From contig CALWWW010000008.1 of assembly GCA_944385365.1 (NCBI GenBank), positions 21,489 to 85,488 on the forward strand: 64,000 nt of DNA, written 5' to 3'. Source of the DNA: an uncultured Oscillospiraceae bacterium. Its GTDB lineage: Bacteria; Bacillota; Clostridia; Oscillospirales; Oscillospiraceae. Below, one piece after another: positions 1-64,000 of the stretch (its first letter is position 1; the number at the start of each line of letters is the position of its first letter). The notes under the pieces are model-generated. The model was given only the letters and a program-made list of their open reading frames with translations. It ran no database searches and was not told the DNA's origin. The position numbers and the translations under genes are program-made.

Positions 1-191
1 TCGGCCCCGAGGGCCACAGCGATTATCTCAACGTGTTTGTCACCCAGTCGGAAGAAGAGGCCCGGCGGGCCTATGGCAAGGACCGGCGCAACTATCTGGC
101 CCGGCTGACCATGGACGACGATGGCAGTCACACAGAGTTCTGGAACCGGGAGGCATCCTGCTGGGAGCCACACGACGCCACCACAGAATAA
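1..191 (+). CDS. C-terminal end of an unidentified protein (partial)
   Basis: An open frame runs from the window edge (first full codon at base 3) to a TAA at 189-191 and gives 62 residues. The tail is polar, rich in Glu, Arg and Asp, and has no membrane segment. Residues such as YLNVFVTQ and FWNREASCWEP are visible, but I recognise no family from this fragment. The stop is followed about 30 bases later by the first hairpin cassette, as for most other genes with such cassettes here. The start and most of the gene lie outside the window. Confidence 0.6.
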   Translation, partial: GPEGHSDYLNVFVTQSEEEARRAYGKDRRNYLARLTMDDDGSHTEFWNREASCWEPHDATTE

Positions 192-222
192 ACTGTAACG
201 CACGCTACAACCCCAAAAATAA

Positions 223-483
223 AGTTTTTACTCAATTTTTTTACAAAAAAATTGTGGGGTCCAGGGGCAAAGCCCCGGTCGCCCGTCGCAACGGGCGAAA
301 TACCCGCTGGCCGCAGCCAGCGAAACACCCGCGCCGCGCACGGCGCGAAATCCCGCCCGCCGCAGCGGGCGAAATCCCCTATCGTCCCAAAGCGCCATCC
401 GCAGATGGCGCAATCTCCGGGGCGTAAGCCCCAAGGCCGCCGTCCCCACCCCGTCAGCGGGTGGCGGACGGCGGCCTTTTGTC
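223..483 (+). repeat. Hairpin-module cassette, locus 1
   Basis: The cassette begins with an AT-rich hairpin (225-254) and a short GGGGC/GCCCC stem. Four 24-25 bp modules follow with stems GCCCGT (281-296), GCTGGC (306-321), GCGCCG (331-346) and GCCCGC (355-370). Each closes a CGCA tetraloop and is followed by GAAA and a C-rich linker. An 8-bp stem GCGCCATC/GATGGCGC with the same loop comes next, then a GGGGC stem, then a terminator-like GGCCGCCGTCC/GGACGGCGGCC stem with TTTT. The stems differ while loop and linker stay constant. No protein is supported here. Confidence 0.85.
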
Positions 484-585
484 AAAGTAAGATGGAATAG
501 TGAAACGTGAAGAAGTGTGGTGACCGCTGACGCGGTCGATTGAAAAGTGCCGCACCGGGCGTGGTGCGGCGCGGCGCAGCACTGC
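484..585. repeat. Spacer block shared with locus 9
   Basis: This roughly 100-bp stretch recurs almost unchanged at 53487-53590, between the same two repeat families. It contains GACCGC/GCGGTC and GCCGCACC/GGTGCGGC inverted repeats. It is absent from the other seven cassettes, so loci 1 and 9 are probably recent copies of one larger unit. Confidence 0.7.
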
Positions 586-782
586 CGTAGGGCGCGGCAT
601 CCTTGACGCGCCCACACCGCACCCCATCCGGGGCCGTCAGGGATGCCGGCCCCTACGCCGATGGTGGTCGGCAGTGCGGCACAGCGGCGGGGGCAAGCCC
701 CCGCCCTACAGGGTGGAACCAATCGGCCAGTGGAAACCAGCAAGTGCATACCGGCGGCGGGACACGCAGGTCCCGCCCTACG
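586..782. repeat. CGTAGG/CCTACG-bounded repeat family, locus 1
   Basis: This is a series of palindromic units bounded by CGTAGG and CCTACG. One is built on GGGCGCG..CGCGCCC around GGCATCCTTGAC, one on GGGGCC..GGCCCC around GTCAGGGATGCC, one on GCGGGGGC..GCCCCCGC, and one on GCGGGAC..GTCCCGC. The same units recur in different order and orientation near 14551, 20427, 25092, 33345, 43352 and 53591. They are non-coding by composition. Confidence 0.8.
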
Positions 783-827
783 TTCCATATCGGCAGTTCA
801 TCCGGTTCATCGGGGCAAATACACAAC

Positions 828-857
828 GGGCGCGCTGCAACCCAGGCAGCGCGCCCC
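828..857 (-). terminator. Stem-loop terminator after engB
   Basis: A GGGCGCGCTGC/GCAGCGCGCCC stem lies just past the engB stop. Related GGGCGCxCTGCAA hairpins follow obg (20616) and nfnB (25766), so it may be a dispersed terminator type. The T tract on the minus strand is weak. Confidence 0.5.
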
Positions 858-865
858 TGTATGGC

Positions 866-1453
866 TCAGGCGTCACCGGCAACGCTCTGGAGGATTCCCA
901 CCAGGGCGTCGCGGCCGTCGCCCTTTTCCGCGGAAAAGGCGATGATCTCCACCGTTTCCGGTAATTCCAGCGTCTGCCGGATCAGGGCCAGATTGGGTTC
1001 AATGTCCCGCTTGCGCAGCTTGTCCAGCTTGTTGGCCACAATGACAAAGGGCTTGCCGGAGTTTTTAAACCACTCCGCCATGGTCATGTCGTTGGCCGTT
1101 GGCTTGTGGCGGGCGTCCACAATCATCACGCCGTAGTCGATGAGCCCCGAGGCAAAATACGCCTCCATGAGCTTGCCCCACCGGTCTTTCTCAGCCTTGC
1201 TGACCTTGGCATAGCCATAGCCCGGCAGGTCCACCAGATACAATTTCTGGTCAATGCGGAAATAGTTGATATGGGTGGTCTTGCCGGGGGCCTCGCCTAC
1301 CCGGGCGAAGTTCTTCCGCTGCAATACCCGGTTGATGACTGAGGATTTGCCCACGTTGGATTTTCCGGCAAAGGCCACCTGGGGCAGGCCGTCCCGTGGG
1401 CAATCGGCAATGGCCGTGGAGGAGATGACAAATTCCGCGTTATGCAGATTCAC
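866..1453 (-). CDS. engB: Ribosome-biogenesis GTPase EngB (YihA/YsxC)
   Basis: The product is a 195-residue TrmE-Era-EngA-EngB GTPase required for large-subunit assembly in the cytoplasm. The P-loop GKSNVGKS is at residues 30-37. It is followed by a G2-region Thr pair in GKTTHINYF, G3 DLPGYGYA, G4 NKLDK and a G5-like FSAEKG. The GTG start at 1453 was chosen because GGAGG lies seven bases upstream and it gives the normal family length. A longer upstream frame would run into lon. The gene begins 13 bases after the lon stop, which matches the Bacillus lonA-ysxC order and implies co-transcription. Confidence 0.93.
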   Translation of the reverse strand: MNLHNAEFVISSTAIADCPRDGLPQVAFAGKSNVGKSSVINRVLQRKNFARVGEAPGKTTHINYFRIDQKLYLVDLPGYGYAKVSKAEKDRWGKLMEAYFASGLIDYGVMIVDARHKPTANDMTMAEWFKNSGKPFVIVANKLDKLRKRDIEPNLALIRQTLELPETVEIIAFSAEKGDGRDALVGILQSVAGDA

Positions 1454-1466
1454 AATGCCCCTCCTC

Positions 1467-3902
1467 TCACTGGCGCAGACCGGCCCGGTCGCCGCCGGAT
1501 TCCGGCACCGGCAGGGGCAGCTCCTTGGCAGGCTGGGGCTCCGGTTCCGGCTCCGTGGGGACGTCGTCCTTGCGGCAGGGTCCGAAATCCAGCGCCGCCT
1601 CAATGACGGCGTCCACATGGCGGACGGTGATAAAGTTCAGCGCCTTGCGCACCGTCTGGTCGATTTCCTCCAGGTCCTTCTCGTTGGCGGCGGGGATGAT
1701 GACGGTCTTGACGCCGTGGCGCAGGGCCGCCATGGTCTTCTCCTTCAATCCGCCGATGGCCAGCACCCGGCCCCGGATGGAAATTTCACCCGTCATGGCA
1801 ATATCGCGGCGGACCGTGGCCCCGGTCAGGGCCGACACCATGGCCGTGCAGACGGTGATACCCGCCGAAGGGCCGTCCTTGGGCACCGCGCCCTCGGGGA
1901 AATGGACGTGGATATCCTTGGTCTGGTAGAAATCCGGGGCAATGCCGAACTTGGCGGCACGGGACCGGATATAGCTCATGGCGGCATGGGCCGACTCCTT
2001 CATGACATCGCCCAGGTTGCCGGTGAGCTCCAGCTTGCCGGTGCCGTCCACCACGTTGACCTCCACCTCCAGCGTCTCGCCGCCGACGGAGGTCCAGGCC
2101 AGCCCCGTCACCAGACCAACCTGGTCGGTGGTGGGCTTTTCATCGGGCAAATACCGGCGGACACCGAGAAACTCCTCCAGATTGGACCCGGTCACGGTAA
2201 TGCGCTTGGGGGCGTTGTCGGAGACGAACCGCATATCGGCCTTGCGGCAGATGGCGGCCAGCTGCCGTTCCAGGTTCCGGACGCCGGATTCCCTGGTGTA
2301 GCAGGTGATGGTCTCCCGGATGGCCTCGTCGGTGACCCGCAGCTGCTGCTTGGTCAGGCCATGGCGGGCCATGACCTTGGGCAGCAGATGGTCCTTGGCA
2401 ATGCGCAGCTTTTCCTCGTCGGTGTAGGAGCTGAGCTCGATGACCTCCATACGGTCCAGCAGGGGCCGGGGCACCGTATCCAAAGTATTGGCCGTGGTGA
2501 TGAACATGCACTCCGACAGGTCGAAAGGCAATTCGATATAATGGTCCCGGAACGTGCCGTTCTGCTCGCTGTCCAGGACCTCCAGCAGTGCCGCCGACGG
2601 GTCGCCCTTGTAATCGGCGCCCATCTTGTCGATCTCGTCCAGGAGCATCAGGGGATTGCGGGTACCAGCCTGCAAAATGCCGTTGATGATGCGGCCCGGC
2701 ATGGCGCCGATATACGTTTTCCGGTGGCCGCGGATGTCGGCCTCGTCATGGACGCCGCCCAGGGAAATCCGGGCCAGCTTCCGGTTCAGGCTCTTGGCGA
2801 TGGACATGGCAATGGACGTTTTACCGGTGCCGGGAGGGCCCACCAGACAGATGATCTGTCCCGGCAGCTCCGGGGCCATCTTCTTGACGGCCAGCACCTC
2901 CAGAACCCGCTCCTTCACCTTGTCCAGGCCGAAATGGTCGTGGTCCAGCAGCTTTTTGGCCGCTTTCACGTCCACCCGCTCCTTGGTGCGCTCGTTCCAG
3001 GGCAGCTCCAGGCAGATGTCCAGATAGTTGCGGATGACGGCGGCCTCCGAGGAGCCGCCGGGCTGACGGGCCAGCCGCTGGACCTCCTTGTGGAGCTTCT
3101 TGTCCACCTCTTCCGGCAGCTTGAGGGCCTCGATGCGCTCCTCGTACTCGAGAATCTCGCTGTCCTCGTCGTCCCCCAGCTCCCGCCGCAGGACCTTCAT
3201 CTGCTCCCGGATATAGTATTCCTTCTGGCTGCGGTTGACGCTCTCCTGGACCTTCTCCTGGAGCTCGTTTTCCAGCCGCAGAACCTCGATTTCCTTGGCC
3301 AGCATGGCGCTGATGACGGCGGCCCGCTTGGTGGGGACCAGCTGTTCCAGAACCCGCTGCTTGTCGCTGTAGGAAATGGAAGCGTTCTGGGCGGCAAAGT
3401 CCGCCACATAGCTCAAATCCTCCGAGGCAAACACCTGGTGCAGCCCCTCCTGGACCGACTTGGGCGTCAGCTCCAGGAACTGGTCGAACAGCTGCAAACA
3501 CTGGCGCAGCAGCGCTTCGCTGCGGACGGCATCGGGGTTGTACTTGCCGTCGGGCAGCAGCTCCACCCGGCCCCGGAAAAAGGGCTCCTCCTGAATCCAC
3601 TGGGTCACATGGGCCCGGTATTCGCCCTCCACCAGAATGCGCACCGTGTCGCCGGGCAGCTTCAATACCTGGCGGATATGGGCCACGGTGCCGATCTCGT
3701 AGAGGTCGTCCATGGAAGGCTCGTCGGTGGCCACGTTCTTTTGGGCAACGAGGAAAATCTCCTGGTTGGTCCGCATGGCCTCGTCCACGGCCCGGATGGA
3801 CTTTTCGCGGCCCACGTCGAAGTGGACCAGCATTTTGGGAAATACACACAGTCCGCGCAGCGCCAGCACCGGCAGCCGCTCAGACAGAATGATGTCGTTC
3901 AT
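1467..3902 (-). CDS. lon: ATP-dependent endopeptidase Lon
   Basis: This is an 811-residue Lon protease that degrades misfolded and regulatory proteins in the cytoplasm. It has an N-terminal substrate domain, a charged coiled-coil stretch near residues 200-260, an AAA+ module with Walker A GPPGTGKT (355-362) and Walker B LMLLDEIDK (418-426), and a C-terminal Ser-Lys protease domain. The catalytic Ser679 lies in PKDGPSAG and Lys722 in GLKEK, the same numbers as in E. coli Lon. The C-terminus ends in a Pro/Glu-rich tail. An AAGGAGAG site precedes the ATG. It lies downstream of clpX, past a terminator, and upstream of engB. Confidence 0.97.
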   Translation of the reverse strand: MNDIILSERLPVLALRGLCVFPKMLVHFDVGREKSIRAVDEAMRTNQEIFLVAQKNVATDEPSMDDLYEIGTVAHIRQVLKLPGDTVRILVEGEYRAHVTQWIQEEPFFRGRVELLPDGKYNPDAVRSEALLRQCLQLFDQFLELTPKSVQEGLHQVFASEDLSYVADFAAQNASISYSDKQRVLEQLVPTKRAAVISAMLAKEIEVLRLENELQEKVQESVNRSQKEYYIREQMKVLRRELGDDEDSEILEYEERIEALKLPEEVDKKLHKEVQRLARQPGGSSEAAVIRNYLDICLELPWNERTKERVDVKAAKKLLDHDHFGLDKVKERVLEVLAVKKMAPELPGQIICLVGPPGTGKTSIAMSIAKSLNRKLARISLGGVHDEADIRGHRKTYIGAMPGRIINGILQAGTRNPLMLLDEIDKMGADYKGDPSAALLEVLDSEQNGTFRDHYIELPFDLSECMFITTANTLDTVPRPLLDRMEVIELSSYTDEEKLRIAKDHLLPKVMARHGLTKQQLRVTDEAIRETITCYTRESGVRNLERQLAAICRKADMRFVSDNAPKRITVTGSNLEEFLGVRRYLPDEKPTTDQVGLVTGLAWTSVGGETLEVEVNVVDGTGKLELTGNLGDVMKESAHAAMSYIRSRAAKFGIAPDFYQTKDIHVHFPEGAVPKDGPSAGITVCTAMVSALTGATVRRDIAMTGEISIRGRVLAIGGLKEKTMAALRHGVKTVIIPAANEKDLEEIDQTVRKALNFITVRHVDAVIEAALDFGPCRKDDVPTEPEPEPQPAKELPLPVPESGGDRAGLRQ

Positions 3903-3944
3903 GGTTACACTCTCCTTTCCGGGGAATCCTCCGCGGAAATTGAC

Positions 3945-3970
3945 AAAAGGGGGCCGTTTGGCCCCCTTTT
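3945..3970 (-). terminator. Terminator between clpX and lon
   Basis: AAAAGGGGGCC and GGCCCCCTTTT form a strong stem around a four-base loop. The minus-strand T run makes it a terminator for clpX. Only about 40 bases separate it from lon and no clear promoter lies between, so it probably attenuates rather than stops transcription into lon. Confidence 0.8.
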
Positions 3971-4038
3971 ATGGCAAGTATTGGGCCGTCGGGGGGTTCT
4001 CCGTCGGGCTTGCGCCGCCATCGGGGCCCATGGCCCGA

Positions 4039-5313
4039 TTACGACGCGTCGGCAGAGCCGGCCTCCGGCAGCACGGCCCGCTCGTCCCGGAACTCCTGGG
4101 GCTTGGCGCCGTTGCGGACGCTGTCCGCCGTCACCAGAACCCGTGTAATGGTGGGGTCCGAGGGAATCTCGTACATGATACCGGTCATGACGCCTTCCAG
4201 GATGGCCCGCAGGCCGCGGGCGCCGATTTGCCGTTCCATGGCCTTTTCGGCCACGGCCTCCAACGCCTCCTGCTCAAAGTTCAGCTCCACATGATCGTAT
4301 TCCAGGAGCTTGGCGTACTGCTTGCACAGGGCGTTCTTGGGCTCCGTGAGAATCTTGATCAAATCCTCCTTCTGGAGGCTCTGCAGGCTGGTGATCACCG
4401 GCAGACGGCCCACCAGTTCGGGAATGATGCCGAATTTCAGCAGATCATGGGGCTGCACCTCCCGGAACAGTTCGCCCACATCCCGGTTCTTCTTGCTCTT
4501 GACCTCGCCGCCAAAGCCGATGGAGCTGCGGTCGGTACGGCGGCCGATGATCTTGTCGAGACCGTCGAAGGCGCCGCCGCAGATGAAGAGAATATTGGAG
4601 GTGTCGATCTGGATGAACTCCTGCTGGGGGTGCTTACGGCCGCCCTGGGGCGGCACATTGGCCACGGTGCCCTCCAGAATCTTCAAAAGGGCCTGCTGGA
4701 CGCCTTCGCCGGACACGTCGCGGGTGATGGACGTGTTTTCGCTCTTGCGGGCGATCTTGTCCATCTCGTCGATATAGATAATGCCCCGCTGGGCCAGTTC
4801 CACATCGAAATCGGCGGCCTGTAACAGCCGCAGCAGAATGTTCTCCACGTCCTCGCCCACGTAACCGGCCTCGGTGAGGGTGGTGGCGTCGGCGATGGCA
4901 AAGGGCACGTTGAGAATCTTGGCCAGGGTCTGGGCAAAGAGGGTCTTGCCGCTGCCCGTGGGACCGATGAGCAGAATGTTGCTCTTCTGCAATTCCACAT
5001 CGGAGGCGCTGCTCTCGAAGTAGATGCGCTTATAGTGGTTGTAGACGGCCACCGACAGGGCCACCTTGGCCTCGTCCTGTCCGATGATATAGCCGTCCAT
5101 ATATTCCTTGATCTCTTTGGGCGTGGGCAGCTTCTCCGGCAGCACCATCTGGTGGTCCGCTTCGTCCACCATCTCGTCGTGCAGAATGCTGGAGCACAGC
5201 TCGATGCATTCATTGCAGATATAGACGTTGGGGCCGGCGATCAGCCGCACCACCTGATCCTGGGTCTTGCCGCAAAAGCTGCAGCGAACGCTGCGCTCGT
5301 CGTTGCGCGCCAA
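4039..5313 (-). CDS. clpX: ATP-dependent Clp protease ATP-binding subunit ClpX
   Basis: This is a 424-residue AAA+ unfoldase that feeds substrates into ClpP. The N-terminal zinc-binding domain shows Cys11, Cys14, Cys33 and Cys36. Walker A GPTGSGKT is at 117-124 and Walker [10 protein letters not shown] at about 178-186. A GYVGEDVE pore-region motif lies between them. Length and domain order are normal. The gene follows clpP by about 75 bases containing a GGCGCATC/GATGCGCC hairpin (5352-5379). That hairpin could be an attenuator or a processing site between the two cistrons. Confidence 0.97.
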
Positions 5314-5388
5314 TGGAATGCCTCCTTCTGTCTGTTCAAAAACCGACTTCGGCGCATCAGACGGCTGTCCGATGCGCCTTGGCCGTTG

Positions 5389-5973
5389 TTACCGTTTGGG
5401 GTATACGATCTTGTCGATGAGACCGTATTCCACGGCCTCCTCGGCGGGCATAAAGTTGTCGCGCTCGGTGTCGATGGCGATCTGCTCAATGCTCTTGCCG
5501 GTGTTCTCCGAGAGGATCTTGTTGAGCTTCTCCCGGGTCCGCAGCATCCACTCGGCCTGGATTTTGATGTCCGAGGCCTGGCCCCGGGCGCCGCCGGAGG
5601 GCTGATGGATCATGATTTCGGCGTTGGGCAGGGCCATGCGCTTGCCCTTGGCGCCGGCGGACAGCAGGAACGCGCCCATGCTGGCGGCCATGCCGATGCA
5701 GATGGTGGAAACGTCGCATTTGACGTAATTCATCGTATCGTAGATGGCCATACCGGCTGTGACGGAGCCGCCGGGGGAATTGATATAGAACTGAATATCC
5801 TTATCGGGGTCCTGGGCCTCCAGATACAGCATCTGGGCGACGATCAGGCTGGCGGTCGTGTCGTTGACCTCCTCGGAAAGCATCACGATGCGGTCGTTGA
5901 GCAGCCGGGAAAAAATATCATAGGACCGCTCGCCGCGGCTGGTCTGCTCCACGACATAGGGAACTAGGCTCAT
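5389..5973 (-). CDS. clpP: ATP-dependent Clp protease proteolytic subunit ClpP
   Basis: This is a 194-residue ClpP serine peptidase, the tetradecameric partner of ClpX. The triad is visible as Ser98 in GMAASMG, His123 in IMIHQPSGG and an Asp in DTERDNF near residue 172. The ATG at 5973 was chosen over an in-frame ATG 33 bases upstream, because the protein then begins [10 protein letters not shown] like other ClpPs and AGGAGA lies 11 bases before it. It sits between tig and clpX. This arrangement lets the trigger-factor chaperone and the protease be made together. Confidence 0.96.
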
Positions 5974-6027
5974 GGGGTTACTGTCTCCTTTCGTTGGATG
6001 AAACATTCTAACCGCCTGACCGGAAAA

Positions 6028-7470
6028 TTATTCCTCGGTCTTGGTCTCCGTCTCGGCCTTCTTGCGGGTGGTGCGCTTCTTGGGCTTCTCCTCGCCCTCG
6101 GCGGCCTCGGCGGTCTCTTCGGCCTTCTTCTTGGTGGTGCGCTTCTTGGCGGGCTTCTTCTCAGCCTCGCCCTCGGCGGTCTCCTCGGCGGCCTTGGGAG
6201 CCACGGCCACGGCGCTGTCGGCAATCAGGCGGACGGCCTTGCGGGTGGCCAGATCAATCTTCAGGCTCTCCACGGGCAGAGCGGCCTTGACCTTCTCCAG
6301 CTCCATGGAATACTGCTCGGCCAGGGAAGCGTACTCGGCCTCGATCTCCTCCTCGGAGACCTCGATCTTCTCCTCTTCCACGATCTGGCTCAGGAGCACA
6401 TTGGCGCGGACGGTCTTCTCAGCCATGGGACGCATGTTGGCGCGCAGGCCGTTCAGGTCGCCGCCCATCATCTTGGCGTAGTCCTCCATCTTCATGCCGC
6501 TGGCCTGCAGCTGGTAGCCGAACTGCTCCATCTGCTTGTCCACCTGCTCGTCGATCATGCAGGCGGGAATCTCGCAGGTCATGTTGTCGGCGGCCATGGT
6601 GACGGCGGTGTTCTCAAACTCCTGGTTGACGGCACGCTCGCGGTTCTCGGTGAAGCGCTTGCGGATGTCCTCCTTCAGGGCGTCCAGGGTGTCGAACTCG
6701 GACACGTCCTTGGCGAACTCGTCGTCCAGCTCGGGGCGCACGGTCTCCTTGACCTCGTGGATCTTGCACTTGAAGACAGCGGGCTTGCCGGCCAGCTCGG
6801 GGGTGTACTGCTCGGGGAAGGTGACTTCCACGTCCTTCTCCTCGTCGGCCTTGACGCCCACCAGGGCCTCTTCAAAGCCGGGGATGAACTGATGGGAGCC
6901 CAGCTTCAGGATGTGGCCCTCAGCCTTGCCGCCCTCGAAGGGCTTGCCGTCCACAAAGCCCTCGAAGTCGAAGACCAGGGTATCGCCCATTTCGGCAGCG
7001 CGGTCCACGGTGGAGATGCGGGCGTTGCGCTCGGCCATGCGGTCCAGCTCGGCGGCAACCTCCTCGTCGGTGACGTTGACCTCAGCCTTGGGAACCTCCA
7101 GGCCCTTGTACTGGCCCAGGGTCACTTCGGGATACAGAGCGGTTTCGATGGTCAGAACGACGGTGCCGTCCTCTTCCTTGTTCAGGTCGATAACGGAGGG
7201 CATGCCCACAGCGTTCAGCTTCTGCTCCACAACGGCCTTCTCGTAAATCTCGGGGAACAGCTCGTTGACGGCGTCCTCAAAGAACACCTCGGCGCCGTAC
7301 ATACCCTCGATGACCTTGCGGGGGGCCTTGCCCTTGCGGAAGCCGGGGATGGCGATGTGCTTGCGGTTCTTCAGATAGGCCTTGTTGAGGCCGTTCTCAA
7401 AGGTATCCTTGGCAATCGCAATCACGATTTTGGCATTGCCGTTCTCTTTCTCAACGCTCTTTACGTTCAT
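6028..7470 (-). CDS. tig: Trigger factor with extended basic/acidic tail
   Basis: This ribosome-associated chaperone and peptidyl-prolyl isomerase has 480 residues. The ribosome-docking signature GFRKGKAPRK lies near residue 45. An FKBP-type PPIase domain (DTLVFDFEGFVDGKPFEGG) follows, then the helical C-terminal domain. About 50 residues beyond the usual end form a low-complexity tail with two copies of a K-[KR]-R-T-T-[KR]-K-K-A-E unit separated by acidic stretches. An AGGAGG site precedes the ATG and a promoter lies about 70 bases upstream. It is the first gene of the clp-lon cluster. Confidence 0.95.
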   Translation of the reverse strand: MNVKSVEKENGNAKIVIAIAKDTFENGLNKAYLKNRKHIAIPGFRKGKAPRKVIEGMYGAEVFFEDAVNELFPEIYEKAVVEQKLNAVGMPSVIDLNKEEDGTVVLTIETALYPEVTLGQYKGLEVPKAEVNVTDEEVAAELDRMAERNARISTVDRAAEMGDTLVFDFEGFVDGKPFEGGKAEGHILKLGSHQFIPGFEEALVGVKADEEKDVEVTFPEQYTPELAGKPAVFKCKIHEVKETVRPELDDEFAKDVSEFDTLDALKEDIRKRFTENRERAVNQEFENTAVTMAADNMTCEIPACMIDEQVDKQMEQFGYQLQASGMKMEDYAKMMGGDLNGLRANMRPMAEKTVRANVLLSQIVEEEKIEVSEEEIEAEYASLAEQYSMELEKVKAALPVESLKIDLATRKAVRLIADSAVAVAPKAAEETAEGEAEKKPAKKRTTKKKAEETAEAAEGEEKPKKRTTRKKAETETKTEE

Positions 7471-7538
7471 TGGTGTATTCCTCCTATGTGGTGGGCTGCC
7501 GGTGGGCAGCCATATTGCACCGAATTATATGCCGTACT

Positions 7539-7567
7539 ATTCTAGCAGAAATCCCGGCGCATTTCCA
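7539..7567 (-). promoter_or_regulatory. Probable sigma-A promoter for the tig-clp cluster
   Basis: TGGAAA is separated by 17 bases from TAGAAT, which is preceded by an extended TGC. It points to tig with a leader of about 65 bases. I saw no CIRCE or CtsR-like heptad repeat in this leader. Confidence 0.55.
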
Positions 7568-7622
7568 CTGTTTTTTTCAACATTTCCCGGTTTTCCGAAA
7601 AAAACCGGCCATTCCACCGCCG

Positions 7623-8309
7623 TCAGCGGAGTTTTTGGGGGGTGAAGTTTACATAATCTGCCGCCAGCAGCCGGTAGGCGATGCCGTCCACGTCTCCCTC
7701 CACAGCCAGACGGTGGGACGGGCCGTGGAGATGGCCGTAGCAGCACTCCCGGACGCCGTAGCGGTGGAGCAGGTCCAGAATCTCCGGGCAGCGGTAGCCC
7801 CGGTACAGGGGCGGATAATGGAGGAAGCAGAGTTTCTCCTTCTCCCCCGCCGCTTTCAGCGACGCTTCCAGCCGCAGAACCTCCCGGTTGTAGACCTTTT
7901 CATTGTGGGTGCCCTCGTTGTCCTCTTCAAAAAACCAGCCGCGGGAGCCGCAGAGGGCCACATCCTCATAATAGAGACAGTTGTTGTGGAGCAGTTCCAT
8001 GTTGGTGAAGCCGTGGGCCTCGCAGAACTGGCGGAACTTGTTAGCCGTGGACCACCAGTAATCGTGGTTCCCCTTGAGAAGAATTTTCCGGCCGGGAATC
8101 TCGTTGACAAAGGCAAAATCCGCGGCGGCGGCTTCCAGGCCCAGGGCCCAGCTGATATCGCCCAGGAGCACGGTGGTGTCGTCGGGTCCGATGACGGACA
8201 ATCCCTGCCGCAGCTTGTCCATATAACCCACCCATGCGCCGCCGAAGATATCCATGGGTTTGTCGGCGCCCAGACACAGGTGCAGGTCGCCCATGGCGTA
8301 GAGGGCCAT
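7623..8309 (-). CDS. Calcineurin-like metallophosphoesterase
   Basis: This is a 228-residue protein of the binuclear metallophosphoesterase superfamily, without signal peptide or membrane segments. The metal-ligand motifs appear in order: GDLHL at residues 7-11, GDISW near 50, GNHDYW near 80 and a C-terminal GHLHG. These support a phosphoesterase. The substrate cannot be told from sequence. Its ATG overlaps the thrC stop as TAATG, so translation is probably coupled to threonine synthase, though a functional link is not evident. Confidence 0.85.
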   Translation of the reverse strand: MALYAMGDLHLCLGADKPMDIFGGAWVGYMDKLRQGLSVIGPDDTTVLLGDISWALGLEAAAADFAFVNEIPGRKILLKGNHDYWWSTANKFRQFCEAHGFTNMELLHNNCLYYEDVALCGSRGWFFEEDNEGTHNEKVYNREVLRLEASLKAAGEKEKLCFLHYPPLYRGYRCPEILDLLHRYGVRECCYGHLHGPSHRLAVEGDVDGIAYRLLAADYVNFTPQKLR

Positions 8310-9796
8310 TACACAAGGGCCTCCCGGACCACGTCGGTCATCTGCTGCTTCTCCACCACCTGGTCGAAGCGGCAGGCCTTGCCCTTGAGACCGGCCAGGG
8401 GCGCGGGGGCCGCCTTGCCGGAAACCTCCGCCAGCTGGTCGAGAATTTCCACGCCGCCCCGCTGGTCGGTGACGCCCAGAGCCGTCAGGACGCTGTCACA
8501 GAACTTGAAGGGGCTGGCCGTGGACACCACCACCGTGGGGGTGGCGTCGCCGGTGGCGGCCCGATGGTCCATCATCACCGTGTAGGCCACGGCGGTGTGG
8601 GTGTCCATCAGGTACCTGCCATGGCCGAAGACCTTGCCGATGGCGTTGGTGGTGCGCTCGTCGTCGCAGAAGCCGCAGAGGAAATTATCCTGGATTTTTT
8701 CCAGCATATCCTTGGAGACCTCATAGCGGCCCGTCTGGTTCAGCTGCTCCATGTAGCCCCGGACCTCGGCATCAGAACCGCTGAGCAGGTACAGCAGCCG
8801 CTCCAGGTTGGAGGAAATGAGGATATCCATGGAGGGAGAGATCGTATTGTGGAACGGACGGTTCCGGTCATAGATACCGGTGCGGATAAAGTCCGTCAGG
8901 ACGTTATTGGCATTGGAAGCGCAGAGCAGCTTGTCGATGGGCACACCCATGCGCTTGGCGTAGTAACCGGCCAGAATGTTGCCGAAGTTGCCGGTGGGGA
9001 CGCAGAAATTGATCTTGTCGCCCATCTGAATGTCGCCGCGCTTGACCAGCTCGGCATAGGTGGCCACATAGTAGACAATCTGCGGCAGAACGCGGCCCCA
9101 GTTGATGGAGTTGGCCGAGGACAGGAAATAGCCGCGGCCTGCCAGCTCCGCCCGCAGGGCTTCGTCGGAGAAAATCCGCTTGACGCCGGTCTGGGCGTCG
9201 TCGAAGTTGCCCACCACGGCGCACACATCGACGTTGCTGCCCTCCTGGGTCACCATTTGCAGCTGCTGAATCTCGGAGACGCCGTCCTTGGGATAGAACA
9301 CCATAATCCGGGTGCCGTCCACGTCGCGGAAGCCCTCCAGGGCCGCCTTGCCGGTGTCGCCGGAGGTGGCCACCAGGATGCAGGCGGTCTTCTCCTCGCC
9401 GGTCTTACGGAGGGATGCCGTCAGCAGATAGGGCAGCATCTGCAAGGCCATGTCCTTAAAGGCGCAGGTGGGACCGTGCCACAGCTCCAGAAAATGGGTC
9501 TTGTGGTGGGTGGAGTAGATGGGCGTCACCGCCGCGTCGTCAAACTTGCCGGGGACGGCGTAGGCCTTGGCGGCGTACTCCGCCAGCTCCTCCTCGGTGA
9601 ATTCGTCCAGATAGGCTTTCATGACCTTGACAGCCCGCTGCTGATAGGTCATGCCCACCAGGTCCTGCAAGTCCTGGGTGGTGAGCGCCGGAATGGTCTC
9701 GGGCAGAAACAGGCCGCCGTCGCGGCTCAGGCCCTGGACAATGGCCTGGGCGGCGGAGTAGCGGAGGGAGGAATCTCTGGTGCTGATGTACTGCAT
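8309..9796 (-). CDS. thrC: Threonine synthase
   Basis: The 495-residue PLP enzyme converts O-phosphohomoserine to threonine. An N-terminal segment beginning MQYISTRDSS is followed by the PLP-lysine region HGPTCAFKD, the SGDTGKAAL phosphate-binding loop and a PTGNFGN motif. The ATG at 9796 was picked because GAGGT lies eight bases upstream. An in-frame ATG six bases earlier leaves only two bases after GAGG, and the still longer frame reads through the structured repeat at 9827-9971. That repeat therefore lies directly in front of the gene. The phosphoesterase gene follows by TAATG overlap. Confidence 0.95.
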   Translation of the reverse strand: MQYISTRDSSLRYSAAQAIVQGLSRDGGLFLPETIPALTTQDLQDLVGMTYQQRAVKVMKAYLDEFTEEELAEYAAKAYAVPGKFDDAAVTPIYSTHHKTHFLELWHGPTCAFKDMALQMLPYLLTASLRKTGEEKTACILVATSGDTGKAALEGFRDVDGTRIMVFYPKDGVSEIQQLQMVTQEGSNVDVCAVVGNFDDAQTGVKRIFSDEALRAELAGRGYFLSSANSINWGRVLPQIVYYVATYAELVKRGDIQMGDKINFCVPTGNFGNILAGYYAKRMGVPIDKLLCASNANNVLTDFIRTGIYDRNRPFHNTISPSMDILISSNLERLLYLLSGSDAEVRGYMEQLNQTGRYEVSKDMLEKIQDNFLCGFCDDERTTNAIGKVFGHGRYLMDTHTAVAYTVMMDHRAATGDATPTVVVSTASPFKFCDSVLTALGVTDQRGGVEILDQLAEVSGKAAPAPLAGLKGKACRFDQVVEKQQMTDVVREALV

Positions 9797-9826
9797 GGTC
9801 ATTACCTCTATTTCTTCTGGACAGTC

Positions 9827-9971
9827 CCACATAATTGTGTCTGCGGTGGTCGCCGGGCCTTTTCCGCCATAGCTGCGGTGCGGCTTCTTGCCATACATCC
9901 AGTATGGCTGCGAATCCACACCTTGCTCTGACGAAAAATTCCTCGCCGACCACTCTTGCCAAATTATGTGG
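9827..9971 (-). repeat. Structured palindromic element, copy C (thrC leader)
   Basis: This is a 145-bp divergent copy of the elements at 25544 and 33737. The outer helix CCACATAATT/AATTATGTGG (14 bp if AGTC/AACT is counted) replaces a different outer helix in the other copies. The second helix is GTGGTCG/CGACCAC (9846-9852 with 9947-9953), where the others have GGTGTCG/CGACACC. The TTTTTCG/CGGAAAA helix, the GGTGTGGATTC/GAAGCCGCACC helix and the terminal CCATAC-TGGAT-GTATGG hairpin are also kept. A TATAAT lies just upstream of the element on the minus strand (9990-9995), so it may be transcribed as thrC leader RNA. Confidence 0.8.
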
Positions 9972-9989
9972 AACTATCCGTATTTATAT

Positions 9990-9995
9990 ATTATA
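9990..9995 (-). promoter_or_regulatory. Possible -10 box upstream of thrC
   Basis: This is a perfect TATAAT on the minus strand in a short AT-rich stretch. No good -35 box is seen at 16-18 bases. If used, transcription would start about 9983 and include the whole copy C element before thrC. Confidence 0.35.
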
Positions 9996-10024
9996 TCGTG
10001 TGTCGCGCTAATTTCGTCGAACCC

Positions 10025-10387
10025 TCAGAAGGCGTTCTCCAAATGAATATATTTAGGTCGTTTGGTGTCCAAGCCCTGTGGGGCGTAGACCTCCACCACG
10101 TCGAAGCGGGGCTGCAAGTCCGTTTCCCGCTGGGACAGATACAGCAAAGCCGCGCTGCGGAGCCGTTCCTGTTTGCGGTGGTCCACATACTCCCGTGCCT
10201 CGGCAAAGCCGCTCCCGGCCCGGAGCTTCACTTCCACAAAGACCAAATAGCTCCCCTTTTGGGCAATCAGGTCGATTTCCCCGAAGCGGCACCGGTAGTT
10301 GGCCCCCACAATCTCATAGCCCTTGTGCCGCAGATAGTCGGCGGCCCGGGCTTCACCCCATGGTCCCAGCAGATTGCTTCGCTTCAT
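10025..10387 (-). CDS. YraN/UPF0102 family nuclease-fold protein
   Basis: This is a 120-residue protein of the YraN family, which has a restriction-endonuclease-like fold. The family motif is present as GEARAADYL near the N-terminus and [13 protein letters not shown] followed by FVEVKLR, which supply the typical D-(E/V)-K residues. Its biological role is not established. It overlaps the end of rnhB by 35 bases, so it is the last gene of the lepB-rbgA-rnhB-yraN unit. This order is common in Firmicutes. Confidence 0.9.
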
Positions 10388-10985
10388 AGAATTTCTTCAA
10401 AAAACTCTGTCGATGAATGGGACAGGGTCCAAATTCTTCCAGGGCCGCGTAATGGCGTTTGGTGCCGTAGCCCTTATGGACGGCAAAGCCGTACTGCGGG
10501 TATGTACTGTCCAATTCTTCCATGAGCCGGTCCCGGGTGACCTTGGCCAGAATGGACGCCGCCGCAATGGACGCGCTTTTGCCGTCGCCGCCGACGACGC
10601 AGCGGACCGCCACGCCCTCGGGACTGGGTTCCCGGTTGCCGTCCACCAGGGCCAGCTGGGGCCGGACGTTCAGGCCGGCAATGGCCTGTTCCATGGCCCG
10701 GAAGGTGGCCTGCAAAATATTGATCTCGTCGATGGTTTTTTCATCCACCAACGCGATGGCGTAGGCCGTGGCCTGTTCCGTAATGAGGTCGTACAGCTCC
10801 CGGCGCCTCTTGTCCGTCAGCTTCTTGGAGTCGTTGAGGCCCGGCAGCTCCAGATGGGGCGGCAGAATCACCGCCGCCGCACAGACCGGTCCGGCCAGGG
10901 GCCCCCGGCCCGCCTCGTCCACACCGCAGACCGTCTCGATGCCTTCGTCAAAACAGCCCTGTTCAATTTCCCATAAATTCGTCAT
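10353..10985 (-). CDS. rnhB: Ribonuclease HII
   Basis: This is a 210-residue RNase HII that removes ribonucleotides and RNA primers from RNA-DNA duplexes. The active-site signature [13 protein letters not shown] gives Asp23 and Glu24. LVDGN gives Asp115, and a later [10 protein letters not shown] segment carries the fourth acidic residue. Length is normal. It overlaps rbgA by four bases (ATGA) and yraN by 35 bases, so the three genes are read as one message. Confidence 0.96.
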
Positions 10986-11863
10986 TCCGTCACCTCGTAG
11001 ACCTCGGGGCCTTCCAATGTAAAGCGGCCGATTTTACAGCCGCGGTATTCGTCCAGCAGGACCTTGGCGGCCCGCTCCAAATCCACGTCGCCGCCGGAAA
11101 TCCGGAAGCCCCGGCGTCTGCCCAATTCCTCCAGCAGTTCCCAGCCGGGCGCGTCGGCGGGGCAGTCCATTTTATACCGCTCCTTTAAATTCTGCGGGTA
11201 GCGCTGCCACAGCATTTCAATGAGGTGGCAGGCCAGCTCTTCCACATCCAGAACGCCGTCCTTGACCGCGCCGGTATAGGCCAGCATCATGCCCACGCGG
11301 GGGTCTTCAAACTTGGGCCACAGGATACCCGGCGTGTCCAGGAGCAGCAGTTCCCGGTCCACGGATACCCACTGTTTGCCCCGTGTGACGCCGGGGCGGT
11401 TCTCCGCTTTCGCGCCCTTGCGGCCGGAAACCTGGTTGATAAACGTGGACTTGCCCACGTTGGGGATGCCCACCACCATGACCCGCAGACTGCGGCCCAC
11501 CTGGCCCTTGTCCCGGTAGCGCTGTAATTTTTCCGCCAGCAGCTCCCGGACGGCGGGCTGGAACGCGGACACGCCCTTTTTGGATTTGCAGTCGGTCTGG
11601 ATGGCCGCCAGTCCCTGGGCCCGGAACCACTCGGCCCACCGCTTGGTCTCCGCCGGGTCCGCCAGGTCCGTGCGGTTGAGAATCACCATCCGGGGTTTAT
11701 TGCCGCAGATGGATGCAATGTCCGGGTTGCGGCTGGAATAGGGAATGCGGGCGTCGAGAATCTCACAGACCGCGTCCACCAGTTTCAGGTCCTCTTCCAT
11801 CTGCCGCCGGGTTTTCGTCATGTGGCCCGGATACCACTGGATATTCAGATTTTCCCGGTCCAT
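10982..11863 (-). CDS. rbgA: Ribosome biogenesis GTPase RbgA (YlqF)
   Basis: This is a 293-residue circularly permuted GTPase that acts late in 50S assembly. The N-terminus begins with [13 protein letters not shown]. The permuted order is visible: the G4-like LNRTDL comes before G1 GIPNVGKST, with G3 LLDTPG after it. A C-terminal helical RNA-binding domain follows. It starts directly after the lepB stop and overlaps rnhB by four bases. Confidence 0.96.
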
Positions 11864-12508
11864 TCAGGAAACACCTCCGATTCTGCTCCAATCCCGCTTC
11901 TCCGTGTCCTCGTCGGCGCCGGGCAGCAGGATACAGAGGACCTTGCCCAAGACATCCCGCTCGTCCACCATGCCGATGGGGGCATAGCGGCTGTCGGAAG
12001 AGCCGTTGCGGTTGTCACCCAGGACAAAAATATGGCCCTCCGGCACGGTGACCGGGTACTCCAGCCCCTCGCCGATTTCCTGGAAGCTCACATAGGTGGG
12101 TTCATAGGTGTAGGGTTCGTCCAGGGCCTCGCCGTCCACATAGACGACGCCCGCGTTAAAATCGATATCCACCGTCTGCCCCTCCGTGGCAATGACCCGC
12201 TTGACAATGGGTTCGTCCTGGAATTCCTCGGCGGGCACCGTCATCACCACAATGTCCCCCGGCTCCGGGTCACCGCAGATGGTACTGCTGAGCAGGGCCA
12301 GGTAGTCACTGTGGTGCAGCGTCGGGTACATGGAGCTGCCGTCCACGCTGACCATACGGATGACAAAGACGAATACAATAGTCACGGCCACCAGCGTGTA
12401 GACCATGTCCCGCAGGAGCTGGTACAGCTCAAAGCCGCCGTTTTTTTCGTCTTTTTTGTTGGAATTTTCCGGCGTTTCCGCCGGGTGCTGCCGTGCTTCT
12501 TCGTTCAT
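11864..12508 (-). CDS. lepB: Type I signal peptidase
   Basis: This is a 214-residue membrane serine peptidase that cleaves signal peptides outside the membrane. A charged cytoplasmic N-terminus is followed by one transmembrane helix (about residues 36-52). The catalytic Ser59 lies in DGSSMYPT, Lys103 in IVKRVIA, and a conserved GDNRNGSSDSR stands near the C-terminus. The ATG at 12508 was preferred over longer starts since GAAAGAAGG lies just upstream and the length fits the family. A TATAAT at 12595-12600 may serve its promoter. It heads the rbgA-rnhB-yraN group. Confidence 0.94.
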   Translation of the reverse strand: MNEEARQHPAETPENSNKKDEKNGGFELYQLLRDMVYTLVAVTIVFVFVIRMVSVDGSSMYPTLHHSDYLALLSSTICGDPEPGDIVVMTVPAEEFQDEPIVKRVIATEGQTVDIDFNAGVVYVDGEALDEPYTYEPTYVSFQEIGEGLEYPVTVPEGHIFVLGDNRNGSSDSRYAPIGMVDERDVLGKVLCILLPGADEDTEKRDWSRIGGVS

Positions 12509-12683
12509 AAGGGCCTTCTTTCTATGGTCAGCCGCCAACGATTCACGCCGCGGCGATCTTTCCATGTTCCATTCGGCGCGTCGCGCCACTATTCATTATA
12601 CACAGTCCCGGCACATAAGAAAAGTCTCGGCCGGACTTTTTTACACATTGGTCATAAATGGTCATACTTTTCCAAACAGATGC

Positions 12684-12714
12684 AAAAAAGGAGGCCCGAA
12701 GGCCTCCTCTTTTT
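12684..12714 (-). terminator. Terminator after rplS
   Basis: GGAGGCC and GGCCTCC pair around CGAA/TTCG-type bases, followed on the minus strand by six T. It separates rplS from the lepB operon. Confidence 0.88.
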
Positions 12715-12719
12715 GAGAA

Positions 12720-13061
12720 TTACACCTTTTCCTTGACCTTGGCAGCCTTGCCCAGGCGGGAACGCAGGTAGTACAGCTTGGCGCGGCGCACCTTACCGTG
12801 GCGGACCACCTCGATCTTCTCCAGCAGGGGAGAATGCAGGGGGAACACCTTCTCGCAGCCCACGCCGTAGCTCAGACGGCGAACGGTGATGGTCTCTTCC
12901 AGACCGCCATGCTTCTTGGCAATGACAGTGCCTTCAAAAACCTGGATTCTCTCGCGGGAACCTTCCTTGATTTTGACATGAACGCGAACCGTATCGCCAA
13001 CGCTGACCTGAGGAGCGTTTTCTTTCATGTACTGGTTGGCCAGAGCCTTCATCAGATCCAT
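12720..13061 (-). CDS. rplS: 50S ribosomal protein L19
   Basis: This is a 113-residue L19 of the bridge region between subunits. Typical segments are visible: [45 protein letters not shown] and a basic RRAKLYYLR near the C-terminus. It is preceded by AAAGGAGG and has its own promoter and terminator, so here it is monocistronic. trmD and rimM, often beside it, are not in the window. Confidence 0.98.
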
Positions 13062-13069
13062 TTGTTTGT

Positions 13070-13192
13070 CCTCCTTTAATTTTGGACGTTCTTACCGCAG
13101 GGAATGCCGCAGCACTTCTTGTGCCGGCAGCGGCAGAGGACGCATCCATTCACAGACTAACAAATGATATCACAGACTTCCGGAAAAAGCAA
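13070..13192 (-). promoter_or_regulatory. rplS promoter and L19-type leader
   Basis: TTGCTT and TATCAT are 17 bases apart (13164-13192), with a TGA extended -10. The 5' leader of about 90 bases holds GCCGCAG and CTGCGG inverted segments just before the ribosome site. This is the position expected of an autoregulatory L19 leader. Its assignment to the known L19 leader family is inferred from position, not from a model match. Confidence 0.5.
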
Positions 13193-13204
13193 GGGGAAAT
13201 TCAC

Positions 13205-14395
13205 CTATTTCATAAAATTCCGCAATGCTTCGCCCAGGAGCTTCACACCCTCGACAATGCGCTCATTTTCCATGGTGGAGTAGTTGAGGCGGAATGCCGA
13301 ACACGGGGCCTGATCGTCCACCATAAACGTACAGCCGGGAACGAAAACCACCTTTCGCTGGGCGCAGTACTGGGCCACTTCCCTGGTGTCGTAATCGCCG
13401 TGCATATCGCACCAGACAAACAGGCCGCCCTTGGGCACCGTGTGGGTGATGGACTTGGGCAGATAGTCCTCGATGGCGTCCAGCATCACCTGACATTTGT
13501 CCCGATAAAGGACCCGCATCTTGGCAATGGCCGCGTCGATATCGTAGCGTTTCAGATATTCGTAGGTCATCAGCTGGTTGAGGATGGGGGTATGGACGTC
13601 ACAGGTCTGCTTGGAATCCACCATTTTTTGAATGAGGTCCTTGTGGCCCACGGCGTAGCCCACGCGGAGACCCGGCGACAGGACTTTAGAGAAGGAGTTG
13701 CAATAGAGGACGATTCCCTCCCCGTCCATGGATTTATAGGTGGGCAGCTTTTCGCCGTCGAAGGTCAGTTCGCCGTAGGGATTGTCCTCGAGAATCACCA
13801 CGCCGTACTGGGCGCAAAGGGCATAGACGGCCTTTCGTTTTTCATAGGAAGTGGTGATACCCGTGGGGTTGTGGAATGAGGGAATGGTATAGAACAGTTT
13901 GGCGTTGGGGTTGGCTTTCAGCGCCGCTTCCAGACCGGCCACATCGACGCCGTCGTCCTCCATCTTCACGCCCACCAGCTTGGCGCCGTAGGAGCGGAAC
14001 GCGTTGAGCGCGCCCACAAAGGACGGTTCCTCCACGAGAACCACGTCGCCCTCGTCGCACATCACCTTCGTCAGCAGGTCCACGGCCTGCTGGCCGCCGG
14101 TGACGATGAACAGATCGTCGAAGTCCCGTCCGATGTTGTCATGGTCCCGCAGCCGCGCCGTCATCAATTCCCGGAACGGCGCGTACCCTCTGGGCGTGTT
14201 GTATTGCAGCGCCAGGGACGGCTGTTTCGTCAGCAGTTCCTGGGCAATCTCGCCCAGCTCCGCCGCCGGAAAGGTCTCCGTGGCCGGGTTGCCGCCAGCC
14301 AGGGAAATGACCGTGGGATCACCGGCGTACTTTAAAATCTCTTCGATGGCGGCCCCGCTGATCTGGCTGACCTTCTGGGAGAAGCGAAATTCCAT
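13205..14395 (-). CDS. PLP-dependent aminotransferase, class I fold
   Basis: This is a 396-residue fold-type I aminotransferase close to the 2-aminoadipate/MocR-like group. It starts MEFRFSQKVSQISGAAI and has the ISLAGGNPATETFP N-terminal motif. A PSFHNPTG stretch follows, then the PLP lysine in NSFSKVLSPGLRVGY and an Arg near the C-terminus for the substrate carboxylate. There is no HTH domain, so it is an enzyme rather than a MocR regulator. The amino-acid substrate is unknown. A good promoter lies just upstream and it appears monocistronic. Confidence 0.88.
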   Translation of the reverse strand: MEFRFSQKVSQISGAAIEEILKYAGDPTVISLAGGNPATETFPAAELGEIAQELLTKQPSLALQYNTPRGYAPFRELMTARLRDHDNIGRDFDDLFIVTGGQQAVDLLTKVMCDEGDVVLVEEPSFVGALNAFRSYGAKLVGVKMEDDGVDVAGLEAALKANPNAKLFYTIPSFHNPTGITTSYEKRKAVYALCAQYGVVILEDNPYGELTFDGEKLPTYKSMDGEGIVLYCNSFSKVLSPGLRVGYAVGHKDLIQKMVDSKQTCDVHTPILNQLMTYEYLKRYDIDAAIAKMRVLYRDKCQVMLDAIEDYLPKSITHTVPKGGLFVWCDMHGDYDTREVAQYCAQRKVVFVPGCTFMVDDQAPCSAFRLNYSTMENERIVEGVKLLGEALRNFMK

Positions 14396-14430
14396 GACAC
14401 ATCCTCTTTTCTATGGTAATAATTTAATTC

Positions 14431-14459
14431 ATTATATTACGCAAGCAACAAAAGGTCAA
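14431..14459 (-). promoter_or_regulatory. Promoter for the aminotransferase
   Basis: TTGACC and TATAAT are separated by exactly 17 bases, about 40 bases before the start codon. Confidence 0.75.
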
Positions 14460-14550
14460 GAGGAAAATATATTGTTGTTCGCCGTGCGGCGGTTCGGCAA
14501 AGTTTGATATGGCGGCCGGATTATGTTTGTGAGGACCGGTTGGTTCCACT

Positions 14551-14814
14551 CCGTAGGTCGGGGGCTTGCCCCCGCCGTTGGCAGGGGGTTACGATTGCGC
14601 CGCAATGCACCGGACAACACGCCCGGTACCGCACGGCGGCACACGCAGGTGCCGCCCTACATACACAGACGAACTGCCGACATGGGACGTAGGGCGGGAC
14701 CTATGTGTCCCGCCGCCGTGCTGCACTGCCGAGCACCACCGGCGTAGGGGCCGGCATCCCTGACGGCCCCGGATGGGGTGCGGTGTGGGCGCGTCAAGGA
14801 TGCCGCGCCCTACG
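14551..14814. repeat. CGTAGG/CCTACG-bounded repeat family, locus 2
   Basis: This holds palindromic units with GGGGGC..GCCCCC, GGCGGCAC..GTGCCGCC, GGCGGGAC..GTCCCGCC, GGGGCCGG..GGCCCC and GGGCGCG..CGCGCCC, each ended by GTAGGG or CCTAC. With the cassette next to it, this fills the gap between the aminotransferase promoter and thrS. I see no gene in it. Confidence 0.8.
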
Positions 14815-14830
14815 GTGGGGTGTACAAAAA

Positions 14831-15037
14831 GGCCGCCGTCCACCACCCGCGATGGGGTGGGGACGGCGGCCTTACGGCTGACGCCGTGGGGATTGCGCCA
14901 TCTGCGGATGGCGCTTTGAGACGATTGGGGAGTTCGCGCCGTGCGCGGCGCGGGTATTTCGCCCGCTGCGGCGGGCGACCGGGGACGCTGTCCCCTGGAC
15001 CCCTGCGATTTTTTGAAAAAAATCGAGTAAAACTTTT
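14831..15037 (-). repeat. Hairpin-module cassette, locus 2 (3' of thrS)
   Basis: Reading the minus strand from the thrS stop, the order is AT-rich hairpin CGATTTTTT/AAAAATCG, a GGGGACAGCGTCCCC stem, module GCCCGC, module GCGCCG, the GCGCCATC module, and finally GGCCGCCGTCC/GGACGGCGGCC followed by TTTTT. There are only two 25-bp modules here. The cassette begins 17 bases past the thrS stop, so it would form the thrS 3' UTR. Confidence 0.85.
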
Positions 15038-15053
15038 ATCTTTTTTCTGCTTT

Positions 15054-16850
15054 TTAGACGTTGCGGCCCTTGGTATCGATCTCTTCGCGGATACGCTTAC
15101 CGAAGTCCGCCACGCTCATGACGCCCTCGTCCACGCCCTTACGGGTCCGGACGGCAACCTGGCCGTTTTCGGCCTCCTTGTCGCCCACCACCAGCATAAA
15201 GGGCACCTTCTCCAGCTGGGCCTCGCGGATTTTCTTGCCGATCTTCTCGTTGCGGTCGTCCACTTCCACCCGGATGCCCAGAGCCTCCAGCTGCTTCTTG
15301 ACCTCCCAAGCGTAATCGTTGGTCCGCTCGGTGATGGTCATAATGCGGGCCTGCTCAGGAGCCATCCACGTGGGCAGCGCGCCGGCGTACTCCTCAATCA
15401 GATAGGCCAGGGTACGCTCATAGCAGCCCAGAGAGGTACGGTGAATGATATAGGGGGTCTTCTTCTGGCCGTCGGTATCGGTGTACTCCATGCCGAACTG
15501 CTTGGCCAGGAGCATGTCGATCTGAATGGTGACCAGCGTATCCTCCTTGCCGTAGACATTCTTATACTGAATGTCCAGCTTGGGGCCGTAGAAAGCGGCC
15601 TCGTCGATGCCGACGGTGTAGTTCACGTCCAGATCGTCAAGAATCTGGCCCATGACCCGCTGGGCTTCCTCCCACTGCTCCGGCGTGCCCTCATATTTAT
15701 TGTTGGGGTTGGCCGGGTCCCACTGGGAGAAGCGGAACGTACACTTGTCCAGCAGGCCCACGGTGCCCAGGCAGTATTTGGCCAGGTCCAGGCAGCCCTT
15801 GAACTCCTCTTCCAGCTGCTCGGGACGCAGGACCAGGTGGCCCTCGGAGATGGTGAACTGACGGACACGGATCAAACCGTGCATCTCACCGGAATCCTCA
15901 TTGCGGAACAGAGTGGAGGTCTCACCCAGACGCATGGGCAGATCGCGGTAGGAACGGGCCCGATTCAGATAGACCTGATACTGGAAGGGGCAGGTCATGG
16001 GACGCAGGGCGAAGCACTCCTTGGTCTCGTCGTGGGGGTCGCCCAGGACAAACATGCCGTCCAGATAGTGGTCCCAGTGGCCGGAAATCTTATAGAGCTC
16101 CCGCTTTGCCATCAAGGGGGTCTTGGTCAGCAGATAGCCGCGCTTCTGCTCCTCGTCCTCCACCCAGCGCTGCAGCTGCTGGATGACTCTCGCGCCCTTG
16201 GGCAGCAGCACCGGCAGGCCCTGGCCGATGACATCAACGGTGGTGAAGTATTCCAGCTCCCGGCCCAGCTTGTTGTGGTCCCGCTTGAGGGCCTCGGCCT
16301 GCTTGGCCAGATACTCGTCCAGCTCGTCCTTCTTGGGGAAGGCCACGCCGTAGATACGCTGGAGCATCTTCCGGTTGGAGTCGCCGCGCCAATACGCGCC
16401 GCAGCACTGGGTCAGCTTGATGGCGTTGCCCTTGATGCGGCCCGTGGAATCCAGATGGGGACCGGCGCACAGGTCGGTGAACTCGCCCTGCTTATAGAAA
16501 GAGATGTGGGCATCCTCCGGCAGATCGTTGATCAGCTCCACCTTATAGGGCTCGCCCTGCTCCTCCATCAGCTTCAGCGCCTCGGCGCGGGGCAGCTCGA
16601 ACCGCTCCAGCTTCAGCTTTTCCTTGCAGATTTTCCGCATTTCGGCCTCGATTTTCTCCAGGTCCTCCGGGGTGAAGGCCTTCTCGGAGTCCAGATCATA
16701 ATAGAAGCCGTTGTCGATGGCGGGACCGATGGCCAGCTTCGTCTCGGGCCACAGGCGCTTGACAGCCTGGGCCATCACATGGGAACAGGTGTGCCAATAG
16801 GTCTTGCGGTATTCCTCGTTTTCAAAGGTGTACAGGTTTTCTTCGGACAT
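15054..16850 (-). CDS. thrS: Threonyl-tRNA synthetase lacking the N-terminal TGS domain
   Basis: This 598-residue class II synthetase charges tRNA-Thr. The chain starts MSEENLYTFENEEYRK and goes almost directly into the editing domain, whose HTCSH motif is at about residues 18-22. The catalytic core follows with motif 1, motif 2 around TSTLFRNEDSG and motif 3 region, then the anticodon-binding domain. The roughly 60-residue TGS domain is absent, and upstream sequence is the T-box leader, so it has not simply been missed. The start at 16850 has AAGGAGG upstream. A T-box controls it. Confidence 0.94.
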   Translation of the reverse strand: MSEENLYTFENEEYRKTYWHTCSHVMAQAVKRLWPETKLAIGPAIDNGFYYDLDSEKAFTPEDLEKIEAEMRKICKEKLKLERFELPRAEALKLMEEQGEPYKVELINDLPEDAHISFYKQGEFTDLCAGPHLDSTGRIKGNAIKLTQCCGAYWRGDSNRKMLQRIYGVAFPKKDELDEYLAKQAEALKRDHNKLGRELEYFTTVDVIGQGLPVLLPKGARVIQQLQRWVEDEEQKRGYLLTKTPLMAKRELYKISGHWDHYLDGMFVLGDPHDETKECFALRPMTCPFQYQVYLNRARSYRDLPMRLGETSTLFRNEDSGEMHGLIRVRQFTISEGHLVLRPEQLEEEFKGCLDLAKYCLGTVGLLDKCTFRFSQWDPANPNNKYEGTPEQWEEAQRVMGQILDDLDVNYTVGIDEAAFYGPKLDIQYKNVYGKEDTLVTIQIDMLLAKQFGMEYTDTDGQKKTPYIIHRTSLGCYERTLAYLIEEYAGALPTWMAPEQARIMTITERTNDYAWEVKKQLEALGIRVEVDDRNEKIGKKIREAQLEKVPFMLVVGDKEAENGQVAVRTRKGVDEGVMSVADFGKRIREEIDTKGRNV

Positions 16851-16885
16851 GTGGGGTTCCTCCTTTTTTAATTGAGGGGCAAAAG

Positions 16886-17143
16886 AAAAATCCCGCCCCT
16901 GACTGTGATCAGGGGTGGGATACAAAGTCGTATTCCACGGTTCCACCCTGCTTGCGCCCCACAGGACGCCGCTCATTGGCCGCTGTAACGGGCGGTCCCG
17001 TCCCGCTTACTGCTCTGAAAAGAGGTTCAGCCGGGCAGCTCGGAAGTGGTGGGCCTTCGTCCATAAAACAGGACCCTTTCACCATCCGGGCCCCTCTCTG
17101 GGTTTCTGGGAACGACGCGCGTCTTCGTCAACGCCATTTTGTC
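16886..17143 (-). promoter_or_regulatory. T-box leader riboswitch of thrS
   Basis: The minus strand shows the T-box sequence AGGGTGGAACCGTGGAA at about 16930-16948, a stem I distal loop region with GGATGGTGAAAGG, and a terminator stem (16886-16920, CCCGCCCCTGA/TCAGGGGTGGG) followed by TTTTTC. A candidate specifier codon ACC (Thr) is at 17048-17050, followed by ACT. Uncharged tRNA-Thr should favour the antiterminator and increase thrS transcription. Confidence 0.92.
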
Positions 17144-17149
17144 ATCCCT

Positions 17150-17178
17150 ACTCTAGCACAGCCCACGGCAAATGTCAA
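17150..17178 (-). promoter_or_regulatory. thrS promoter
   Basis: TTGACA and TAGAGT are separated by 17 bases, with TGC before the -10. The predicted start, about 17143, opens the T-box leader. Confidence 0.8.
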
Positions 17179-17339
17179 TTACCATTTGCTGCTGTCATTA
17201 TGTTAACTCTTTTGTAACAGTATTCATTTTTAACGAAGCTTTAACGGGAAATTTTCGCATATATGCAAAATAACAGATGTAACCTGTGTTTACATAAATT
17301 CTAAAAAATTCAGAAAATAATGCACTTTTCCTCGAAAAC

Positions 17340-17367
17340 TTGACAAAATTGAATTTCCCGTTATAAT
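17340..17367 (+). promoter_or_regulatory. Promoter of the Rpf-like gene
   Basis: TTGACA and TATAAT are 16 bases apart. The surrounding 17180-17460 is AT-rich, unlike the rest of the window, and contains no gene. It would give a leader of about 90 bases. Confidence 0.75.
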
Positions 17368-17464
17368 ACATACCTGTCGTGCATATGATTACAAAAAGTT
17401 ACAGCTTGTAAACTATCGTTATTTATTCAACAAGAGTATACAGGCTGCAAAAGGAGGTATCCCA

Positions 17465-18505
17465 ATGCACTACAGTACCTACTCCCTGCTGCACCGCCAT
17501 TCCCCCTTGCAGCGTCTGGCCTCCGCCGTGGTGACCACGGCCCTGACGGCTTCGGCGCTGATGATTCCGGCGGCAGCCCAGAGTACCTACGTGATTCACG
17601 ACCGGGACGAGGTCATCGTCCACACCACCTTCACCCGGGACCCGGACGCGGTCCTGCAGGAAGCCGGTGTGATGTTGGGCCGGTCCGATGTCTATACCGC
17701 CGCCCAGGGGGCCGACGGCCTGGATCTGACGGTGCTGCGCCGTCAGACGGTCCATCTGGTGGCCGACGGGCAGGTTCTCACCCTGGCCACCTACGGCGAG
17801 CCCGTCTCCCAGGTGCTGGACGCCGTAGGCGTCACCCTGGACAGCGACGACAAGATTTCCGTCCCCCTGGACACCCCCACGGAAACCGGTATGACCATCG
17901 TCGTCACCCGCGTCGAAACCAAAACCCTCACCTATGAGGAAACCGTCCCCGCTGGGGAGCAGGTGTTCCACAACAACGTTCTCCAGCCCGGCCAGGAAAC
18001 CGTGCTGGAAGAGGGCAGCGACGGTATGCAGACCGTCACCGCCAATGTCACCTATGAAAACGGCGTGGAGGTGAGCCGCACGGTCACCAATACCACCGTG
18101 ACCACCGAGGCCAAGGACCGCATTGTCATCCGCGGCGCGGAAAGCGCCGCCATGCCCACCGACGCCGAGGGCAACGCCATTATCACCGCCGGCGGTGAAG
18201 TGCTGGAATATGAACGGGTCATCAACGGCAAGGCCACGGCCTACAACTGTCCCGGCTATGTGGGCCACACGGCCTCCGGCACCGTGGCCGAGGTGGGCAA
18301 GGTGGCCGTGGACCCCAGCGTGATTCCCCTGGGCTCCAAATTGTACATTGTCTCCCAGGACGGCCAGTACGTCTACGGCTACTGCATCGCCGAGGACACC
18401 GGCGGCCTCATCAAGGGCAACAAGGTGGACCTCTATTTCAGCACCTGGGATGAATGCATCCAGTTCGGCTACCGGCCTGTGACCATCTATGTGGTGGAAG
18501 AATAA
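17465..18505 (+). CDS. Exported Rpf/YabE-like protein with DUF348, G5 and 3D domains
   Basis: This is a 346-residue secreted protein. An N-terminal signal segment (about residues 16-38, ending in an A-A-A-Q region) is followed by ubiquitin-like DUF348 repeats, each with an H-D/T-x-V pattern. A G5 domain around residues 150-210 has ETVPAGEQVFHN. The C-terminal 3D domain contains GKVAVDPSVIPLGSKL and AEDTGGLIKGNKVDLYF, with the Asp residues typical of lytic cell-wall enzymes. It probably remodels peptidoglycan. It is next to rsmA as in the Bacillus yabE-rnmV-rsmA order, with rnmV missing here. The AAGGAGG site is strong. Confidence 0.88.
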   Translation: MHYSTYSLLHRHSPLQRLASAVVTTALTASALMIPAAAQSTYVIHDRDEVIVHTTFTRDPDAVLQEAGVMLGRSDVYTAAQGADGLDLTVLRRQTVHLVADGQVLTLATYGEPVSQVLDAVGVTLDSDDKISVPLDTPTETGMTIVVTRVETKTLTYEETVPAGEQVFHNNVLQPGQETVLEEGSDGMQTVTANVTYENGVEVSRTVTNTTVTTEAKDRIVIRGAESAAMPTDAEGNAIITAGGEVLEYERVINGKATAYNCPGYVGHTASGTVAEVGKVAVDPSVIPLGSKLYIVSQDGQYVYGYCIAEDTGGLIKGNKVDLYFSTWDECIQFGYRPVTIYVVEE

Positions 18506-18511
18506 AAATTG

Positions 18512-18561
18512 AAAAATCGTCCGTTGTCTGGTACACTATCCATGACAACGGACGATTTTTT
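18512..18561 (+). terminator. Terminator between the Rpf-like gene and rsmA
   Basis: AAAATCGTCCGTTGTC and GACAACGGACGATTTT form a 16-bp stem with a T-run. The rsmA gene therefore probably has its own start site in the TATATTATATAGTATA stretch at about 18599-18614. Confidence 0.88.
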
Positions 18562-18627
18562 ATGACGGCAGCACCGTGCCTTTTCGGTTCTGCTTCTATA
18601 TTATATAGTATATCACGGAGGATCACC

Positions 18628-19488
18628 ATGGACCTTTGCAATATCAACGACATCAAGGAGCTGCTGCACCGCCACGGCTTCCGGTTCTCCAAGGCCAAGG
18701 GCCAGAATTTTCTGACCCAGGGCTGGGTGCCACGGCAGATCGTGGAAGCCGCCGGCATCGACGAGACCTGCGGCGTTCTGGAGGTGGGCCCCGGCATCGG
18801 CCCCCTGACGGAACAGCTGTGTCTCAACGCCGGAAAAGTCCTGGCCGTGGAGGTGGACCGGACGTTGCAGCCCATTCTGGCTGAAACGTTGGGCCGCTTC
18901 GACAATCTGCGCATTCAGTTTGACGACGTGCTCAAGCAGGACATTGCCAAACTGGTGCGGGAGGAATTTCCCGGTCTGCGGCCCATGGCCTGTGCCAACC
19001 TACCTTATTATATTACGTCGCCCGTGCTGGCCGCCCTGCTGGAAAGCCGCGCCTTTGAAGCGGTCACGGTCATGGTTCAAAAGGAAGTGGCCCAGCGCAT
19101 CTGTTCCAAGGCGGGCAGCGGCAATTACGGCGCGTTCAGCGTCTTCTGTCAATACTACGCCCAGCCGGAACTGCTCTTCGACGTGCCGCCCTCCTGCTTT
19201 ATCCCCCAGCCCAAGGTTATGTCTGCCATTCTCAAACTGACCATGCGGACGGAGCCTCCCTGCCACATTGAGGACGAAGCCCTCTTTTTCCGGGTGGTCC
19301 GGGCCAGCTTCGCCCAGCGGCGCAAAACGCTGCTCAACGGTCTGTCCAGCGGCTTCTCCAATCTCAGCAAGGAACAGCTTGCCGGGGTCATCGAGGCGTG
19401 CGGCCTGCCCGCCAATGTCCGGGGTGAGACGCTGGAAATTGAGGGCTTCGCCGCCATCGCCAACGAAATTTATAAATTGCTGCACTGA
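18628..19488 (+). CDS. rsmA: 16S rRNA dimethyladenosine transferase RsmA (KsgA)
   Basis: This is a 286-residue SAM-dependent enzyme that dimethylates the two adjacent adenines near the 16S 3' end. AKGQNFL near the N-terminus, motif I VLEVGPGIGPLT and motif IV NLPYYIT are visible. The ATG at 18628 with GGAGG seven bases upstream was chosen. A longer frame exists but would start inside the upstream terminator. The 3' end overlaps the convergent sfsA 3' end by 19 bases. Confidence 0.95.
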   Translation: MDLCNINDIKELLHRHGFRFSKAKGQNFLTQGWVPRQIVEAAGIDETCGVLEVGPGIGPLTEQLCLNAGKVLAVEVDRTLQPILAETLGRFDNLRIQFDDVLKQDIAKLVREEFPGLRPMACANLPYYITSPVLAALLESRAFEAVTVMVQKEVAQRICSKAGSGNYGAFSVFCQYYAQPELLFDVPPSCFIPQPKVMSAILKLTMRTEPPCHIEDEALFFRVVRASFAQRRKTLLNGLSSGFSNLSKEQLAGVIEACGLPANVRGETLEIEGFAAIANEIYKLLH

Positions 19489-20174
19489 TCGGGCAGCACC
19501 ACCGGCACAGGCCGGGCGGCGGTGATGGAATCGGGCGTCACATCGCATTCCACCGCCAGCAGCTGTACGCCCGCTTCCCGGGCCATCCACAATGCCTGTG
19601 CAAACGCCGGGTCCCGTTCCACATTGGGTTCCACACGGGAAATGCCCGCCATCTGGCAGACAAAGAGGATATAGGCCCCGTAGCCCTCCTCCACGGCCTG
19701 CCGCAGATGGTGGACATGCTTCGCGCCCCGTTCCGTGGGGGCGTCGGGGAACCGGGCCACACCGTCCTGTTCCAGCGTCACGCCCTTGACCTCCAGCAGA
19801 CAGGGCCGCCCTCCGGCAATAAAATACCAGTCCAGCCGGGCGTCGCCGTAGCGATGCTCGGCTTTCTGCTGCTCCACAGGCACCCCCAGGCCGCCCTGCT
19901 GCATCCACTCCCCGGCCAGCCGGTTGGGAACCTGGGAATCGATGTTAAATAAGGTGTCGCCCTTGCGGACGGTGATGAGGGACCATTGGGTTTTGCGCTT
20001 TGGGTCGTCGTGGTAGGTGCACCAGACCTCCGCGCCGGGAATCAGAAGTTCTCCACAGCGGCCTGTGTTTTTCACATGGGCCACCACTTCCCTGCCGTCG
20101 ATGACCACATGGGCCAGAAAGCGGTTGGGGCGGCGGAGAAAGACACCCTTGTGGATGTTGTCGTATATAATCAT
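19470..20174 (-). CDS. sfsA: SfsA family DNA-binding/nuclease-fold protein
   Basis: This is a 234-residue SfsA homologue. It has the N-terminal OB-like part (RRPNRFLAHVVIDG, AHVKNTGRCGELL) and the nuclease-like core with the D-x-n-E-V-K pattern in LDWYFIAGGRPCLLEVKGVTLE. A FPDAPTERGAKHVHHL segment follows. SfsA proteins were linked to sugar fermentation control, but the molecular role is uncertain. The ATG at 20174 has GGGAGG just upstream. It is convergent with rsmA and overlaps it. Confidence 0.92.
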   Translation of the reverse strand: MIIYDNIHKGVFLRRPNRFLAHVVIDGREVVAHVKNTGRCGELLIPGAEVWCTYHDDPKRKTQWSLITVRKGDTLFNIDSQVPNRLAGEWMQQGGLGVPVEQQKAEHRYGDARLDWYFIAGGRPCLLEVKGVTLEQDGVARFPDAPTERGAKHVHHLRQAVEEGYGAYILFVCQMAGISRVEPNVERDPAFAQALWMAREAGVQLLAVECDVTPDSITAARPVPVVLPDQCSNL

Positions 20175-20206
20175 AGGACCTCCCAGTTTTGCACAGTCCA
20201 AACGTT

Positions 20207-20411
20207 AAAAGTTTTACTCGATTTTTTTCAAAAAATCGCGGTTTCCAAAGGCAGAGCCTTTGGTCGCCCGCCGCAGCGGGCGAAATACCCGCGCCGCGCA
20301 CGGCGCGAAACCCCCTGTCGTCCCCAGCGCCATCCGCAGATGGCGCAATCCCGGCCAACGGCCATGACCCTCGCCGCCGCCCCTGTGGGGGTGGACGGCG
20401 AGGGTCATCAG
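20207..20411 (+). repeat. Hairpin-module cassette, locus 3
   Basis: The order is AT-rich hairpin, CAAAGGCAGAGCCTTTG, modules GCCCGC and GCGCCG, the GCGCCATC module, then a different final stem (ATGACCCTCGCC..GGCGAGGGTCAT). This is the one cassette whose first hairpin faces a gene's 5' end (sfsA) rather than a 3' end. Confidence 0.85.
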
Positions 20412-20426
20412 TTGCAGTAACCGTTT

Positions 20427-20552
20427 CGTAGGACGCGGCATCCTTGACGCGTCGGGGGCGTATTCTGTCCGGGGCCGTCAGGGATGCCGGCCCCTACACC
20501 ACTGGGAATGGATAGCCCGTGCCAGCGGCGGGACACACAGGTCCCGCCCTAC
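20427..20552. repeat. CGTAGG/CCTACG-bounded repeat family, locus 3
   Basis: This holds three palindromic units: GGACGCGGCATCCTTGACGCGTC, GGGGCCGTCAGGGATGCCGG and GGCGGGAC..GTCCCGCC. It lies between cassette 3 and the obg terminator. Confidence 0.8.
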
Positions 20553-20615
20553 GGTCCATGTCGGCAGTCCGGCCAAGTTCCTACAGCGGTACCCGTGCCG
20601 CCGCACCATTAAATC

Positions 20616-20646
20616 GGGCGCGCTGCAACGGTTCTGCAACGCGCCC
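20616..20646 (-). terminator. Stem-loop after obg
   Basis: A GGGCGCG/CGCGCCC stem with two GCAAC/GTTGC-like inner segments, seven bases past the obg stop. It is the same type as the hairpins after engB and nfnB. Confidence 0.55.
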
Positions 20647-20652
20647 TTGTCT

Positions 20653-21933
20653 TTATTTCTCGTAGGTGAATTCCCAATTATAGATGCTGACGGTATCGCC
20701 GTCCTGAATCCCCATTTCCTCCAGCCGGGCAAATAGGCCGCTCTTGCGCAGCTGCCGGTCGAAGTACATGCGGGACTCGTAATCGTCAAAGTTGACGTCG
20801 CCCAGAAGCCGCTCCATCCAGGGGCCGGAGACGCTCCACACGTCGTCGAACTGCTCGATGGTCAGTTCCTCCACACCGCCGGCCTCGGCCAGAGGCTTGA
20901 CGTATTCCGGCTCATAGACGATGACCGGGGGCAGCTGAGCCAGTTTGCCCGCTACCACCTTCATCAAATCCCGCGTACCGGCGGTGGTGGCGGCGGAGAT
21001 TTCATAGAACTCATAGCCCCGCTCGGTGACATAATCGCGCAGCCGTTCCAGGTTGTCGCTGTCGGGGGGCAGCAGGTCGATTTTATTGGCGGCCACAATC
21101 ATGGGCCGCTCCGCCAGCTCTGGAGAATACTCCCGCAATTCGGCGTTGATCTTCTCGAAATCCTCCACCGGGTCCCGGTCCTCGCTGCCGGACACGTCCA
21201 CCACGTGAATCATCAGGCGGCAGCGGTCAATGTGGCGGAGAAAATCGTGGCCCAGGCCCGCACCCTCGGCAGCACCTTCGATGATGCCGGGGATATCGGC
21301 CATGACGAAGGAGACGCCCTCCTCCACATAGATAACGCCTAGGTTGGGAAACAGGGTGGTAAAATGGTAATTGGCGATCTTGGGCCGGGCGTTGGACGTG
21401 ACGGACAGCAGCGTGGACTTGCCCACATTGGGGAAGCCCACCAAGCCCACATCGGCCAGGAGCTTCAATTCGAGAATCACGTCGTGGGTTTCGCCGGGCA
21501 GTCCCGCCTTGGCGAACCGGGGCACCTGCCGGGTGGGGGTGGCAAAATGGTGGTTGCCCCAGCCGCCCCGGCCGCCCTTGGCCAGGATGAAGTCCTCGTC
21601 GTCGGACATATCCTTGATGATCTCATTGGTCTCGGCATCCCGGACCACAGTGCCGCGGGGCACCTTGATAATGAGGTTTTCACCGGCCTTGCCCTTGCGG
21701 CGGCCGCCCTCGCCCTTGATGCCGTCGGCGGCGGTATATTTGCGCTTGTAGCGGAAGTCCATCAGCGTGGACATGTGATCGTCCACCCGCAGGACAATGC
21801 TGCCGCCGTTGCCGCCGTCACCGCCGTCGGGGCCGCCGGCAGCCACAAACTTCTCCCGGTGGAAGGCCACGGCGCCATCGCCGCCGCGGCCGGCCTTGAC
21901 GGTGATTCTGACTTTATCAATAAATGCGGACAT
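20653..21933 (-). CDS. obg: GTPase Obg (CgtA)
   Basis: This is a 426-residue ribosome-assembly and stress GTPase. The glycine-rich Obg fold (FIDKVRITVKAGRGGDG, then GGPDGGDGGNGGS) covers residues 1-158. The G domain has GFPNVGKST, DIPGIIEGA and NKID. A C-terminal OCT domain ends the protein. The ATG at 21933, with GGAGG six bases upstream, was chosen over a start 27 bases earlier. It follows rpmA after a terminator, in the usual rplU-prp-rpmA-obg order. Confidence 0.97.
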   Translation of the reverse strand: MSAFIDKVRITVKAGRGGDGAVAFHREKFVAAGGPDGGDGGNGGSIVLRVDDHMSTLMDFRYKRKYTAADGIKGEGGRRKGKAGENLIIKVPRGTVVRDAETNEIIKDMSDDEDFILAKGGRGGWGNHHFATPTRQVPRFAKAGLPGETHDVILELKLLADVGLVGFPNVGKSTLLSVTSNARPKIANYHFTTLFPNLGVIYVEEGVSFVMADIPGIIEGAAEGAGLGHDFLRHIDRCRLMIHVVDVSGSEDRDPVEDFEKINAELREYSPELAERPMIVAANKIDLLPPDSDNLERLRDYVTERGYEFYEISAATTAGTRDLMKVVAGKLAQLPPVIVYEPEYVKPLAEAGGVEELTIEQFDDVWSVSGPWMERLLGDVNFDDYESRMYFDRQLRKSGLFARLEEMGIQDGDTVSIYNWEFTYEK

Positions 21934-21965
21934 CGTCTTCCTCCATACTCCAAAAATCAATGACG

Positions 21966-21999
21966 AAAAAAATCCCGAACAGTGCTGTTCGGGATTTTT
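21966..21999 (-). terminator. Terminator between rpmA and obg
   Basis: AATCCCGAACAG and CTGTTCGGGATT pair over 12 bp, with T-runs on both strands. Obg expression probably depends on read-through, since only about 30 bases separate it from obg. Confidence 0.85.
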
Positions 22000-22009
22000 G
22001 ATCGGTAAA

Positions 22010-22294
22010 TTACTGCTCCACAGCGTAGACGGACGCCATCTTGCGGTCCTTGCCCATGCGCTCGAACTTGACGGTACCGTCGATCAGAGCGAACAGGGTG
22101 TCGTCGCTGCCGATGCCCACGTTCTTGCCGGGGTGGATGTGGGTGCCTCTCTGCCGAACCAGAATGTTGCCAGCCAGCACGAACTGACCGTCGGCACGCT
22201 TCACGCCCAGGCGCTTGGCCTCGGAATCACGGCCGTTCTTGGTGGAACCGCCGCCCTTCTTGTGAGCGAAGAACTGAAAACCAATGTTAAGCAT
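22010..22294 (-). CDS. rpmA: 50S ribosomal protein L27 precursor
   Basis: This is a 94-residue L27 with the Firmicute N-terminal extension. The first nine residues end in FQFF just before AHKKGGGS, the Prp cleavage point that exposes the mature N-terminus reaching the peptidyl-transferase centre. The rest ([39 protein letters not shown]) is standard. The gene for the cleaving protease Prp lies directly upstream. Confidence 0.97.
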
Positions 22295-22295
22295 G

Positions 22296-22622
22296 TTATT
22301 GCACCTCCATGACTTCGATATAATCCGGATACTCGTCCCGCAGCTCGCAGAGGGTCAGCATCAGGCCGGTGAGTACCGCCTGCACCGTCTCCTCCTCGTC
22401 GCAGGTTGCGGGGAGCGTCAAGGTGATCCGGGCCTCCTTGTCATTGACACGGGTTTTGGCGCGGCTGCCGCACACATCGTTGATGGTGCACTCGGCCATC
22501 CGAATGGCCGTGGTGACGGCGGCGCAGACAATGTCGCTGCCCGCCTCGGCGTAGCCGCTGTGGCCCTCGCAGCAGAATCCGGTGATTCTGCCGTCCTGAT
22601 CAAAAAATTCAACTCTGGTCAT
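22296..22622 (-). CDS. prp: L27-processing cysteine protease Prp (YsxB)
   Basis: This is a 108-residue protein with the Prp catalytic motif. His21 lies in [11 protein letters not shown] and Cys33 in IVCAAVT. It removes the N-terminal extension of L27 in Firmicutes. It overlaps the rplU stop by one base (TAATG) and is one base from rpmA, so enzyme and substrate are translated in tandem. Confidence 0.95.
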
Positions 22623-22933
22623 TACACAGAGATCTTCTCGATCTGCACCTTGGTGTAGGGCTGACGATGGCCCTGGCAGCTCTTGGAGTCCTTCTTGGGA
22701 CGGTACTTGAAGACGGTGATCTTCTTGCCCTTGCCGTTCTTGAGGACCTTGGCAGCCACGGAAGCGCCGGCAACCACGGGGGTACCGAACTTGGAGTTCT
22801 CGCCGTCAACCACAGCCAGAACCTTGTCAAAAGTCACGGTCTGATCGGCTTCAACATTCAGCTTTTCGATGAACAGCACGTCGCCTTCCTTGACGTTGTA
22901 CTGCTTGCCACCGGTAACGATAATAGCCTGCAT
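22622..22933 (-). CDS. rplU: 50S ribosomal protein L21
   Basis: This is a 103-residue L21. It begins [14 protein letters not shown] and includes [31 protein letters not shown] and a C-terminal [14 protein letters not shown]. The start at 22933 was preferred over an in-frame ATG four codons earlier, because it gives the family N-terminus and the GGTAGG-type site is better placed. It is the first gene of the rplU-prp-rpmA-obg group. Confidence 0.97.
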
Positions 22934-22939
22934 TTCAAA

Positions 22940-23015
22940 TTGCACCTACCTTTTGTTTGTAGACTCGCTCTGGAGGTGCGAGGGCATACCTCGACTGTCA
23001 ACCTCTTCGATGCGG
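22940..23015 (-). promoter_or_regulatory. Structured rplU leader
   Basis: About 75 bases between promoter and rplU contain CTCGCACCTCCAGAGCGAG and GAGGTTGACAGTCGAGG segments that can pair. Their position fits an L21 leader, which binds ribosomal protein for feedback control. The assignment rests on position and pairing only. Confidence 0.5.
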
Positions 23016-23022
23016 CTTTTCC

Positions 23023-23051
23023 AGTATAGCAGGACAACCGCCCAATGTCAA
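23023..23051 (-). promoter_or_regulatory. rplU operon promoter
   Basis: A consensus TTGACA is separated by 17 bases from TATACT. Confidence 0.85.
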
Positions 23052-23080
23052 ATGGTTTTTTGCATTTTTTCCGGTTTTTC

Positions 23081-23509
23081 TTATCGTTTTTTCAGATTGG
23101 TGCAGATTTCCGCCAGACAGTCCGATGCCTCCATGCGAAACCGGTCGTTGACGGTCAGATCGCCCAGGGACAGGACCCCCACCAGCTTGCCGCCCTCCAC
23201 CACCGGCAGGCGGCGCACCTGCTCCAGCGCCATGCGCTGGGCGGCTTCCTCGGCGTCGTCGCCGGGGGCGGCGGCCACAATCCGCCGGGTCATAATATCG
23301 GCCACGGCGGTTTTTTCCGGCGGCAGCCCCGCCGCCACGCAGCGCAATACAATATCCCGGTCCGTCAGCAAGCCGCAGAGCTTGCCGCCCTTGGCGCAGA
23401 CGGGCACGGACCCGATGTTATACCGGGACAGCACCCGTGCCGCCGACGCGGCCATGTCCTCCGGGGCCACGCAGACCGGCCCCGGCGTCATAAAATCCTG
23501 TACTTTCAT
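23081..23509 (-). CDS. CBS-domain pair protein
   Basis: This is a 142-residue cytoplasmic protein made of two CBS motifs in tandem. CBS1 starts VQDFMTPGPVCV and contains GSVPVC and GLLTDRDIV. CBS2 starts VADIMTRRIVAAAP and contains RRLPVVEGGKLVGVLSLGDL. Such stand-alone Bateman modules bind adenine nucleotides and regulate partners. The partner is not evident here. The ATG at 23509 was chosen since AAAGGGGA lies upstream and the longer frame is repeat-like sequence. Confidence 0.88.
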   Translation of the reverse strand: MKVQDFMTPGPVCVAPEDMAASAARVLSRYNIGSVPVCAKGGKLCGLLTDRDIVLRCVAAGLPPEKTAVADIMTRRIVAAAPGDDAEEAAQRMALEQVRRLPVVEGGKLVGVLSLGDLTVNDRFRMEASDCLAEICTNLKKR

Positions 23510-23609
23510 ATGGAATCGTTCCCCTTTCCGGCAGACAGTTCCCGGAGACGCACACCGCAGGGCGGTGGGCTTGCCCCCGCCGCGGTACCGGTGTCTGCGC
23601 TGCCACATA

Positions 23610-23643
23610 AAAAACTCCCTCCAGAGCATTCTGAAGGGAGTTT
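23610..23643 (-). terminator. Terminator after the M18 aminopeptidase
   Basis: AAACTCCCTTCAGA and CTGGAGGGAGTTT pair with a short loop, and a T-run is present on the minus strand. Confidence 0.85.
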
Positions 23644-23668
23644 GGGAAGATTTCTCAATTCTTATACA

Positions 23669-24967
23669 TCAAAAGGCATAGACGCCGTCGGCGGTCTGGA
23701 CAAATTCCTTGCGGAAGAAGGCTTCGCAGGCCTTGGCCATATGGGCCGGGTCCTCGCTGCCTGCCGTCTCCACGGCGGAGTGCATGGCCAGCTGGGCCAT
23801 ACCGATGTCCACCATGGGGATGCTGACCAGCTGGGTCAGCAGGTTGCCCAACGTAGAACCACCGGCCTCGTCGGCCCGGTTGGCGAAGATCTGCACCGGT
23901 ACCCCGGCTTCGTCGCAGACGGCCCGGAACAGGCCCGCCGTGACGCCGTTGGTGGTATACTTCTGGTTGGCCGAATACTTGACCACAATGCCGCCGTTGG
24001 GATAGACCCGGTTGGCCGGGTCGGCCTTTTCGGGGAAATTGGGGTGGACGGCGTGGCCGTTATCGGCGCTGAGGAGCATACTGTGGGCCAACGCCATGCG
24101 GCGCTGCTCGCCGGTCAGGTGCAGGGCGTCGGCTGCCCGCTCCAGCACGTCGGGCAGCAGGGTGCTCTTTGCGCCCTGGCGGGTGCCGCTGCCCACCTCT
24201 TCATTGTCAAACAGGCAGTAAATCTGTCCCAGTTTGGCGCTTTTCCCGGCGTTCAGGAACCCTTCCAGCGTGGCGTAAGCACAGGCCAGATCGTCAATGC
24301 GGGGCGACTGGAACAGCTCCCCCTCCGCGCCGATACGGACGGCCTTCTGGCGGGGGCACAGGAACAGGTCCCGGCCTAGGATATCCGATTCCGCCACGTT
24401 CAGCGCTTCGGCCAGCAGGGCCGTCAGGCTCTTGCCACCGGACAGGCCGTACAGGGGCTGCAATTCCTTCTGGCCGTTGAACTCGTGGCCCCGGTTCACG
24501 TCCCGCTGCTGATGGATGGCCAGACTGGGCATGGTCAGCAGGTCCCGGTCCAGATAGACCAGACGGCTTTCCACACCCGATTGGGTGCGGACAATGACGC
24601 GGCCCGCCACGGTCAGGGGCCGGTCCATCCAGGTATAGTGAATCATACCGCCGTAGCCCTCGGCAGACAGGCGGGCATACTTGGCGTCGCCGTCCAGCCG
24701 GTCCCCCTTGACGGCAAAGGTGGGGACGTCGCTGTGGGCCGCCGTCATACGCCAGGCCGTCAGCGTTTCACTTGGCAGGCGGAACGCGATGAGGCTGCTC
24801 TGGTTGCGGGTGACATAATATTGACCGCCGGGAACCAGGGTCCAGGCGCTGCCCTCTTCCAGACGGGTGAAACCGGCCTGTTCCAACAGGTCCGCGGCGG
24901 CAGCCACGGCGTGGAAGGGGCTGGGGCTGCGGTCCAGAAAGGCCATGGTGTTTTCCAAGGTTGCCAT
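23669..24967 (-). CDS. M18 family aminopeptidase
   Basis: This is a 432-residue dinuclear-zinc exopeptidase related to aspartyl aminopeptidase. It starts MATLENTMAFLDRSPSPFHAV, a typical M18 opening. Metal-ligand regions include AAHSDVPTF near residue 80, the DDLACAY segment, CLFDNEEVGSGTRQGA and a C-terminal AMHSAVET with the last His. The start at 24967 has AAGGAG six bases upstream. The longer frame runs into repeat sequence. It probably recycles peptides in the cytoplasm. Confidence 0.93.
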   Translation of the reverse strand: MATLENTMAFLDRSPSPFHAVAAAADLLEQAGFTRLEEGSAWTLVPGGQYYVTRNQSSLIAFRLPSETLTAWRMTAAHSDVPTFAVKGDRLDGDAKYARLSAEGYGGMIHYTWMDRPLTVAGRVIVRTQSGVESRLVYLDRDLLTMPSLAIHQQRDVNRGHEFNGQKELQPLYGLSGGKSLTALLAEALNVAESDILGRDLFLCPRQKAVRIGAEGELFQSPRIDDLACAYATLEGFLNAGKSAKLGQIYCLFDNEEVGSGTRQGAKSTLLPDVLERAADALHLTGEQRRMALAHSMLLSADNGHAVHPNFPEKADPANRVYPNGGIVVKYSANQKYTTNGVTAGLFRAVCDEAGVPVQIFANRADEAGGSTLGNLLTQLVSIPMVDIGMAQLAMHSAVETAGSEDPAHMAKACEAFFRKEFVQTADGVYAF

Positions 24968-25091
24968 ATGGATTCTCCTTATATTTGATAGTTGGATGGT
25001 AGTATGTGCAGAAATGGGTAAAAACACCCATACGATTCTCCGACTAAGTATGGCGGTTATCGGTAGTTGGGTAGGCACACCCGTTTGATCT

Positions 25092-25300
25092 CGTAGGGCG
25101 GGACCTGCGTGTCCCGCCGTGCAGCAACCCTGGCGGTTACTGGACAGCACCGGGGCGAATCCGCATCCACATCCGTAGGGCGCGGCATCCCTGACGCGCC
25201 CCTGGCACAATTTGTCCGGGGCCGTCAAGGATGCCGGCCCCTACGTTGTTGTTGGTCGATGGTGCATACCAGCGGCGGGACACATAGGTCCCGCCCTACG
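25092..25300. repeat. CGTAGG/CCTACG-bounded repeat family, locus 4
   Basis: This holds GGGCGGGACC..GTCCCGCC, GGGCGCGGCATCCCTGACGCGCCC, GGGGCCGTCAAGGATGCCGG and GCGGGAC..GTCCCGC palindromes. It lies between the M18 gene and cassette 4. No coding sequence is supported. Confidence 0.8.
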
Positions 25301-25339
25301 TCCATTGTTGGTGGTGCGTTTGTGCTCATGGGCTGGCAG

Positions 25340-25739
25340 ATGGTCCCCGCCGCCCACCCCCACAGGGGGCGGCGGTGGGGGCCATGGCCTTTGGCCGGGG
25401 ATTGCGCCATCTGCGGATGGCGCTTCGGGGCGCTTGGAGGTTTCGCCCGCTGCGGCGGGCGGGTGTTTCGCGCCGTGCGCGGCGCGGGTATTTCGTCTGC
25501 TGCGGCGGACGACCAAAGACTCTGCCTTTGGAAACCGCGATTTGGGCAACGCGCCGCCGGTTGGCAAGAGGTGTCGGCGAGGAATTTTGTGTCAGAGCAA
25601 GGCGCAGCTTTGCAGCCATACTGGATGTATGGCAAGAAGCTGGGCCGCAGCTATGGCGCAAAAGACCCGGCGACACCCGCAAACACACCGGTGGTAAGTT
25701 GCCCCACAGAAAAAAATCGAGTAAAACTTTTATCTTTTT
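25340..25739 (-). repeat. Hairpin-module cassette, locus 4, interrupted by structured element B
   Basis: On the minus strand from nfnB the order is: half of the AT-rich hairpin (AAAGTTTTACTCGATTTTTT), the 161-bp structured element, the other half of the hairpin, CAAAGGCAGAGTCTTTG, modules GTCCGC, GCGCCG and GCCCGC, the GCGCCATC module, then a GGCCCCCACCGCC-type end stem. One module stem has a single changed base, which pairs as G-T only on the plus strand. Confidence 0.82.
25544..25704. repeat. Structured palindromic element, copy B
   Basis: This is a 161-bp element with nested helices: GGGCAAC/GTTGCCC, CCGCCGGT/ACCGGTGG (one G-T pair), GGTGTCG/CGACACC, TTTTGTG/CGCAAAA, GGCGCAGCTTT/GAAGCTGGGCC and the hairpin CCATAC-TGGAT-GTATGG. 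Copy A has G-C where this has the G-T pair. It splits the AT-rich hairpin of cassette 4. Open frames crossing it on both strands are accidental. Confidence 0.85.
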
Positions 25740-25765
25740 TCCCATTACCGCCAAATTGCGAAACA

Positions 25766-25797
25766 GGGCGCACTGCAAACCCGGTTGCAGTGCGCCC
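25766..25797 (-). terminator. Stem-loop after nfnB
   Basis: GGGCGCACTGCAA and TTGCAGTGCGCCC form a 13-bp stem 14 bases past the nfnB stop. It is the same hairpin type as after engB and obg. Confidence 0.6.
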
Positions 25798-25811
25798 GCT
25801 CAATGGAATCC

Positions 25812-27197
25812 TTACTTGGACAGGGAAGCGTCGATGGCCTCGGCAGCCTTCTTACCAGCGCCCATGGCCAGAATGACGGTGGCCGCACCGGTGACGGCGT
25901 CGCCGCCGGCGTAGACCTGGTCGCGGGTGGTCATCATGGTGTCTTCGTTGACGATGAGGCAGCCCTTGCGGTTGGTCTCCAGACCGGGGGTGGTGGACCG
26001 AATCAGAGGATTGGGAGAAGTACCCAAACTCATGATGACGGTATCCACCGGCAGCTCGAACTCACTGCCGGGAATCTCCACGGGTCTGCGGCGGCCGGAA
26101 GCGTCGGGCTCGCCCAGCTCCATACGGACGCACTTTATGGCGCCCACGCGGCCATTGCCGTCGTTGAGAATCTCCACGGGGTTGCACAGGACCTGCAGCT
26201 CGATGCCCTCTTCCTTGGCGTGGTGCAGCTCCTCGGCACGGGCGGGCATTTCGGCCTCGCCGCGGCGGTAGACGATGTACACATGCTCCGCGCCCAGACG
26301 CTTGGCGCAGCGGGCGGCGTCCATGGCCACGTTGCCGCCGCCCACGACGGCCACGGCCTTGGACTGGATGATGGGGGTGTCGTCCTCTTCCCGGAATGCC
26401 TTCATCAGGTTGACACGGGTCAGGTACTCGTTGGCGGAGTACACGCCCACCAGGGCCTCGCCGGGGATGCCCATGAACATGGGCAGGCCCGCGCCGGAGC
26501 CGACGAACACAGCCTTGAAGCCCATCTCGAACAGCTCGTCGATGGACAGGACCTTGCCGATGACCATGTTGGTCATGACGTTGACGCCCTGGGCCTCCAG
26601 CTTGTCGACCTCGTTCTGGACGATGGCCTTGGGCAGACGGAACTCGGGGATACCGTAGACCAGCACGCCGCCGGCGGTGTGCAGGGCCTCGAACATGGTG
26701 ACCTCATAGCCCTTCTTGGCCAGATCGCTGGCGCAGGTCAGACCGGCGGGGCCGGAACCGACCACGGCCACCTTCTTGCCGTTGGACGGCACCTTTTCGG
26801 GCATCTTGTTGACGTTCTCCATGTACCAGTCGGCCACGAAACGCTCCAGACGGCCGATGGCCACAGGCTCGCCCTTCTTGCCCCGGACGCAGACGGCTTC
26901 GCACTGGGTCTCCTGGGGGCAGACGCGGCCGGACAGGGCCGGCAGGGCGTTGGTGGAGGTGATGATCTCATATGCGCCCATGAAGTCGCCCTCGGCCACC
27001 TTGGCGATGAACTCGGGGATACGGACGTTGACAGGGCAGCCGCCCACGCAGGGGGGCTTCTTACATTGCAGGCAGCGCTGTGCCTCGGAGACGGCCATCT
27101 CGGCAGTATAGCCCAGGGCCACTTCGTCAAAGTTATGGTTACGGACGTTGGCGTCCTGCTCCGGCATCGGAGTCTTGGTGGTCTGCATATTTGCCAT
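25812..27197 (-). CDS. nfnB: NfnB-type NADPH oxidoreductase (GltA-like) of the Nfn transhydrogenase
   Basis: This is a 461-residue flavoprotein of the glutamate-synthase small-subunit family. N-terminal Cys clusters CLQCKKPPCVGGCP and CPQETQCEAVC bind two 4Fe-4S centres. Two dinucleotide folds follow, VVGSGPAGLTCA and VVGGGNVAMDAA, and a C-terminal GDAVTGAATV closes the FAD site. Alone it could be labelled gltA, but no large glutamate-synthase gene is present. The gene 16 bases upstream encodes the matching NfnA subunit. Together they form the electron-bifurcating NADH-dependent ferredoxin:NADP oxidoreductase. Confidence 0.88.
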   Translation of the reverse strand: MANMQTTKTPMPEQDANVRNHNFDEVALGYTAEMAVSEAQRCLQCKKPPCVGGCPVNVRIPEFIAKVAEGDFMGAYEIITSTNALPALSGRVCPQETQCEAVCVRGKKGEPVAIGRLERFVADWYMENVNKMPEKVPSNGKKVAVVGSGPAGLTCASDLAKKGYEVTMFEALHTAGGVLVYGIPEFRLPKAIVQNEVDKLEAQGVNVMTNMVIGKVLSIDELFEMGFKAVFVGSGAGLPMFMGIPGEALVGVYSANEYLTRVNLMKAFREEDDTPIIQSKAVAVVGGGNVAMDAARCAKRLGAEHVYIVYRRGEAEMPARAEELHHAKEEGIELQVLCNPVEILNDGNGRVGAIKCVRMELGEPDASGRRRPVEIPGSEFELPVDTVIMSLGTSPNPLIRSTTPGLETNRKGCLIVNEDTMMTTRDQVYAGGDAVTGAATVILAMGAGKKAAEAIDASLSK

Positions 27198-27213
27198 GGT
27201 TAAACTGCCTCCC

Positions 27214-28068
27214 TTACTTGATCAGGTCCTTGCCCAGCTTCTCGATGCGGCACATATGGGTCTTGGCCGTCTCGGTCTCCCGTGCCTTGTACACGGAGTT
27301 GCGGTTCATGAGCTCGGCGAAGTCCACCTGATGGCCGTCAAAGTCGGGGCCGTCGACGCAGGCGAACTTGACCTCGCCGCCCACGGTGACGCGGCAGCCG
27401 CCGCACATGCCGGTGCCGTCCACCATGATGGGGTTCAGGGAAACGGTGGTGGGAACGTTGAAGGGCTTGGTGGTGGCGGCCACAAACTTCATCATGGGGA
27501 TGGGGCCGATGGCCAGAACTTCATCGTACTGATTGCCCTGCTCCAGCAGCTGCTGCAGCTTGGCGGTGACGAAGCCCTGCTCGCCGTAGGAGCCGTCGTC
27601 GGTCATCAGGTAGAAGTTGTCGCAAGCGGCCTTGAACTCCTCCTCCAGGATGACAATGTCCTTGCTGCGGAAACCGGCAATGACATCCACCTGCACACCG
27701 GCCTCATGGAAGGCCTTGGCAGAGGGGTAAGCGATGGCGCAGCCCACGCCGCCGCCGACGACACAGACGCGCTTCTTGCCCTCGATGTTGGTGGGACGGC
27801 CCAGGGGACCGACGAAGTCGCGGATGGAATCGCCCTCGTTGAGAGCGCCCAGCATATTGGTGGACAGACCGACCTTCTGGAAGATGATGGTGACGGTGCC
27901 CTTCTCCCGGTCATAGCCGGCGATGGTCAGCGGCACCCGCTCGGATTTCTCGTCAATGCGGAAAATGATGAACTGACCGGCCAGAGCCTTTTTGGCCACA
28001 AAGGGGGCCTCGATCTCCAGCAGTGTGACGGTCGGGTTCAGCTCCTGCTTGCGCACGATTTTATACAT
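27214..28068 (-). CDS. nfnA: NfnA-type FAD/NAD-binding subunit of the Nfn transhydrogenase
   Basis: This is a 284-residue member of the ferredoxin-NADP reductase family (PyrK/SudB type). The FAD motif RVPLTIAGYD is near residue 44 and the NAD fold VCVVGGGVGCAIAY near 100. A C-terminal 2Fe-2S site is marked by GTGMCGGCRVT and FACVDGPDF. With NfnB it couples NADH and reduced ferredoxin oxidation to NADP reduction. A similar protein serves as PyrK, but there is no pyrD nearby. AAGGGATG precedes the ATG. Confidence 0.88.
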   Translation of the reverse strand: MYKIVRKQELNPTVTLLEIEAPFVAKKALAGQFIIFRIDEKSERVPLTIAGYDREKGTVTIIFQKVGLSTNMLGALNEGDSIRDFVGPLGRPTNIEGKKRVCVVGGGVGCAIAYPSAKAFHEAGVQVDVIAGFRSKDIVILEEEFKAACDNFYLMTDDGSYGEQGFVTAKLQQLLEQGNQYDEVLAIGPIPMMKFVAATTKPFNVPTTVSLNPIMVDGTGMCGGCRVTVGGEVKFACVDGPDFDGHQVDFAELMNRNSVYKARETETAKTHMCRIEKLGKDLIK

Positions 28069-28198
28069 GATGGTTCATCCCTTCATTTTTCGGCCCGCCG
28101 TTGGGATGGCGCGCCGGATTCATAGAAAACGAACATGGGTTCGGCCCATGGACGCAGAGGGGTAAGCGAGCGACGCCAGCCGCTCTGCATACAACTAA

Positions 28199-28228
28199 AT
28201 TATAACATAATCGCCTTTTCATTGTAAA
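28199..28228 (-). promoter_or_regulatory. nfnAB promoter
   Basis: TTTACA and TATAAT are 18 bases apart. The leader of about 125 bases contains a CATGGGCCGAACCCATG hairpin (28133-28149) and a GCAGAG/CTCTGC stem. Confidence 0.65.
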
Positions 28229-28256
28229 GGCGGGCAGCATGACTTTTATCCCAATT

Positions 28257-29174
28257 TCAGCAAAAATCCCCAAATTCCACAAAGATATCCCGGCTGGGAA
28301 CACGATTCCAGTGAAAATATCGCACCAATTCCCCGGCGGACACCGGTTCCGGCCGGTCCAGCAGTCCCGCCAGCGACGCCAGACGGCCCAAAAGGGCCTC
28401 CGCCGTCATGGTCTGCCGCAGAATCCCCAAATCCAAATCCCGCTCCCGCTTGCTCAGCCGCCGCCCGTCGGCGGCCAGCAGCAGGGGCACATGGTACGCC
28501 GCCGGGGGCGTACCCTCCAACAGTTTGTACAGGTACCGCTGCCGCGGGGTGGAATCCAGCAGGTCCCGGCCCCGGACCACCTCGGTGATCCCGCCCTCCA
28601 GGTCGTCCACCACCACGGCCAGCTGGTAGGCATAGACGCCGTCGGCCCGCCGGATGATGAAGTCGCCGCAGTCGGCGGCCAGATTTTCCGAGATAATCCC
28701 CTGCAATCCATCGGTGAACGTGATGGTTCCATCGGGGACCATCAGCCGCCACGCCGGGGCCTTGGTCTTCTCCCGCCGCTGCTGCTCCGTCAGATGGCGG
28801 CAGGTCCCGGCGTAAAGCAATCGCCCGTCGGACGCGTGGGGGGCGTTGGCCGCGTGGAGGTCTGCACGGGAGCAATAGCAGGGGTAGACCAGGCCCATGG
28901 AGTCCAGTTTGGAAAAGGATGCGGCATAGGCGTCGGTCCGCCGGCTCTGCCGCGTCTGCTCCCGGTCCCAATCGAGGCCCAGCCATTGAAGATCGTCCTT
29001 GAGCTGGTCGCAGTATTCCGGACGGCACCGGTCCGGGTCCAGGTCCTCCAGACGCAGAACCATCTCCCCGTTTTGGGACCGCACCGACAGCCACGCCAGC
29101 AGGGCGCTCCAAACGTTCCCCAGGTGCATCCGTCCGCTGGGACTGGGTGCAAACCGTCCCACCACCATATCCAT
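28257..29174 (-). CDS. gluQ: Glutamyl-Q tRNA(Asp) synthetase
   Basis: This is a 305-residue truncated glutamyl-tRNA synthetase paralogue. The HIGH-like motif is RFAPSPSGRMHLGN near the N-terminus, and a KMSKS-like LSKRERD lies near residue 240. The chain ends there without an anticodon-binding domain, the mark of GluQ, which attaches glutamate to queuosine on tRNA-Asp. A Cys pair in CYCSRADL with a later Cys suggests the zinc site. Two ATGs six bases apart are possible starts. The first has AGGAAAGG upstream. Confidence 0.9.
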   Translation of the reverse strand: MDMVVGRFAPSPSGRMHLGNVWSALLAWLSVRSQNGEMVLRLEDLDPDRCRPEYCDQLKDDLQWLGLDWDREQTRQSRRTDAYAASFSKLDSMGLVYPCYCSRADLHAANAPHASDGRLLYAGTCRHLTEQQRREKTKAPAWRLMVPDGTITFTDGLQGIISENLAADCGDFIIRRADGVYAYQLAVVVDDLEGGITEVVRGRDLLDSTPRQRYLYKLLEGTPPAAYHVPLLLAADGRRLSKRERDLDLGILRQTMTAEALLGRLASLAGLLDRPEPVSAGELVRYFHWNRVPSRDIFVEFGDFC

Positions 29175-29235
29175 TCCGCCTTTCCTATCCGGTGTAACCC
29201 CTTTTCGCGCCTGTATCACAAAAAGAGCAATACCC

Positions 29236-30504
29236 TCAATCGAGTTCGTATTTGCTGTACAAAAGCACTTTTCCGTCGGAGTTCACGGTGACCGGCTGTT
29301 CCACCGATTCCGTCTCCGTCGCTGCCGTAAAGGTGTAGTATTCCCACTCCATGGGAATGGTGACCTCCCAGGTGCGGGCGTCCAATCGCTTCGGCGTGAC
29401 GGTGTCGCGGTCACAGGTCACCTCCGCTTCCACACTGGTGGAGAGGGTCACGGTGGCAAAGCCGTTTTCGATGCCCTCCAACTCTGCGTCCACGGTAAGC
29501 TGCCGGACGAAAACGCCCGGCGTCTGCCAGCCCAGGTTTTTATAGTCGATGCTGTGTTCCTCGGCATGGAACGTCACGCTGTAAAGCCCCAGACTTTCCC
29601 GGCTTTCCGGGTCCAGCAGATCGCGCAGGTGGAGCACATACGTTTTTCCGTCCGTTTCCAGCACATACATGGTATGGCGTTTGACCACCGGTTCCTCCAT
29701 GCCGGGAAGATACTCCCGCTCCGTCACACAGCCGTACAGCTTCTGGGAGAGAATCGGCCGTTCCAGAACGGTCATCAGCGTTTCAATTTGCCCCGGCAGG
29801 TCCTCCGCGTGTTCCTGGGCATAGGGGGAAAACAGTTGAAAAATACCATCGCCGTCCCCGGCCGCCGCCAGTTCCATCAGCTGTTCCATGTCCGCGTCGT
29901 CGGGGGTTTCCTCCCGATAGGAGCGGAAAATACCGGCCCGCTCCTCCCCGCTGCCGACTGCCCCGTTGTAAAACGTGCCATTGCCGCACAGCAGCCCCAG
30001 GTCCGCGGGAAAGACAGCGAGACTGTAAAATCCCACATTGCCTGGAATAAAATCGTCGTCTATCACATCGATGGCGGCGCATTCATACGCCCCGTCCCTG
30101 GTCTCCAGTTCGATGGTCCAGTCGCGGGAGCGCCGGACCTGTCCATCGTTCACATAGGCGTCGGACAGATTGCCGCCCAATCCGTGCTCCCAGGAAAGCA
30201 CCTCCGCCTGGAAAAAGTCCTCCAGCTCCTCCAGACGTTCCTGAAAATCCCGCTGCTGATTTTTGGCCGCCGGGGAAAACACCTGATACAGCTGCTCCAA
30301 ATCCCCATCCCGCAGGCAGCCCATGAGCTTGTCAGTGGTATTTTGGGCGGGATACAGGGGTTTGTACTGCCCCTTGACCAGCCATTCCGTGCTCTTTTCA
30401 TCGGAAAACAGGCTGCATCCGGTCAGGAGCAGCAGAAGCAGCAGGGACAGGGCCGCAGCCGTCAGCCGGACCGCGGCGCGTCTGGTCTTTGCAGGTTGAT
30501 GCAT
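29236..30504 (-). CDS. Predicted lipoprotein of unknown function
   Basis: This is a 422-residue exported protein. An Arg-rich start is followed by a long Leu stretch and the lipobox LTGC, so it should be cut and lipid-anchored at Cys (about residue 29). The mature part is acidic, with internal duplication: two segments of the form LMGCLRDGDLEQLYQVFSP and QLMELAAAGDGDGIFQLFSP. The C-terminal half looks beta-rich and ends in a VTVNSDGKVLLYSKYELD-like tail. This resembles DUF5105-type clostridial lipoproteins but I do not assign it firmly. It is divergent from the ABC-F gene. Confidence 0.78.
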   Translation of the reverse strand: MHQPAKTRRAAVRLTAAALSLLLLLLLTGCSLFSDEKSTEWLVKGQYKPLYPAQNTTDKLMGCLRDGDLEQLYQVFSPAAKNQQRDFQERLEELEDFFQAEVLSWEHGLGGNLSDAYVNDGQVRRSRDWTIELETRDGAYECAAIDVIDDDFIPGNVGFYSLAVFPADLGLLCGNGTFYNGAVGSGEERAGIFRSYREETPDDADMEQLMELAAAGDGDGIFQLFSPYAQEHAEDLPGQIETLMTVLERPILSQKLYGCVTEREYLPGMEEPVVKRHTMYVLETDGKTYVLHLRDLLDPESRESLGLYSVTFHAEEHSIDYKNLGWQTPGVFVRQLTVDAELEGIENGFATVTLSTSVEAEVTCDRDTVTPKRLDARTWEVTIPMEWEYYTFTAATETESVEQPVTVNSDGKVLLYSKYELD

Positions 30505-30567
30505 GGTTGGAACGTCCTCCCTCCGCCGTCGGGCAATCCACGGGAATTTGCCGGACGTGTCCCCACC

Positions 30568-30596
30568 AGTATACCGGCAAAAGTTCCCGTGGTCAA
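30568..30596 (-). promoter_or_regulatory. Lipoprotein gene promoter
   Basis: TTGACC and TATACT are separated by 17 bases. A TACAAT at 30613-30618 on the plus strand may serve the divergent ABC-F gene, but its -35 is poor. Confidence 0.75.
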
Positions 30597-30649
30597 CGGG
30601 CCTGTCCTGTGATACAATGGAGAAAATCACCAGGAACGGAGAATCCCCC

Positions 30650-32440
30650 ATGTTGTTACGCGCAGAACAGGTGTCCATGAACTACGGCACCCGTCAACTT
30701 TTCACCGATGTGACCATTCACCTCAATGCCGGGGACCGCATCGGCATCATCGGCATCAACGGCACCGGCAAGTCGTCGCTGCTGCGGGTTCTGGCCGGGG
30801 CCGCCGAGCCGGACAGCGGCACGGTGACGCTGGACCCCAACATTCAGGTGTCCTATCTGTCCCAGGACCCCCATATGGAACCGGAACACACGGTGCTGGA
30901 ACAGGTGTTTGCCGCCTGGCCCGCCGAATTCCGGGAGCTGGCCGAGTACGAAGCCCGCTCCATGCTGACCCGGCTGGGCACCACCGATGTTGAGCAAGAA
31001 GTGGGCACCCTGTCCGGTGGACAGAAAAAGCGGGTGGCGTTGGCGGCGGCGCTGATTCACCCGGCGGATGTGCTGATTCTCGACGAGCCGACGAACCATC
31101 TGGACGCCGACATGGTGGCGTGGCTGGAGGAACGGCTGAAAAAGTTTCGGGGCGGTCTGATTATGGTCACCCACGACCGGTATTTTCTGGAACGGGTCGT
31201 CACGGAGATTGCCGAGTTGTCCCATGCAAAATTACGGTTCTACGAGGCCAACTATTCCAAATATCTGGAGTTAAAGGACCAGGAAGCCCAGATGCAGGAG
31301 GCGTCGGAGCGGAAGCGTCAGGCGCTGCTGCGGCGGGAACGGGAATGGATTATGCGGGGCTGCCGGGCCCGGACCACCAAGAGCAAGGACCGGGTGGAGC
31401 GGTATCACGTCCTGGTCAACCAGACCCAGGAAGCCGCCGACGGTACGGTGCAGGTGGCGGCCCAGGCCAGCCGGTTGGGCAAGCAGATCATTGCATTGGA
31501 CCACGTTTCCAAGTCCTACGACGGCAAGGTGGTCCTTGCGGATTTCTCCCTGTCCATCAGCCGGGAGGACCGGCTGGGCATTGTGGGCCACAACGGCGCG
31601 GGCAAGTCCACGCTGCTGAACATGATCGCGGGCCGTCTGGCCCCGGACAGCGGCACGGTGGAAATCGGCCAGACGGTGAAAATCGGCTACTTTACCCAGG
31701 AGGGCCGGGACCTGGACCCCAACCAGCGGGTCTTCGACTGCATTTCCGAAATCGGCAGTCAAGTGACCACGTCGGAGGGCACCCTGTCGGCGTCGCAGAT
31801 GCTGGAGCGGTTCCTGTTCCCGCCGGAGGTCCAGTACCGGCAAATCGGCAAGCTGTCCGGCGGCGAACGGCGGCGGCTGTATCTGCTGAGCATTCTGATG
31901 CAGGCCCCCAATGTGCTGCTGTTGGACGAGCCCACCAACGACCTGGATATTACGACGCTGTCCATTCTGGAGGACTATCTGGAGACGTTCCCCGGTCCGG
32001 TGCTGGCGGTGTCCCACGACCGGTATTTTCTGGACCGGCTGGCCGGTGAGATTCTCGAGGTGGGCGAAGGCGGCATGGTCACCCGCCATGTGGGCAACTA
32101 CAGCGATTACGCCGCGTCCCGGCCCGCGCCGGAAACCCCGGAGAAAAAGGCCGTGGAGAAAAAGGAGCCGCCCAAGCCCCGGCCCAAGAAATTGAAGTTC
32201 TCTTTTAAGGAGCAGCGGGAATATGATACCATCGACGCGGACATTGCGGCGCTGGAGGAAAAAATCGCCGCCTGTGACCGGGAGATTACGGAAAACGCCT
32301 CGGATTATCTGGCGTTGGAACGGCTGAGCGAAGAAAAAAGCCAGCTGGAAGCCCAGCTGGACGAGAAGACGGAACGGTGGGTCTATCTGACGGAACTGGC
32401 GGAACAGATCGAGGCCCAGCGGCAGGAGGGGAACCGATGA
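30650..32440 (+). CDS. ABC-F family ATPase (Uup-like)
   Basis: This is a 596-residue cytoplasmic protein with two ABC domains and no membrane segment. Domain 1 has GINGTGKSS, LSGGQKKRVALA and LILDEPTNHLD. Domain 2 has GHNGAGKST, LSGGERRRLYL and LLLDEPTNDLD. A basic coiled linker joins them (HLDADMVAWLEERLKKF region onward). The C-terminal 80 residues form a lysine-rich then heptad-like coiled coil, as in Uup. Such proteins act on the ribosome. Whether it gives antibiotic tolerance cannot be read from sequence. The ATG at 30650 follows GGAACGGAG. Confidence 0.92.
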   Translation: MLLRAEQVSMNYGTRQLFTDVTIHLNAGDRIGIIGINGTGKSSLLRVLAGAAEPDSGTVTLDPNIQVSYLSQDPHMEPEHTVLEQVFAAWPAEFRELAEYEARSMLTRLGTTDVEQEVGTLSGGQKKRVALAAALIHPADVLILDEPTNHLDADMVAWLEERLKKFRGGLIMVTHDRYFLERVVTEIAELSHAKLRFYEANYSKYLELKDQEAQMQEASERKRQALLRREREWIMRGCRARTTKSKDRVERYHVLVNQTQEAADGTVQVAAQASRLGKQIIALDHVSKSYDGKVVLADFSLSISREDRLGIVGHNGAGKSTLLNMIAGRLAPDSGTVEIGQTVKIGYFTQEGRDLDPNQRVFDCISEIGSQVTTSEGTLSASQMLERFLFPPEVQYRQIGKLSGGERRRLYLLSILMQAPNVLLLDEPTNDLDITTLSILEDYLETFPGPVLAVSHDRYFLDRLAGEILEVGEGGMVTRHVGNYSDYAASRPAPETPEKKAVEKKEPPKPRPKKLKFSFKEQREYDTIDADIAALEEKIAACDREITENASDYLALERLSEEKSQLEAQLDEKTERWVYLTELAEQIEAQRQEGNR

Positions 32441-33087
32441 AACATCGATCTTTGAAAGAGTGGGCCATCCGGCTGGTGCTGCTGCTGTTGGGTCTGACGG
32501 TGGCCCATCTGGGCGTGACGCTGTTTTTGCAGTCGGATTTGGGGTCGGACCCCTTTTCGGTGCTGGTCCAGGGCATTTCCATGCAGGTGGGGCTGTCCTT
32601 CGGTACGACCCATGTGATTGTGACCTGTGCATTGATGGCGATTATGCTGGTGACCACCAGGGGCTATGTGCTGCCGGGTACGGTGGTCTGCGCGTTCTGC
32701 GGCGGGCCGATTATCGACGCGTTCACATGGCTGCTGGGGGGCTTCATCAACGCTTCCCTGCCCATGGCGCTGCGGGTGGCGTCGTCGGTGGTGGGATGCG
32801 TCATTCTGGCGGCGGGCATGTCGCTGGTGATTCGGTCTGACGCCGGTACGGGCCCCAATGACCTGGTGGCGGTGATTCTGGCGGATAAGTTGAAGCGGTT
32901 TCAGTTCCGGTGGGTCCGGATGACGTGTGACGCAGTGTTTATGGTGGTGGGCTTCGTGCTGGGCGGTACCGTGGGATTGGGAACGGTGCTGGCCGTGTTC
33001 CTGATCGGGCCCGTGGTCCAGTGGTTCCTGCCCCGGAGCCAGAAAATTGTGGAGCGGTGCGTCCGCACCATGCCCAAAGTCTCCTGA
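32437..33087 (+). CDS. YczE/YyaS-type integral membrane protein
   Basis: This is a 216-residue protein with about five to six membrane helices. It contains the family pattern LFLQSDLGSDPFSVLVQG near the N-terminus and a partial internal repeat VIRSDAGTGPNDLVAVIL in the second half. The two D-x-G-x-x-P-x-x segments suggest duplicated halves. Function is unknown. It overlaps the ABC-F stop by ATGA, with GGAGGGG upstream, so it is translationally coupled to it. Cassette 5 begins 12 bases after its stop. Confidence 0.85.
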   Translation: MKHRSLKEWAIRLVLLLLGLTVAHLGVTLFLQSDLGSDPFSVLVQGISMQVGLSFGTTHVIVTCALMAIMLVTTRGYVLPGTVVCAFCGGPIIDAFTWLLGGFINASLPMALRVASSVVGCVILAAGMSLVIRSDAGTGPNDLVAVILADKLKRFQFRWVRMTCDAVFMVVGFVLGGTVGLGTVLAVFLIGPVVQWFLPRSQKIVERCVRTMPKVS

Positions 33088-33099
33088 GCACCAAAAATT

Positions 33100-33333
33100 A
33101 AAAGTTTTACTCGATTTTTTTCAAAAAATCGCAGGGGTCCAGGGGGCAGCGCCCCCGGTCGCCCGTCGCAGCGGGCGAAATTCCCGCTGGCCGCAGCCAG
33201 CGAAACACCCGCGCCGCGCACGGCGCGAAATGCCCCTGTCGTTCAAAGCGCCATCCGCAGATGGCGCAATCCCCGGCCAAAGGCCATGGCCCCCGTCGCC
33301 GCCCCCTGCGGGGGTGGACGGCGGGGGCCATCC
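33100..33333 (+). repeat. Hairpin-module cassette, locus 5
   Basis: The order is AT-rich hairpin, a CAGGGGGCAGCGCCCCC stem, modules GCCCGT/GCGGGC (33161-33176, one T-G pair), GCTGGC and GCGCCG, the GCGCCATC module, and a final ATGGCCCCCGTC..GGGGGCCAT stem. It forms the likely 3' UTR of the YczE-like gene. Confidence 0.85.
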
Positions 33334-33344
33334 ATTTCACCCAG

Positions 33345-33496
33345 CGTAGGGGCCGGCATCCCTGACGGCCCCGGACGGAATACTCCATGAACGCGTCAAG
33401 AATGCCGCGTCCTACGAAACGGTTACGCATTCGCCCCCATGCGCCGGTCAACGCCACCCAGTGCGGCGCGGCGGCACACACAGGTGCCGCCCTACG
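33345..33496. repeat. CGTAGG/CCTACG-bounded repeat family, locus 5
   Basis: This holds GGGGCCGGCATCCCTGACGGCCCC, GACGCGGCATTCTTGACGCGT-type and GGCGGCAC..GTGCCGCC units between two converging cassettes. No gene is seen in 33088-33923. Confidence 0.78.
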
Positions 33497-33561
33497 AACA
33501 CGGACGAACTGCCCCGCATGGTTTGTGGGGCGGGTACGTCATCGGGCACGGTACGACATAA

Positions 33562-33923
33562 GGCCGCCGCCCACCACCCGCTGACGGGGTGGGGACGGCG
33601 GCCTTCGGCTTTGCCGGAGATTGCGCCATCTGCGGATGGCGCTTTAGACGATTAGGGATTTCGCCCGCTGCGGCGGGCGGGTATTTCGCGCCTTGCGAGG
33701 CGCGACCAAAGGCTCTGCCTTTGGAAACCGCGATTTGGGCAACGCACCGCCGGTTGGCAAGAGGTGTCGGCGAGGAATTTTGTGGCAGAGCAAGGCCCAG
33801 CTTCGCCGCCATACTGGATGTATGGCAAGAAGCTGGGCCGCAGCTATGGCGCAAAAGGCCCGGCGACACCCGCAGACATACCGGCGGTAAGTTGCCCCAC
33901 AGAAAAAAATCGAGTAAAACTTT
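33562..33923 (-). repeat. Hairpin-module cassette, locus 6, interrupted by structured element A
   Basis: On the minus strand the AT-rich hairpin begins directly after the dehydrogenase stop codon. It is split by the 161-bp element, then comes CAAAGGCAGAGCCTTTG, module GCGCCT/AGGCGC (a stem not used in loci 1-5), module GCCCGC, the GCGCCATC module, and the GGCCGCCG end stem. Loci 5 and 6 converge. Confidence 0.83.
33737..33897. repeat. Structured palindromic element, copy A
   Basis: This is the 161-bp element in its most regular form. Helices are GGGCAAC/GTTGCCC, CCGCCGGT/ACCGGCGG, GGTGTCG (33763-33769)/CGACACC (33864-33870), TTTTGTG/CGCAAAA, GGCCCAGCTTC/GAAGCTGGGCC (perfect) and the terminal CCATAC-TGGAT-GTATGG. 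Unpaired segments GGCAAGAG, GCGAGGAA and GCAGCTATGG are constant in all three copies. It sits at the same point of the cassette hairpin as copy B. Confidence 0.87.
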
Positions 33924-34907
33924 TTACTTTTCCGTATTCAGAGTACGGTAGCCGGTGGCGAAGTCCACCACGTTATCGGGGCGCTCTCCGTTCAGAAACT
34001 TTTTCAGATTCCGACAGGCAATCTCCACGATTTTCTCCGTGGTTTCCGGCACGTCCCCAAAACTGGCGCCCGCCACATGGGGCGTAATCAGCACATCTTT
34101 CCGCCGCCACAACGGATGGTCCGGCGGCAGCGGTTCCGGGTTGGTCACATCCAGCACCGCCCCGGCCAGGTGGCCCGATTCCAGCACTTCATTGAGCACG
34201 TCCGGGTCCAGCAGCGTTCCCCGGCCCACATTGACCAGCAACGCCGTATCTTTCATGGACCGCAGCACTTCCCGGCTCAGCAGTCCCCTGGTCTCCGCCG
34301 TATTGGGCAGGGCGCACACCACCACGTCGGCCCGGCCCCACAATTTGGGCAGGTCCTCCATGGTGTACATCTCGTCAAAACACTCGGGCGTTTCCCGCTT
34401 GGTCCGGCGGACGCCGATGACGGCCCTGGGCAAAAAGGGCCGCAGCCGTTTCGCCACCGCCGTGCCGATATCCCCGGCTCCGACGATCAGAACCGTCGCG
34501 CCCTCGATGCCCTTTCCCGACAGCTGGGGTAGCCACTCTCCCCGCTCCTGCTGGCGCACATAGGCGTCCAGGTGGCGAAGCCGCAGCAGCACCGCGCCGA
34601 GGACATACTCCGCAATGACACCGCCGAACGCGCCGGTGGCGCAGCTGACCAGAACATTGTCCGGAAACGACGGAGCCTTGGTGTACAGGTCTGCCCCGGC
34701 CCAGGTCATCTGAATCCACCGGAGATTGGGCGCATCCGCCAGCGTCTCCGGCTTCGGTTCTCCGACGATGGCCGTGGCGGCCCCAAAGGCCGCCCGCCGC
34801 TGTTCCTCGTCGCAGTCCTCCGCAAAGATCACCGGCACGGACCCGGCGGCGGCCCGCAGCCGTTCCCGCTGGGCCGGTGTAAACGACGGCAGCACGTAAA
34901 CACTCAT
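33924..34907 (-). CDS. D-isomer-specific 2-hydroxyacid dehydrogenase
   Basis: This is a 327-residue NAD(P)-dependent dehydrogenase. It has the nucleotide motif VLIVGAGDIGTAVA near residue 140, the catalytic Arg in LVNVGRGTLLD and Glu in DVTNPEPLP, and the catalytic His in LITPHVAG. The substrate among alpha-keto acids cannot be told. It overlaps the ProX-type gene by four bases, so it is the third gene of an LCP-ProX-dehydrogenase operon with no obvious shared pathway. Confidence 0.92.
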   Translation of the reverse strand: MSVYVLPSFTPAQRERLRAAAGSVPVIFAEDCDEEQRRAAFGAATAIVGEPKPETLADAPNLRWIQMTWAGADLYTKAPSFPDNVLVSCATGAFGGVIAEYVLGAVLLRLRHLDAYVRQQERGEWLPQLSGKGIEGATVLIVGAGDIGTAVAKRLRPFLPRAVIGVRRTKRETPECFDEMYTMEDLPKLWGRADVVVCALPNTAETRGLLSREVLRSMKDTALLVNVGRGTLLDPDVLNEVLESGHLAGAVLDVTNPEPLPPDHPLWRRKDVLITPHVAGASFGDVPETTEKIVEIACRNLKKFLNGERPDNVVDFATGYRTLNTEK

Positions 34908-35479
34908 GCTTCCGGCTCCTCCACCGGCAAATCCACAAAAATCGGCTCGTGGTGCAGCTCCGGCAGCACCTTATGGAGCAGATCGTCCATGGTGAACCAG
35001 ATGGTGGACGCGTTGATGCAGGGGTGGCAGCTGACGTTTTTCGCCTCGGCCACGGATTTGTCGATGACCAGCTGCACCTGGTTTTCCGTGTCGTGCATCA
35101 GTCCCAGCACCGTGACGGAGCCGGGCGTCAGATTCAGATACCGCTCCATGTCCTCCGCCCCGGCAAAGCTGAGCCGGGCCACGCCCAGCTGCTTGGACAG
35201 GTCCTTGGTCTTGAACACCTTTTCCCCGTCCAGCATCAGCAGATAGAACTTGGTTTTCTGCCGGTTGCAGAGGAAGAGATTCTTGCAGATTTTCTCCCCC
35301 AGAACCTGCTCCACGGCCTCACACTGGGCGATGGTGTCGGCGTGGCTGTGGTCGGCACGGGCATAGGGGATTTCCAGCCGGTCCAGCAGGTCGTAGCAGG
35401 CCATCTCTTTGGGAAGCCGGTTGGCCGCCGAAGCGGGCCGCCCGTGATACAGCGTTTGATCGATGTAAAATTCGTCCAT
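34904..35479 (-). CDS. YbaK/ProX-type aminoacyl-tRNA deacylase
   Basis: This is a 191-residue free-standing editing domain of the PrdX/ProXp-ala group, which clears misacylated tRNA-Pro. Seen are ADHSHADTIAQCEAV, KNLFLCNRQKTKFYLLML with the conserved Lys, GSVTVLGLMHD and a late SCHPCINASTIW. The ATG at 35479 has GAGGT five bases upstream. An upstream TTG in frame is less likely. It begins eight bases after the LCP gene. Confidence 0.88.
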   Translation of the reverse strand: MDEFYIDQTLYHGRPASAANRLPKEMACYDLLDRLEIPYARADHSHADTIAQCEAVEQVLGEKICKNLFLCNRQKTKFYLLMLDGEKVFKTKDLSKQLGVARLSFAGAEDMERYLNLTPGSVTVLGLMHDTENQVQLVIDKSVAEAKNVSCHPCINASTIWFTMDDLLHKVLPELHHEPIFVDLPVEEPEA

Positions 35480-35487
35480 TTTGTACC

Positions 35488-36888
35488 TCAATAGCCGCGG
35501 ATGTACAGATCATCCACGGTGATATCCCGCTCATAGGGATTGATGCAGCGGTTCACCGTATCGGGCACCGTGTAGGGGTCCAGCAGATAGTAGGAGCCGC
35601 CGGAAATGGTGGTGGCCGTACCGGGCAGCGTCTCCGTCTGGATGTTGTCCAGGTCACAGCGCAGCATGGCCCAGGCCAGCCACGACAGCTCCTTGACGTT
35701 CAAATCCGTCTCCACGTTGCCGCCCAGCCAGGCCACCAGCTGGGGCGTCTTGAACACCAGCGTGGGGCTGACCCACTGCTTGGCCGCCGCCGAGACAAAG
35801 TCCCGCTGCACGTCCACACGGCCCAAATCCGCCGTGGCATAGCCGGAACGGAACCGCACCAGGCCCATAGCCTCGGTGCCGTTGAGCTTCTGCTCTCCGG
35901 CCTTCAAATCAATATAGAGGTCCTGGCTGGGGTCGTTGTAGTACATATCCTGGGGCACGTTGAAGGTGACGCCGCCCATGATATCCACCAGGTCCACAAA
36001 GCTGTCCAGATTGACCATAATATAGCCGTCGGGCCAGAATCCAATGGACTCCTTCACCCGCTGCTGGAGCATTTCCATGCCCTCTTCGCCGCCGCCGTTG
36101 ATGCCGTAAACGCCGTTGATCTTGGGCACCGAATAGGAGCCGTTGACCCGGGTATCTCTGGGAATACTGACCAGCGACACCTGTTTGTCACTGGTATTGA
36201 CATTCATCAGCATCAGGGTGTCGGTGCGGGTGCCGCCCTCGTCGGTACCGATGAGCAGAATGGTAGAGGAACCGGCCTTGCGGGCGCCCAGACTGTCCGC
36301 GCCATCGTAGACGGGCTGGGTAGCGATGAGCTTGGACACCAGAGCCACCAGCGCCGCCAGCACCAGAAGGATCAGCAGCAGGATGAAAATGCGTTTGATC
36401 CAACGGCCTTTCCGCTTCTTTCTGGGGCGCTCCTCGTACAACTCGTCGTCCTCCTCATCCTCGTCATCATCCAGGTCCTCGAACATCTGCCGGGCGGACA
36501 TGGGACCCTGGGCGCGGCGGACGGCCCGTTGGGCGTCGCTGCGGGATTGGGGCGGAGCCGCCGAGGGCTTCGGCTGGGTCGGACGGCCGCCGGCAGGCGT
36601 CTGCACAGGCCGGGCCGCACGGGCCGACGCGCTGCGGACCACCGGGGCACGGTTCTCCGAGCCGAAATACTCACCGGCAAAGTCGGGCCGCTCCCAGGGC
36701 GGCACCGGTTTCGACTGCTGCGGCATATGGATGGGAGTATATTGCTGCGTCTCATCGGAGACGGCGCTGTGGCTGGGTGCGGCAGGCTCTGCCGGAGGCA
36801 CGTCTCCGCCGTCGGCCCCGTCCTCGCCCAGCAGCCGCCGGACATCCGACAAAATCTCGTCCAGATCGCCGGAATCATAAGGGGACAT
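35488..36888 (-). CDS. LytR-CpsA-Psr family cell-wall transferase
   Basis: This is a 466-residue LCP protein. A long cytoplasmic N-terminal part (about 165 residues, Pro/Ala/Gln-rich then very acidic with a DDDEDEEDD run) precedes a basic RPRKKRKGRW stretch and one transmembrane helix. The extracellular LCP domain carries SIPRDTRV, KINGVYG and LVRFRSGYATADLGRVDVQRDF, whose Arg and Asp residues bind the polyprenyl pyrophosphate. It should attach glycopolymers to peptidoglycan. AAGGAA precedes the ATG, and a promoter lies about 65 bases upstream. Confidence 0.92.
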   Translation of the reverse strand: MSPYDSGDLDEILSDVRRLLGEDGADGGDVPPAEPAAPSHSAVSDETQQYTPIHMPQQSKPVPPWERPDFAGEYFGSENRAPVVRSASARAARPVQTPAGGRPTQPKPSAAPPQSRSDAQRAVRRAQGPMSARQMFEDLDDDEDEEDDELYEERPRKKRKGRWIKRIFILLLILLVLAALVALVSKLIATQPVYDGADSLGARKAGSSTILLIGTDEGGTRTDTLMLMNVNTSDKQVSLVSIPRDTRVNGSYSVPKINGVYGINGGGEEGMEMLQQRVKESIGFWPDGYIMVNLDSFVDLVDIMGGVTFNVPQDMYYNDPSQDLYIDLKAGEQKLNGTEAMGLVRFRSGYATADLGRVDVQRDFVSAAAKQWVSPTLVFKTPQLVAWLGGNVETDLNVKELSWLAWAMLRCDLDNIQTETLPGTATTISGGSYYLLDPYTVPDTVNRCINPYERDITVDDLYIRGY

Positions 36889-36950
36889 AACGCCACTTCC
36901 TTTCCTGTTTTTATCCGGACCGCGCCCATGGGCTGCCATCCGGGTCTACT

Positions 36951-36979
36951 ATTTTAATACGAAATCGCGGCGGTGTAAA
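36951..36979 (-). promoter_or_regulatory. LCP operon promoter
   Basis: TTTACA and TAAAAT are separated by 17 bases. Confidence 0.7.
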
Positions 36980-37042
36980 CGAGATTTTTTGAAAAACCGG
37001 GAAATTCGTCGAAATTCTACCGCGTATTTTTACTGTACTATC

Positions 37043-37072
37043 TTTACAGACACGGTTGGATTGTGGTATACT
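37043..37072 (+). promoter_or_regulatory. Promoter of the DUF362 operon
   Basis: TTTACA and TATACT are 18 bases apart, with an extended TGG before the -10. It is divergent from the LCP promoter. Confidence 0.65.
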
Positions 37073-37111
37073 GGAAGTTGAATTGGAATAATTTCACTAG
37101 GAGTTTTAGCC

Positions 37112-38254
37112 ATGGATGTCTCTGTCGTTCCCTGTTCTGCATATGACTTGTCCCAATGCCGTCAGGCGCTGGAGCAATTACTGTCCCCCCTGGGGGGCCT
37201 GGACTGGGTGCGCCCCGGTATGCGCGTGGGGCTCAAGGCCAATCTGATCACGTTTCTCAAGCCCGACGCCGCCGGTACCACCCATCCGGTGGTGCTCAGC
37301 GCCCTGTCGGAGCTGCTGACCGAGCGCGGCGCGGAGGTCATCATCGGCGACAGCCCCGGCGGACTCTACAATGCCGCCTTTGTGGGCCGGGTCTACAGCG
37401 CCGCCGGGCTCCATGAGACGGAACAGCACGGGGCCAAGCTCAACCAGGATTTCTCCCAGCGGGAGGTGGAGTACCCCGAGGGCAAGATCTGCCGCCGCTT
37501 TCCCTATACGGCATGGCTGGATTCCGTGGACGCCGTCATCAACGTGTGCAAGCTGAAAACCCACGGCATGATGGCCCTGTCCTGCGGCGCGAAAAACCTC
37601 TTCGGCGTCATCCCCGGCACCCGCAAGCCGGAATTCCATTTTCAGTTTTCCAATCCGGCGGACTTTACCCGGATGATTATTGATCTGGATGAATATGTCA
37701 AACCGGTGCTCCACATCTGCGACGCCATTGTGGGCATGGAGGGCAACGGTCCCACCGCCGGTACGCCCCGGCCCGTGGGCTGTCTGGCCGCCTCGGCCAG
37801 CCCCCACCAGCTGGATTTGGTCTGCGCTGCCCTGGTGGGCCTGAGCCGCAGCGACGTCCCCACGTTGGAGGCCGCCTACGAACGGCAGATGATCCCGGCC
37901 ACGGTGGACGAGCTCACCGTCTCCGACGGCTGGCGGGACTTTATCGTGCCCGATTACCAGCGCATTCAGGGCCAGAGCAGCCTGCTGTTCCGGGGCCGCG
38001 GCGGTCTTTTGGGCCGCGTGGGCGGCGCCGTCATTCAGGCCGCCGTCTGTCCCCGGCCCACGGTGAAGCCATCGGTCTGCGTCGGCTGCGGCGAATGTTC
38101 CCACGTCTGCCCGGCCAAGGCCATCACCATGAAAAACAAACTGCCGGTCATCGACCGCCGCGCCTGTATCCGCTGCTTCTGCTGTCAGGAGTTTTGCCCC
38201 AAGGGGGCCATGGTACAGCACCGGCCCCTGGCCGCCCGGATTCTCAACCCATGA
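37112..38254 (+). CDS. DUF362 protein with C-terminal 2x4Fe-4S ferredoxin domain
   Basis: This is a 380-residue cytoplasmic iron-sulfur protein. The DUF362 part (about 1-300) shows KANLITFLKPD, GDSPGGLYN, NVCKLKTHGMMALSCGAKNL and VGMEGNGPTAG. The ferredoxin part has CVGCGECSHVCPAKAI from Cys323 and CIRCFCCQEFCPKGA, enough for two 4Fe-4S clusters. These proteins are thought to donate electrons in anaerobes, but the substrate is unknown. It is 19 bases upstream of the YfcE-type gene and probably co-transcribed with it. Confidence 0.9.
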   Translation: MDVSVVPCSAYDLSQCRQALEQLLSPLGGLDWVRPGMRVGLKANLITFLKPDAAGTTHPVVLSALSELLTERGAEVIIGDSPGGLYNAAFVGRVYSAAGLHETEQHGAKLNQDFSQREVEYPEGKICRRFPYTAWLDSVDAVINVCKLKTHGMMALSCGAKNLFGVIPGTRKPEFHFQFSNPADFTRMIIDLDEYVKPVLHICDAIVGMEGNGPTAGTPRPVGCLAASASPHQLDLVCAALVGLSRSDVPTLEAAYERQMIPATVDELTVSDGWRDFIVPDYQRIQGQSSLLFRGRGGLLGRVGGAVIQAAVCPRPTVKPSVCVGCGECSHVCPAKAITMKNKLPVIDRRACIRCFCCQEFCPKGAMVQHRPLAARILNP

Positions 38255-38273
38255 TTGAAGGAGATGCTTTCTC

Positions 38274-38816
38274 ATGAAACTCATGATTGCTTCCGACCTC
38301 CACGGCTCGGCCCATTGGTGCCGCAAGCTGCTGGACGCCTACGAGCGGGAGCAGCCGGACCGGCTGCTGCTGCTGGGAGATATTCTCTACCACGGCCCCC
38401 GCAACGATCTGCCCAAGGCCTATGACCCTAAAGCCGTCATCGCCATGCTGAACCCGCTGGCCGACCGGCTTCTTTGCGTCCGGGGCAACTGCGACTGTGA
38501 GGTGGACCAGATGGTGCTGGACTTCCCCATTCTGGCCGACTATGCCGTGCTGACCTGGAATGGCCGCCTGATTTACGCCACCCACGGCCATATCTTCGGG
38601 GAAAACAACCCGCCCAAATTGCAGCCCAAGGACATTTTGCTCTGCGGTCACACCCATGTGCCCCGGTGCAAGGCCCATGACGGGTTCACCTACTGGAACC
38701 CCGGCTCCGTGTCCATTCCCAAGGAGAACTCCCACCGGGGCTATATGCTGCTGGAGGGCGACCGGGCCGTCTGGAAAGAACTGGACGGCGACACGGTCAT
38801 GGAGACGAAGATTTGA
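38274..38816 (+). CDS. YfcE-family phosphodiesterase
   Basis: This is a 180-residue binuclear metallophosphodiesterase. It has ASDLHGS at residues 6-12, LLLGDILYHGPRN, VRGNCDCEVD and a GHTHVPR signature with WNPGSVSIPKE, a close match to E. coli YfcE. The natural substrate is not known. Its stop overlaps the TTG start of the next gene, so they are translationally coupled. Confidence 0.92.
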   Translation: MKLMIASDLHGSAHWCRKLLDAYEREQPDRLLLLGDILYHGPRNDLPKAYDPKAVIAMLNPLADRLLCVRGNCDCEVDQMVLDFPILADYAVLTWNGRLIYATHGHIFGENNPPKLQPKDILLCGHTHVPRCKAHDGFTYWNPGSVSIPKENSHRGYMLLEGDRAVWKELDGDTVMETKI

Positions 38817-39487
38817 CCCGGCCCAGCCGCCTGCTGACGGTGCTGCGGGCCGTGGTCACGGCGCTGCTGGTCCTCAGCGGCTCCATCGCCGTCCCCATCC
38901 TCTGCCGGTTTTTCTACTATCTGCACATCGGCCCCCTGGGACTGGTGGAGCAGACGGGCCTGTCGGCGGACCAGATTCGGCAGGCCTACAATGAAATGAT
39001 GGACTTCTGCATTGGACGGACGGATGTCTTTTCCGCCGGTGTTCTGCCCTTTTCTGCATCGGGGCGGGACCATTTTGCCGATGTGGGCGTGCTGTTCCGG
39101 CTGGATTTGATCATTCTGGCCGGTTCCCTGGCAGCGTGGCTGCTGCTGTGGTTCCTGGGCCGCCGGACCCGTCGGGTCCCGGCGCGTCTGCTGGGTCACG
39201 GGCCGGGCTTTTGGGCCGCTGTGGGGCTGGGCGCTGTGTTTCTGATCATCGGCGTCCTGGCGGCTCTCGATTTTGACCGGGCCTTTGTCCTGTTTCACAC
39301 GGTGTTTTTCCCCGGTAAGACCAACTGGGTCTTCGACTGGCGGACCGATCCCATTATCCTGCTGCTGCCGCAGTCCTTTTTCCGCAACTGCGCCCTGTTG
39401 ATTCTCGGAGTGCTGCTGCTGTGGTGCGGCGCGCTGGTGGCGCTGGATCTCCGGACCCGCCGAAAACACCGCGTCCAATCTACATAA
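38813..39487 (+). CDS. DUF1461 (TIGR01906) integral membrane protein
   Basis: This is a 224-residue protein with four predicted membrane helices (about residues 10-32, 92-115, 128-152 and 195-215). The loop between the first two carries YNEMMDFCIGRT and a DHFADVGVLF motif typical of TIGR01906. An FHTVFFPGKTNWVFD segment with a later LLPQSFF follows. The function is unknown. The start is TTG, overlapping the previous stop, with GGAG upstream. A strong terminator follows. Confidence 0.87.
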   Translation: MTRPSRLLTVLRAVVTALLVLSGSIAVPILCRFFYYLHIGPLGLVEQTGLSADQIRQAYNEMMDFCIGRTDVFSAGVLPFSASGRDHFADVGVLFRLDLIILAGSLAAWLLLWFLGRRTRRVPARLLGHGPGFWAAVGLGAVFLIIGVLAALDFDRAFVLFHTVFFPGKTNWVFDWRTDPIILLLPQSFFRNCALLILGVLLLWCGALVALDLRTRRKHRVQST

Positions 39488-39529
39488 AAAATGAGGGGTT
39501 TATCCACACGGATAACTCCCTCATTTTTT
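39486..39529 (+). terminator. Terminator of the DUF362-yfcE-DUF1461 operon
   Basis: AAAATGAGGG and CCCTCATTTT pair, with an inner ATCC/GGAT and a T-run. Confidence 0.85.
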
Positions 39530-39582
39530 ACTTCATTTAATGAAAGTACAGGTGGCGTCGCCGCCGGAACCGGAGGTGCTTC

Positions 39583-40083
39583 ATGAAGCAACGAATGGAA
39601 TTTCTCAAATTGGAACCGGCCCTGCACCGCTGGCTTCTGGCCCAGCTGGAACGGGCTCCCGCCACCCTGTCCGGCGCGGCGGAACTCCATGAGGCCATGT
39701 CTGATTTGCAGGAGGGGCATGTGTCCTCGCTGATGATGGAGCTGCTGCCCGCCGACACGCCAGCCATCGTTCCGGAGGAACGGCTGGTCTGCGGTCCGCT
39801 GACCATGTACCCCAGCAGCCACCGGGTCCTCAAGGAGGGCGCGGAACTGCTGCTGACGCCAAAAGAGTTCGATATTCTCCTGCTTTTGATGCAAAAACCC
39901 GGTCAGGTTTTTACAAAAGAGCAGATTTATCAGGCCGTCTGGGGGGACCCCTACTACATGGACGAGAGCAACATCATGGCCTTTATCCACAAGCTGCGCC
40001 GGAAAGTCGAACCCAATCCCGACGCCCCGGTCCATCTGCTCACGGTGTGGGGCGTGGGCTACCGTCTGGTGGATGGTCCCTGA
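39583..40083 (+). CDS. Orphan OmpR/PhoB-type winged-helix protein without receiver domain
   Basis: This is a 166-residue DNA-binding protein. The last 100 residues form an OmpR-type effector domain: LTPKEFDILLLLMQKPGQVFT, then the recognition helix region ESNIMAFIHKLRRKVE and the wing TVWGVGYRLVD. The first 65 residues are a helical region with no phospho-acceptor domain, and there is no adjacent histidine kinase. It may bind its own or the mgtA upstream region, since it sits directly before mgtA, but this is only proximity. GGAGG precedes the ATG. Confidence 0.85.
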   Translation: MKQRMEFLKLEPALHRWLLAQLERAPATLSGAAELHEAMSDLQEGHVSSLMMELLPADTPAIVPEERLVCGPLTMYPSSHRVLKEGAELLLTPKEFDILLLLMQKPGQVFTKEQIYQAVWGDPYYMDESNIMAFIHKLRRKVEPNPDAPVHLLTVWGVGYRLVDGP

Positions 40084-40230
40084 ATCGCAAGAAAATTGCA
40101 AGGGTTTTGCCATGGGCAAATTCCTATAAGTTCGCTAAGCTGACTATGGTCTGAAACAAAGACCGCAGCATTTGGCGTCAACCGCCAACGCAAACCATGA
40201 ATTTTTCAATCTCTGAAGGAGGTGCGAACC

Positions 40231-40482
40231 ATGGACAACGACAGAAGTAGCAGTCACAGTATGCGGCCGAAGCCACGACACGGCCTTTGGGCGCCCATGG
40301 GCCGCGCCGCTCGTTTCTGCCGCCGATCTTACGGAACGGAGGAAACGACCAATGAAGAGAATGATGAACGCACCTGCTGTCCGCGCCGGCCAGCAGGCCC
40401 TGCGGCTGCAATTCGCAGCCACGCACCCCTCCCGTGCGGTGCTGGAGCACCTGCACACCAGCCTTTCCGGCCTCACGCCTGA
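40231..40482 (+). CDS. Candidate mgtA leader ORF (83 residues)
   Basis: This small open frame has an exceptionally good ribosome site (AAGGAGGTG nine bases before the ATG) in the 5' region of mgtA, and runs 131 bases into mgtA in another frame. The first half is Arg-rich ([19 protein letters not shown]). It then has the acidic run [11 protein letters not shown] encoded across the mgtA start codon, and later a Pro-rich tail. In enteric bacteria acidic or Pro-rich leader peptides sense low Mg2+ at mgtA. A similar role here is inference. The full length may not all be conserved. Confidence 0.5.
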
Positions 40483-43093
40483 GGCAGTCACGGAAAGCCG
40501 TACCCAGTACGGCCCCAACACCATGGACCGCAGCAGCCGCCCCTCCCTGCTTCACCAGCTGTGGAGCGCCTTTGTCAATCCCTTTACGGCGATTTTGTTC
40601 TGTCTGGCCCTGGTGTCCACCGTCACCGACATGATTTTTCCCCGGTTTTCGCTGTTCGGCAGCACGCCGGAGGAGTTCGACCCCATTACGGTCATCATCA
40701 TTCTGACCATGGTGACCATTTCCGGCATTCTGCGGTTTGTCCAGGAGCGCCGCAGCTCCAACGCCTCGGAAAAGCTCCTGGCCATGATCACAACCACCTG
40801 CACCGTCACCCGTGACGGCGCCGAGCGGCAGGAACTGCCCCTGGAAGAGCTGGTGGTGGGCGATATCATCCACCTGTCCGTGGGCGATCTGATTCCCGCC
40901 GACGTCCGCATTCTGGAGGCGCGGGACTGCTTTGTCAGCCAGGCCGGTCTCACCGGTGAGAGCGCCCCCATCGAAAAGACGGCGGCCGCGCTTCCCGTCT
41001 ACAAGAGCGCCGCGGAATGCGAAAATCTGGCGTTGCAGGGCAGCAGTGTCGTGTCCGGCACGGCGACCGCCGTGGTACTGGCAGTAGGCGGCGAAACGCA
41101 GTTCGGCGCCATTGCCGCCAGCCTGTCCAAGGAGCCTACGGAGAGCAGTTTTACTCGCGGCATCAACGCCGTGTCCAAGGTCCTGATCCGCTTTATGCTG
41201 GTCATGGTGCCCCTGGTCTTTGTGCTGACGGGGCTGACCAAGGGCAACTGGCTGTCGGCCTTCCTGTTCGCCATCTCCGTGGCCGTGGGGCTGACGCCGG
41301 AGATGCTGCCCATGATTGTCACCACCTGTCTGGCCAAAGGCGCGGTGGTCATGGGACGGCGGCAGGTCATTGTAAAAAATCTCAACGCCATTCAGAATTT
41401 CGGTGCCATGGACGTGCTGTGCACCGACAAAACCGGCACGCTGACCCGGGACGAGGTGGTTCTGGAATACCACTGGAACGTGGAGGGCCGGGAGGACCTG
41501 CGGGTGCTGCGCCACGCCTACCTGAACAGCTATTTCCAGACCGGATATAAAAACCTCATGGATTTGGCGATTATCCGCAAAACCGAGGAATCGGAAGCCG
41601 CCGACCCCCGGCTCACGGACCTGTCCGAAGCCTATGAGAAGGTGGACGAGATTCCCTTCGACTTCCAGCGCCGCCGTCTGACGACGGTGGTCCGGGACCG
41701 TCAGGGCAAAACCCAGATGGTGACCAAGGGGGCCGTGGAGGAAATGCTCTCCGTCTGCGCCTATGCCGAGTGTGACGGCGCGGTGCGGCCCCTGGACGAG
41801 GACCTGCGCCGCCGGATTCTGGACACGGTGGCATCCCTCAACGACAAGGGCTTCCGGGTGCTGGCCCTGGCACAGAAGAGCAACCCCTCCCCGGTGGACG
41901 CTTTCGGTGTGGCCGATGAGCAGGACATGGTGCTGCTGGGCTATCTGGCCTTCCTGGACCCCCCCAAGGAGTCCGCCGCCGCGGCCATTGCCGCCATGGC
42001 AGCCCATGGTGTGGCTGTCAAGGTCCTGACCGGTGACAATGACAAGGTGACGGCCACGGTATGCCGTCAAGTGGGATTGCCGGTGGACCATCTGCTGCTG
42101 GGCAGCGATATCGAAGCCATGGACGACAAGACCCTGGCCCGTGCTGTGGAAACGACGACGGTATTTGCCAAGCTGTCCCCCGCCCAGAAAACCCGCATCG
42201 TTCAGGCGCTCCGGGCCAACGGCCACACGGTGGGCCATCTGGGCGACGGCATCAACGACGCCGCCGCCATGCAGGAGGCCGATATCGGCATCAGCGTCGA
42301 TACGGCGGTGGATGTGGCCAAGGAGGCCGCCGACCTGATTCTCCTGCAAAAGGACTTGATGGTGCTGGAAGACGGCATCCTCGAGGGCCGCAAGACGTAC
42401 GCCAACATGATCAAATACATCAAAATGACGGCGTCTTCCAACTTCGGCAACATGTTTTCCGTGTTGGCAGCTTCGGCGCTGCTGCCGTTCCTGCCCATGG
42501 CAAGCTTGCAGCTGATTCTGCTGAATCTGGTCTATGACCTGTCCTGCACGGCCATTCCCTGGGACCATGTGGACGAGGAATTCATCGCCCAGCCCCGGAC
42601 CTGGGACGCCAATTCCGTGGGCCGGTTCATGGTGTGGATGGGTCCCGTCAGCTCCATTTTCGATCTGCTGACCTACGCAGTGCTGTACTTCTTTATCTGC
42701 CCCCTGGTGGTGTCCCACGGTGTCCCCTTCCATCAGCTTTCCAGCCACTTCTCCGGTGCGGAGCTGGCAGCCATGCAGCAGCATTATGTGGCGTTGTTCC
42801 AGGCCGGATGGTTTGTGGAATCCATGTGGAGCCAGACGCTGGTGATCCATATGATCCGTACCCCCAAGCTGCCCTTTATCCAGAGCCGGGCTTCGGCTCC
42901 TGTGACGGTGCTGACGGGGATGGGCATTGCCCTGCTGACGCTGGTGCCCTTTACGGCGTTCGGCGCGGCCATCGGGTTTGATGCGCTGCCCGCTGTGTAC
43001 TTCGCGTATCTGGTTCCCTGCATTCTGCTGTATATGGCCCTGGCGACGCTGTTGAAAAATCTCTATGTCCGCCGTTACGGCCAGCTGTTGTAA
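40352..43093 (+). CDS. mgtA: Magnesium-importing P-type ATPase MgtA
   Basis: This is a 913-residue P3B-type ATPase. The A domain has [11 protein letters not shown]4 has [16 protein letters not shown], and the phosphorylated Asp359 lies in [12 protein letters not shown]. The P domain has VLTGDNDKV and [12 protein letters not shown]. The N(F)P-type helix is followed by a [15 protein letters not shown] segment and further C-terminal helices, with TPEMLP typical of MgtA/MgtB. It imports Mg2+ when external Mg2+ is scarce. The ATG follows GGAGG by nine bases. A translated upstream ORF overlaps its start, and cassette 7 follows its stop. Confidence 0.95.
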
Positions 43094-43107
43094 AAAGCCC
43101 AAAAGTG

Positions 43108-43340
43108 AAAGTTTTACTCGATTTTTTTCAAAAAATCGCGGTTTCCAAAGGCAGAGCCTTTGGTCGCCCGCCGCAGCGTGCGAAACTCCCGCTGGCCGCA
43201 GCCAGCGAAACACCCGCCCGCCGCAGCGGGCGAAACCCCCAAGCGTCCCAAAGCGCCATCCGCAGATGGCGCAACCCCCGCGGCAATGCCGCAAGGCCGC
43301 CGTCCCCACCCCCACGCGGGTGGCGGACGGCGGCCTTTTT
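43108..43340 (+). repeat. Hairpin-module cassette, locus 7 (3' of mgtA)
   Basis: The order is AT-rich hairpin, CAAAGGCAGAGCCTTTG, module GCCCGC/GCGTGC (one mismatch), modules GCTGGC and GCCCGC, the GCGCCATC module, a CGGCAATGCCG stem and GGCCGCCGTCC/GGACGGCGGCC with TTTTT. Confidence 0.85.
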
Positions 43341-43351
43341 GATCCCCCCAC

Positions 43352-43686
43352 CGTAGGGCGCGGCATCCTTGACGCGCCCAAACCGCACCCCATCCGGGGC
43401 CGTCAAGGATGCCGGCCCCTACGCCGGTGGTGGTCGGCAGTGCAGCACAGCGGCGGGGGCAAGCCCCCGCCCTACGGAGTGGAACCAATCGGCCCGCGGA
43501 AACCAGAACGTGCCTGCCAGCGGCGGGACACACAGGTCCCACCCTACGTCCCATACCGGCAGTCCGTCCGTGTTCGTAGGGCGGCACCTATGTGTGCCGC
43601 CGTGCCGCACCGGATGACGGCGGGTAGCGCATGGGGGCGAACCCGTAACCGTTTCGTAGGGCGCGGCATCCTTGACGCGCCCTACA
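43352..43686. repeat. CGTAGG/CCTACG-bounded repeat family, locus 7
   Basis: This is the longest stretch of this family here, with at least six units including GGGCGCG, GGGGCC, GGCGGGGGC, GGCGGGAC and GGCGGCAC palindromes. It fills the gap before the gntR promoter. No coding sequence is supported. Confidence 0.8.
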
Positions 43687-43744
43687 ATGGTGCCCCCCCT
43701 GTCTGCCCCTCCATGAGTGGCAGACGTTTTTTTCCGTCTCCCCC

Positions 43745-43773
43745 TTGACAGCTGTGTATCTATGTGGTATTAC
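43745..43773 (+). promoter_or_regulatory. gntR-ABC operon promoter
   Basis: TTGACA is followed 17 bases later by TATTAC, with an extended TGG. Confidence 0.7.
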
Positions 43774-43794
43774 TGTATATGTCAAGTATATACA
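43774..43794 (+). promoter_or_regulatory. Probable operator of the GntR regulator
   Basis: TGTATAT, seven bases, ATATACA form a perfect inverted repeat overlapping the transcription start. This fits autorepression by the YtrA-type regulator encoded next. Confidence 0.6.
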
Positions 43795-43816
43795 ATATGA
43801 CATCACGAGGTGCACC

Positions 43817-44191
43817 ATGGATATCATCATCAGCAATTCCGGCGGCGTGCCCATCTATGACCAGATCACCCGGCAGATCAAGGGCCTGATTCTGCGGGGG
43901 GAGCTGCGGGAGGGCGAGGCCCTGCCCTCCATGCGGCTGCTGGCCAAGGAGCTGCGCATTTCCGTCATCACCACCAAGCGGGCCTATGAGGAATTGGAAC
44001 GGGACGGATTTATCACCACCGTTCCCGGCAAGGGTTGTTTTGTGGCCCCCCGCAATCTGGAGCTGGTCCGCGAAGAGACGCTGCGCCGGGCCGAGGAACA
44101 TCTGTCCCAGGCCGTGGACATCGCCAAAACCGGCGGCGTCACCCTGGCCGAGCTGACCGAAACCCTCAGCCTTCTGTATGGAGAGGAGTAA
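43817..44191 (+). CDS. GntR family regulator, YtrA subfamily
   Basis: This is a 124-residue short GntR protein. The winged helix runs from GGVPIYDQITRQIKG to TTVPGKGCFVAP, with the recognition helix in RISVITTKRAYEELERDG. The C-terminal part is only a small helical dimerisation tail, as in YtrA. It is the first gene of an operon with an ABC ATPase and a permease, and probably represses it through the palindrome at 43774. GAGGTG precedes the ATG at 43817. Confidence 0.92.
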   Translation: MDIIISNSGGVPIYDQITRQIKGLILRGELREGEALPSMRLLAKELRISVITTKRAYEELERDGFITTVPGKGCFVAPRNLELVREETLRRAEEHLSQAVDIAKTGGVTLAELTETLSLLYGEE

Positions 44192-44197
44192 TTCGTT

Positions 44198-45055
44198 GTG
44201 AACGCATTGGAGATTTCCCATCTGACCAAGGATTACGGCACGTTCAAACTGGACGACGTTTCCCTGACGGTGCCCGGCGGCACCATCATGGGGCTGATTG
44301 GAGAAAACGGCGCCGGAAAATCCACCACCATCAAATGTATTCTCGATCTGGTCCGGCCCGACGCCGGTACCATCCGGGTGTTCGGCCTGGACCACCGGAA
44401 GGATGAAAAAGCCGTCAAGTCTCAGATCGGCGTAGTGCTGGATGAATCCCTGTTCCACGAGGCGCTGACCCCGGCCCAGGTGGGCAAGAGCCTGCGCCAT
44501 ATTTATCCCAACTGGGACCGGCGGTGCTATGAAGCGTATCTGAAAAAATTTGATCTGCCGGAAACTGCCCCCATCAAGTCCTTTTCCCGGGGAATGAAAA
44601 TGAAATTGTCTCTGGCCACGGCCTTTGCCGCCAAACCGAGACTGCTGCTGCTGGACGAAGCCACCGCCGGACTGGACCCGGTGGTCCGGGATGAAATTCT
44701 CGACGAATTTCTCGAATTTATTCAGGACGAAACCCATGCAGTGCTGATTTCCAGCCACATCACCAGCGATTTGGAAAAGGCCGCCGACTATGTGACGTAC
44801 CTCCATCATGGCAAGGTGGCGCTGACCGGGGCCAAAGACGAACTTTTGGACACCTATGGCAAGCTGATTTGCAGCCGGTCCGATTTGGACCGGGTGGACC
44901 GTTCCCTGTTGGGCGGCGTCCGGGTGGGGCAATTCGGCTGTGAAGCACTGGTCAAGGACCGCCGCGCCTTTGCACGACGGTATCCGGAACTGACCGTGGA
45001 CCCGATCACATTGGATGAAATCATGGTATTAACGGAAAAGGAGACGGTACGATGA
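44198..45055 (+). CDS. ABC transporter ATP-binding protein
   Basis: This is a 285-residue ABC ATPase of the drug/peptide-export type. Walker A GENGAGKST is near residue 36. The signature is degenerate, SFSRGMKMKLSLA in place of LSGGQ. Walker B LLLLDEATAGLDP and an ISSHITSDLEKA His switch follow. A C-terminal extension of about 70 residues is typical of YtrB/BcrA-like ATPases. The start is GTG with GGAGAGGAG upstream. It overlaps the permease by four bases. Confidence 0.92.
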   Translation: MNALEISHLTKDYGTFKLDDVSLTVPGGTIMGLIGENGAGKSTTIKCILDLVRPDAGTIRVFGLDHRKDEKAVKSQIGVVLDESLFHEALTPAQVGKSLRHIYPNWDRRCYEAYLKKFDLPETAPIKSFSRGMKMKLSLATAFAAKPRLLLLDEATAGLDPVVRDEILDEFLEFIQDETHAVLISSHITSDLEKAADYVTYLHHGKVALTGAKDELLDTYGKLICSRSDLDRVDRSLLGGVRVGQFGCEALVKDRRAFARRYPELTVDPITLDEIMVLTEKETVR

Positions 45056-45696
45056 TCGGTCTGGTTTACAAGGATTGCGTGACATTAAAAAAGCAGCTGA
45101 CCACCCTGCTGATGTTTCTGGTAGTCTACGGCGCTTTGACCGTAACCGGCGTCTTTGACGTATCCATTCTGGGGGTACTGGTGGCCGTCATGGGCATGAC
45201 CATTCCCATGTCCTCCGTGGCCCTGGATGACGCGGCCCGCTGGGACCGCTACGCCGTGGCCACCCCCGCCGGACGCCGGGGCGTGGTGGCTGGAAAATAT
45301 GTCTTTACAGCTCTCGTAATTGCTGTAAGCTCCATCTTTGCCGTGGTCGTGATGGTGGGGCTGTCTCTGGCGGGGCTGTCGGAACAAACGCTGATGGAAA
45401 ATATTGTGGTTGCCCTCAGCTGTGCTGCTGTGACACTGCTGCTCAACGCCATCATTCTCCCCTTTTTGCTGAAATATGGTGCGGAAAAGGCCCGCGTAAT
45501 CAGCATGACCGTTTTTGTAGTGATTTTCGGCGGCGCGTTGTTGCTGGAAAATTACTGGGACAGCGGCATGGGTCTGCCGGAGATTCCCGCCGGTTTGGTA
45601 CAGGCTTTGCCGGTGTTGTTCTGTAGTTTGACCGTAGGCGCGTTTGTGGTTTCGTATTTTATCTCCCTGGGGATTTACAACCGGAAGGAATTTTAA
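45052..45696 (+). CDS. ABC-2 type permease
   Basis: This is a 214-residue membrane protein with six predicted helices and short loops, of the small ABC2 permease group found beside YtrA regulators. A conserved loop reads SVALDDAARWDRYAVATP, with the D-x-x-x-x-W-D-x-Y pattern of this family. With the preceding ATPase it should form an exporter. The substrate is unknown, often cell-wall active peptides in this group. Codon use toward the end is more AT-rich than neighbours. Confidence 0.88.
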   Translation: MIGLVYKDCVTLKKQLTTLLMFLVVYGALTVTGVFDVSILGVLVAVMGMTIPMSSVALDDAARWDRYAVATPAGRRGVVAGKYVFTALVIAVSSIFAVVVMVGLSLAGLSEQTLMENIVVALSCAAVTLLLNAIILPFLLKYGAEKARVISMTVFVVIFGGALLLENYWDSGMGLPEIPAGLVQALPVLFCSLTVGAFVVSYFISLGIYNRKEF

Positions 45697-45710
45697 GGTG
45701 GTACGCAGAA

Positions 45711-45966
45711 AGCCACCGTCCGCCACCCGCATAGGGGTGGGGACGGTGGCTTTGGCCATTGGCCGGGGGTTGCGCGCCTTGCGAGGCGCGCTTGGGACGA
45801 TTGGGGTGTTTCGCCCCGTGCGCGGGGCGGGTGTTTCTCTGGCTGCGGCCAGCGGGAGTTTCGCCCGCTGCGGCGGGCGGGAATTTCGCGCCGTGCGCGG
45901 CGCGACCGGGGGCGCTGCCCCCTGGACCCCTGCAACTTTTTGAAAAAAGTTGACAAAAACTTTTGA
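45711..45966 (-). repeat. Hairpin-module cassette, locus 8 (3' of the ECF gene)
   Basis: On the minus strand the AT-rich hairpin starts directly after the ECF stop, and its stem is AACTTTTT rather than CGATTTTT. Modules GCGCCG, GCCCGC, GCTGGC and GCCCCG follow. Then a GCGCGCCT/AGGCGCGC module replaces the usual GCGCCATC. The end is AGCCACCGTCC/GGACGGTGGCT with TTTC. Compared with other loci, the first hairpin and the last stem have changed on both arms. Confidence 0.83.
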
Positions 45967-46566
45967 TTATGCCCGGTGGGGCTCCAACTTCTGGGCCAGA
46001 CCCGCCCGGCGCAATGCCGGACGCAGCGCCGCATAAATCGCCACGGCAGCAACAGCGGAAATCACCGCATTGATGGAAGTGGACGCCACATTCCAGGCCA
46101 GCGTCACCTCCGCGGCGGGCTTGCCCAGAATCACCAGCTTATAGAAATAGCCCACCAGAGGATCGAAAATCACATTGAACAGCAGACCTGCCGCCGCGGC
46201 CAACGCCGACCAGCGGAGGATATGGCGGGGGTCATTGCTTTCGCTGATGCGCCCCAGCTTATGGGCCACGAAACCGGTAATCAAACCGATACCCAATTTC
46301 AAAAGAAACGTTTTGGGGGCGTAGATCACATAGACCGGGTCGAACAAATCTCCGATGGTCATGCCAATCGCGCCGCCGAGACCACCGGCCAGACCGCCCA
46401 TGAGCAGCGCGCCCAGGACACAGACGGCATTGCCCAAATGAATCGAGGTGGCGTCGCCACCGGGCAGGCTGATTTTGATTTGCAGAAAGGTGAACACCAC
46501 ATAGGACATGGCCGCCAGCATGGCAATGGCCGTGACCCGCTGCAAGTTGAGATAGGACTGTTTCAT
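45967..46566 (-). CDS. ECF transporter S component
   Basis: This is a 199-residue membrane protein with five to six helices, of the ECF S-component superfamily. The N-terminal A-x-x-x-A-like helix RVTAIAMLAAMSYVVFT binds the ECF module. HLGNAVCVLGALLMGGLAGG and an IGDLFDPVYVIYAPKTF loop follow. It should provide substrate specificity for vitamin uptake, with shared energising subunits encoded elsewhere. The vitamin is not assignable. A structured leader of about 190 bases precedes it. Confidence 0.85.
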   Translation of the reverse strand: MKQSYLNLQRVTAIAMLAAMSYVVFTFLQIKISLPGGDATSIHLGNAVCVLGALLMGGLAGGLGGAIGMTIGDLFDPVYVIYAPKTFLLKLGIGLITGFVAHKLGRISESNDPRHILRWSALAAAAGLLFNVIFDPLVGYFYKLVILGKPAAEVTLAWNVASTSINAVISAVAAVAIYAALRPALRRAGLAQKLEPHRA

Positions 46567-46755
46567 GGGAAAGGCTCCTTTGTTTCTCTGATACTATTTT
46601 CTAAATAAAAACAAATGGTTTTTATTTAGAAACGCACTGCCTTTCGGCACTGCCCTTTTGCGGTTGAAACCGCAAAAGCCGTCTCATAAGTTCTTGACGC
46701 ACCTTTGGTGCTATAAAACGCTTTGAAAGCGTTTTATCAAGAGCTAATATAAAGT
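46567..46755 (-). promoter_or_regulatory. Structured AT-rich leader of the ECF gene
   Basis: The minus strand contains CTTGA/TCAAG closing two hairpins (TAAAACGCTTTC..GCGTTTTA and GCACCAAAGGTGC), which makes a three-way junction. A TTTTGCGGTTTCAACCGCAAAA hairpin follows, then a GGCAGTGCCGAAAGGCAGTGC region, and finally a long TTCTAAATAAAAAC/GTTTTTATTTAGAA stem before the AAAGGAG site. It matches no riboswitch consensus I know. Base composition is far lower in GC than the surroundings. Confidence 0.55.
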
Positions 46756-46761
46756 GTCACC

Positions 46762-46790
46762 ATCATAGCAAAGAACTGACCGCTTTGAAA
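46762..46790 (-). promoter_or_regulatory. ECF gene promoter
   Basis: TTTCAA and TATGAT are 17 bases apart, with TGC before the -10. It overlaps the hairpin after tex. Confidence 0.6.
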
Positions 46791-46814
46791 CGGTCAGTTC
46801 TGTTATTTTTTATG
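46771..46814 (-). terminator. Hairpin after tex
   Basis: AGAACTGACCG and CGGTCAGTTCT form an 11-bp stem just past the tex stop. The minus-strand T-run is short, so terminator function is probable but not certain. Confidence 0.6.
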
Positions 46815-46817
46815 GTG

Positions 46818-48977
46818 TCAGTTCTCGACGCCCTTCATGGTCAGACTGATACGTTTCCGCTTTTCGTCCACCTCCAGGACCGCCACCTTCACCACGTCGC
46901 CCACGGCCACCACTTCCGACGGGTGTTTGATGAACTTATTGCAGACTTGGGAGATATGGACCAGACCGTCCTGGTGGACGCCGATATCCACGAACACGCC
47001 GAAGTCAATGACGTTGCGAACCGTGCCGCTGAGAACCATACCGGGTTTCAGGTCCTTCATTTCCAGCACGTCGGTGCGCAGAATGGGGGCGGGCAGCTCG
47101 TCGCGGGGGTCCCGGCCCGGCTTGCACAGCTCGGCGGCCACGTCCCGCAAGGTGGGAACGCCCACGCCGCAGGCGGCGGCGGCTTTCTCCTCCCCCACCG
47201 CTTTCAGCCGCTGGGGCAGCTGGTCAATGGCGGCGGTGCCCACATCGGCGGCGGTATAGCCGCAGAGGGTCAGCAGCTTTTCGGCGGCATCGTAACTCTC
47301 CGGATGGACGGCGGTATGGTCCAGGACCTGCTTGCTCTCCGGCACCCGCAGAAAGCCGGCACACTGTTCAAAGGCCTTGGGGCCCAGCTTGGGGACCTTC
47401 AGCAGCTGTTTCCGGCTGGTAAACGGCCCGTTTTCCTCCCGATAGGCCACAATATTTTTGGCGGTGGTGGCCGTCAGGCCCGCCACCTGTTTCAGCAGCG
47501 GGGCCGACGCCGTGTTCACATCCACGCCCACGGCGTTGACGCAGTCCTCCACCACGCCGCCCAAGACGGCGTCCAGCTGCTTTTCGGGCATATCGTGCTG
47601 GTACTGGCCCACGCCGATGGCTTTCGGCTCGATTTTCACCAGTTCCGCCAGGGGGTCCTGCAATCTGCGGGCAATAGACACGGCGGACCGGAGATTCACG
47701 TCGAACTGGGGGAATTCCTCGGCGGCCAGCTTGGACGCCGAATACACCGACGCGCCCGCTTCGTTGACCATCATATAGGAAAGGCCCCCGCCCATGCGGC
47801 GAATCAGCTCCACGGCCATCTGCTCCGTCTCTCTCGACGCCGTGCCGTTGCCGATGGCCAAATGCTCCACGCCGTGCTTCTTTACCAGACCCGACAGAAT
47901 GGTGATGGCCTCCTCCTTTTTCTTCTCGGAGAACGTGGGATAGACCACGGCGGTATCGAGAACGCGGCCCGTGCCGTCCACCACGGCCACCTTGCAGCCG
48001 TTGCGGTAGCCGGGGTCCAGGCCCATGGTGACCTTGCCCTTGACAGGGGGTTGGAGCAGCAGCGGTTTCAGATTCAGCGCAAAATTATGGATGGCAGCCT
48101 CGTTGGCTGTCTCCGTCAGGGCGTTTCGGATTTCCCGCTCCATGGACGGCTCCAACAGCCGGTCATAGGCATCCTCGGCGGCGGCCCGGACAAAGGCCAT
48201 GGCCGACGAACCGGGCACCACTACAGACCGGAAGATAGTCCGCAGAATCTGCTCCCGGTCCGCTTCCACGGAAACCTTCAGAAATTCTTCTTTTTCGCCC
48301 CGGTTGATGGCCAAAATCTGATGGCTTTGCAGCTTATTGAGGGGCTGGGTGAAGTCGTAGTACAGGCGGTAGACGGAGTCTGTATCCTCCTTGGCGGCCT
48401 TGGTCCCCAGCTGGCCCCGCTGCATCATCTGCTGGCGCAGGACCTTGCGGATGTCGGCATCATCGGAAATCCATTCGGCGATGATATCCGACGCACCGGC
48501 CAAGGCGTCCTCCACCGTCTCCACGCCCTTTTCCGCGTCGATGTACTGGGCGGCCAGAACCTCCGGGGCCGGGGTCCCCTTCTCCTGGTCGAAGATGGTC
48601 CGGGCCAGGGGCTCCAGCCCCTTTTCCCGTGCCACCGTGGCGCGGGTCCGGCGCTTCTGCTTGTAGGGCCGGTACAAATCCTCCACCTCAGCCAGGGTTT
48701 GGGCGGCGTCGATGGCGGCGGTCAGTTCTTCCGTCAGTTTTCCCTGGGCTTCAATGGCCGATTTGACCTCCCCGCGCCGCTCCTCCAGATTGCGGAGATA
48801 TTGGAGCCGCTCGGCCAGGTCCCGGATGGTCTGGTCGTCCATGGCCCCGTGCATCTCCTTGCGGTAACGGGCAATAAAGGGAATGGTGTTGCCCTCGTCC
48901 AGCAGGGCAATAACGTTTTCCACATGGGAAAGGGATTGGTTCAGCTCTTGGGCCAAACGCTCAGCGATGGTCTGCAT
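46818..48977 (-). CDS. tex: RNA-binding transcription accessory protein Tex
   Basis: This is a 719-residue Tex/YhgF protein. The N-terminal helical region contains NTIPFIARYRKEM. A YqgF/RNase H-like domain has GLDPGYRNGCKVAVVDG, and tandem helix-hairpin-helix segments contain VNTASAPLLKQVAG and FTSRKQLLKV. A C-terminal S1 domain (LKPGMVLSGTVRNVIDFGVF to KRKRISLTMK) binds nucleic acid. The role is in transcription and stress tolerance. It is monocistronic, with GGAGAG before the ATG. Confidence 0.95.
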   Translation of the reverse strand: MQTIAERLAQELNQSLSHVENVIALLDEGNTIPFIARYRKEMHGAMDDQTIRDLAERLQYLRNLEERRGEVKSAIEAQGKLTEELTAAIDAAQTLAEVEDLYRPYKQKRRTRATVAREKGLEPLARTIFDQEKGTPAPEVLAAQYIDAEKGVETVEDALAGASDIIAEWISDDADIRKVLRQQMMQRGQLGTKAAKEDTDSVYRLYYDFTQPLNKLQSHQILAINRGEKEEFLKVSVEADREQILRTIFRSVVVPGSSAMAFVRAAAEDAYDRLLEPSMEREIRNALTETANEAAIHNFALNLKPLLLQPPVKGKVTMGLDPGYRNGCKVAVVDGTGRVLDTAVVYPTFSEKKKEEAITILSGLVKKHGVEHLAIGNGTASRETEQMAVELIRRMGGGLSYMMVNEAGASVYSASKLAAEEFPQFDVNLRSAVSIARRLQDPLAELVKIEPKAIGVGQYQHDMPEKQLDAVLGGVVEDCVNAVGVDVNTASAPLLKQVAGLTATTAKNIVAYREENGPFTSRKQLLKVPKLGPKAFEQCAGFLRVPESKQVLDHTAVHPESYDAAEKLLTLCGYTAADVGTAAIDQLPQRLKAVGEEKAAAACGVGVPTLRDVAAELCKPGRDPRDELPAPILRTDVLEMKDLKPGMVLSGTVRNVIDFGVFVDIGVHQDGLVHISQVCNKFIKHPSEVVAVGDVVKVAVLEVDEKRKRISLTMKGVEN

Positions 48978-49049
48978 AGGTGCTCTCCTTTATGCGATAG
49001 TGCCACAATTTTATCATACATTTTGTAAAAAAACCATAGAAACCCGTAG

Positions 49050-49081
49050 AAAAGCCGCCGGAGGACACTCCGGCGGCTTTT
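49050..49081 (-). terminator. Terminator after the malic enzyme
   Basis: AAAAGCCGCCGGAG and CTCCGGCGGCTTTT make a perfect 14-bp stem with T-runs in both directions. Confidence 0.88.
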
Positions 49082-49113
49082 GAAAAACAGGCAATATGGA
49101 AGCCGGTTCCGGC

Positions 49114-50289
49114 TTACAGGCGGGCGACGCCGGACTTGCGGGCAGCGTCGGCCACGGCCTTGGCCACGGCGGGACCCACGCGCTTGTCGAAAGCGGCGGG
49201 GATGATGTAGTCGGGGTCCAACTCCTCGTCGGTGATGAGGTCAGCCAGAGCCTTGGCGGCGGCCATCTTCATTTCCTCGTTGATATCGCTGGCGCGGACG
49301 TCAAAGGTGCCGCGGAAGATGCCGGGGAAGGCCAGCACGTTGTTGATCTGGTTGGGGAAGTCGCTGCGGCCCGTGGCGATGACCTTGGCACCGCCGGCCT
49401 TGGCGTCGTCGGGGAAAATCTCGGGAGTGGGGTTGGCGCAGGCGAAGATGATGGCGTCACGGTTCATGGTCTTGACCATTTCCGTGGTCAGGGTGCCGGG
49501 GCCGGACACGCCCACAAATACGTCGGCGTTCACAATGACGTCGGCCAGAGAACCCTTCTCCATGTTGGGGTTGGTGATCTGAGCCATTTCTTCCTTGATC
49601 CAGTTCATGTTCTCGGTGCGGCCGTTGTAGATGGCGCCCTTGCGGTCGCAGAGAATGGCGTTCTTGACGCCGGCGGACATGAGCAGCTTGGTGATGGAGA
49701 TGGCGGCGGCACCGGCGCCGGAGACGACGACCTTGATCTCGTCGATCTTCTTGTCCACGATCTTCAGAGCGTTGAGCAGACCGGCCAGGGTGATAACGGC
49801 GGTGCCGTGCTGGTCGTCGTGGAAAATCGGAATGTCGCACTTCTCTTTCAGCTTGCGCTCAATCTCAAAGCAGCGGGGCGCGGCGATATCCTCCAGGTTG
49901 ATGCCGCCGAAGCTGCCGGAAATCATATAAACGGTGTTGACGAACTCGTCCACGTCCTTGGTCTTGACGCAGAGGGGGAAGGCGTCCACGTCGCCGAAGG
50001 ACTTGAACAGCACGCACTTGCCCTCCATGACGGGCATACCGGCCTCGGGGCCGATGTCGCCCAGACCCAGCACGGCGCTGCCGTCGGTGATGACGGCGCA
50101 CAGGTTGTGACGGCGGGTCAGGTCATAGCTCTTGTTGACGTCCTTCTGGATCTCCAGGCAGGGCTGGGCCACGCCGGGGGTGTAGGCCAGGGACAGGTCT
50201 TCGCGGGTGCTGACGGGCACACGGGAGACCACTTCCAGTTTACCCTTCCATTGACCATGGAGTTCCAGAGACTTCTGTGCATAATCCAT
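49114..50289 (-). CDS. NAD(P)-dependent malic enzyme
   Basis: This is a 391-residue short-form malic enzyme, converting malate to pyruvate and CO2 with NAD(P) reduction. The N-terminal catalytic domain shows LSLAYTPGVAQPC, the metal/substrate segment LGLGDIGPEAGMPVMEGK and IFHDDQHGTAV. The dinucleotide fold is VVSGAGAAAISI, and ACANPTPEI and GRSDFPNQINN follow. It may supply NADPH or pyruvate. It is monocistronic with its own promoter. Confidence 0.95.
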   Translation of the reverse strand: MDYAQKSLELHGQWKGKLEVVSRVPVSTREDLSLAYTPGVAQPCLEIQKDVNKSYDLTRRHNLCAVITDGSAVLGLGDIGPEAGMPVMEGKCVLFKSFGDVDAFPLCVKTKDVDEFVNTVYMISGSFGGINLEDIAAPRCFEIERKLKEKCDIPIFHDDQHGTAVITLAGLLNALKIVDKKIDEIKVVVSGAGAAAISITKLLMSAGVKNAILCDRKGAIYNGRTENMNWIKEEMAQITNPNMEKGSLADVIVNADVFVGVSGPGTLTTEMVKTMNRDAIIFACANPTPEIFPDDAKAGGAKVIATGRSDFPNQINNVLAFPGIFRGTFDVRASDINEEMKMAAAKALADLITDEELDPDYIIPAAFDKRVGPAVAKAVADAARKSGVARL

Positions 50290-50344
50290 AACTATATTAT
50301 CTCCTTTTCAGGCATTTTGCCCATTAGTTGAACCGAACGCCCAT

Positions 50345-50373
50345 ATTATAGCACAAAATTTTGGGATTTCCAA
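50345..50373 (-). promoter_or_regulatory. Malic enzyme promoter
   Basis: TTGGAA and TATAAT are separated by 17 bases, with a TGC before the -10. Confidence 0.75.
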
Positions 50374-50402
50374 TGGCATTTCACGACTTTGGTCACATTT
50401 TT

Positions 50403-51071
50403 TCAGAGCCGCCGGACCCGTCCGGCGCGGAGGCTGCCGCCCCATACAGGGACAGGCAGCAGAGATGCCAACCGGCGGGCCGCCGCTTCCCGGCTGCCGT
50501 CCTCCATCTGGTTGACCACCACCGTATCGAAGCCGCCTTCGGCGTTCAGCACCGCCGCCAGCCGTTCCGGCGTCACGAGGTCTTCTACCGATGCGCCGCA
50601 GAGGGCGGCGAACCGTTCCGGCCGGTGGGCCGCCTGGGCAATGGGCTGTCCGAAACCGGAAGCACCCACCACCAGGATGGTTCGGGCCGTCTCCGGCGGA
50701 ATCACCGGTTCATAGTCCAGATGGGCCTTGCAGGGCAGCCCCTTGGAACCGTCGGCCTCCACAATCACATAGTCCGCCATCTGGCGCAGCTGGTCCAGGG
50801 GCGTCTCCGATGCCGCCAGCTTGTTCTGCTGGGCAGGGGTCCCCACGCAGACGGCCCGGAACCGTTCCAGGGCCGCGGCGATCTCTTCCGCGCCGCCGGT
50901 GACCACCGGCAGCGTCTCCGACGGGAAAATCCGGGTGGTGGTGCAGAAAATCACCGTGCCCGGCAGCTGTCCGGCCAGCACATGGGCCAGGGTGGTTTTG
51001 CCGCCGCCGCCCACGAGACACGTCACACCCCTGGGCAGCGCCAGGGCATCGGCAACAGACAGCGTACTCAT
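50403..51071 (-). CDS. yqeC: YqeC-type selenium-dependent hydroxylase accessory protein
   Basis: This is a 222-residue P-loop protein. GVTCLVGGGGKTTLAHVLA gives the nucleotide-binding loop near residue 20, followed by FCTTTRIFPSE, VIVEADGSKGLPCKAH and VVNQMEDGSRE. These match YqeC, found with selenium-dependent molybdenum hydroxylases, where it is an accessory of unknown mechanism. No selD, yqeB or hydroxylase gene is seen in the window. It overlaps the XRE gene by four bases. Confidence 0.88.
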   Translation of the reverse strand: MSTLSVADALALPRGVTCLVGGGGKTTLAHVLAGQLPGTVIFCTTTRIFPSETLPVVTGGAEEIAAALERFRAVCVGTPAQQNKLAASETPLDQLRQMADYVIVEADGSKGLPCKAHLDYEPVIPPETARTILVVGASGFGQPIAQAAHRPERFAALCGASVEDLVTPERLAAVLNAEGGFDTVVVNQMEDGSREAAARRLASLLPVPVWGGSLRAGRVRRL

Positions 51072-51547
51072 AAAATATCCTCTAAAATCTCCCGCAGATG
51101 CAGGGGCGACACGTGGTACTCGTTGAGCTGGGCCACCAGTTCCATGGCTCTGGCGCCGTCCAGCATCACATCATGAATGGTCTGTTCCTCCCGGACCTTC
51201 CACTCGCCCTTCCAGCGCTCTTCCACCATAATCCCAAAGGTGGGGAACCATCCGATCTCCTCCCGGTACGCCGTCTCCGGTACAAGGCGGTACCGCCAGA
51301 CAATGAGCTCCTCCACAAATTCTTCCAGTTTGAACAGCTCGATTTTCTGGGGTACGCCGGTGATCTTGGTGGCCAGAAAGTTGACCAGATCGGTAACGGT
51401 GTTGTACCTTGGGTTTCCGTGTCCCAATTCAATGCGTCGCAGATTGGTCTGACTGATTTGCAGACTGTTGGCAACCTCCTCCTGGGTAAAGCCCGAAATC
51501 AGGCGCAGACAACGGATGGAGTGGCCGAAGTTTTCTCCTGGGGTCAT
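51068..51547 (-). CDS. XRE-family regulator with extra C-terminal domain
   Basis: This is a 159-residue protein. Residues 5-65 form a lambda-repressor-like helix-turn-helix (RCLRLISGFTQEEVANSL, SQTNLRRIELGHGNP). Residues 75-159 form a small domain beginning VEELIVWRYRLVPET with GIMVEERWKGEW, resembling DUF6514-like clostridial proteins. I do not assign it firmly. It is coupled to yqeC by a four-base overlap and may regulate it. Confidence 0.82.
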   Translation of the reverse strand: MTPGENFGHSIRCLRLISGFTQEEVANSLQISQTNLRRIELGHGNPRYNTVTDLVNFLATKITGVPQKIELFKLEEFVEELIVWRYRLVPETAYREEIGWFPTFGIMVEERWKGEWKVREEQTIHDVMLDGARAMELVAQLNEYHVSPLHLREILEDIL

Positions 51548-51665
51548 GTCTCTTTCCCTCCTCTGGAGACAATTATATCGAAGCCTGTCGAAAAACGCCA
51601 GACACTATATGGTCGGTCGATCAAAATCCGCAAATTTTTTCGTAAAATTTGTCGCACAATACCTC

Positions 51666-51694
51666 TTGAATTTTTGGAAAACATGTGATATAGT
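51666..51694 (+). promoter_or_regulatory. tRNA-Arg promoter
   Basis: TTGAAT and TATAGT are 17 bases apart with a TGA extension. The start would be about 15 bases before the tRNA. Confidence 0.75.
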
Positions 51695-51714
51695 ATTTGT
51701 CGTTAACCAGACAT

Positions 51715-51790
51715 GCGCCGGTGGCTCAATGGATAGAGCATCAGATTCCGGTTCTGAGGGTTGGGGGTTCGAGTCCCTTCCGGCGTGCCA
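51715..51790 (+). tRNA. tRNA-Arg (anticodon CCG)
   Basis: This is a 76-base cloverleaf. Acceptor GCGCCGG pairs with CCGGCGT (first pair G-T), the D arm is GCTC..GAGC, and the anticodon arm is TCAGA TTCCGGT TCTGA, which gives CCG. The T arm is GGGGG TTCGAGT CCCTT, with discriminator G and encoded CCA. It has its own promoter and terminator. Confidence 0.95.
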
Positions 51791-51822
51791 AAAGGCCCGG
51801 CTGCATTGCAGCCGGGCCTTTT
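51790..51822 (+). terminator. Terminator after tRNA-Arg
   Basis: AAAAGGCCCGGCTGCA and TGCAGCCGGGCCTTTT form a 15-bp stem with a T-run. Confidence 0.9.
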
Positions 51823-51855
51823 GCGGTCTTTGCAATCGATTTTGGAGGTGCTTCC

Positions 51856-52545
51856 ATGGAACAGATTCCGCCCTTGCAGGTAATCGCCCGCATCCGCAGC
51901 GACTTCCCTACCAAGTTCGGCATTCCCCGTCAAAGCGGCATTGTCTCCCAGCTGCGGGCATCGGTGGTCTTTGAACCGGCGTTCCGCAATCCCGATGCAC
52001 TGCGGGGCCTGGAAGACTTTTCCCATATTTGGCTCATCTGGGAGTTTTCCGAATCGGTCCGGACCCAGTGGTCCCCCACGGTGCGGCCGCCCCGGCTGGG
52101 GGGCAACGCCCGGATGGGCGTCTTTGCCACCCGCTCCCCATTCCGGCCCAATCCCCTGGGCCTGTCCTGCGTCCGGCTGGAAACCATCTGCCAGGACCCG
52201 GACCTGGGCCATATTTTAATTGTATCCGGTGCGGACCTCATGGATGGTACGCCGATTTTTGATATCAAGCCCTACATTCCCTATGCCGACTGCCACCCGG
52301 AGGCGTCGGGAGGCTTCGCCAGCGTCCCGGCGGGGGCCTGTCTGACGGTGGACTGTCCGCCGGACCTGCTGGAAGTGGTGCCCGCCGCCAGCCGGGAAGC
52401 GCTGCTGGGCGTTCTGGCCCAGGACCCCCGTCCGGCCTATCAGCACAAGCCGGGCCGGGTCTATGGGCTGGATTTCGCCGGGTGCAATGTGCGGTTCACC
52501 GTGGACGAGGACCGGCTGACAGTGACGGAAATCCGGCCCCTTTAG
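51856..52545 (+). CDS. trmO: tRNA (N6-threonylcarbamoyladenosine37-N6)-methyltransferase TrmO
   Basis: This is a 229-residue TsaA/YaeB-type protein that methylates t6A37 in some tRNAs. It shows the all-beta core with FPTKFGIPRQSG, FSHIWLIWEFS, GVFATRSPFRPNPLGLS and GADLMDGTPIFDIKPYIPYAD. The ATG at 51856 has GGAGGTG seven bases upstream. A longer frame would run through the tRNA. It is transcribed downstream of the tRNA terminator, so it depends on read-through or its own start. Confidence 0.94.
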   Translation: MEQIPPLQVIARIRSDFPTKFGIPRQSGIVSQLRASVVFEPAFRNPDALRGLEDFSHIWLIWEFSESVRTQWSPTVRPPRLGGNARMGVFATRSPFRPNPLGLSCVRLETICQDPDLGHILIVSGADLMDGTPIFDIKPYIPYADCHPEASGGFASVPAGACLTVDCPPDLLEVVPAASREALLGVLAQDPRPAYQHKPGRVYGLDFAGCNVRFTVDEDRLTVTEIRPL

Positions 52546-52656
52546 ATTGTGCGTTGTGTTTCGCGGGAATTCGTGATAGAATACCAATACATTCCATGAA
52601 AAGGCAGCGCGGCACAATTGTGCAGTGCTGCCGAACCAATAAAGGAGGGTCCGTCT

Positions 52657-53223
52657 GTGGATCGGAATTTTCGTGCCGCCCTCAACGGCTTTAACCGCAC
52701 CGACGTGGTAGCCTATATCGAGGAGTGCGCCATCAACCATGAAAAGGCCCTGCGGCAGCTGCGGGACGAGAACGCCCGTCTGCGGGCCGACCTGGAAGCG
52801 CTCCAGGCCCGGCAGGAAGCGGCCCGGGAGACGGTTCCGGAGCCTGTGGAAGCCCAGGAAGAAGCGCCTCAGGCGGAGGAACCGGAGGTCCCGACCCAGC
52901 CGGAGCCGGAACCGGAAGTGGTACCCATTGCCCCGCCCGCGTCCAGTTCCGCCGAGGAGCTGGCAGCCTATCGCCGGGCCGAGGCCGTGGAACGCGCCGC
53001 CCGCAATCGGGCCGCCGCCCTGTGCCGTCAGGTCAACGCCATTATGGACAGCACTTCCCGGCAGCTGGAAGGCTCCCGCGGCGATGTGGACACGGTCATG
53101 TCGGACCTGAATATCTGCCTGCGGCAGCTGAATGATACCTTTGCCCAGCTGCGGATTATTTTTGACGATGCCGTGCAGGCCCTGACCACCATGGAACCCA
53201 TGAAGCCCGACGACGAAGCATAA
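52657..53223 (+). CDS. DivIVA-domain protein
   Basis: This is a 188-residue coiled-coil protein. The N-terminus VDRNFRAALNGFNRTDVVAYIEE carries the DivIVA lipid-binding motif in part. A coiled coil spans about residues 25-55, then a Pro/Glu-rich linker (EPEVPTQPEPEPE) and a second helical segment to the end. It is probably a membrane-curvature or division-site protein. The GTG start at 52657 has AAAGGAGGG seven bases upstream. Cassette 9 begins five bases after the stop. Confidence 0.82.
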   Translation: MDRNFRAALNGFNRTDVVAYIEECAINHEKALRQLRDENARLRADLEALQARQEAARETVPEPVEAQEEAPQAEEPEVPTQPEPEPEVVPIAPPASSSAEELAAYRRAEAVERAARNRAAALCRQVNAIMDSTSRQLEGSRGDVDTVMSDLNICLRQLNDTFAQLRIIFDDAVQALTTMEPMKPDDEA

Positions 53224-53227
53224 AGAT

Positions 53228-53485
53228 AAAAGTTTTACTCGATTTTTTTCAAAAAATCGCGGAGTCCAGAGGCAGCGCCTCTGGTCGCCCGTCGCAACGG
53301 GCGAAATACCCGCTGGCCGCAGCCAGCGAAACACCCGCCCGCCGCAGCGGGCGAAACACCCGCGCCGCGCACGGCGCGAAATTCCCCATCGTTCCAAAGC
53401 GCCATCCGCAGATGGCGCAATCCCCACAGCGTCAGCCGTAAGGCCGCCGTCCCCACCCATCACGGGTGGTGGACGGCGGCCTTTT
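53228..53485 (+). repeat. Hairpin-module cassette, locus 9
   Basis: The order is AT-rich hairpin, CCAGAGGCAGCGCCTCTGG, modules GCCCGT, GCTGGC, GCCCGC and GCGCCG, the GCGCCATC module, a short stem and GGCCGCCGTCC/GGACGGCGGCC with TTTT. The four modules are those of locus 1, but the third and fourth are exchanged. Confidence 0.86.
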
Positions 53486-53486
53486 G

Positions 53487-53590
53487 TCAAAGTAAGATGG
53501 AATAGTGAAAAGTGAAAAAGTGTGGTGACCGCTGACGCGGTCGATTGAAAAGTGCCGCACCGGGCGTGGTGCGGCGCGGCGCAGCACTGC
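53487..53590. repeat. Spacer block shared with locus 1
   Basis: This is a near-identical copy of 484-585, with only a few substitutions. Confidence 0.7.
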
Positions 53591-53787
53591 CGTAGGGCGC
53601 GGCATCCTTGACGCGCCCGCACCGCACCCCATCCGGGGCCGTCAGGGATGCCGGCCCCTACGTCGGTGGTAACCGGAGGACGTACCGGCGGCGGGGGCAA
53701 GCCCCCGCCCTACGGGGTGGAACATACCGGGCCCATCCAATGGTTTTCGGTGCCGTTGGCGGCGGGACACACAGGTCCCGCCCTACG
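53591..53787. repeat. CGTAGG/CCTACG-bounded repeat family, locus 9
   Basis: It has the same order of units as locus 1 (GGGCGCG, GGGGCC, GGCGGGGGC, GGCGGGAC). The first 80 bases are nearly identical to 586-665, then the spacers differ. Confidence 0.8.
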
Positions 53788-53845
53788 TTCCCTGCCGGCA
53801 GTCTGTGCATGTTCATCGGAGGCGTGTGCATTGGGCAACCCATGC

Positions 53846-53881
53846 AAAAACGCGGGACACCAAACCGGTGTCCCGCGCTGC
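53846..53881 (-). terminator. Terminator after the EF-G paralogue
   Basis: CGCGGGACACC and GGTGTCCCGCG pair around AAACC, followed on the minus strand by TTTTT. Confidence 0.88.
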
Positions 53882-53890
53882 ATGTTGCAC

Positions 53891-55939
53891 TTATTCGGCT
53901 TCGGCGGCCTTCTTGGCCTCCTCGATGATCTTGGCCTGGTACATCTGGGGCACTTCCTCATAGCGGACAAACTTCAGACGGAAGTAGCCGCGGCCCTGGG
54001 AGATGGAACGCAGATCGATGACGTAGGAGGACATTTCACCCATGGGGACCTCGGCCTCCACCTGCTGCTGGTTGTCGCCCTTGGGCGTCATGCCCAAAAT
54101 GCGGCCACGGCGCTTGTTGAGATCGCCGATAACGTCGCCCATGTACTCATCGGGCACGGTGACTTTCAGCTGGCCGATGGGCTCCAGGATGGTGGGGGCA
54201 GCCTGGGGCAGGCCCTCCTTAAAGGCGATGGAAGCAGCCGTCTTAAAGGCCATTTCGGAGGAGTCCACGGGGTGGTAGGAGCCATCGTACAGGGTGGCTT
54301 TCAGGAACACCACGGGGAAGCCCGCCAGGGGGCCCTTCTTGATGGACTCGCGGAGACCCTTTTCGACAGCGGGGAAGAAGTTCTTCGGCACCGCGCCGCC
54401 GACGACGCGCTCGGCGAAGATCAGATCCTCGGTCTCATCCTGGGGCTCAAACTCGATCCACACATCACCGAACTGACCGTGACCGCCGGACTGCTTCTTA
54501 TGACGGCCATGGACCTGGACCTTCTTCCGGATGGTCTCACGGTAGGCAATCTTGGCCGGACGCAGCTCCACGTCCACATTGTACTTGCTCTTGAGCTTGG
54601 CGCAGAGCACATCCAGATGGATATCACCGGCGCCGGACAGGACCATTTCCTTGGTCTCCGGGTTCATGCCGAAGGTGAAGGAGCTGTCGTCCTCGTTGAG
54701 CTTGGCCAGACCCGTGGCAATCTTATCCTCGGTGCCGCGGACCTTGGCATAAACGGCCATGGAGTAGCAGGGCTCCTCGTATTCCACCGGGGCGATGACG
54801 GGAGACTTGCCCTCGACGCCCAGGGTGTCGTTGGTCTTGACGTTGGCGGCCTTCATCAGCACGCCCAGATCGCCGCAGCACAGCTCCTTGACCTCGGTGT
54901 TCTTCTTGCCCTTGGCCGTGTACAGGTGGCCCAGCTTTTCGCTGCTGCCGCTGCGGAAGTTGGTGAGGGTCAGGTCCGGGGTGGCCTTGCCGGACACCAC
55001 CTGGAAATAGGAGTTCTTGCCGAAAGAATCGGACATGGTCTTGAAGAAGTACAGGGTGGGCGCGCCGTCGGGATCGCGGCTGAACTCCTCGCCGTCGGCG
55101 GTCAGCATGGGCTTGCCCTCCAGAGGATTGGGGGCGTAGGCGATGAGGTTCCGCAGAACGCCCTGCATACCCAGACCGCTGAGGGAGCCGCAGCACAGCA
55201 GCGGGAACAGGACCCGCTCCCGGATGGCCTGCTTGATACCGGCGGTCAGCTCTTCGGTGGTGAAGGGCTCGCCGGAGAAATATTTCTCCATGAGTTCCTC
55301 GGAGGTCTCGGCCACCTGCTCGTTGATGTTGTCCATATAGACTTCCACACGGGCCTGATCGTCGGAAGACAAGGGTCTCTCCTTGCCCTCCAGGTCGTAG
55401 CCCTTGCCGGTCAGAACATCGACGCAGCCGGCCACCTTCTTGTTCTCATAGATGGGGAACATGAACGGCACAATGGCGGGATGCAGTTTGACGTGCATAT
55501 AGTCCAGAGTGGTGAAGAATTCGCCGATCTCCTCGTCGAGACGGGACATGCAGATAAAGGCGGGAACCTCGGACTCGCGCAGCTGCTTCCAGCTCTTCTC
55601 GGCGCCGACGCTGAGGCGGCCCTTGGCGCCGGCCACGATGATGGCCGAGTCGCAGACCTTCAGAGACTGGAGCATCTCACCGGCAAAGGCGCTGAAACCG
55701 GGGTTGTCGAGAACGTTCAGCTTGCTGCCCTCAAATTCCACGGGAATCAGGGACGTGGCGATGGAATAGCCGCGCTTGACCTCCTCGGGGTCAAAGTCAC
55801 TGACCGTATTGCCGTCGGTGACCTTACCCAGCCGCTCGCTGCCCTTGGCAGTGTATAGCATGGCCTCGACCAGCGTCGTCTTACCGTCGCCGCCGTGGCC
55901 CATTAAGCAGATGTTGCGAATATCCTTGGCAGTATACAT
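53891..55939 (-). CDS. EF-G-like translational GTPase with divergent G motifs
   Basis: This is a 682-residue protein with the full EF-G domain set (G, II, III, IV, V). Its P-loop is GHGGDGKTT (14-22) rather than the AHIDAGKTT type, G3 is DNPG (78-81) and the NKxD position reads SRLD (132-135). Domain IV contains HGRHKKQSGGHGQFGDV, typical of EF-G paralogues. The canonical fusA is not in the window. Such EF-G-like proteins occur in many clostridia and their role is not settled. Loss of the usual G4 Asn suggests weaker guanine specificity, but the Asp remains. Confidence 0.9.
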   Translation of the reverse strand: MYTAKDIRNICLMGHGGDGKTTLVEAMLYTAKGSERLGKVTDGNTVSDFDPEEVKRGYSIATSLIPVEFEGSKLNVLDNPGFSAFAGEMLQSLKVCDSAIIVAGAKGRLSVGAEKSWKQLRESEVPAFICMSRLDEEIGEFFTTLDYMHVKLHPAIVPFMFPIYENKKVAGCVDVLTGKGYDLEGKERPLSSDDQARVEVYMDNINEQVAETSEELMEKYFSGEPFTTEELTAGIKQAIRERVLFPLLCCGSLSGLGMQGVLRNLIAYAPNPLEGKPMLTADGEEFSRDPDGAPTLYFFKTMSDSFGKNSYFQVVSGKATPDLTLTNFRSGSSEKLGHLYTAKGKKNTEVKELCCGDLGVLMKAANVKTNDTLGVEGKSPVIAPVEYEEPCYSMAVYAKVRGTEDKIATGLAKLNEDDSSFTFGMNPETKEMVLSGAGDIHLDVLCAKLKSKYNVDVELRPAKIAYRETIRKKVQVHGRHKKQSGGHGQFGDVWIEFEPQDETEDLIFAERVVGGAVPKNFFPAVEKGLRESIKKGPLAGFPVVFLKATLYDGSYHPVDSSEMAFKTAASIAFKEGLPQAAPTILEPIGQLKVTVPDEYMGDVIGDLNKRRGRILGMTPKGDNQQQVEAEVPMGEMSSYVIDLRSISQGRGYFRLKFVRYEEVPQMYQAKIIEEAKKAAEAE

Positions 55940-56036
55940 GGTGAATTTCTCCTTTCGATGGAGGACAAGTCAGGCTATAGAAATTGTTACAGCGTAAATT
56001 GTCCGTCGGCGATCACATTCGCCAACTTTAATCCCC

Positions 56037-56065
56037 ATTATACTCCTGTGTTTGTTACTTTTCAA
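56037..56065 (-). promoter_or_regulatory. EF-G paralogue promoter
   Basis: TTGAAA and TATAAT are separated by 17 bases, about 95 bases before the start codon. The rest of 55940-56190 is AT-rich with no gene. Confidence 0.78.
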
Positions 56066-56190
56066 TAACGGCGTGTTCCAATCTTTGTAATCGCAGAAAG
56101 TTTGTGCATCCTGCATTATTTCAATAAAATTTTTGGTTACTTTGCCCGGCTTCTGCCCATTGACACCGGCGATTCATGGGCAAAGCATGC

Positions 56191-56225
56191 AAAAACCGCG
56201 TGTCCACAGGAGAGGGACACGCGGT
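56191..56225 (-). terminator. Terminator after the P-ATPase-like gene
   Basis: ACCGCGTGTCC and GGACACGCGGT pair around an 8-base loop, followed by TTTTT on the minus strand. Confidence 0.88.
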
Positions 56226-56232
56226 AAACAGT

Positions 56233-58281
56233 TTAACGGGAGGCGATGGAAGTCAGCAGCAGCGCCGGCAGCGTCCAGGCCAGACCGTACAGCATCAGAT
56301 TGAAGGGCGACGCCGCCCCAAAGGCGTTGAGCCAGCACAGCAGCGCCGTCAGCGCCAGACCCACCAGACCGCTGAGCAGGTTTAAGCACAGACCCGCCAT
56401 GACGGCCCCGTACAGGTCCCGGCCGCCGGTGACGGCCTCGGCCATGGGCAGGAACTGGTCCCGTGCCAGGACCACCGCCTGTTCGCCGCCTGCGGTGGCG
56501 AAAGGTCCGGACAGCCGGGCCCGCTCCTCGGCGTTGGGATACTCCAGGGCCGCGCCGGGTATCTTATACTTGCTGCCCACGGCGGCAGGGGTCAGGAAGA
56601 AATCTCTGGTGGCCAGGACCAGGGACAGGCCCCGGCTCCGCAGCACCGTCGTCAAACCCACGCGGACCCCCGTCTGGGGGCTGTAGTTGAGGGCGAACAC
56701 CGCCGCCAGCTGGCCGTTGACGGCGCAGTAGACGGCCTGGCGCACATTGGTGCCCTCGGGCAATTCCACGCCCATGGCCCGCATAAAGGCCAGGGAGCCC
56801 ACCAGGACCACGTCGCCCTGGATGCCCGCGCCCACGCCGCCGCCCTCGTAGCGGCGGAAGTTGTCGATGGTACAGGCCCGGCCGTTCTGGTTGACGAAGA
56901 TCTCATGGAACACCGGCTCCAGGCCGCAGCCCGTCTGCTGCAACACGGCGTAGGTATAGCCCACCACCTGATGGATGGAGAAGTTGTTGAACATCTTCAT
57001 ACCGTTCATGGTGACGGTGCCTTTTGGGAACAGGTCCTCGTCGCTGAGGGTGACGCAGCATTGGCCCAGGAGCCGCCGGACGCCGTTCCAGCCGCAGAGG
57101 GCCGCCCCGGACCGCATGAGCCGCCGGGACAGGGCCGCAAAGGGCCGCCAATAGGTCAGCCCCGCCGTAACGGGGATAGAGGCCGTCAGCATGGTGGACC
57201 AGCATTGCAGGAAATCCCGCTGGGCCATGGCGGAACAGGCGGCGGACAGGCCGCAGCTGGCTGCCAGCACCAGGGGCGCGTAAACGGCCATGACGCGGCT
57301 GACGGCGTCGGGGGATTCCAGATCGGCCACGTACCGGTCCAGATTGCCGTCCCGGCGGAACAGGCAGTCCCGGTTGCCCCAGGCCCGTCGGCACCGGACC
57401 GCCGCCGACGGCGTCCCCTGGATGGACAGCACCGCCCGCAGACTGCGGCGGCGGGCCCGATTGGCCACCACCCTGCCCCACAGGGCGAAAAACAATTCCA
57501 CCAGCATCAGCGCCGACAACGACAGGCGCGGCTCCTCGCCCATATGGCCCAGGCCGTCGGCGGCGGTGACCACGGTGGCCACCGTCAGCATGGTATCCAC
57601 GCCGGGCCGCAGGCGGAACAGCTGGACGATGCCGCCCAAAAACACATCATAGGCGCAGAACGCGCCCAGCAGCAGCAATCCCAGCAGAATCTGAGACCAC
57701 CGCTCCGCCGGCAGGTTCAGCCCCGCCGGGACTCTGTCCAGATGGACAAAACAGGTGACGGCGATGGCGGCGGCCGCCAGCAAAAAGAGCAGTCGGCGGC
57801 GCATGGCCAGTCCGCCGGTCCGCTTGCACGTCTCCTGGAACAGCGCCCCCGGCTCCGGATACACCGGCTGGGGCTTGGGCTTCTTCTCCCTGGGCGGTTT
57901 TTCCGGTTTCTCCGGCTTTTCCCGCTTGTGCCGCTTGGGCGGCGGCTCCACCGGCTGCCGCTGGGGCCGGGGCAGCTTGAATTCCCGGTCCGGTTCCTCC
58001 GAGGGCCGGTACTGCCAGATGCGCGGCGTCTCCGGCGCGTCCGCCGGTTCGGCGGTCTCCTCCGGTTCTTCCTCGTCCTCCGGCTCCTCCTCGTCCTCGG
58101 GAACCGGTTCCGGCTCCTCCGGCAGCTCCACCTTGGACGGCTCCGGCTCCTTGGGCTCCTCCGTCTCGGGACGGCGGCTCCAGCCGCCAAATTCATTGAG
58201 AATGTCTTCCAGAGAAAACGGCTCTTCCGTTTCCTCCGTCTCCTCCGGATTCTCCCACAATTCGGGGTTTTTCTCGCTCAC
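56233..58281 (-). CDS. Degenerate P-type-ATPase-like membrane protein with acidic N-terminal extension
   Basis: This is a 682-residue protein. Residues 1-110 are acidic and Pro-rich, residues 111-140 are basic and Pro-rich, and a membrane helix starts near 163. The rest follows the order of a heavy-metal P-type ATPase but lacks its key residues. SIPVTAGL (368-375) stands where CPC-type residues should be. LFPKGTVT (417-424) stands where DKTGTLT should be, so the Asp is Phe in an ungapped match. VLATRD stands for VLTGD. A GGGVGAGIQGDVVLVGS stretch (480-496) resembles the nucleotide domain. It is probably not a pump. Terminal helices are present. Confidence 0.72.
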   Translation of the reverse strand: MSEKNPELWENPEETEETEEPFSLEDILNEFGGWSRRPETEEPKEPEPSKVELPEEPEPVPEDEEEPEDEEEPEETAEPADAPETPRIWQYRPSEEPDREFKLPRPQRQPVEPPPKRHKREKPEKPEKPPREKKPKPQPVYPEPGALFQETCKRTGGLAMRRRLLFLLAAAAIAVTCFVHLDRVPAGLNLPAERWSQILLGLLLLGAFCAYDVFLGGIVQLFRLRPGVDTMLTVATVVTAADGLGHMGEEPRLSLSALMLVELFFALWGRVVANRARRRSLRAVLSIQGTPSAAVRCRRAWGNRDCLFRRDGNLDRYVADLESPDAVSRVMAVYAPLVLAASCGLSAACSAMAQRDFLQCWSTMLTASIPVTAGLTYWRPFAALSRRLMRSGAALCGWNGVRRLLGQCCVTLSDEDLFPKGTVTMNGMKMFNNFSIHQVVGYTYAVLQQTGCGLEPVFHEIFVNQNGRACTIDNFRRYEGGGVGAGIQGDVVLVGSLAFMRAMGVELPEGTNVRQAVYCAVNGQLAAVFALNYSPQTGVRVGLTTVLRSRGLSLVLATRDFFLTPAAVGSKYKIPGAALEYPNAEERARLSGPFATAGGEQAVVLARDQFLPMAEAVTGGRDLYGAVMAGLCLNLLSGLVGLALTALLCWLNAFGAASPFNLMLYGLAWTLPALLLTSIASR

Positions 58282-58320
58282 AGGTCACTCACCTCACTTC
58301 TGTGGGTTCGTTTTGCCATG

Positions 58321-59130
58321 TCAGCCCCTCTGGCGCACGGCCTCATACAGGAGGACCGCGGCGGCGGCCGACGCATTCAGCGAAGTAATTTTGCCTTTCA
58401 GGGGTATACTGACCTTGAAGTCGCACTGCTCGGCCACCAGACGGCTCATGCCGTCGCCCTCGGAACCGATGACAATGGCCGCCGGTCCCGTCAGGTCCAC
58501 CTGATGCAGGGGCGTGGCTCCATCGGCGGCGGTGCCGTAAATCCACAGGCCCCGTTCCTTGAGGTCCTGGATGGCGGCCACCAGATTGGACACCCGTGCC
58601 ACGGGCATGTATTCGATGGCTCCCGCGGAGGCTTTCGCCACCACCGCCGTCAGGCCCACGCTGCGGCGCTTGGGAATGATGACGCCGTGGGCGCCGGCGC
58701 ATTCGCCGGTACGGAGGATGGCCCCCAGGTTGTGGGGGTCGGAAAGCTCGTCGCAGATAATCAAAAGGGGTTTCTCGCCCCGCTCTTCGGCCAGACGCAG
58801 CATGTCGTCCACGGTGCTGTAATCGTGGGCCGACGCCATGGCGATGATGCCCTGATGGGCCCCCGTGGGGCTCATCTGGTCCAGCTTGCGCCGGTCGGTC
58901 TCCACCACCACGGCACCGGCTTCCCGGGCCATGGCCGACAGGCGCACCAGACCGTGGTCGCCGCCGCCGGAGACAATAAAGACTTTATTGATGGTACGGC
59001 CCGACTTCAGCGCCTCGGTGACGGCGTTGCGGCCCTCAATGAGGTGCTCGTCGTCGGCCGGGGCCGCCTCCGGCCGCTGGGGACGGCGGCTGTCGGGACG
59101 GAATTTGCGTTCGGGTTTCGGTTCTCTCAT
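58321..59130 (-). CDS. rlmB: 23S rRNA 2'-O-methyltransferase of the TrmH/RlmB family
   Basis: This is a 269-residue SPOUT methyltransferase. A basic N-terminal stretch is followed by the substrate-binding domain (LIEGRNAVTEALKSG). The knotted catalytic domain has ICDELSDPHNLGAILRTGE, VIGSEGDGMSRLV and IPLKGKITSLNASAAAAVLLYE, which are motifs 1-3 of the family. It probably methylates G2251 of 23S rRNA. A close relative could modify another site. It has its own promoter and is about 40 bases upstream of the P-ATPase-like gene. Confidence 0.92.
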   Translation of the reverse strand: MREPKPERKFRPDSRRPQRPEAAPADDEHLIEGRNAVTEALKSGRTINKVFIVSGGGDHGLVRLSAMAREAGAVVVETDRRKLDQMSPTGAHQGIIAMASAHDYSTVDDMLRLAEERGEKPLLIICDELSDPHNLGAILRTGECAGAHGVIIPKRRSVGLTAVVAKASAGAIEYMPVARVSNLVAAIQDLKERGLWIYGTAADGATPLHQVDLTGPAAIVIGSEGDGMSRLVAEQCDFKVSIPLKGKITSLNASAAAAVLLYEAVRQRG

Positions 59131-59174
59131 AGCATCAGTGCTCCATATCTCAAAAATATCCGCTAGGTTTATCT

Positions 59175-59203
59175 ATTATACCAAATCCCCGTCTCTTTCA
59201 CAA
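59175..59203 (-). promoter_or_regulatory. rlmB promoter
   Basis: TTGTGA and TATAAT are 17 bases apart. Confidence 0.7.
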
Positions 59204-59373
59204 CCGGCTTGTCGAAAAAGTATTTTTGCCGGACCCGACGCCCCATTGGGCCGCCGGACGCGGCGCGGCGGCCCTGGCGGAACGCCTGTGGGCGTTTCCC
59301 CCGCAACCGTCTGTTTTTTTGCCCATTCTGACAGAAATTCACAGAATATTTACACCCGCGCCCCGGCCGTCGG

Positions 59374-59402
59374 TTGCCTTTTGGGGGCGGCTATGGTATG
59401 AT
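59374..59402 (+). promoter_or_regulatory. ftsH promoter
   Basis: TTGCCT and TATGAT are 17 bases apart. Between the rlmB promoter and this site (59204-59373) I see only a GCCGGACxCGGCGC-type GC-rich stretch and no gene. Confidence 0.65.
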
Positions 59403-59451
59403 GAATACCGACCCCGGCAGGCCCGGCGGTCCCATTTGAAAGGGGAAATGA

Positions 59452-61482
59452 TTGTTGAACAACGACCCGAAAAAGCCGGGAAGACCCCCGGAAACCGGTG
59501 ACAATAAAACGCCCAAGTCCATCCTCATCATGGTGGTGGTGGCGCTGATTTTCACCGTCCTTATCAACTCGCTGTACGAAACCATCTCCAACTCCCGCTA
59601 CGAACAGATCACCTATGATGTCTTTGAGGAAATGCTGGACAACAATCAGGTGGATTCTGTGGAGTTCCAGAGCGACCGGATACTGATTCTCTCCCGGGAC
59701 GAGGCCAAAAAGGACCCGCGGGAACAGAAAATCTTCTACACGGGCATCATACCCAATCTGGAACTGAGCGAACTGAAAACCCAGCTGGCGGAAGCGGGGG
59801 CCCATTACGACGCCAAAATCGTCGAACAGATGAGCCCTGTCATGAGCTTTATCATCTCGTGGATTCTGCCCATTGCCATCTGGGTGCTGCTGCTGTCCTT
59901 CCTGACCCGCTCCATGTCCAAGCGCATGGGCGGCGGGTTCGGCGGCATCGGCCAGTCCAGCGCCAAGGTGTATATGGAGAAGCAGACCGGCGTCACTTTC
60001 AAGGATGTGGCCGGACAGGACGAGGCCAAGGAATCTCTGGAGGAGATCATCGACTTCCTCCACAACCCCCAGAAGTACGCCGAAATCGGCGCGAAGCTGC
60101 CCAAGGGCGCGCTGCTGGTGGGTTCTCCCGGCACCGGTAAAACGCTGCTGGCCAAGGCCGTGGCCGGTGAAGCCAACGTGCCGTTCTTCTCCATCTCCGG
60201 CTCCGGCTTTGTGGAGATGTTCGTGGGCGTGGGCGCGTCCCGCGTCCGGGACCTGTTCCAGCAGGCCAGCAAAATGGCCCCGGCCATCATCTTTATCGAT
60301 GAAATCGACGCCATCGGCAAGACCCGCGACACCCGCATGGGCGGCAACGACGAGCGGGAGCAGACGCTGAACCAGCTGCTGGCCGAAATGGACGGCTTCG
60401 ACCCCTCCAAGGGCGTCATTGTGCTGGCCGCCACCAACCGGCCCGAGGTGCTGGACAAGGCATTGCTGCGCCCCGGCCGCTTCGACCGCCGCATTGTGGT
60501 GGACCGGCCCAATCTGTCGGGCCGTCTCCAGACCCTGAAAGTCCACACCCGCAACATCAAGCTGGCCGACGACGTGGACCTGAACAAGCTGGCCGCCGCC
60601 ACCGCCGGTGCGGTGGGCGCGGACCTGGCCAATCTGGTCAACGAGGCCGCCCTGCGGGCCGTCCGGCAGGGCCGTCAGGCCGTCAACCAGCAGGACCTGC
60701 TCGTCTCCTTCGAGGTGGTCATTGCCGGTACGGAAAAGAAGGGCACGGTCCTCACCGATATGGAAAAGCGCATTGTCTCCTATCACGAGGTGGGCCATGC
60801 CCTGGTGGCAGCCCTGGAGAAGCACTCCCAGCCCGTCTCCAAGATCACCATTGTCCCCCACACCTCCGGCGCGCTGGGCTACACCATGCAGATGCCCGAG
60901 GAGGAGAAGTACCTGAACTCCAAGGAAGAGCTCATGACGGAGCTGATGACCCTAGTGGGCGGCCGTGCCGCCGAACAGCTGGTCTTTGGCGTCCAGACCA
61001 CCGGCGCTGCCAACGACATCGAGCGGGCCACCGATCTGGCCCGGAAGATGGTCATGCAGTACGGTATGAGCGAGCACTTCGGCCTGATGGCCCTGACCAC
61101 CGTAGCCAACCAGTATCTGGATGGACAGGCCATGATGAACTGCGCCGACTCCACGGCGGCCCAGGCCGACAGCGAGGTGCGGGACCTGCTCCAGTCGGCC
61201 TATGACAAGGCCATGGACCTGCTGCGGCAGCATCGGGAACTGCTGGACGAAATCTCCCTGTTCCTGCTGGCCAAGGAGACCATCACCGGCGACGAGCTGA
61301 TGGCCTTCGTCAACGCCGACAAAAAGCAGCTGCCCGCTGCCGAAGACGCTGCCGAAGCCCCCGCTGCTGAAAAGACCCCCGCAGACGCCCCGGAAGCCCC
61401 CGCAGAAGACGGGGACACCGCCGGTCAACCGGAAACCGGCGCTCCGGACTCCCCCGCCGATCCGTCCGGCGATCCGTCGTAA
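59452..61482 (+). CDS. ftsH: ATP-dependent zinc metalloprotease FtsH
   Basis: This is a 676-residue membrane AAA+ protease. Helices lie at about residues 23-41 and 130-151, flanking a small outside domain. Walker A GSPGTGKT is at 224-231, Walker [12 protein letters not shown] at 279-289, and the SRH ends in RPGRFDR. The zinc site HEVGH is at 445-449. The tail after residue 625 is Ala/Pro/Glu-rich low complexity. The start is one of two adjacent TTG codons (59452 or 59455) after AAAGGGG. An ATG at 59448 is in another frame. A terminator follows at 61492. Confidence 0.95.
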
Positions 61483-61491
61483 TCCATTCCC

Positions 61492-61530
61492 GGCAGCACC
61501 GCGCCCCCATTCCCGCGGTGCTGCCCTTTT
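61492..61530 (+). terminator. Terminator after ftsH
   Basis: GGCAGCACCGCG and CGCGGTGCTGCC form a 12-bp stem followed by CTTTTC. Confidence 0.85.
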
Positions 61531-61576
61531 CTGTCCGGCTTTTTGTTGAAACAACCCTACGAAAGGAGGCGGCCCT

Positions 61577-62410
61577 ATGTCTGTGGATACATCCGCCATT
61601 GCCAAAATTTTCGGCGCCATCAGCGCCGCCAATGTGGTTCCGGCCATCATCACCTTTGTCATCTCCTACTTTGTACTGAAAATCGTCGTCAAGCTGGTGG
61701 GCAATCTGCTGGACCGGACCCCCATGGAAAAAACCATCGTCCGGTTTATCCGCTCGTCCCTGCGCATCGTCATGTGGGTGCTGATCTCGGTCATCACCGC
61801 CAGCGCCCTGGGCATCGACACCACCTCCATGGTGGCCCTCATCAGCGTGGCTTCCCTGGCCGTCTCCCTGGCCGTCCAGGGGGCTCTGTCCAATCTGGCC
61901 GGCGGCGTGACGCTGCTCTCCACCCATCCCTTCCGGGTGGGCGACTTTGTGGAGGTGGGCGGCGTCTCCGGCACCGTCCGGGAAATCGGCATGACCTACA
62001 CCACCCTCACCACCGCCGATCAGAAGGAGATTTTCGTCCCCAACAGCGAGGTCTCCTCCAGCAAGATCATCAACTATACCATGGTGGGCACCCGCCGGGT
62101 GGATTTGAACTTTACGGCCTCCTACGACGACGATGTGGAGACCGTCAAGGCGGCCCTCCGCAAGGCCGCCGACCTGCCCCAGGTCCTGGCAGACCCGCCC
62201 CTGTTCGTGGCCGTCAGCAGCTACGGCGACAGCGCCATCGAATACGTCCTGCGGGCCTGGACCTCCAGCGAGGACTACTGGGACGTGTACTACCGGATCA
62301 TCGAAAATGTCAAGGTCTGCTTTGACGAGGCCGGCATCACCATGACGTATCCCCACCTCAACGTCCATCTCGCCGCCCCCGACGCCCCGACCCTGAAAAA
62401 AGACGCATAA
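61577..62410 (+). CDS. Small-conductance mechanosensitive channel MscS
   Basis: This is a 277-residue MscS channel with three membrane helices. TM3 contains the Gly/Ala-packed pore pattern SLAVSLAVQGALSNLAGGV. The beta domain follows with THPFRVGDFVEVGGVSGTV and TTADQKEIFVPNSEV. The C-terminal alpha-beta part ends with a short Pro/Lys tail. It releases solutes during osmotic downshift. AAAGGAGG precedes the ATG. It is followed by a terminator and is apparently monocistronic. Confidence 0.95.
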   Translation: MSVDTSAIAKIFGAISAANVVPAIITFVISYFVLKIVVKLVGNLLDRTPMEKTIVRFIRSSLRIVMWVLISVITASALGIDTTSMVALISVASLAVSLAVQGALSNLAGGVTLLSTHPFRVGDFVEVGGVSGTVREIGMTYTTLTTADQKEIFVPNSEVSSSKIINYTMVGTRRVDLNFTASYDDDVETVKAALRKAADLPQVLADPPLFVAVSSYGDSAIEYVLRAWTSSEDYWDVYYRIIENVKVCFDEAGITMTYPHLNVHLAAPDAPTLKKDA

Positions 62411-62417
62411 ATTCCAG

Positions 62418-62457
62418 CGCGGACGCATCTGTTTTTACAGGTGCGTCCGCTTCTTTT
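62418..62457 (+). terminator. Terminator after mscS
   Basis: GCGGACGCATCTG and CAGGTGCGTCCGC form a 13-bp stem (one G-T pair) followed by TTCTTTT. Confidence 0.88.
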
Positions 62458-62560
62458 ATGGAAACCCAAGAAGCAAAAATCGCGGTGACTTTTCGGAAAA
62501 ATGGACAAATGAACCGGGGTAAAATCGTCTTTTTTGCAGGGCGCAGCGGGCCGCTTTTCA

Positions 62561-62589
62561 TTGACATTGCCAGTCAGAATTGGTAGAAT
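62561..62589 (+). promoter_or_regulatory. CO dehydrogenase promoter
   Basis: Consensus TTGACA is separated by 17 bases from TAGAAT. It is one of the best promoters in the window. Confidence 0.82.
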
Positions 62590-62595
62590 ATATCC

Positions 62596-62740
62596 GGATA
62601 GGGGGGTTATGCCGCACCTGCTCCACAGCCCCCCGCTGGGCCGGCGCGCCGCGCCGACGCCCTGCTTCTTTTAGGCGCCGCTGTTCAGAGGCGCCGTCCC
62701 ACGCAAAACCCTCACAATCTTTGGTCATCATGAATTAGGA
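62596..62740 (+). promoter_or_regulatory. Long structured leader of the CO dehydrogenase gene
   Basis: About 150 bases of untranslated leader contain GGGGGG/CCCCCC (62601 and 62625 regions), a CGGCGCGCCGCGCCG palindrome-like stretch and GGCGCC-GCTGTTCAGA-GGCGCC (62674-62695). It is long for a constitutive gene. I see no T-run after the stems and no recognised riboswitch core. Confidence 0.4.
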
Positions 62741-62750
62741 GGATATTACA

Positions 62751-64000
62751 TTGAAGGAATGGGATCGCTTAATTACTGTTGAAGAAATGGAAGCGGCTAC
62801 CGAGCGCTTGCTGGAAACCGGCAAGAAGGTCGGCGCTGATTCCTGGCAGCAGCGCGTCAAGAACCAGACCCCGCATTGCGGCTTCGGCGAAGCCGGCACC
62901 TGCTGCCGTATCTGCTCCATGGGCCCCTGCCGCATCACCCCCAAGGCCCCCCGCGGCATCTGCGGCTGCGACGTCCATGGCATCGTCGCCCGTAACTACC
63001 TGCGGTTCACCGCCGGTGGTTCCGCCACCCACTCTGACCACGGCCGTTCCATCGCCCACACCCTGTATCTGGCTTCCGAGGGCGGCAACTACCAGGTCAA
63101 GGACCCCGAAAAGCTGAAGAGAATCGCCCACGAGTGGGGCATCGAGACCGAGGGCCGCGACATCTACGACGTCGCCCACGAAGTCGCCGAGACCGGCCTC
63201 ATGGAGTACGGCAAGCCCTTCGGCTATCAGCGTTTCCTGAAGCGCGCTCCCGAGGTCCGTCAGAAGATCTGGGAGGAGCAGGGCATCGCTCCCCGCGCCA
63301 TCGACCGTGAAGTCAGCCAGTCCCTGCACATGACCCACATGGGCTGTTCTTCCCTGCCCGAGGCTCTGATCCGTCAGTCCTTCCGTGCCGGCCTGTCCGA
63401 CGGCTGGGGCGGTTCCATGATGGGCACCGAGTTCTCCGACGTGCTGTTCGGCACCCCCAAGCCCATTGACACCGAGGGCAACCTGGGCGTCATGGAGAAG
63501 GACATGGTCAACATCGTTGTCCACGGCCACGATCCCTCCCTGTCCGAGATGGTCGTCATGTACGCCCAGGACCCCGAGATGATCGCTCTGGCCAAGGAGC
63601 ACGGCGCCAAGGGCATCAACGTATGTGGCGTCTGCTGCACCGCCAACGAAGTCGCCATGCGTCACGGCATCCCCATGGCCGGTAACTTCCTGCAGCAGGA
63701 GAACGTGGTCCTCACCGGCGCCTGCGAGGCCATTGTCGTGGACGTCCAGTGCATCTTCCCCGCTCTGGGCCCCCTCTCCAAGTGCTTCCATACCAAGTTC
63801 GTCACCACCTCTCCCATCGCCCGGATGCCCGATTCCGAGTACATCGAGTTCCACGAGGAGACTGCGGCTGACAACGCCAAGGCCATCGTGAAGATGGCGG
63901 TGGAGAACTTCCAGAACCGCAACCAGGATCTGGTCAACATTCCGCAGCTCAAGAGCAAGGCCCGCGTGGGCTACTCCGTCGAGGCCATCAAGAAGTGCCT
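62751..64000 (+). CDS. cooS: Anaerobic carbon-monoxide dehydrogenase catalytic subunit (N-terminal part)
   Basis: An open frame of 416 codons continues past the window edge. The start is TTG with AGGAGG eight bases upstream. It begins MKEWDRLITVEEMEAATERL. A Cys-rich segment around residues 43-74 (HCGFGEAGTCCRICSMGPC, then GICGCD) binds the B and D 4Fe-4S clusters. HMTHMGCSSLPE and INVCGVCCTANE carry further ligands of the Ni-Fe-S C cluster. It oxidises CO or reduces CO2 and is central to the Wood-Ljungdahl pathway. Whether acetyl-CoA synthase genes follow cannot be seen. The gene symbol could equally be acsA. Confidence 0.94.
   Translation, partial: MKEWDRLITVEEMEAATERLLETGKKVGADSWQQRVKNQTPHCGFGEAGTCCRICSMGPCRITPKAPRGICGCDVHGIVARNYLRFTAGGSATHSDHGRSIAHTLYLASEGGNYQVKDPEKLKRIAHEWGIETEGRDIYDVAHEVAETGLMEYGKPFGYQRFLKRAPEVRQKIWEEQGIAPRAIDREVSQSLHMTHMGCSSLPEALIRQSFRAGLSDGWGGSMMGTEFSDVLFGTPKPIDTEGNLGVMEKDMVNIVVHGHDPSLSEMVVMYAQDPEMIALAKEHGAKGINVCGVCCTANEVAMRHGIPMAGNFLQQENVVLTGACEAIVVDVQCIFPALGPLSKCFHTKFVTTSPIARMPDSEYIEFHEETAADNAKAIVKMAVENFQNRNQDLVNIPQLKSKARVGYSVEAIKKC

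Follow-up and report, generated by a model that had tools for sequence, protein, structure and literature searches.

The window analyzed here, a stretch of 64,000 nucleotides from an uncultured Oscillospiraceae bacterium, contains three copies of a hairpin-forming repeat, at 9827–9971 on the minus strand and at 25544–25704 and 33737–33897 on the plus strand. In the initial annotation these copies were described as sharing nested helices in which both arms change together, and were taken as the mark of a functional RNA or of a transposable hairpin. The three copies, with the sequences and helices reported for them, were recovered from the window sequence and its folds. Read by eye, the 9827 copy has an outer helix reaching out to 9819–9979, with GGACAGTCCCACATAATT paired with AATTATGTGGAACTATCC and with helix ends of GGACAGTCC.../...ACTATCC. 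The copies and the 127-nt core conserved among them are as follows.

33737..33897, plus strand: element copy of type A (GGGCAAC/GTTGCCC ends), within the terminal hairpin of a composite array
25544..25704, plus strand: element copy of type A, within the terminal hairpin of a composite array
9819..9979, minus strand: element copy without an array, in the probable thrC 5' leader (earlier coordinates 9827–9971)
33754..33880, plus strand: conserved 127-nt core of the copy at 33737 (L001:1518–1644)
25561..25687, plus strand: conserved 127-nt core of the copy at 25544 (L010:1518–1644)
9836..9962, minus strand: conserved 127-nt core of the thrC-leader copy (L017:1499–1625)

Distribution of the element

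In the 2.58 Mb genome from which the window comes, a nucleotide search located the element, full or partial, at 40 places, a figure reached from 51 rows, of which ten were opposite-strand rematches and two belonged to one deleted copy. One copy (L042:1501–1565) has lost most of the hairpin in an internal deletion, apparently at the short repeat AAGGCCC. Across 40 genomes, the nucleotide search detected the element in two of six congeners (G006 with 25 rows and G002 with 19, opposite-strand rows counted in) and in none of the 33 other genera. The genus of the window appears to be Candidatus Avoscillospira, a name that is used in a study of the chicken gut (PMC8035907), and a Candidatus Avoscillospira avistercoris record (L099) carries the element.

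A covariance model built from 51 distinct genus cores (R1) was searched in the family, as the initial annotation had proposed, and matched 82 of 250 genomes and 51 of 106 genera, mostly across positions 1–127; the copy numbers obtained in this way are lower bounds, as at most 13 candidates were scored per genome. At E ≤ 1e-5 a wider model (R2) matched 124 of 345 genomes of the order, representing 63 of 163 genera, and 11 of 348 genomes of the phylum, eight of these outside the order. The small return from the phylum indicates that the model is not indiscriminate. The loop motifs are recognizable from the genus out to other families of the phylum; in three distant members (L348–L350) parts of an inner motif, approximately AAGGCG, CGCAGGCATAC and a closing CAAG, are seen by eye to be kept, each with departures. 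It should also be noted that the outer stems and ends of L348, L349 and L350 look quite different. A pattern scan of named genomes returned at least 118 stretches with the element pattern, the matches listed including Oscillibacter, Angelakisella, Butyricicoccus, Colidextribacter and uncultured Oscillospiraceae. In Oscillibacter sp. 1-3 (L117 and L143) the matches scored 35–50 bits. In viral contigs, three matches were obtained.

Comparison with Rfam, also proposed initially, gave no match to the element in the window or in five loci: at the gathering score only tRNA was found in the window, and nothing at E ≤ 1 in the five loci.

Mobility and IS5-type ends

Outside the genus of the window, the element measures about 160 bp (159–162 bp in copies whose two ends pair on either side of the core), ends in inverted repeats and is flanked by 4-bp target duplications. 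The inverted repeats in other genera prolong the hairpin and stop at the duplication, as in G047, where a TTAG or CTAG duplication is followed by GGAAGGACTGATTAAAT. Duplications were counted in 134 non-redundant contexts, two of them from L099, the record of the genus. A loose test (ends matching at 9/14 or more and a duplication of at least 3/4 bases) was passed by 65 contexts and failed by 69, while 43 of the 134 had a perfect 4/4 duplication, 27 of the 43 fitting YTAR (TTAG 10, TTAA 8, CTAG 8, CTTG 4, others 13). A slightly stricter rerun gave 57 loose passes and 41 perfect duplications; under this same rule, a control with right flanks swapped between contexts gave means of 10.5 (loose) and 2.9 (perfect), with maxima of 16 and 7, so part of the loose passes is due to chance. 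With respect to the orientation of the element, the perfect duplications read TTAG in ten cases and CTAA in one, which hints at oriented insertion.

A search for an autonomous element through end pairs in G213 and G047 returned just MITE-sized pairs, a 411–421 bp relative and unconvincing longer pairs. Autonomous elements were found through the transposase domain PF01609 and then by protein search. The DDE transposase of G213 (PF01609) belongs to NF033581, the IS5 family (E 1.8e-96), and is carried by the full-length element of this genome, which measures 1139 bp, with the end GGCACCACCGCACAATG and flanks CTAA/ATAA. Relatives of the transposase were found in 22 of 250 family genomes, and an end scan of 18 loci gave convincing elements in L306, L308, L312 and L313, the others showing none or chance-like pairs. 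Three of these elements are described below.

L308: autonomous IS5-family element, 1150 bp, CTAA duplication, end GGCAGCACCGCACAATT
L312: autonomous IS5-family element, 1217 bp, CTAT duplication, end GGAACCTCTGAATAA
L313: autonomous IS5-family element, 1217 bp, TTAG duplication

The end of the L075 MITE has its first 17 bases in common with L308 (GGCAGCACCGCACAATT) and that of the L277 MITE its first 15 with L312 (GGAACCTCTGAATAA), both matches spanning different genomes (G117 and G155 for L075 and L308, G213 and G227 for L277 and L312). In G213 itself, the full-length IS5 element shows the other end type, not that of the L277 MITE. The ends vary with lineage, and one core is framed by at least two IS5 end types and, by look, by several more; the wider core model found no core in L306, L308, L312 or L313. 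The element thus presents the features of a MITE, namely small size and many copies, ends in common with an autonomous element (outside the genus) and a 4-bp target duplication that is typically YTAR (in contexts outside the window), and its mobility outside the genus is well supported by these sequence comparisons. We regard as real an order-wide family of IS5-type MITEs with an RNA-type core that is absent from Rfam. Within the genus of the window, the resemblance to IS5 ends is by eye only (GGCAACGCGCCGCCGG vs GGCAACACCGCACAAT), no target duplication was seen at the window copies or at array-borne copies, no transposase relatives were found in the five listed genomes and no PF01609 was found in G000 and G006.

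In G047 (L261–L271), a 1.9 Mb draft, 338 end-like sites with at most two mismatches were counted vs five in the control, many of them close to the ends of contigs; such numbers suggest that this genome is very heavily loaded with MITEs. The 411–421 bp relative of G213 (L282, L285, L289, L290 and L295) has inverted-repeat ends like those of the 159-bp MITE.

Composite arrays in the genus of the window

Two of the window copies lie in composite arrays of GC-rich hairpins. These arrays end in a 19-base motif, AAAAATCGAGTAAAACTTT, which occurs 148 times in the genome.

33100..33924, no strand assigned: composite hairpin array bounded by inverted AAAAATCGAGTAAAACTTTT; its left terminal hairpin is empty and the right one holds the element
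25712..25731, plus strand: array-end motif adjoining the copy at 25544
15006..15037, plus strand: empty terminal hairpin for comparison, CGATTTTTTGAAAAAAATCGAGTAAAACTTTT

Among 36 non-redundant array ends, sampled from the window and the first 30 loci, 28 had a terminal hairpin that was empty and equal or close to CGATTTTTTGAAAAAAATCG, seven held the element in the loop and one was different. As no target duplication is visible at the array copies, these may spread with the array and not alone. These intergenic arrays, built of GC-rich hairpin modules, have the look of a second repeat system, and those bounded by AAAAATCGAGTAAAACTTTT in the window lie at 33100–33924, about 25000–25731, about 14500–15037, about 20207–20600 and about 53228–53700.

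Fold and covariation of the core

Folded stretches of 144, 147 and 145 nt were each more stable than every one of 200 dinucleotide shuffles, with z values of −6.5, −7.1 and −9.5; the 9827 copy folded on its opposite strand gave z −6.3. The loops, which had been described as fixed, are largely kept, but GCAGCTATGG proved to form one side of an internal loop containing a short paired segment, and not a free loop.

In the genus alignment, three genomes contributed 51 distinct, ungapped cores of 127 nt, with the structure written from single-sequence folds; alignment A2 left out L042 (deletion), L047 (one-base shift) and partial copies. In the 51 cores 95.7% of cells pair and both sides change at 16 of 46 pairs. 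The covariation score of 0.208 compares with 0.101 after shuffling and was reached by none of 500 shuffles, and it drops to 0.009–0.062 when the partner is slid by 1–3 columns. The number of further, distinct pair types in this genus set was no higher than in shuffles (97/500 reach the value). The non-Watson-Crick cells consist of 130 G·U, 17 A·C and 85 others, or 16 vs 13 when distinct types of G·U and A·C are counted.

The wide set of 85 model-aligned matches (81 distinct) pairs in 89.7% of cells and shows changes on both sides at 44 of 46 pairs, with a covariation of 0.543 vs 0.167 shuffled and 689 double-change cells vs 176 in shuffles. Row L297:3343–3543, which was dropped from alignment A5 in one run, was kept in this 85-match run. 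In one wide-alignment run, pair 43–84 supplied 18 of the 23 A·C cells, and this pair is probably not formed in the wide family. The wide-set copies had been both picked and aligned by the model, and for this reason the 67 non-genus copies of a second model-aligned set (n = 72) were realigned with MAFFT and folded de novo, which returned a nearly identical hairpin of 43 pairs. The pair counts nevertheless lean towards the structure, as the copies were selected by a model of the same structure, and the covariation controls are shuffles and slides without phylogeny correction. The initial annotation had claimed covarying stems and named many copies without compensatory excess as the result that would speak against it; many copies were found and the excess over shuffles persists in both the genus cores and the wide set.

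One strand is favored by the fold. The folding energy of the forward strand was lower than that of its reverse complement in 67 of 67 non-genus copies, and 35 non-genus representatives gave 124 G·U vs 21 A·C on the folded strand, compared with 69 and 77 when the reverse strand was given its best fold (binomial p 6e-19 for the G·U excess, the cells not being independent). When two window copies were folded as single-stranded DNA, the same strand was again the more stable (−43.8 vs −29.2 and −48.0 vs −35.7 kcal/mol), so that polarity alone is no proof of RNA. With helices that covary beyond chance and one strand favored, the core behaves as expected of a structured RNA, and selection on its structure is strongly supported.

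Constraint at orthologous sites

A first pooled comparison of orthologs gave no difference between core (204/2540) and flank (1331/16198; p 0.79); it used the first G006 pairing for each of 20 G000 copies out of 39 pairings listed, many of which are left-flank matches joining paralogous arrays. A set of nine sites orthologous between G000 and G006, picked after the pooled test had been seen and limited to G006, was then defined by requiring a unique gene flank, with one adjacent pair admitted on a left flank matched over 1385 bases. At these sites the core has 9/1143 differences and the flank 588/11367, gaps uncounted (0.8% vs 5.2%; Fisher p 1.6e-15), and the core is the lower at nine of nine. 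Two uncounted G002 pairings agree, with 1/127 and 0/127 core differences. The comparison covers the copies common to both genomes, which are part of the 40 places.

The copy upstream of thrC

The 9827–9971 copy lies, in sense orientation, in the probable 5' leader of thrC. Reading along the minus strand, a yraN-like frame (identified by eye) ends at 10025 and is followed by TATAAT at 9995–9990, the hairpin, AGAGG and the thrC ATG at 9796.

8309..9796, minus strand: thrC, threonine synthase (TIGR00260), the ATG at 9796 being inferred from AGAGG at 9809–9805
9990..9995, minus strand: TATAAT, resembling a −10 promoter box, upstream of the thrC leader (by eye)

The gene is present in seven of seven genomes of the genus; the hairpin accompanies it in three and is lacking in four, three of these having a short gap between both genes and the fourth (L355) other sequence. 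Compared with the window, the leader element is identical at 145/145 positions in G006 and at 143/145 in G002, and the 60 bases upstream of it are identical across the three species. The next 188 columns upstream, which are coding, are identical at 173/188 and 174/188, and the difference from the element has Fisher p 1e-5 and 0.001.

Genomic neighbors and orientation

Neighboring genes were called with a simple home-made codon-score gene caller, two earlier versions based on crude ORFs having been discarded. Of 76 contexts outside the genus, 24 have the 3' end of a gene within 40 nt on the right and six have one on the left, and the two neighbors both run antisense to the folded strand in 28 and sense in eight (p ~0.001). 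The flanking mRNAs would therefore usually carry the less stable strand. No bias was seen in 59 contexts within the genus (12 antisense, 13 sense). The orientation to neighboring genes is unlike that of a cis-acting leader and may reflect only insertion polarity, given the ratio of ten TTAG to one CTAA and that a reversed TTA is a stop codon. Convergent contexts account for 21 of the 59 in three genomes of the genus, where they are the commonest arrangement, and for 10 of the 76 outside it. An association with specific genes was considered and rejected, as the clustered neighbor proteins recur mostly at one site in relatives or as distant families, and the adjoining genes are for the most part unrelated. 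In three pairs of loci from different genera (L068/L245, L076/L244 and L039/L071), the element adjoins homologous genes, whether by a shared insertion or by repeated targeting.

Interpretation of the element

The reading that we consider likely is that of a non-autonomous IS5-type MITE whose 127-nt core forms a fold of one polarity, most simply an RNA. Such an element would be a transposon of about 160 bp, in effect one long interrupted hairpin, the ends of which would be moved in trans by IS5-family transposases with duplication of a 4-bp target, most often YTAR. Its core would be maintained as a fold of a single strand, always of the same polarity, with stems that covary while the internal loops keep much of their sequence; the structure is seen in the alignments and its action as RNA is what we infer from them. 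Once transcribed, the core would probably benefit the element, its host or both, since at least two IS5 end types frame it and copies in place have diverged less than the sequence around them. Recognition of the hairpin by a ribonuclease or an RNA-binding protein would be one example of such a use. In the genus of the window, many copies are lodged in the terminal hairpins of arrays, and one has become conserved in the probable thrC leader. Of the two possibilities named in the initial annotation, the transposable hairpin is borne out by the ends, duplications and IS5 relatives, and the functional RNA by an RNA-type signature, with a putative role as RNA. A stronger version, in which an order-wide structured RNA borrows differing IS5-type ends, is selected at many sites and is built into leaders such as that of thrC as a mobile riboregulator, is put forward tentatively, as a possibility that we would not presently bet on.

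A plain MITE, the hairpin of which is a by-product of inverted repeats and the paired changes of which come from template switching between arms without selection on RNA, would also be mobile and palindromic, and would agree with the distinct pair types of the genus set being no higher than in shuffles (97/500). Arm-to-arm correction is a known mutational process. It should, however, erase internal loops, whereas the loop motifs persist to other families of the phylum; under this origin no strand preference would be expected, yet G·U exceeds A·C about sixfold, and a plain MITE should decay neutrally after insertion, which is not what the nine orthologous cores show (0.8% vs 5.2%). We therefore consider this origin quite unlikely. 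Somewhat better placed, though still unlikely, is an element whose one-strand fold matters as single-stranded DNA, in excision, replication or hairpin recognition, and not as RNA. The identical strand is the more stable as DNA, and outside the genus the folded strand tends to lie antisense to its neighbors, which a replication-strand effect fits better than mRNA. Against this, the ends and duplications match IS5, and IS5 elements are DDE elements that transpose as double-stranded DNA; internal loops that are both asymmetric and conserved are found more typically in RNA, and the thrC copy is in sense orientation.

The thrC copy lies downstream of a promoter-like box and ahead of the start codon and hardly varies among three species, which would suit a riboswitch-like leader acting in cis on specific genes. 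Such a leader is nevertheless improbable for the element, as neighbor proteins seldom recur beyond the same site in relatives or distant families, and four of the seven genus genomes have no hairpin at thrC. It is more improbable still that the element is a transcription terminator or a bumper between convergent genes: the convergent arrangement is the commonest in the genus (21/59), but only 10/76 contexts outside it are convergent and no terminator-like T-run was noticed by eye directly after the core. The preferred reading remains the IS5-type MITE with a core that folds in one polarity, and its function as RNA is suggested by covariation, polarity and constraint taken together.

Bacterial MITEs are often taken as passive debris; here, one core fold spans 63 of the 163 genera sampled in the order, occurs with different sets of transposon ends and, at the orthologous sites compared, has diverged several-fold less than the flanking sequence. 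Should the fold act as RNA, a ready-made RNA part would be spread across gut-bacterial genomes by transposons.

Relation to known repeats

By analogy, the element may work like ERIC, NEMIS, YPAL and bcr, which are short palindromic or MITE-like repeats. The ERIC repeats of enterobacteria are about 127 bp long, multi-copy and formed of one long stem-loop, and RNA-level effects have been reported for them in Yersinia (PMC2267715). The likeness lies in size, shape and a multi-copy stem-loop, by description alone; the hosts are others, and the present family has IS5-type ends, 4-bp duplications and one core under more than one end type. NEMIS and YPAL, described in the same source as repeats of about 106–169 bp with predicted common stem-loops (PMC2267715), are likewise compared by description alone and differ in their hosts. 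The repeats bcr1–bcr3 of the Bacillus cereus group are described as MITE-like, multi-copy and often located in UTRs or within operons (PMC3446304, PMC6542083). They resemble the present element, by description alone, in being MITE-like and multi-copy; they are reported to belong to one species group and to be tied to a TTTAT motif, whereas the present core is common in the order and rare in the remaining phylum sample. The IS5-family insertion sequences (NF033581) match the present MITE in ends and 4-bp duplications, but the MITE has no transposase gene, and L306, L308, L312 and L313 have no core.

Among the papers listed in literature searches, in one case mostly unrelated microbiome work, none was seen to describe such an element. 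A human microbiome survey lists 250 palindromic candidates among 3161 structured RNAs (PMC8040213), and the present motif may be among these candidates. The core model would help to mask or recognize such repeats in surveys of RNA motifs.
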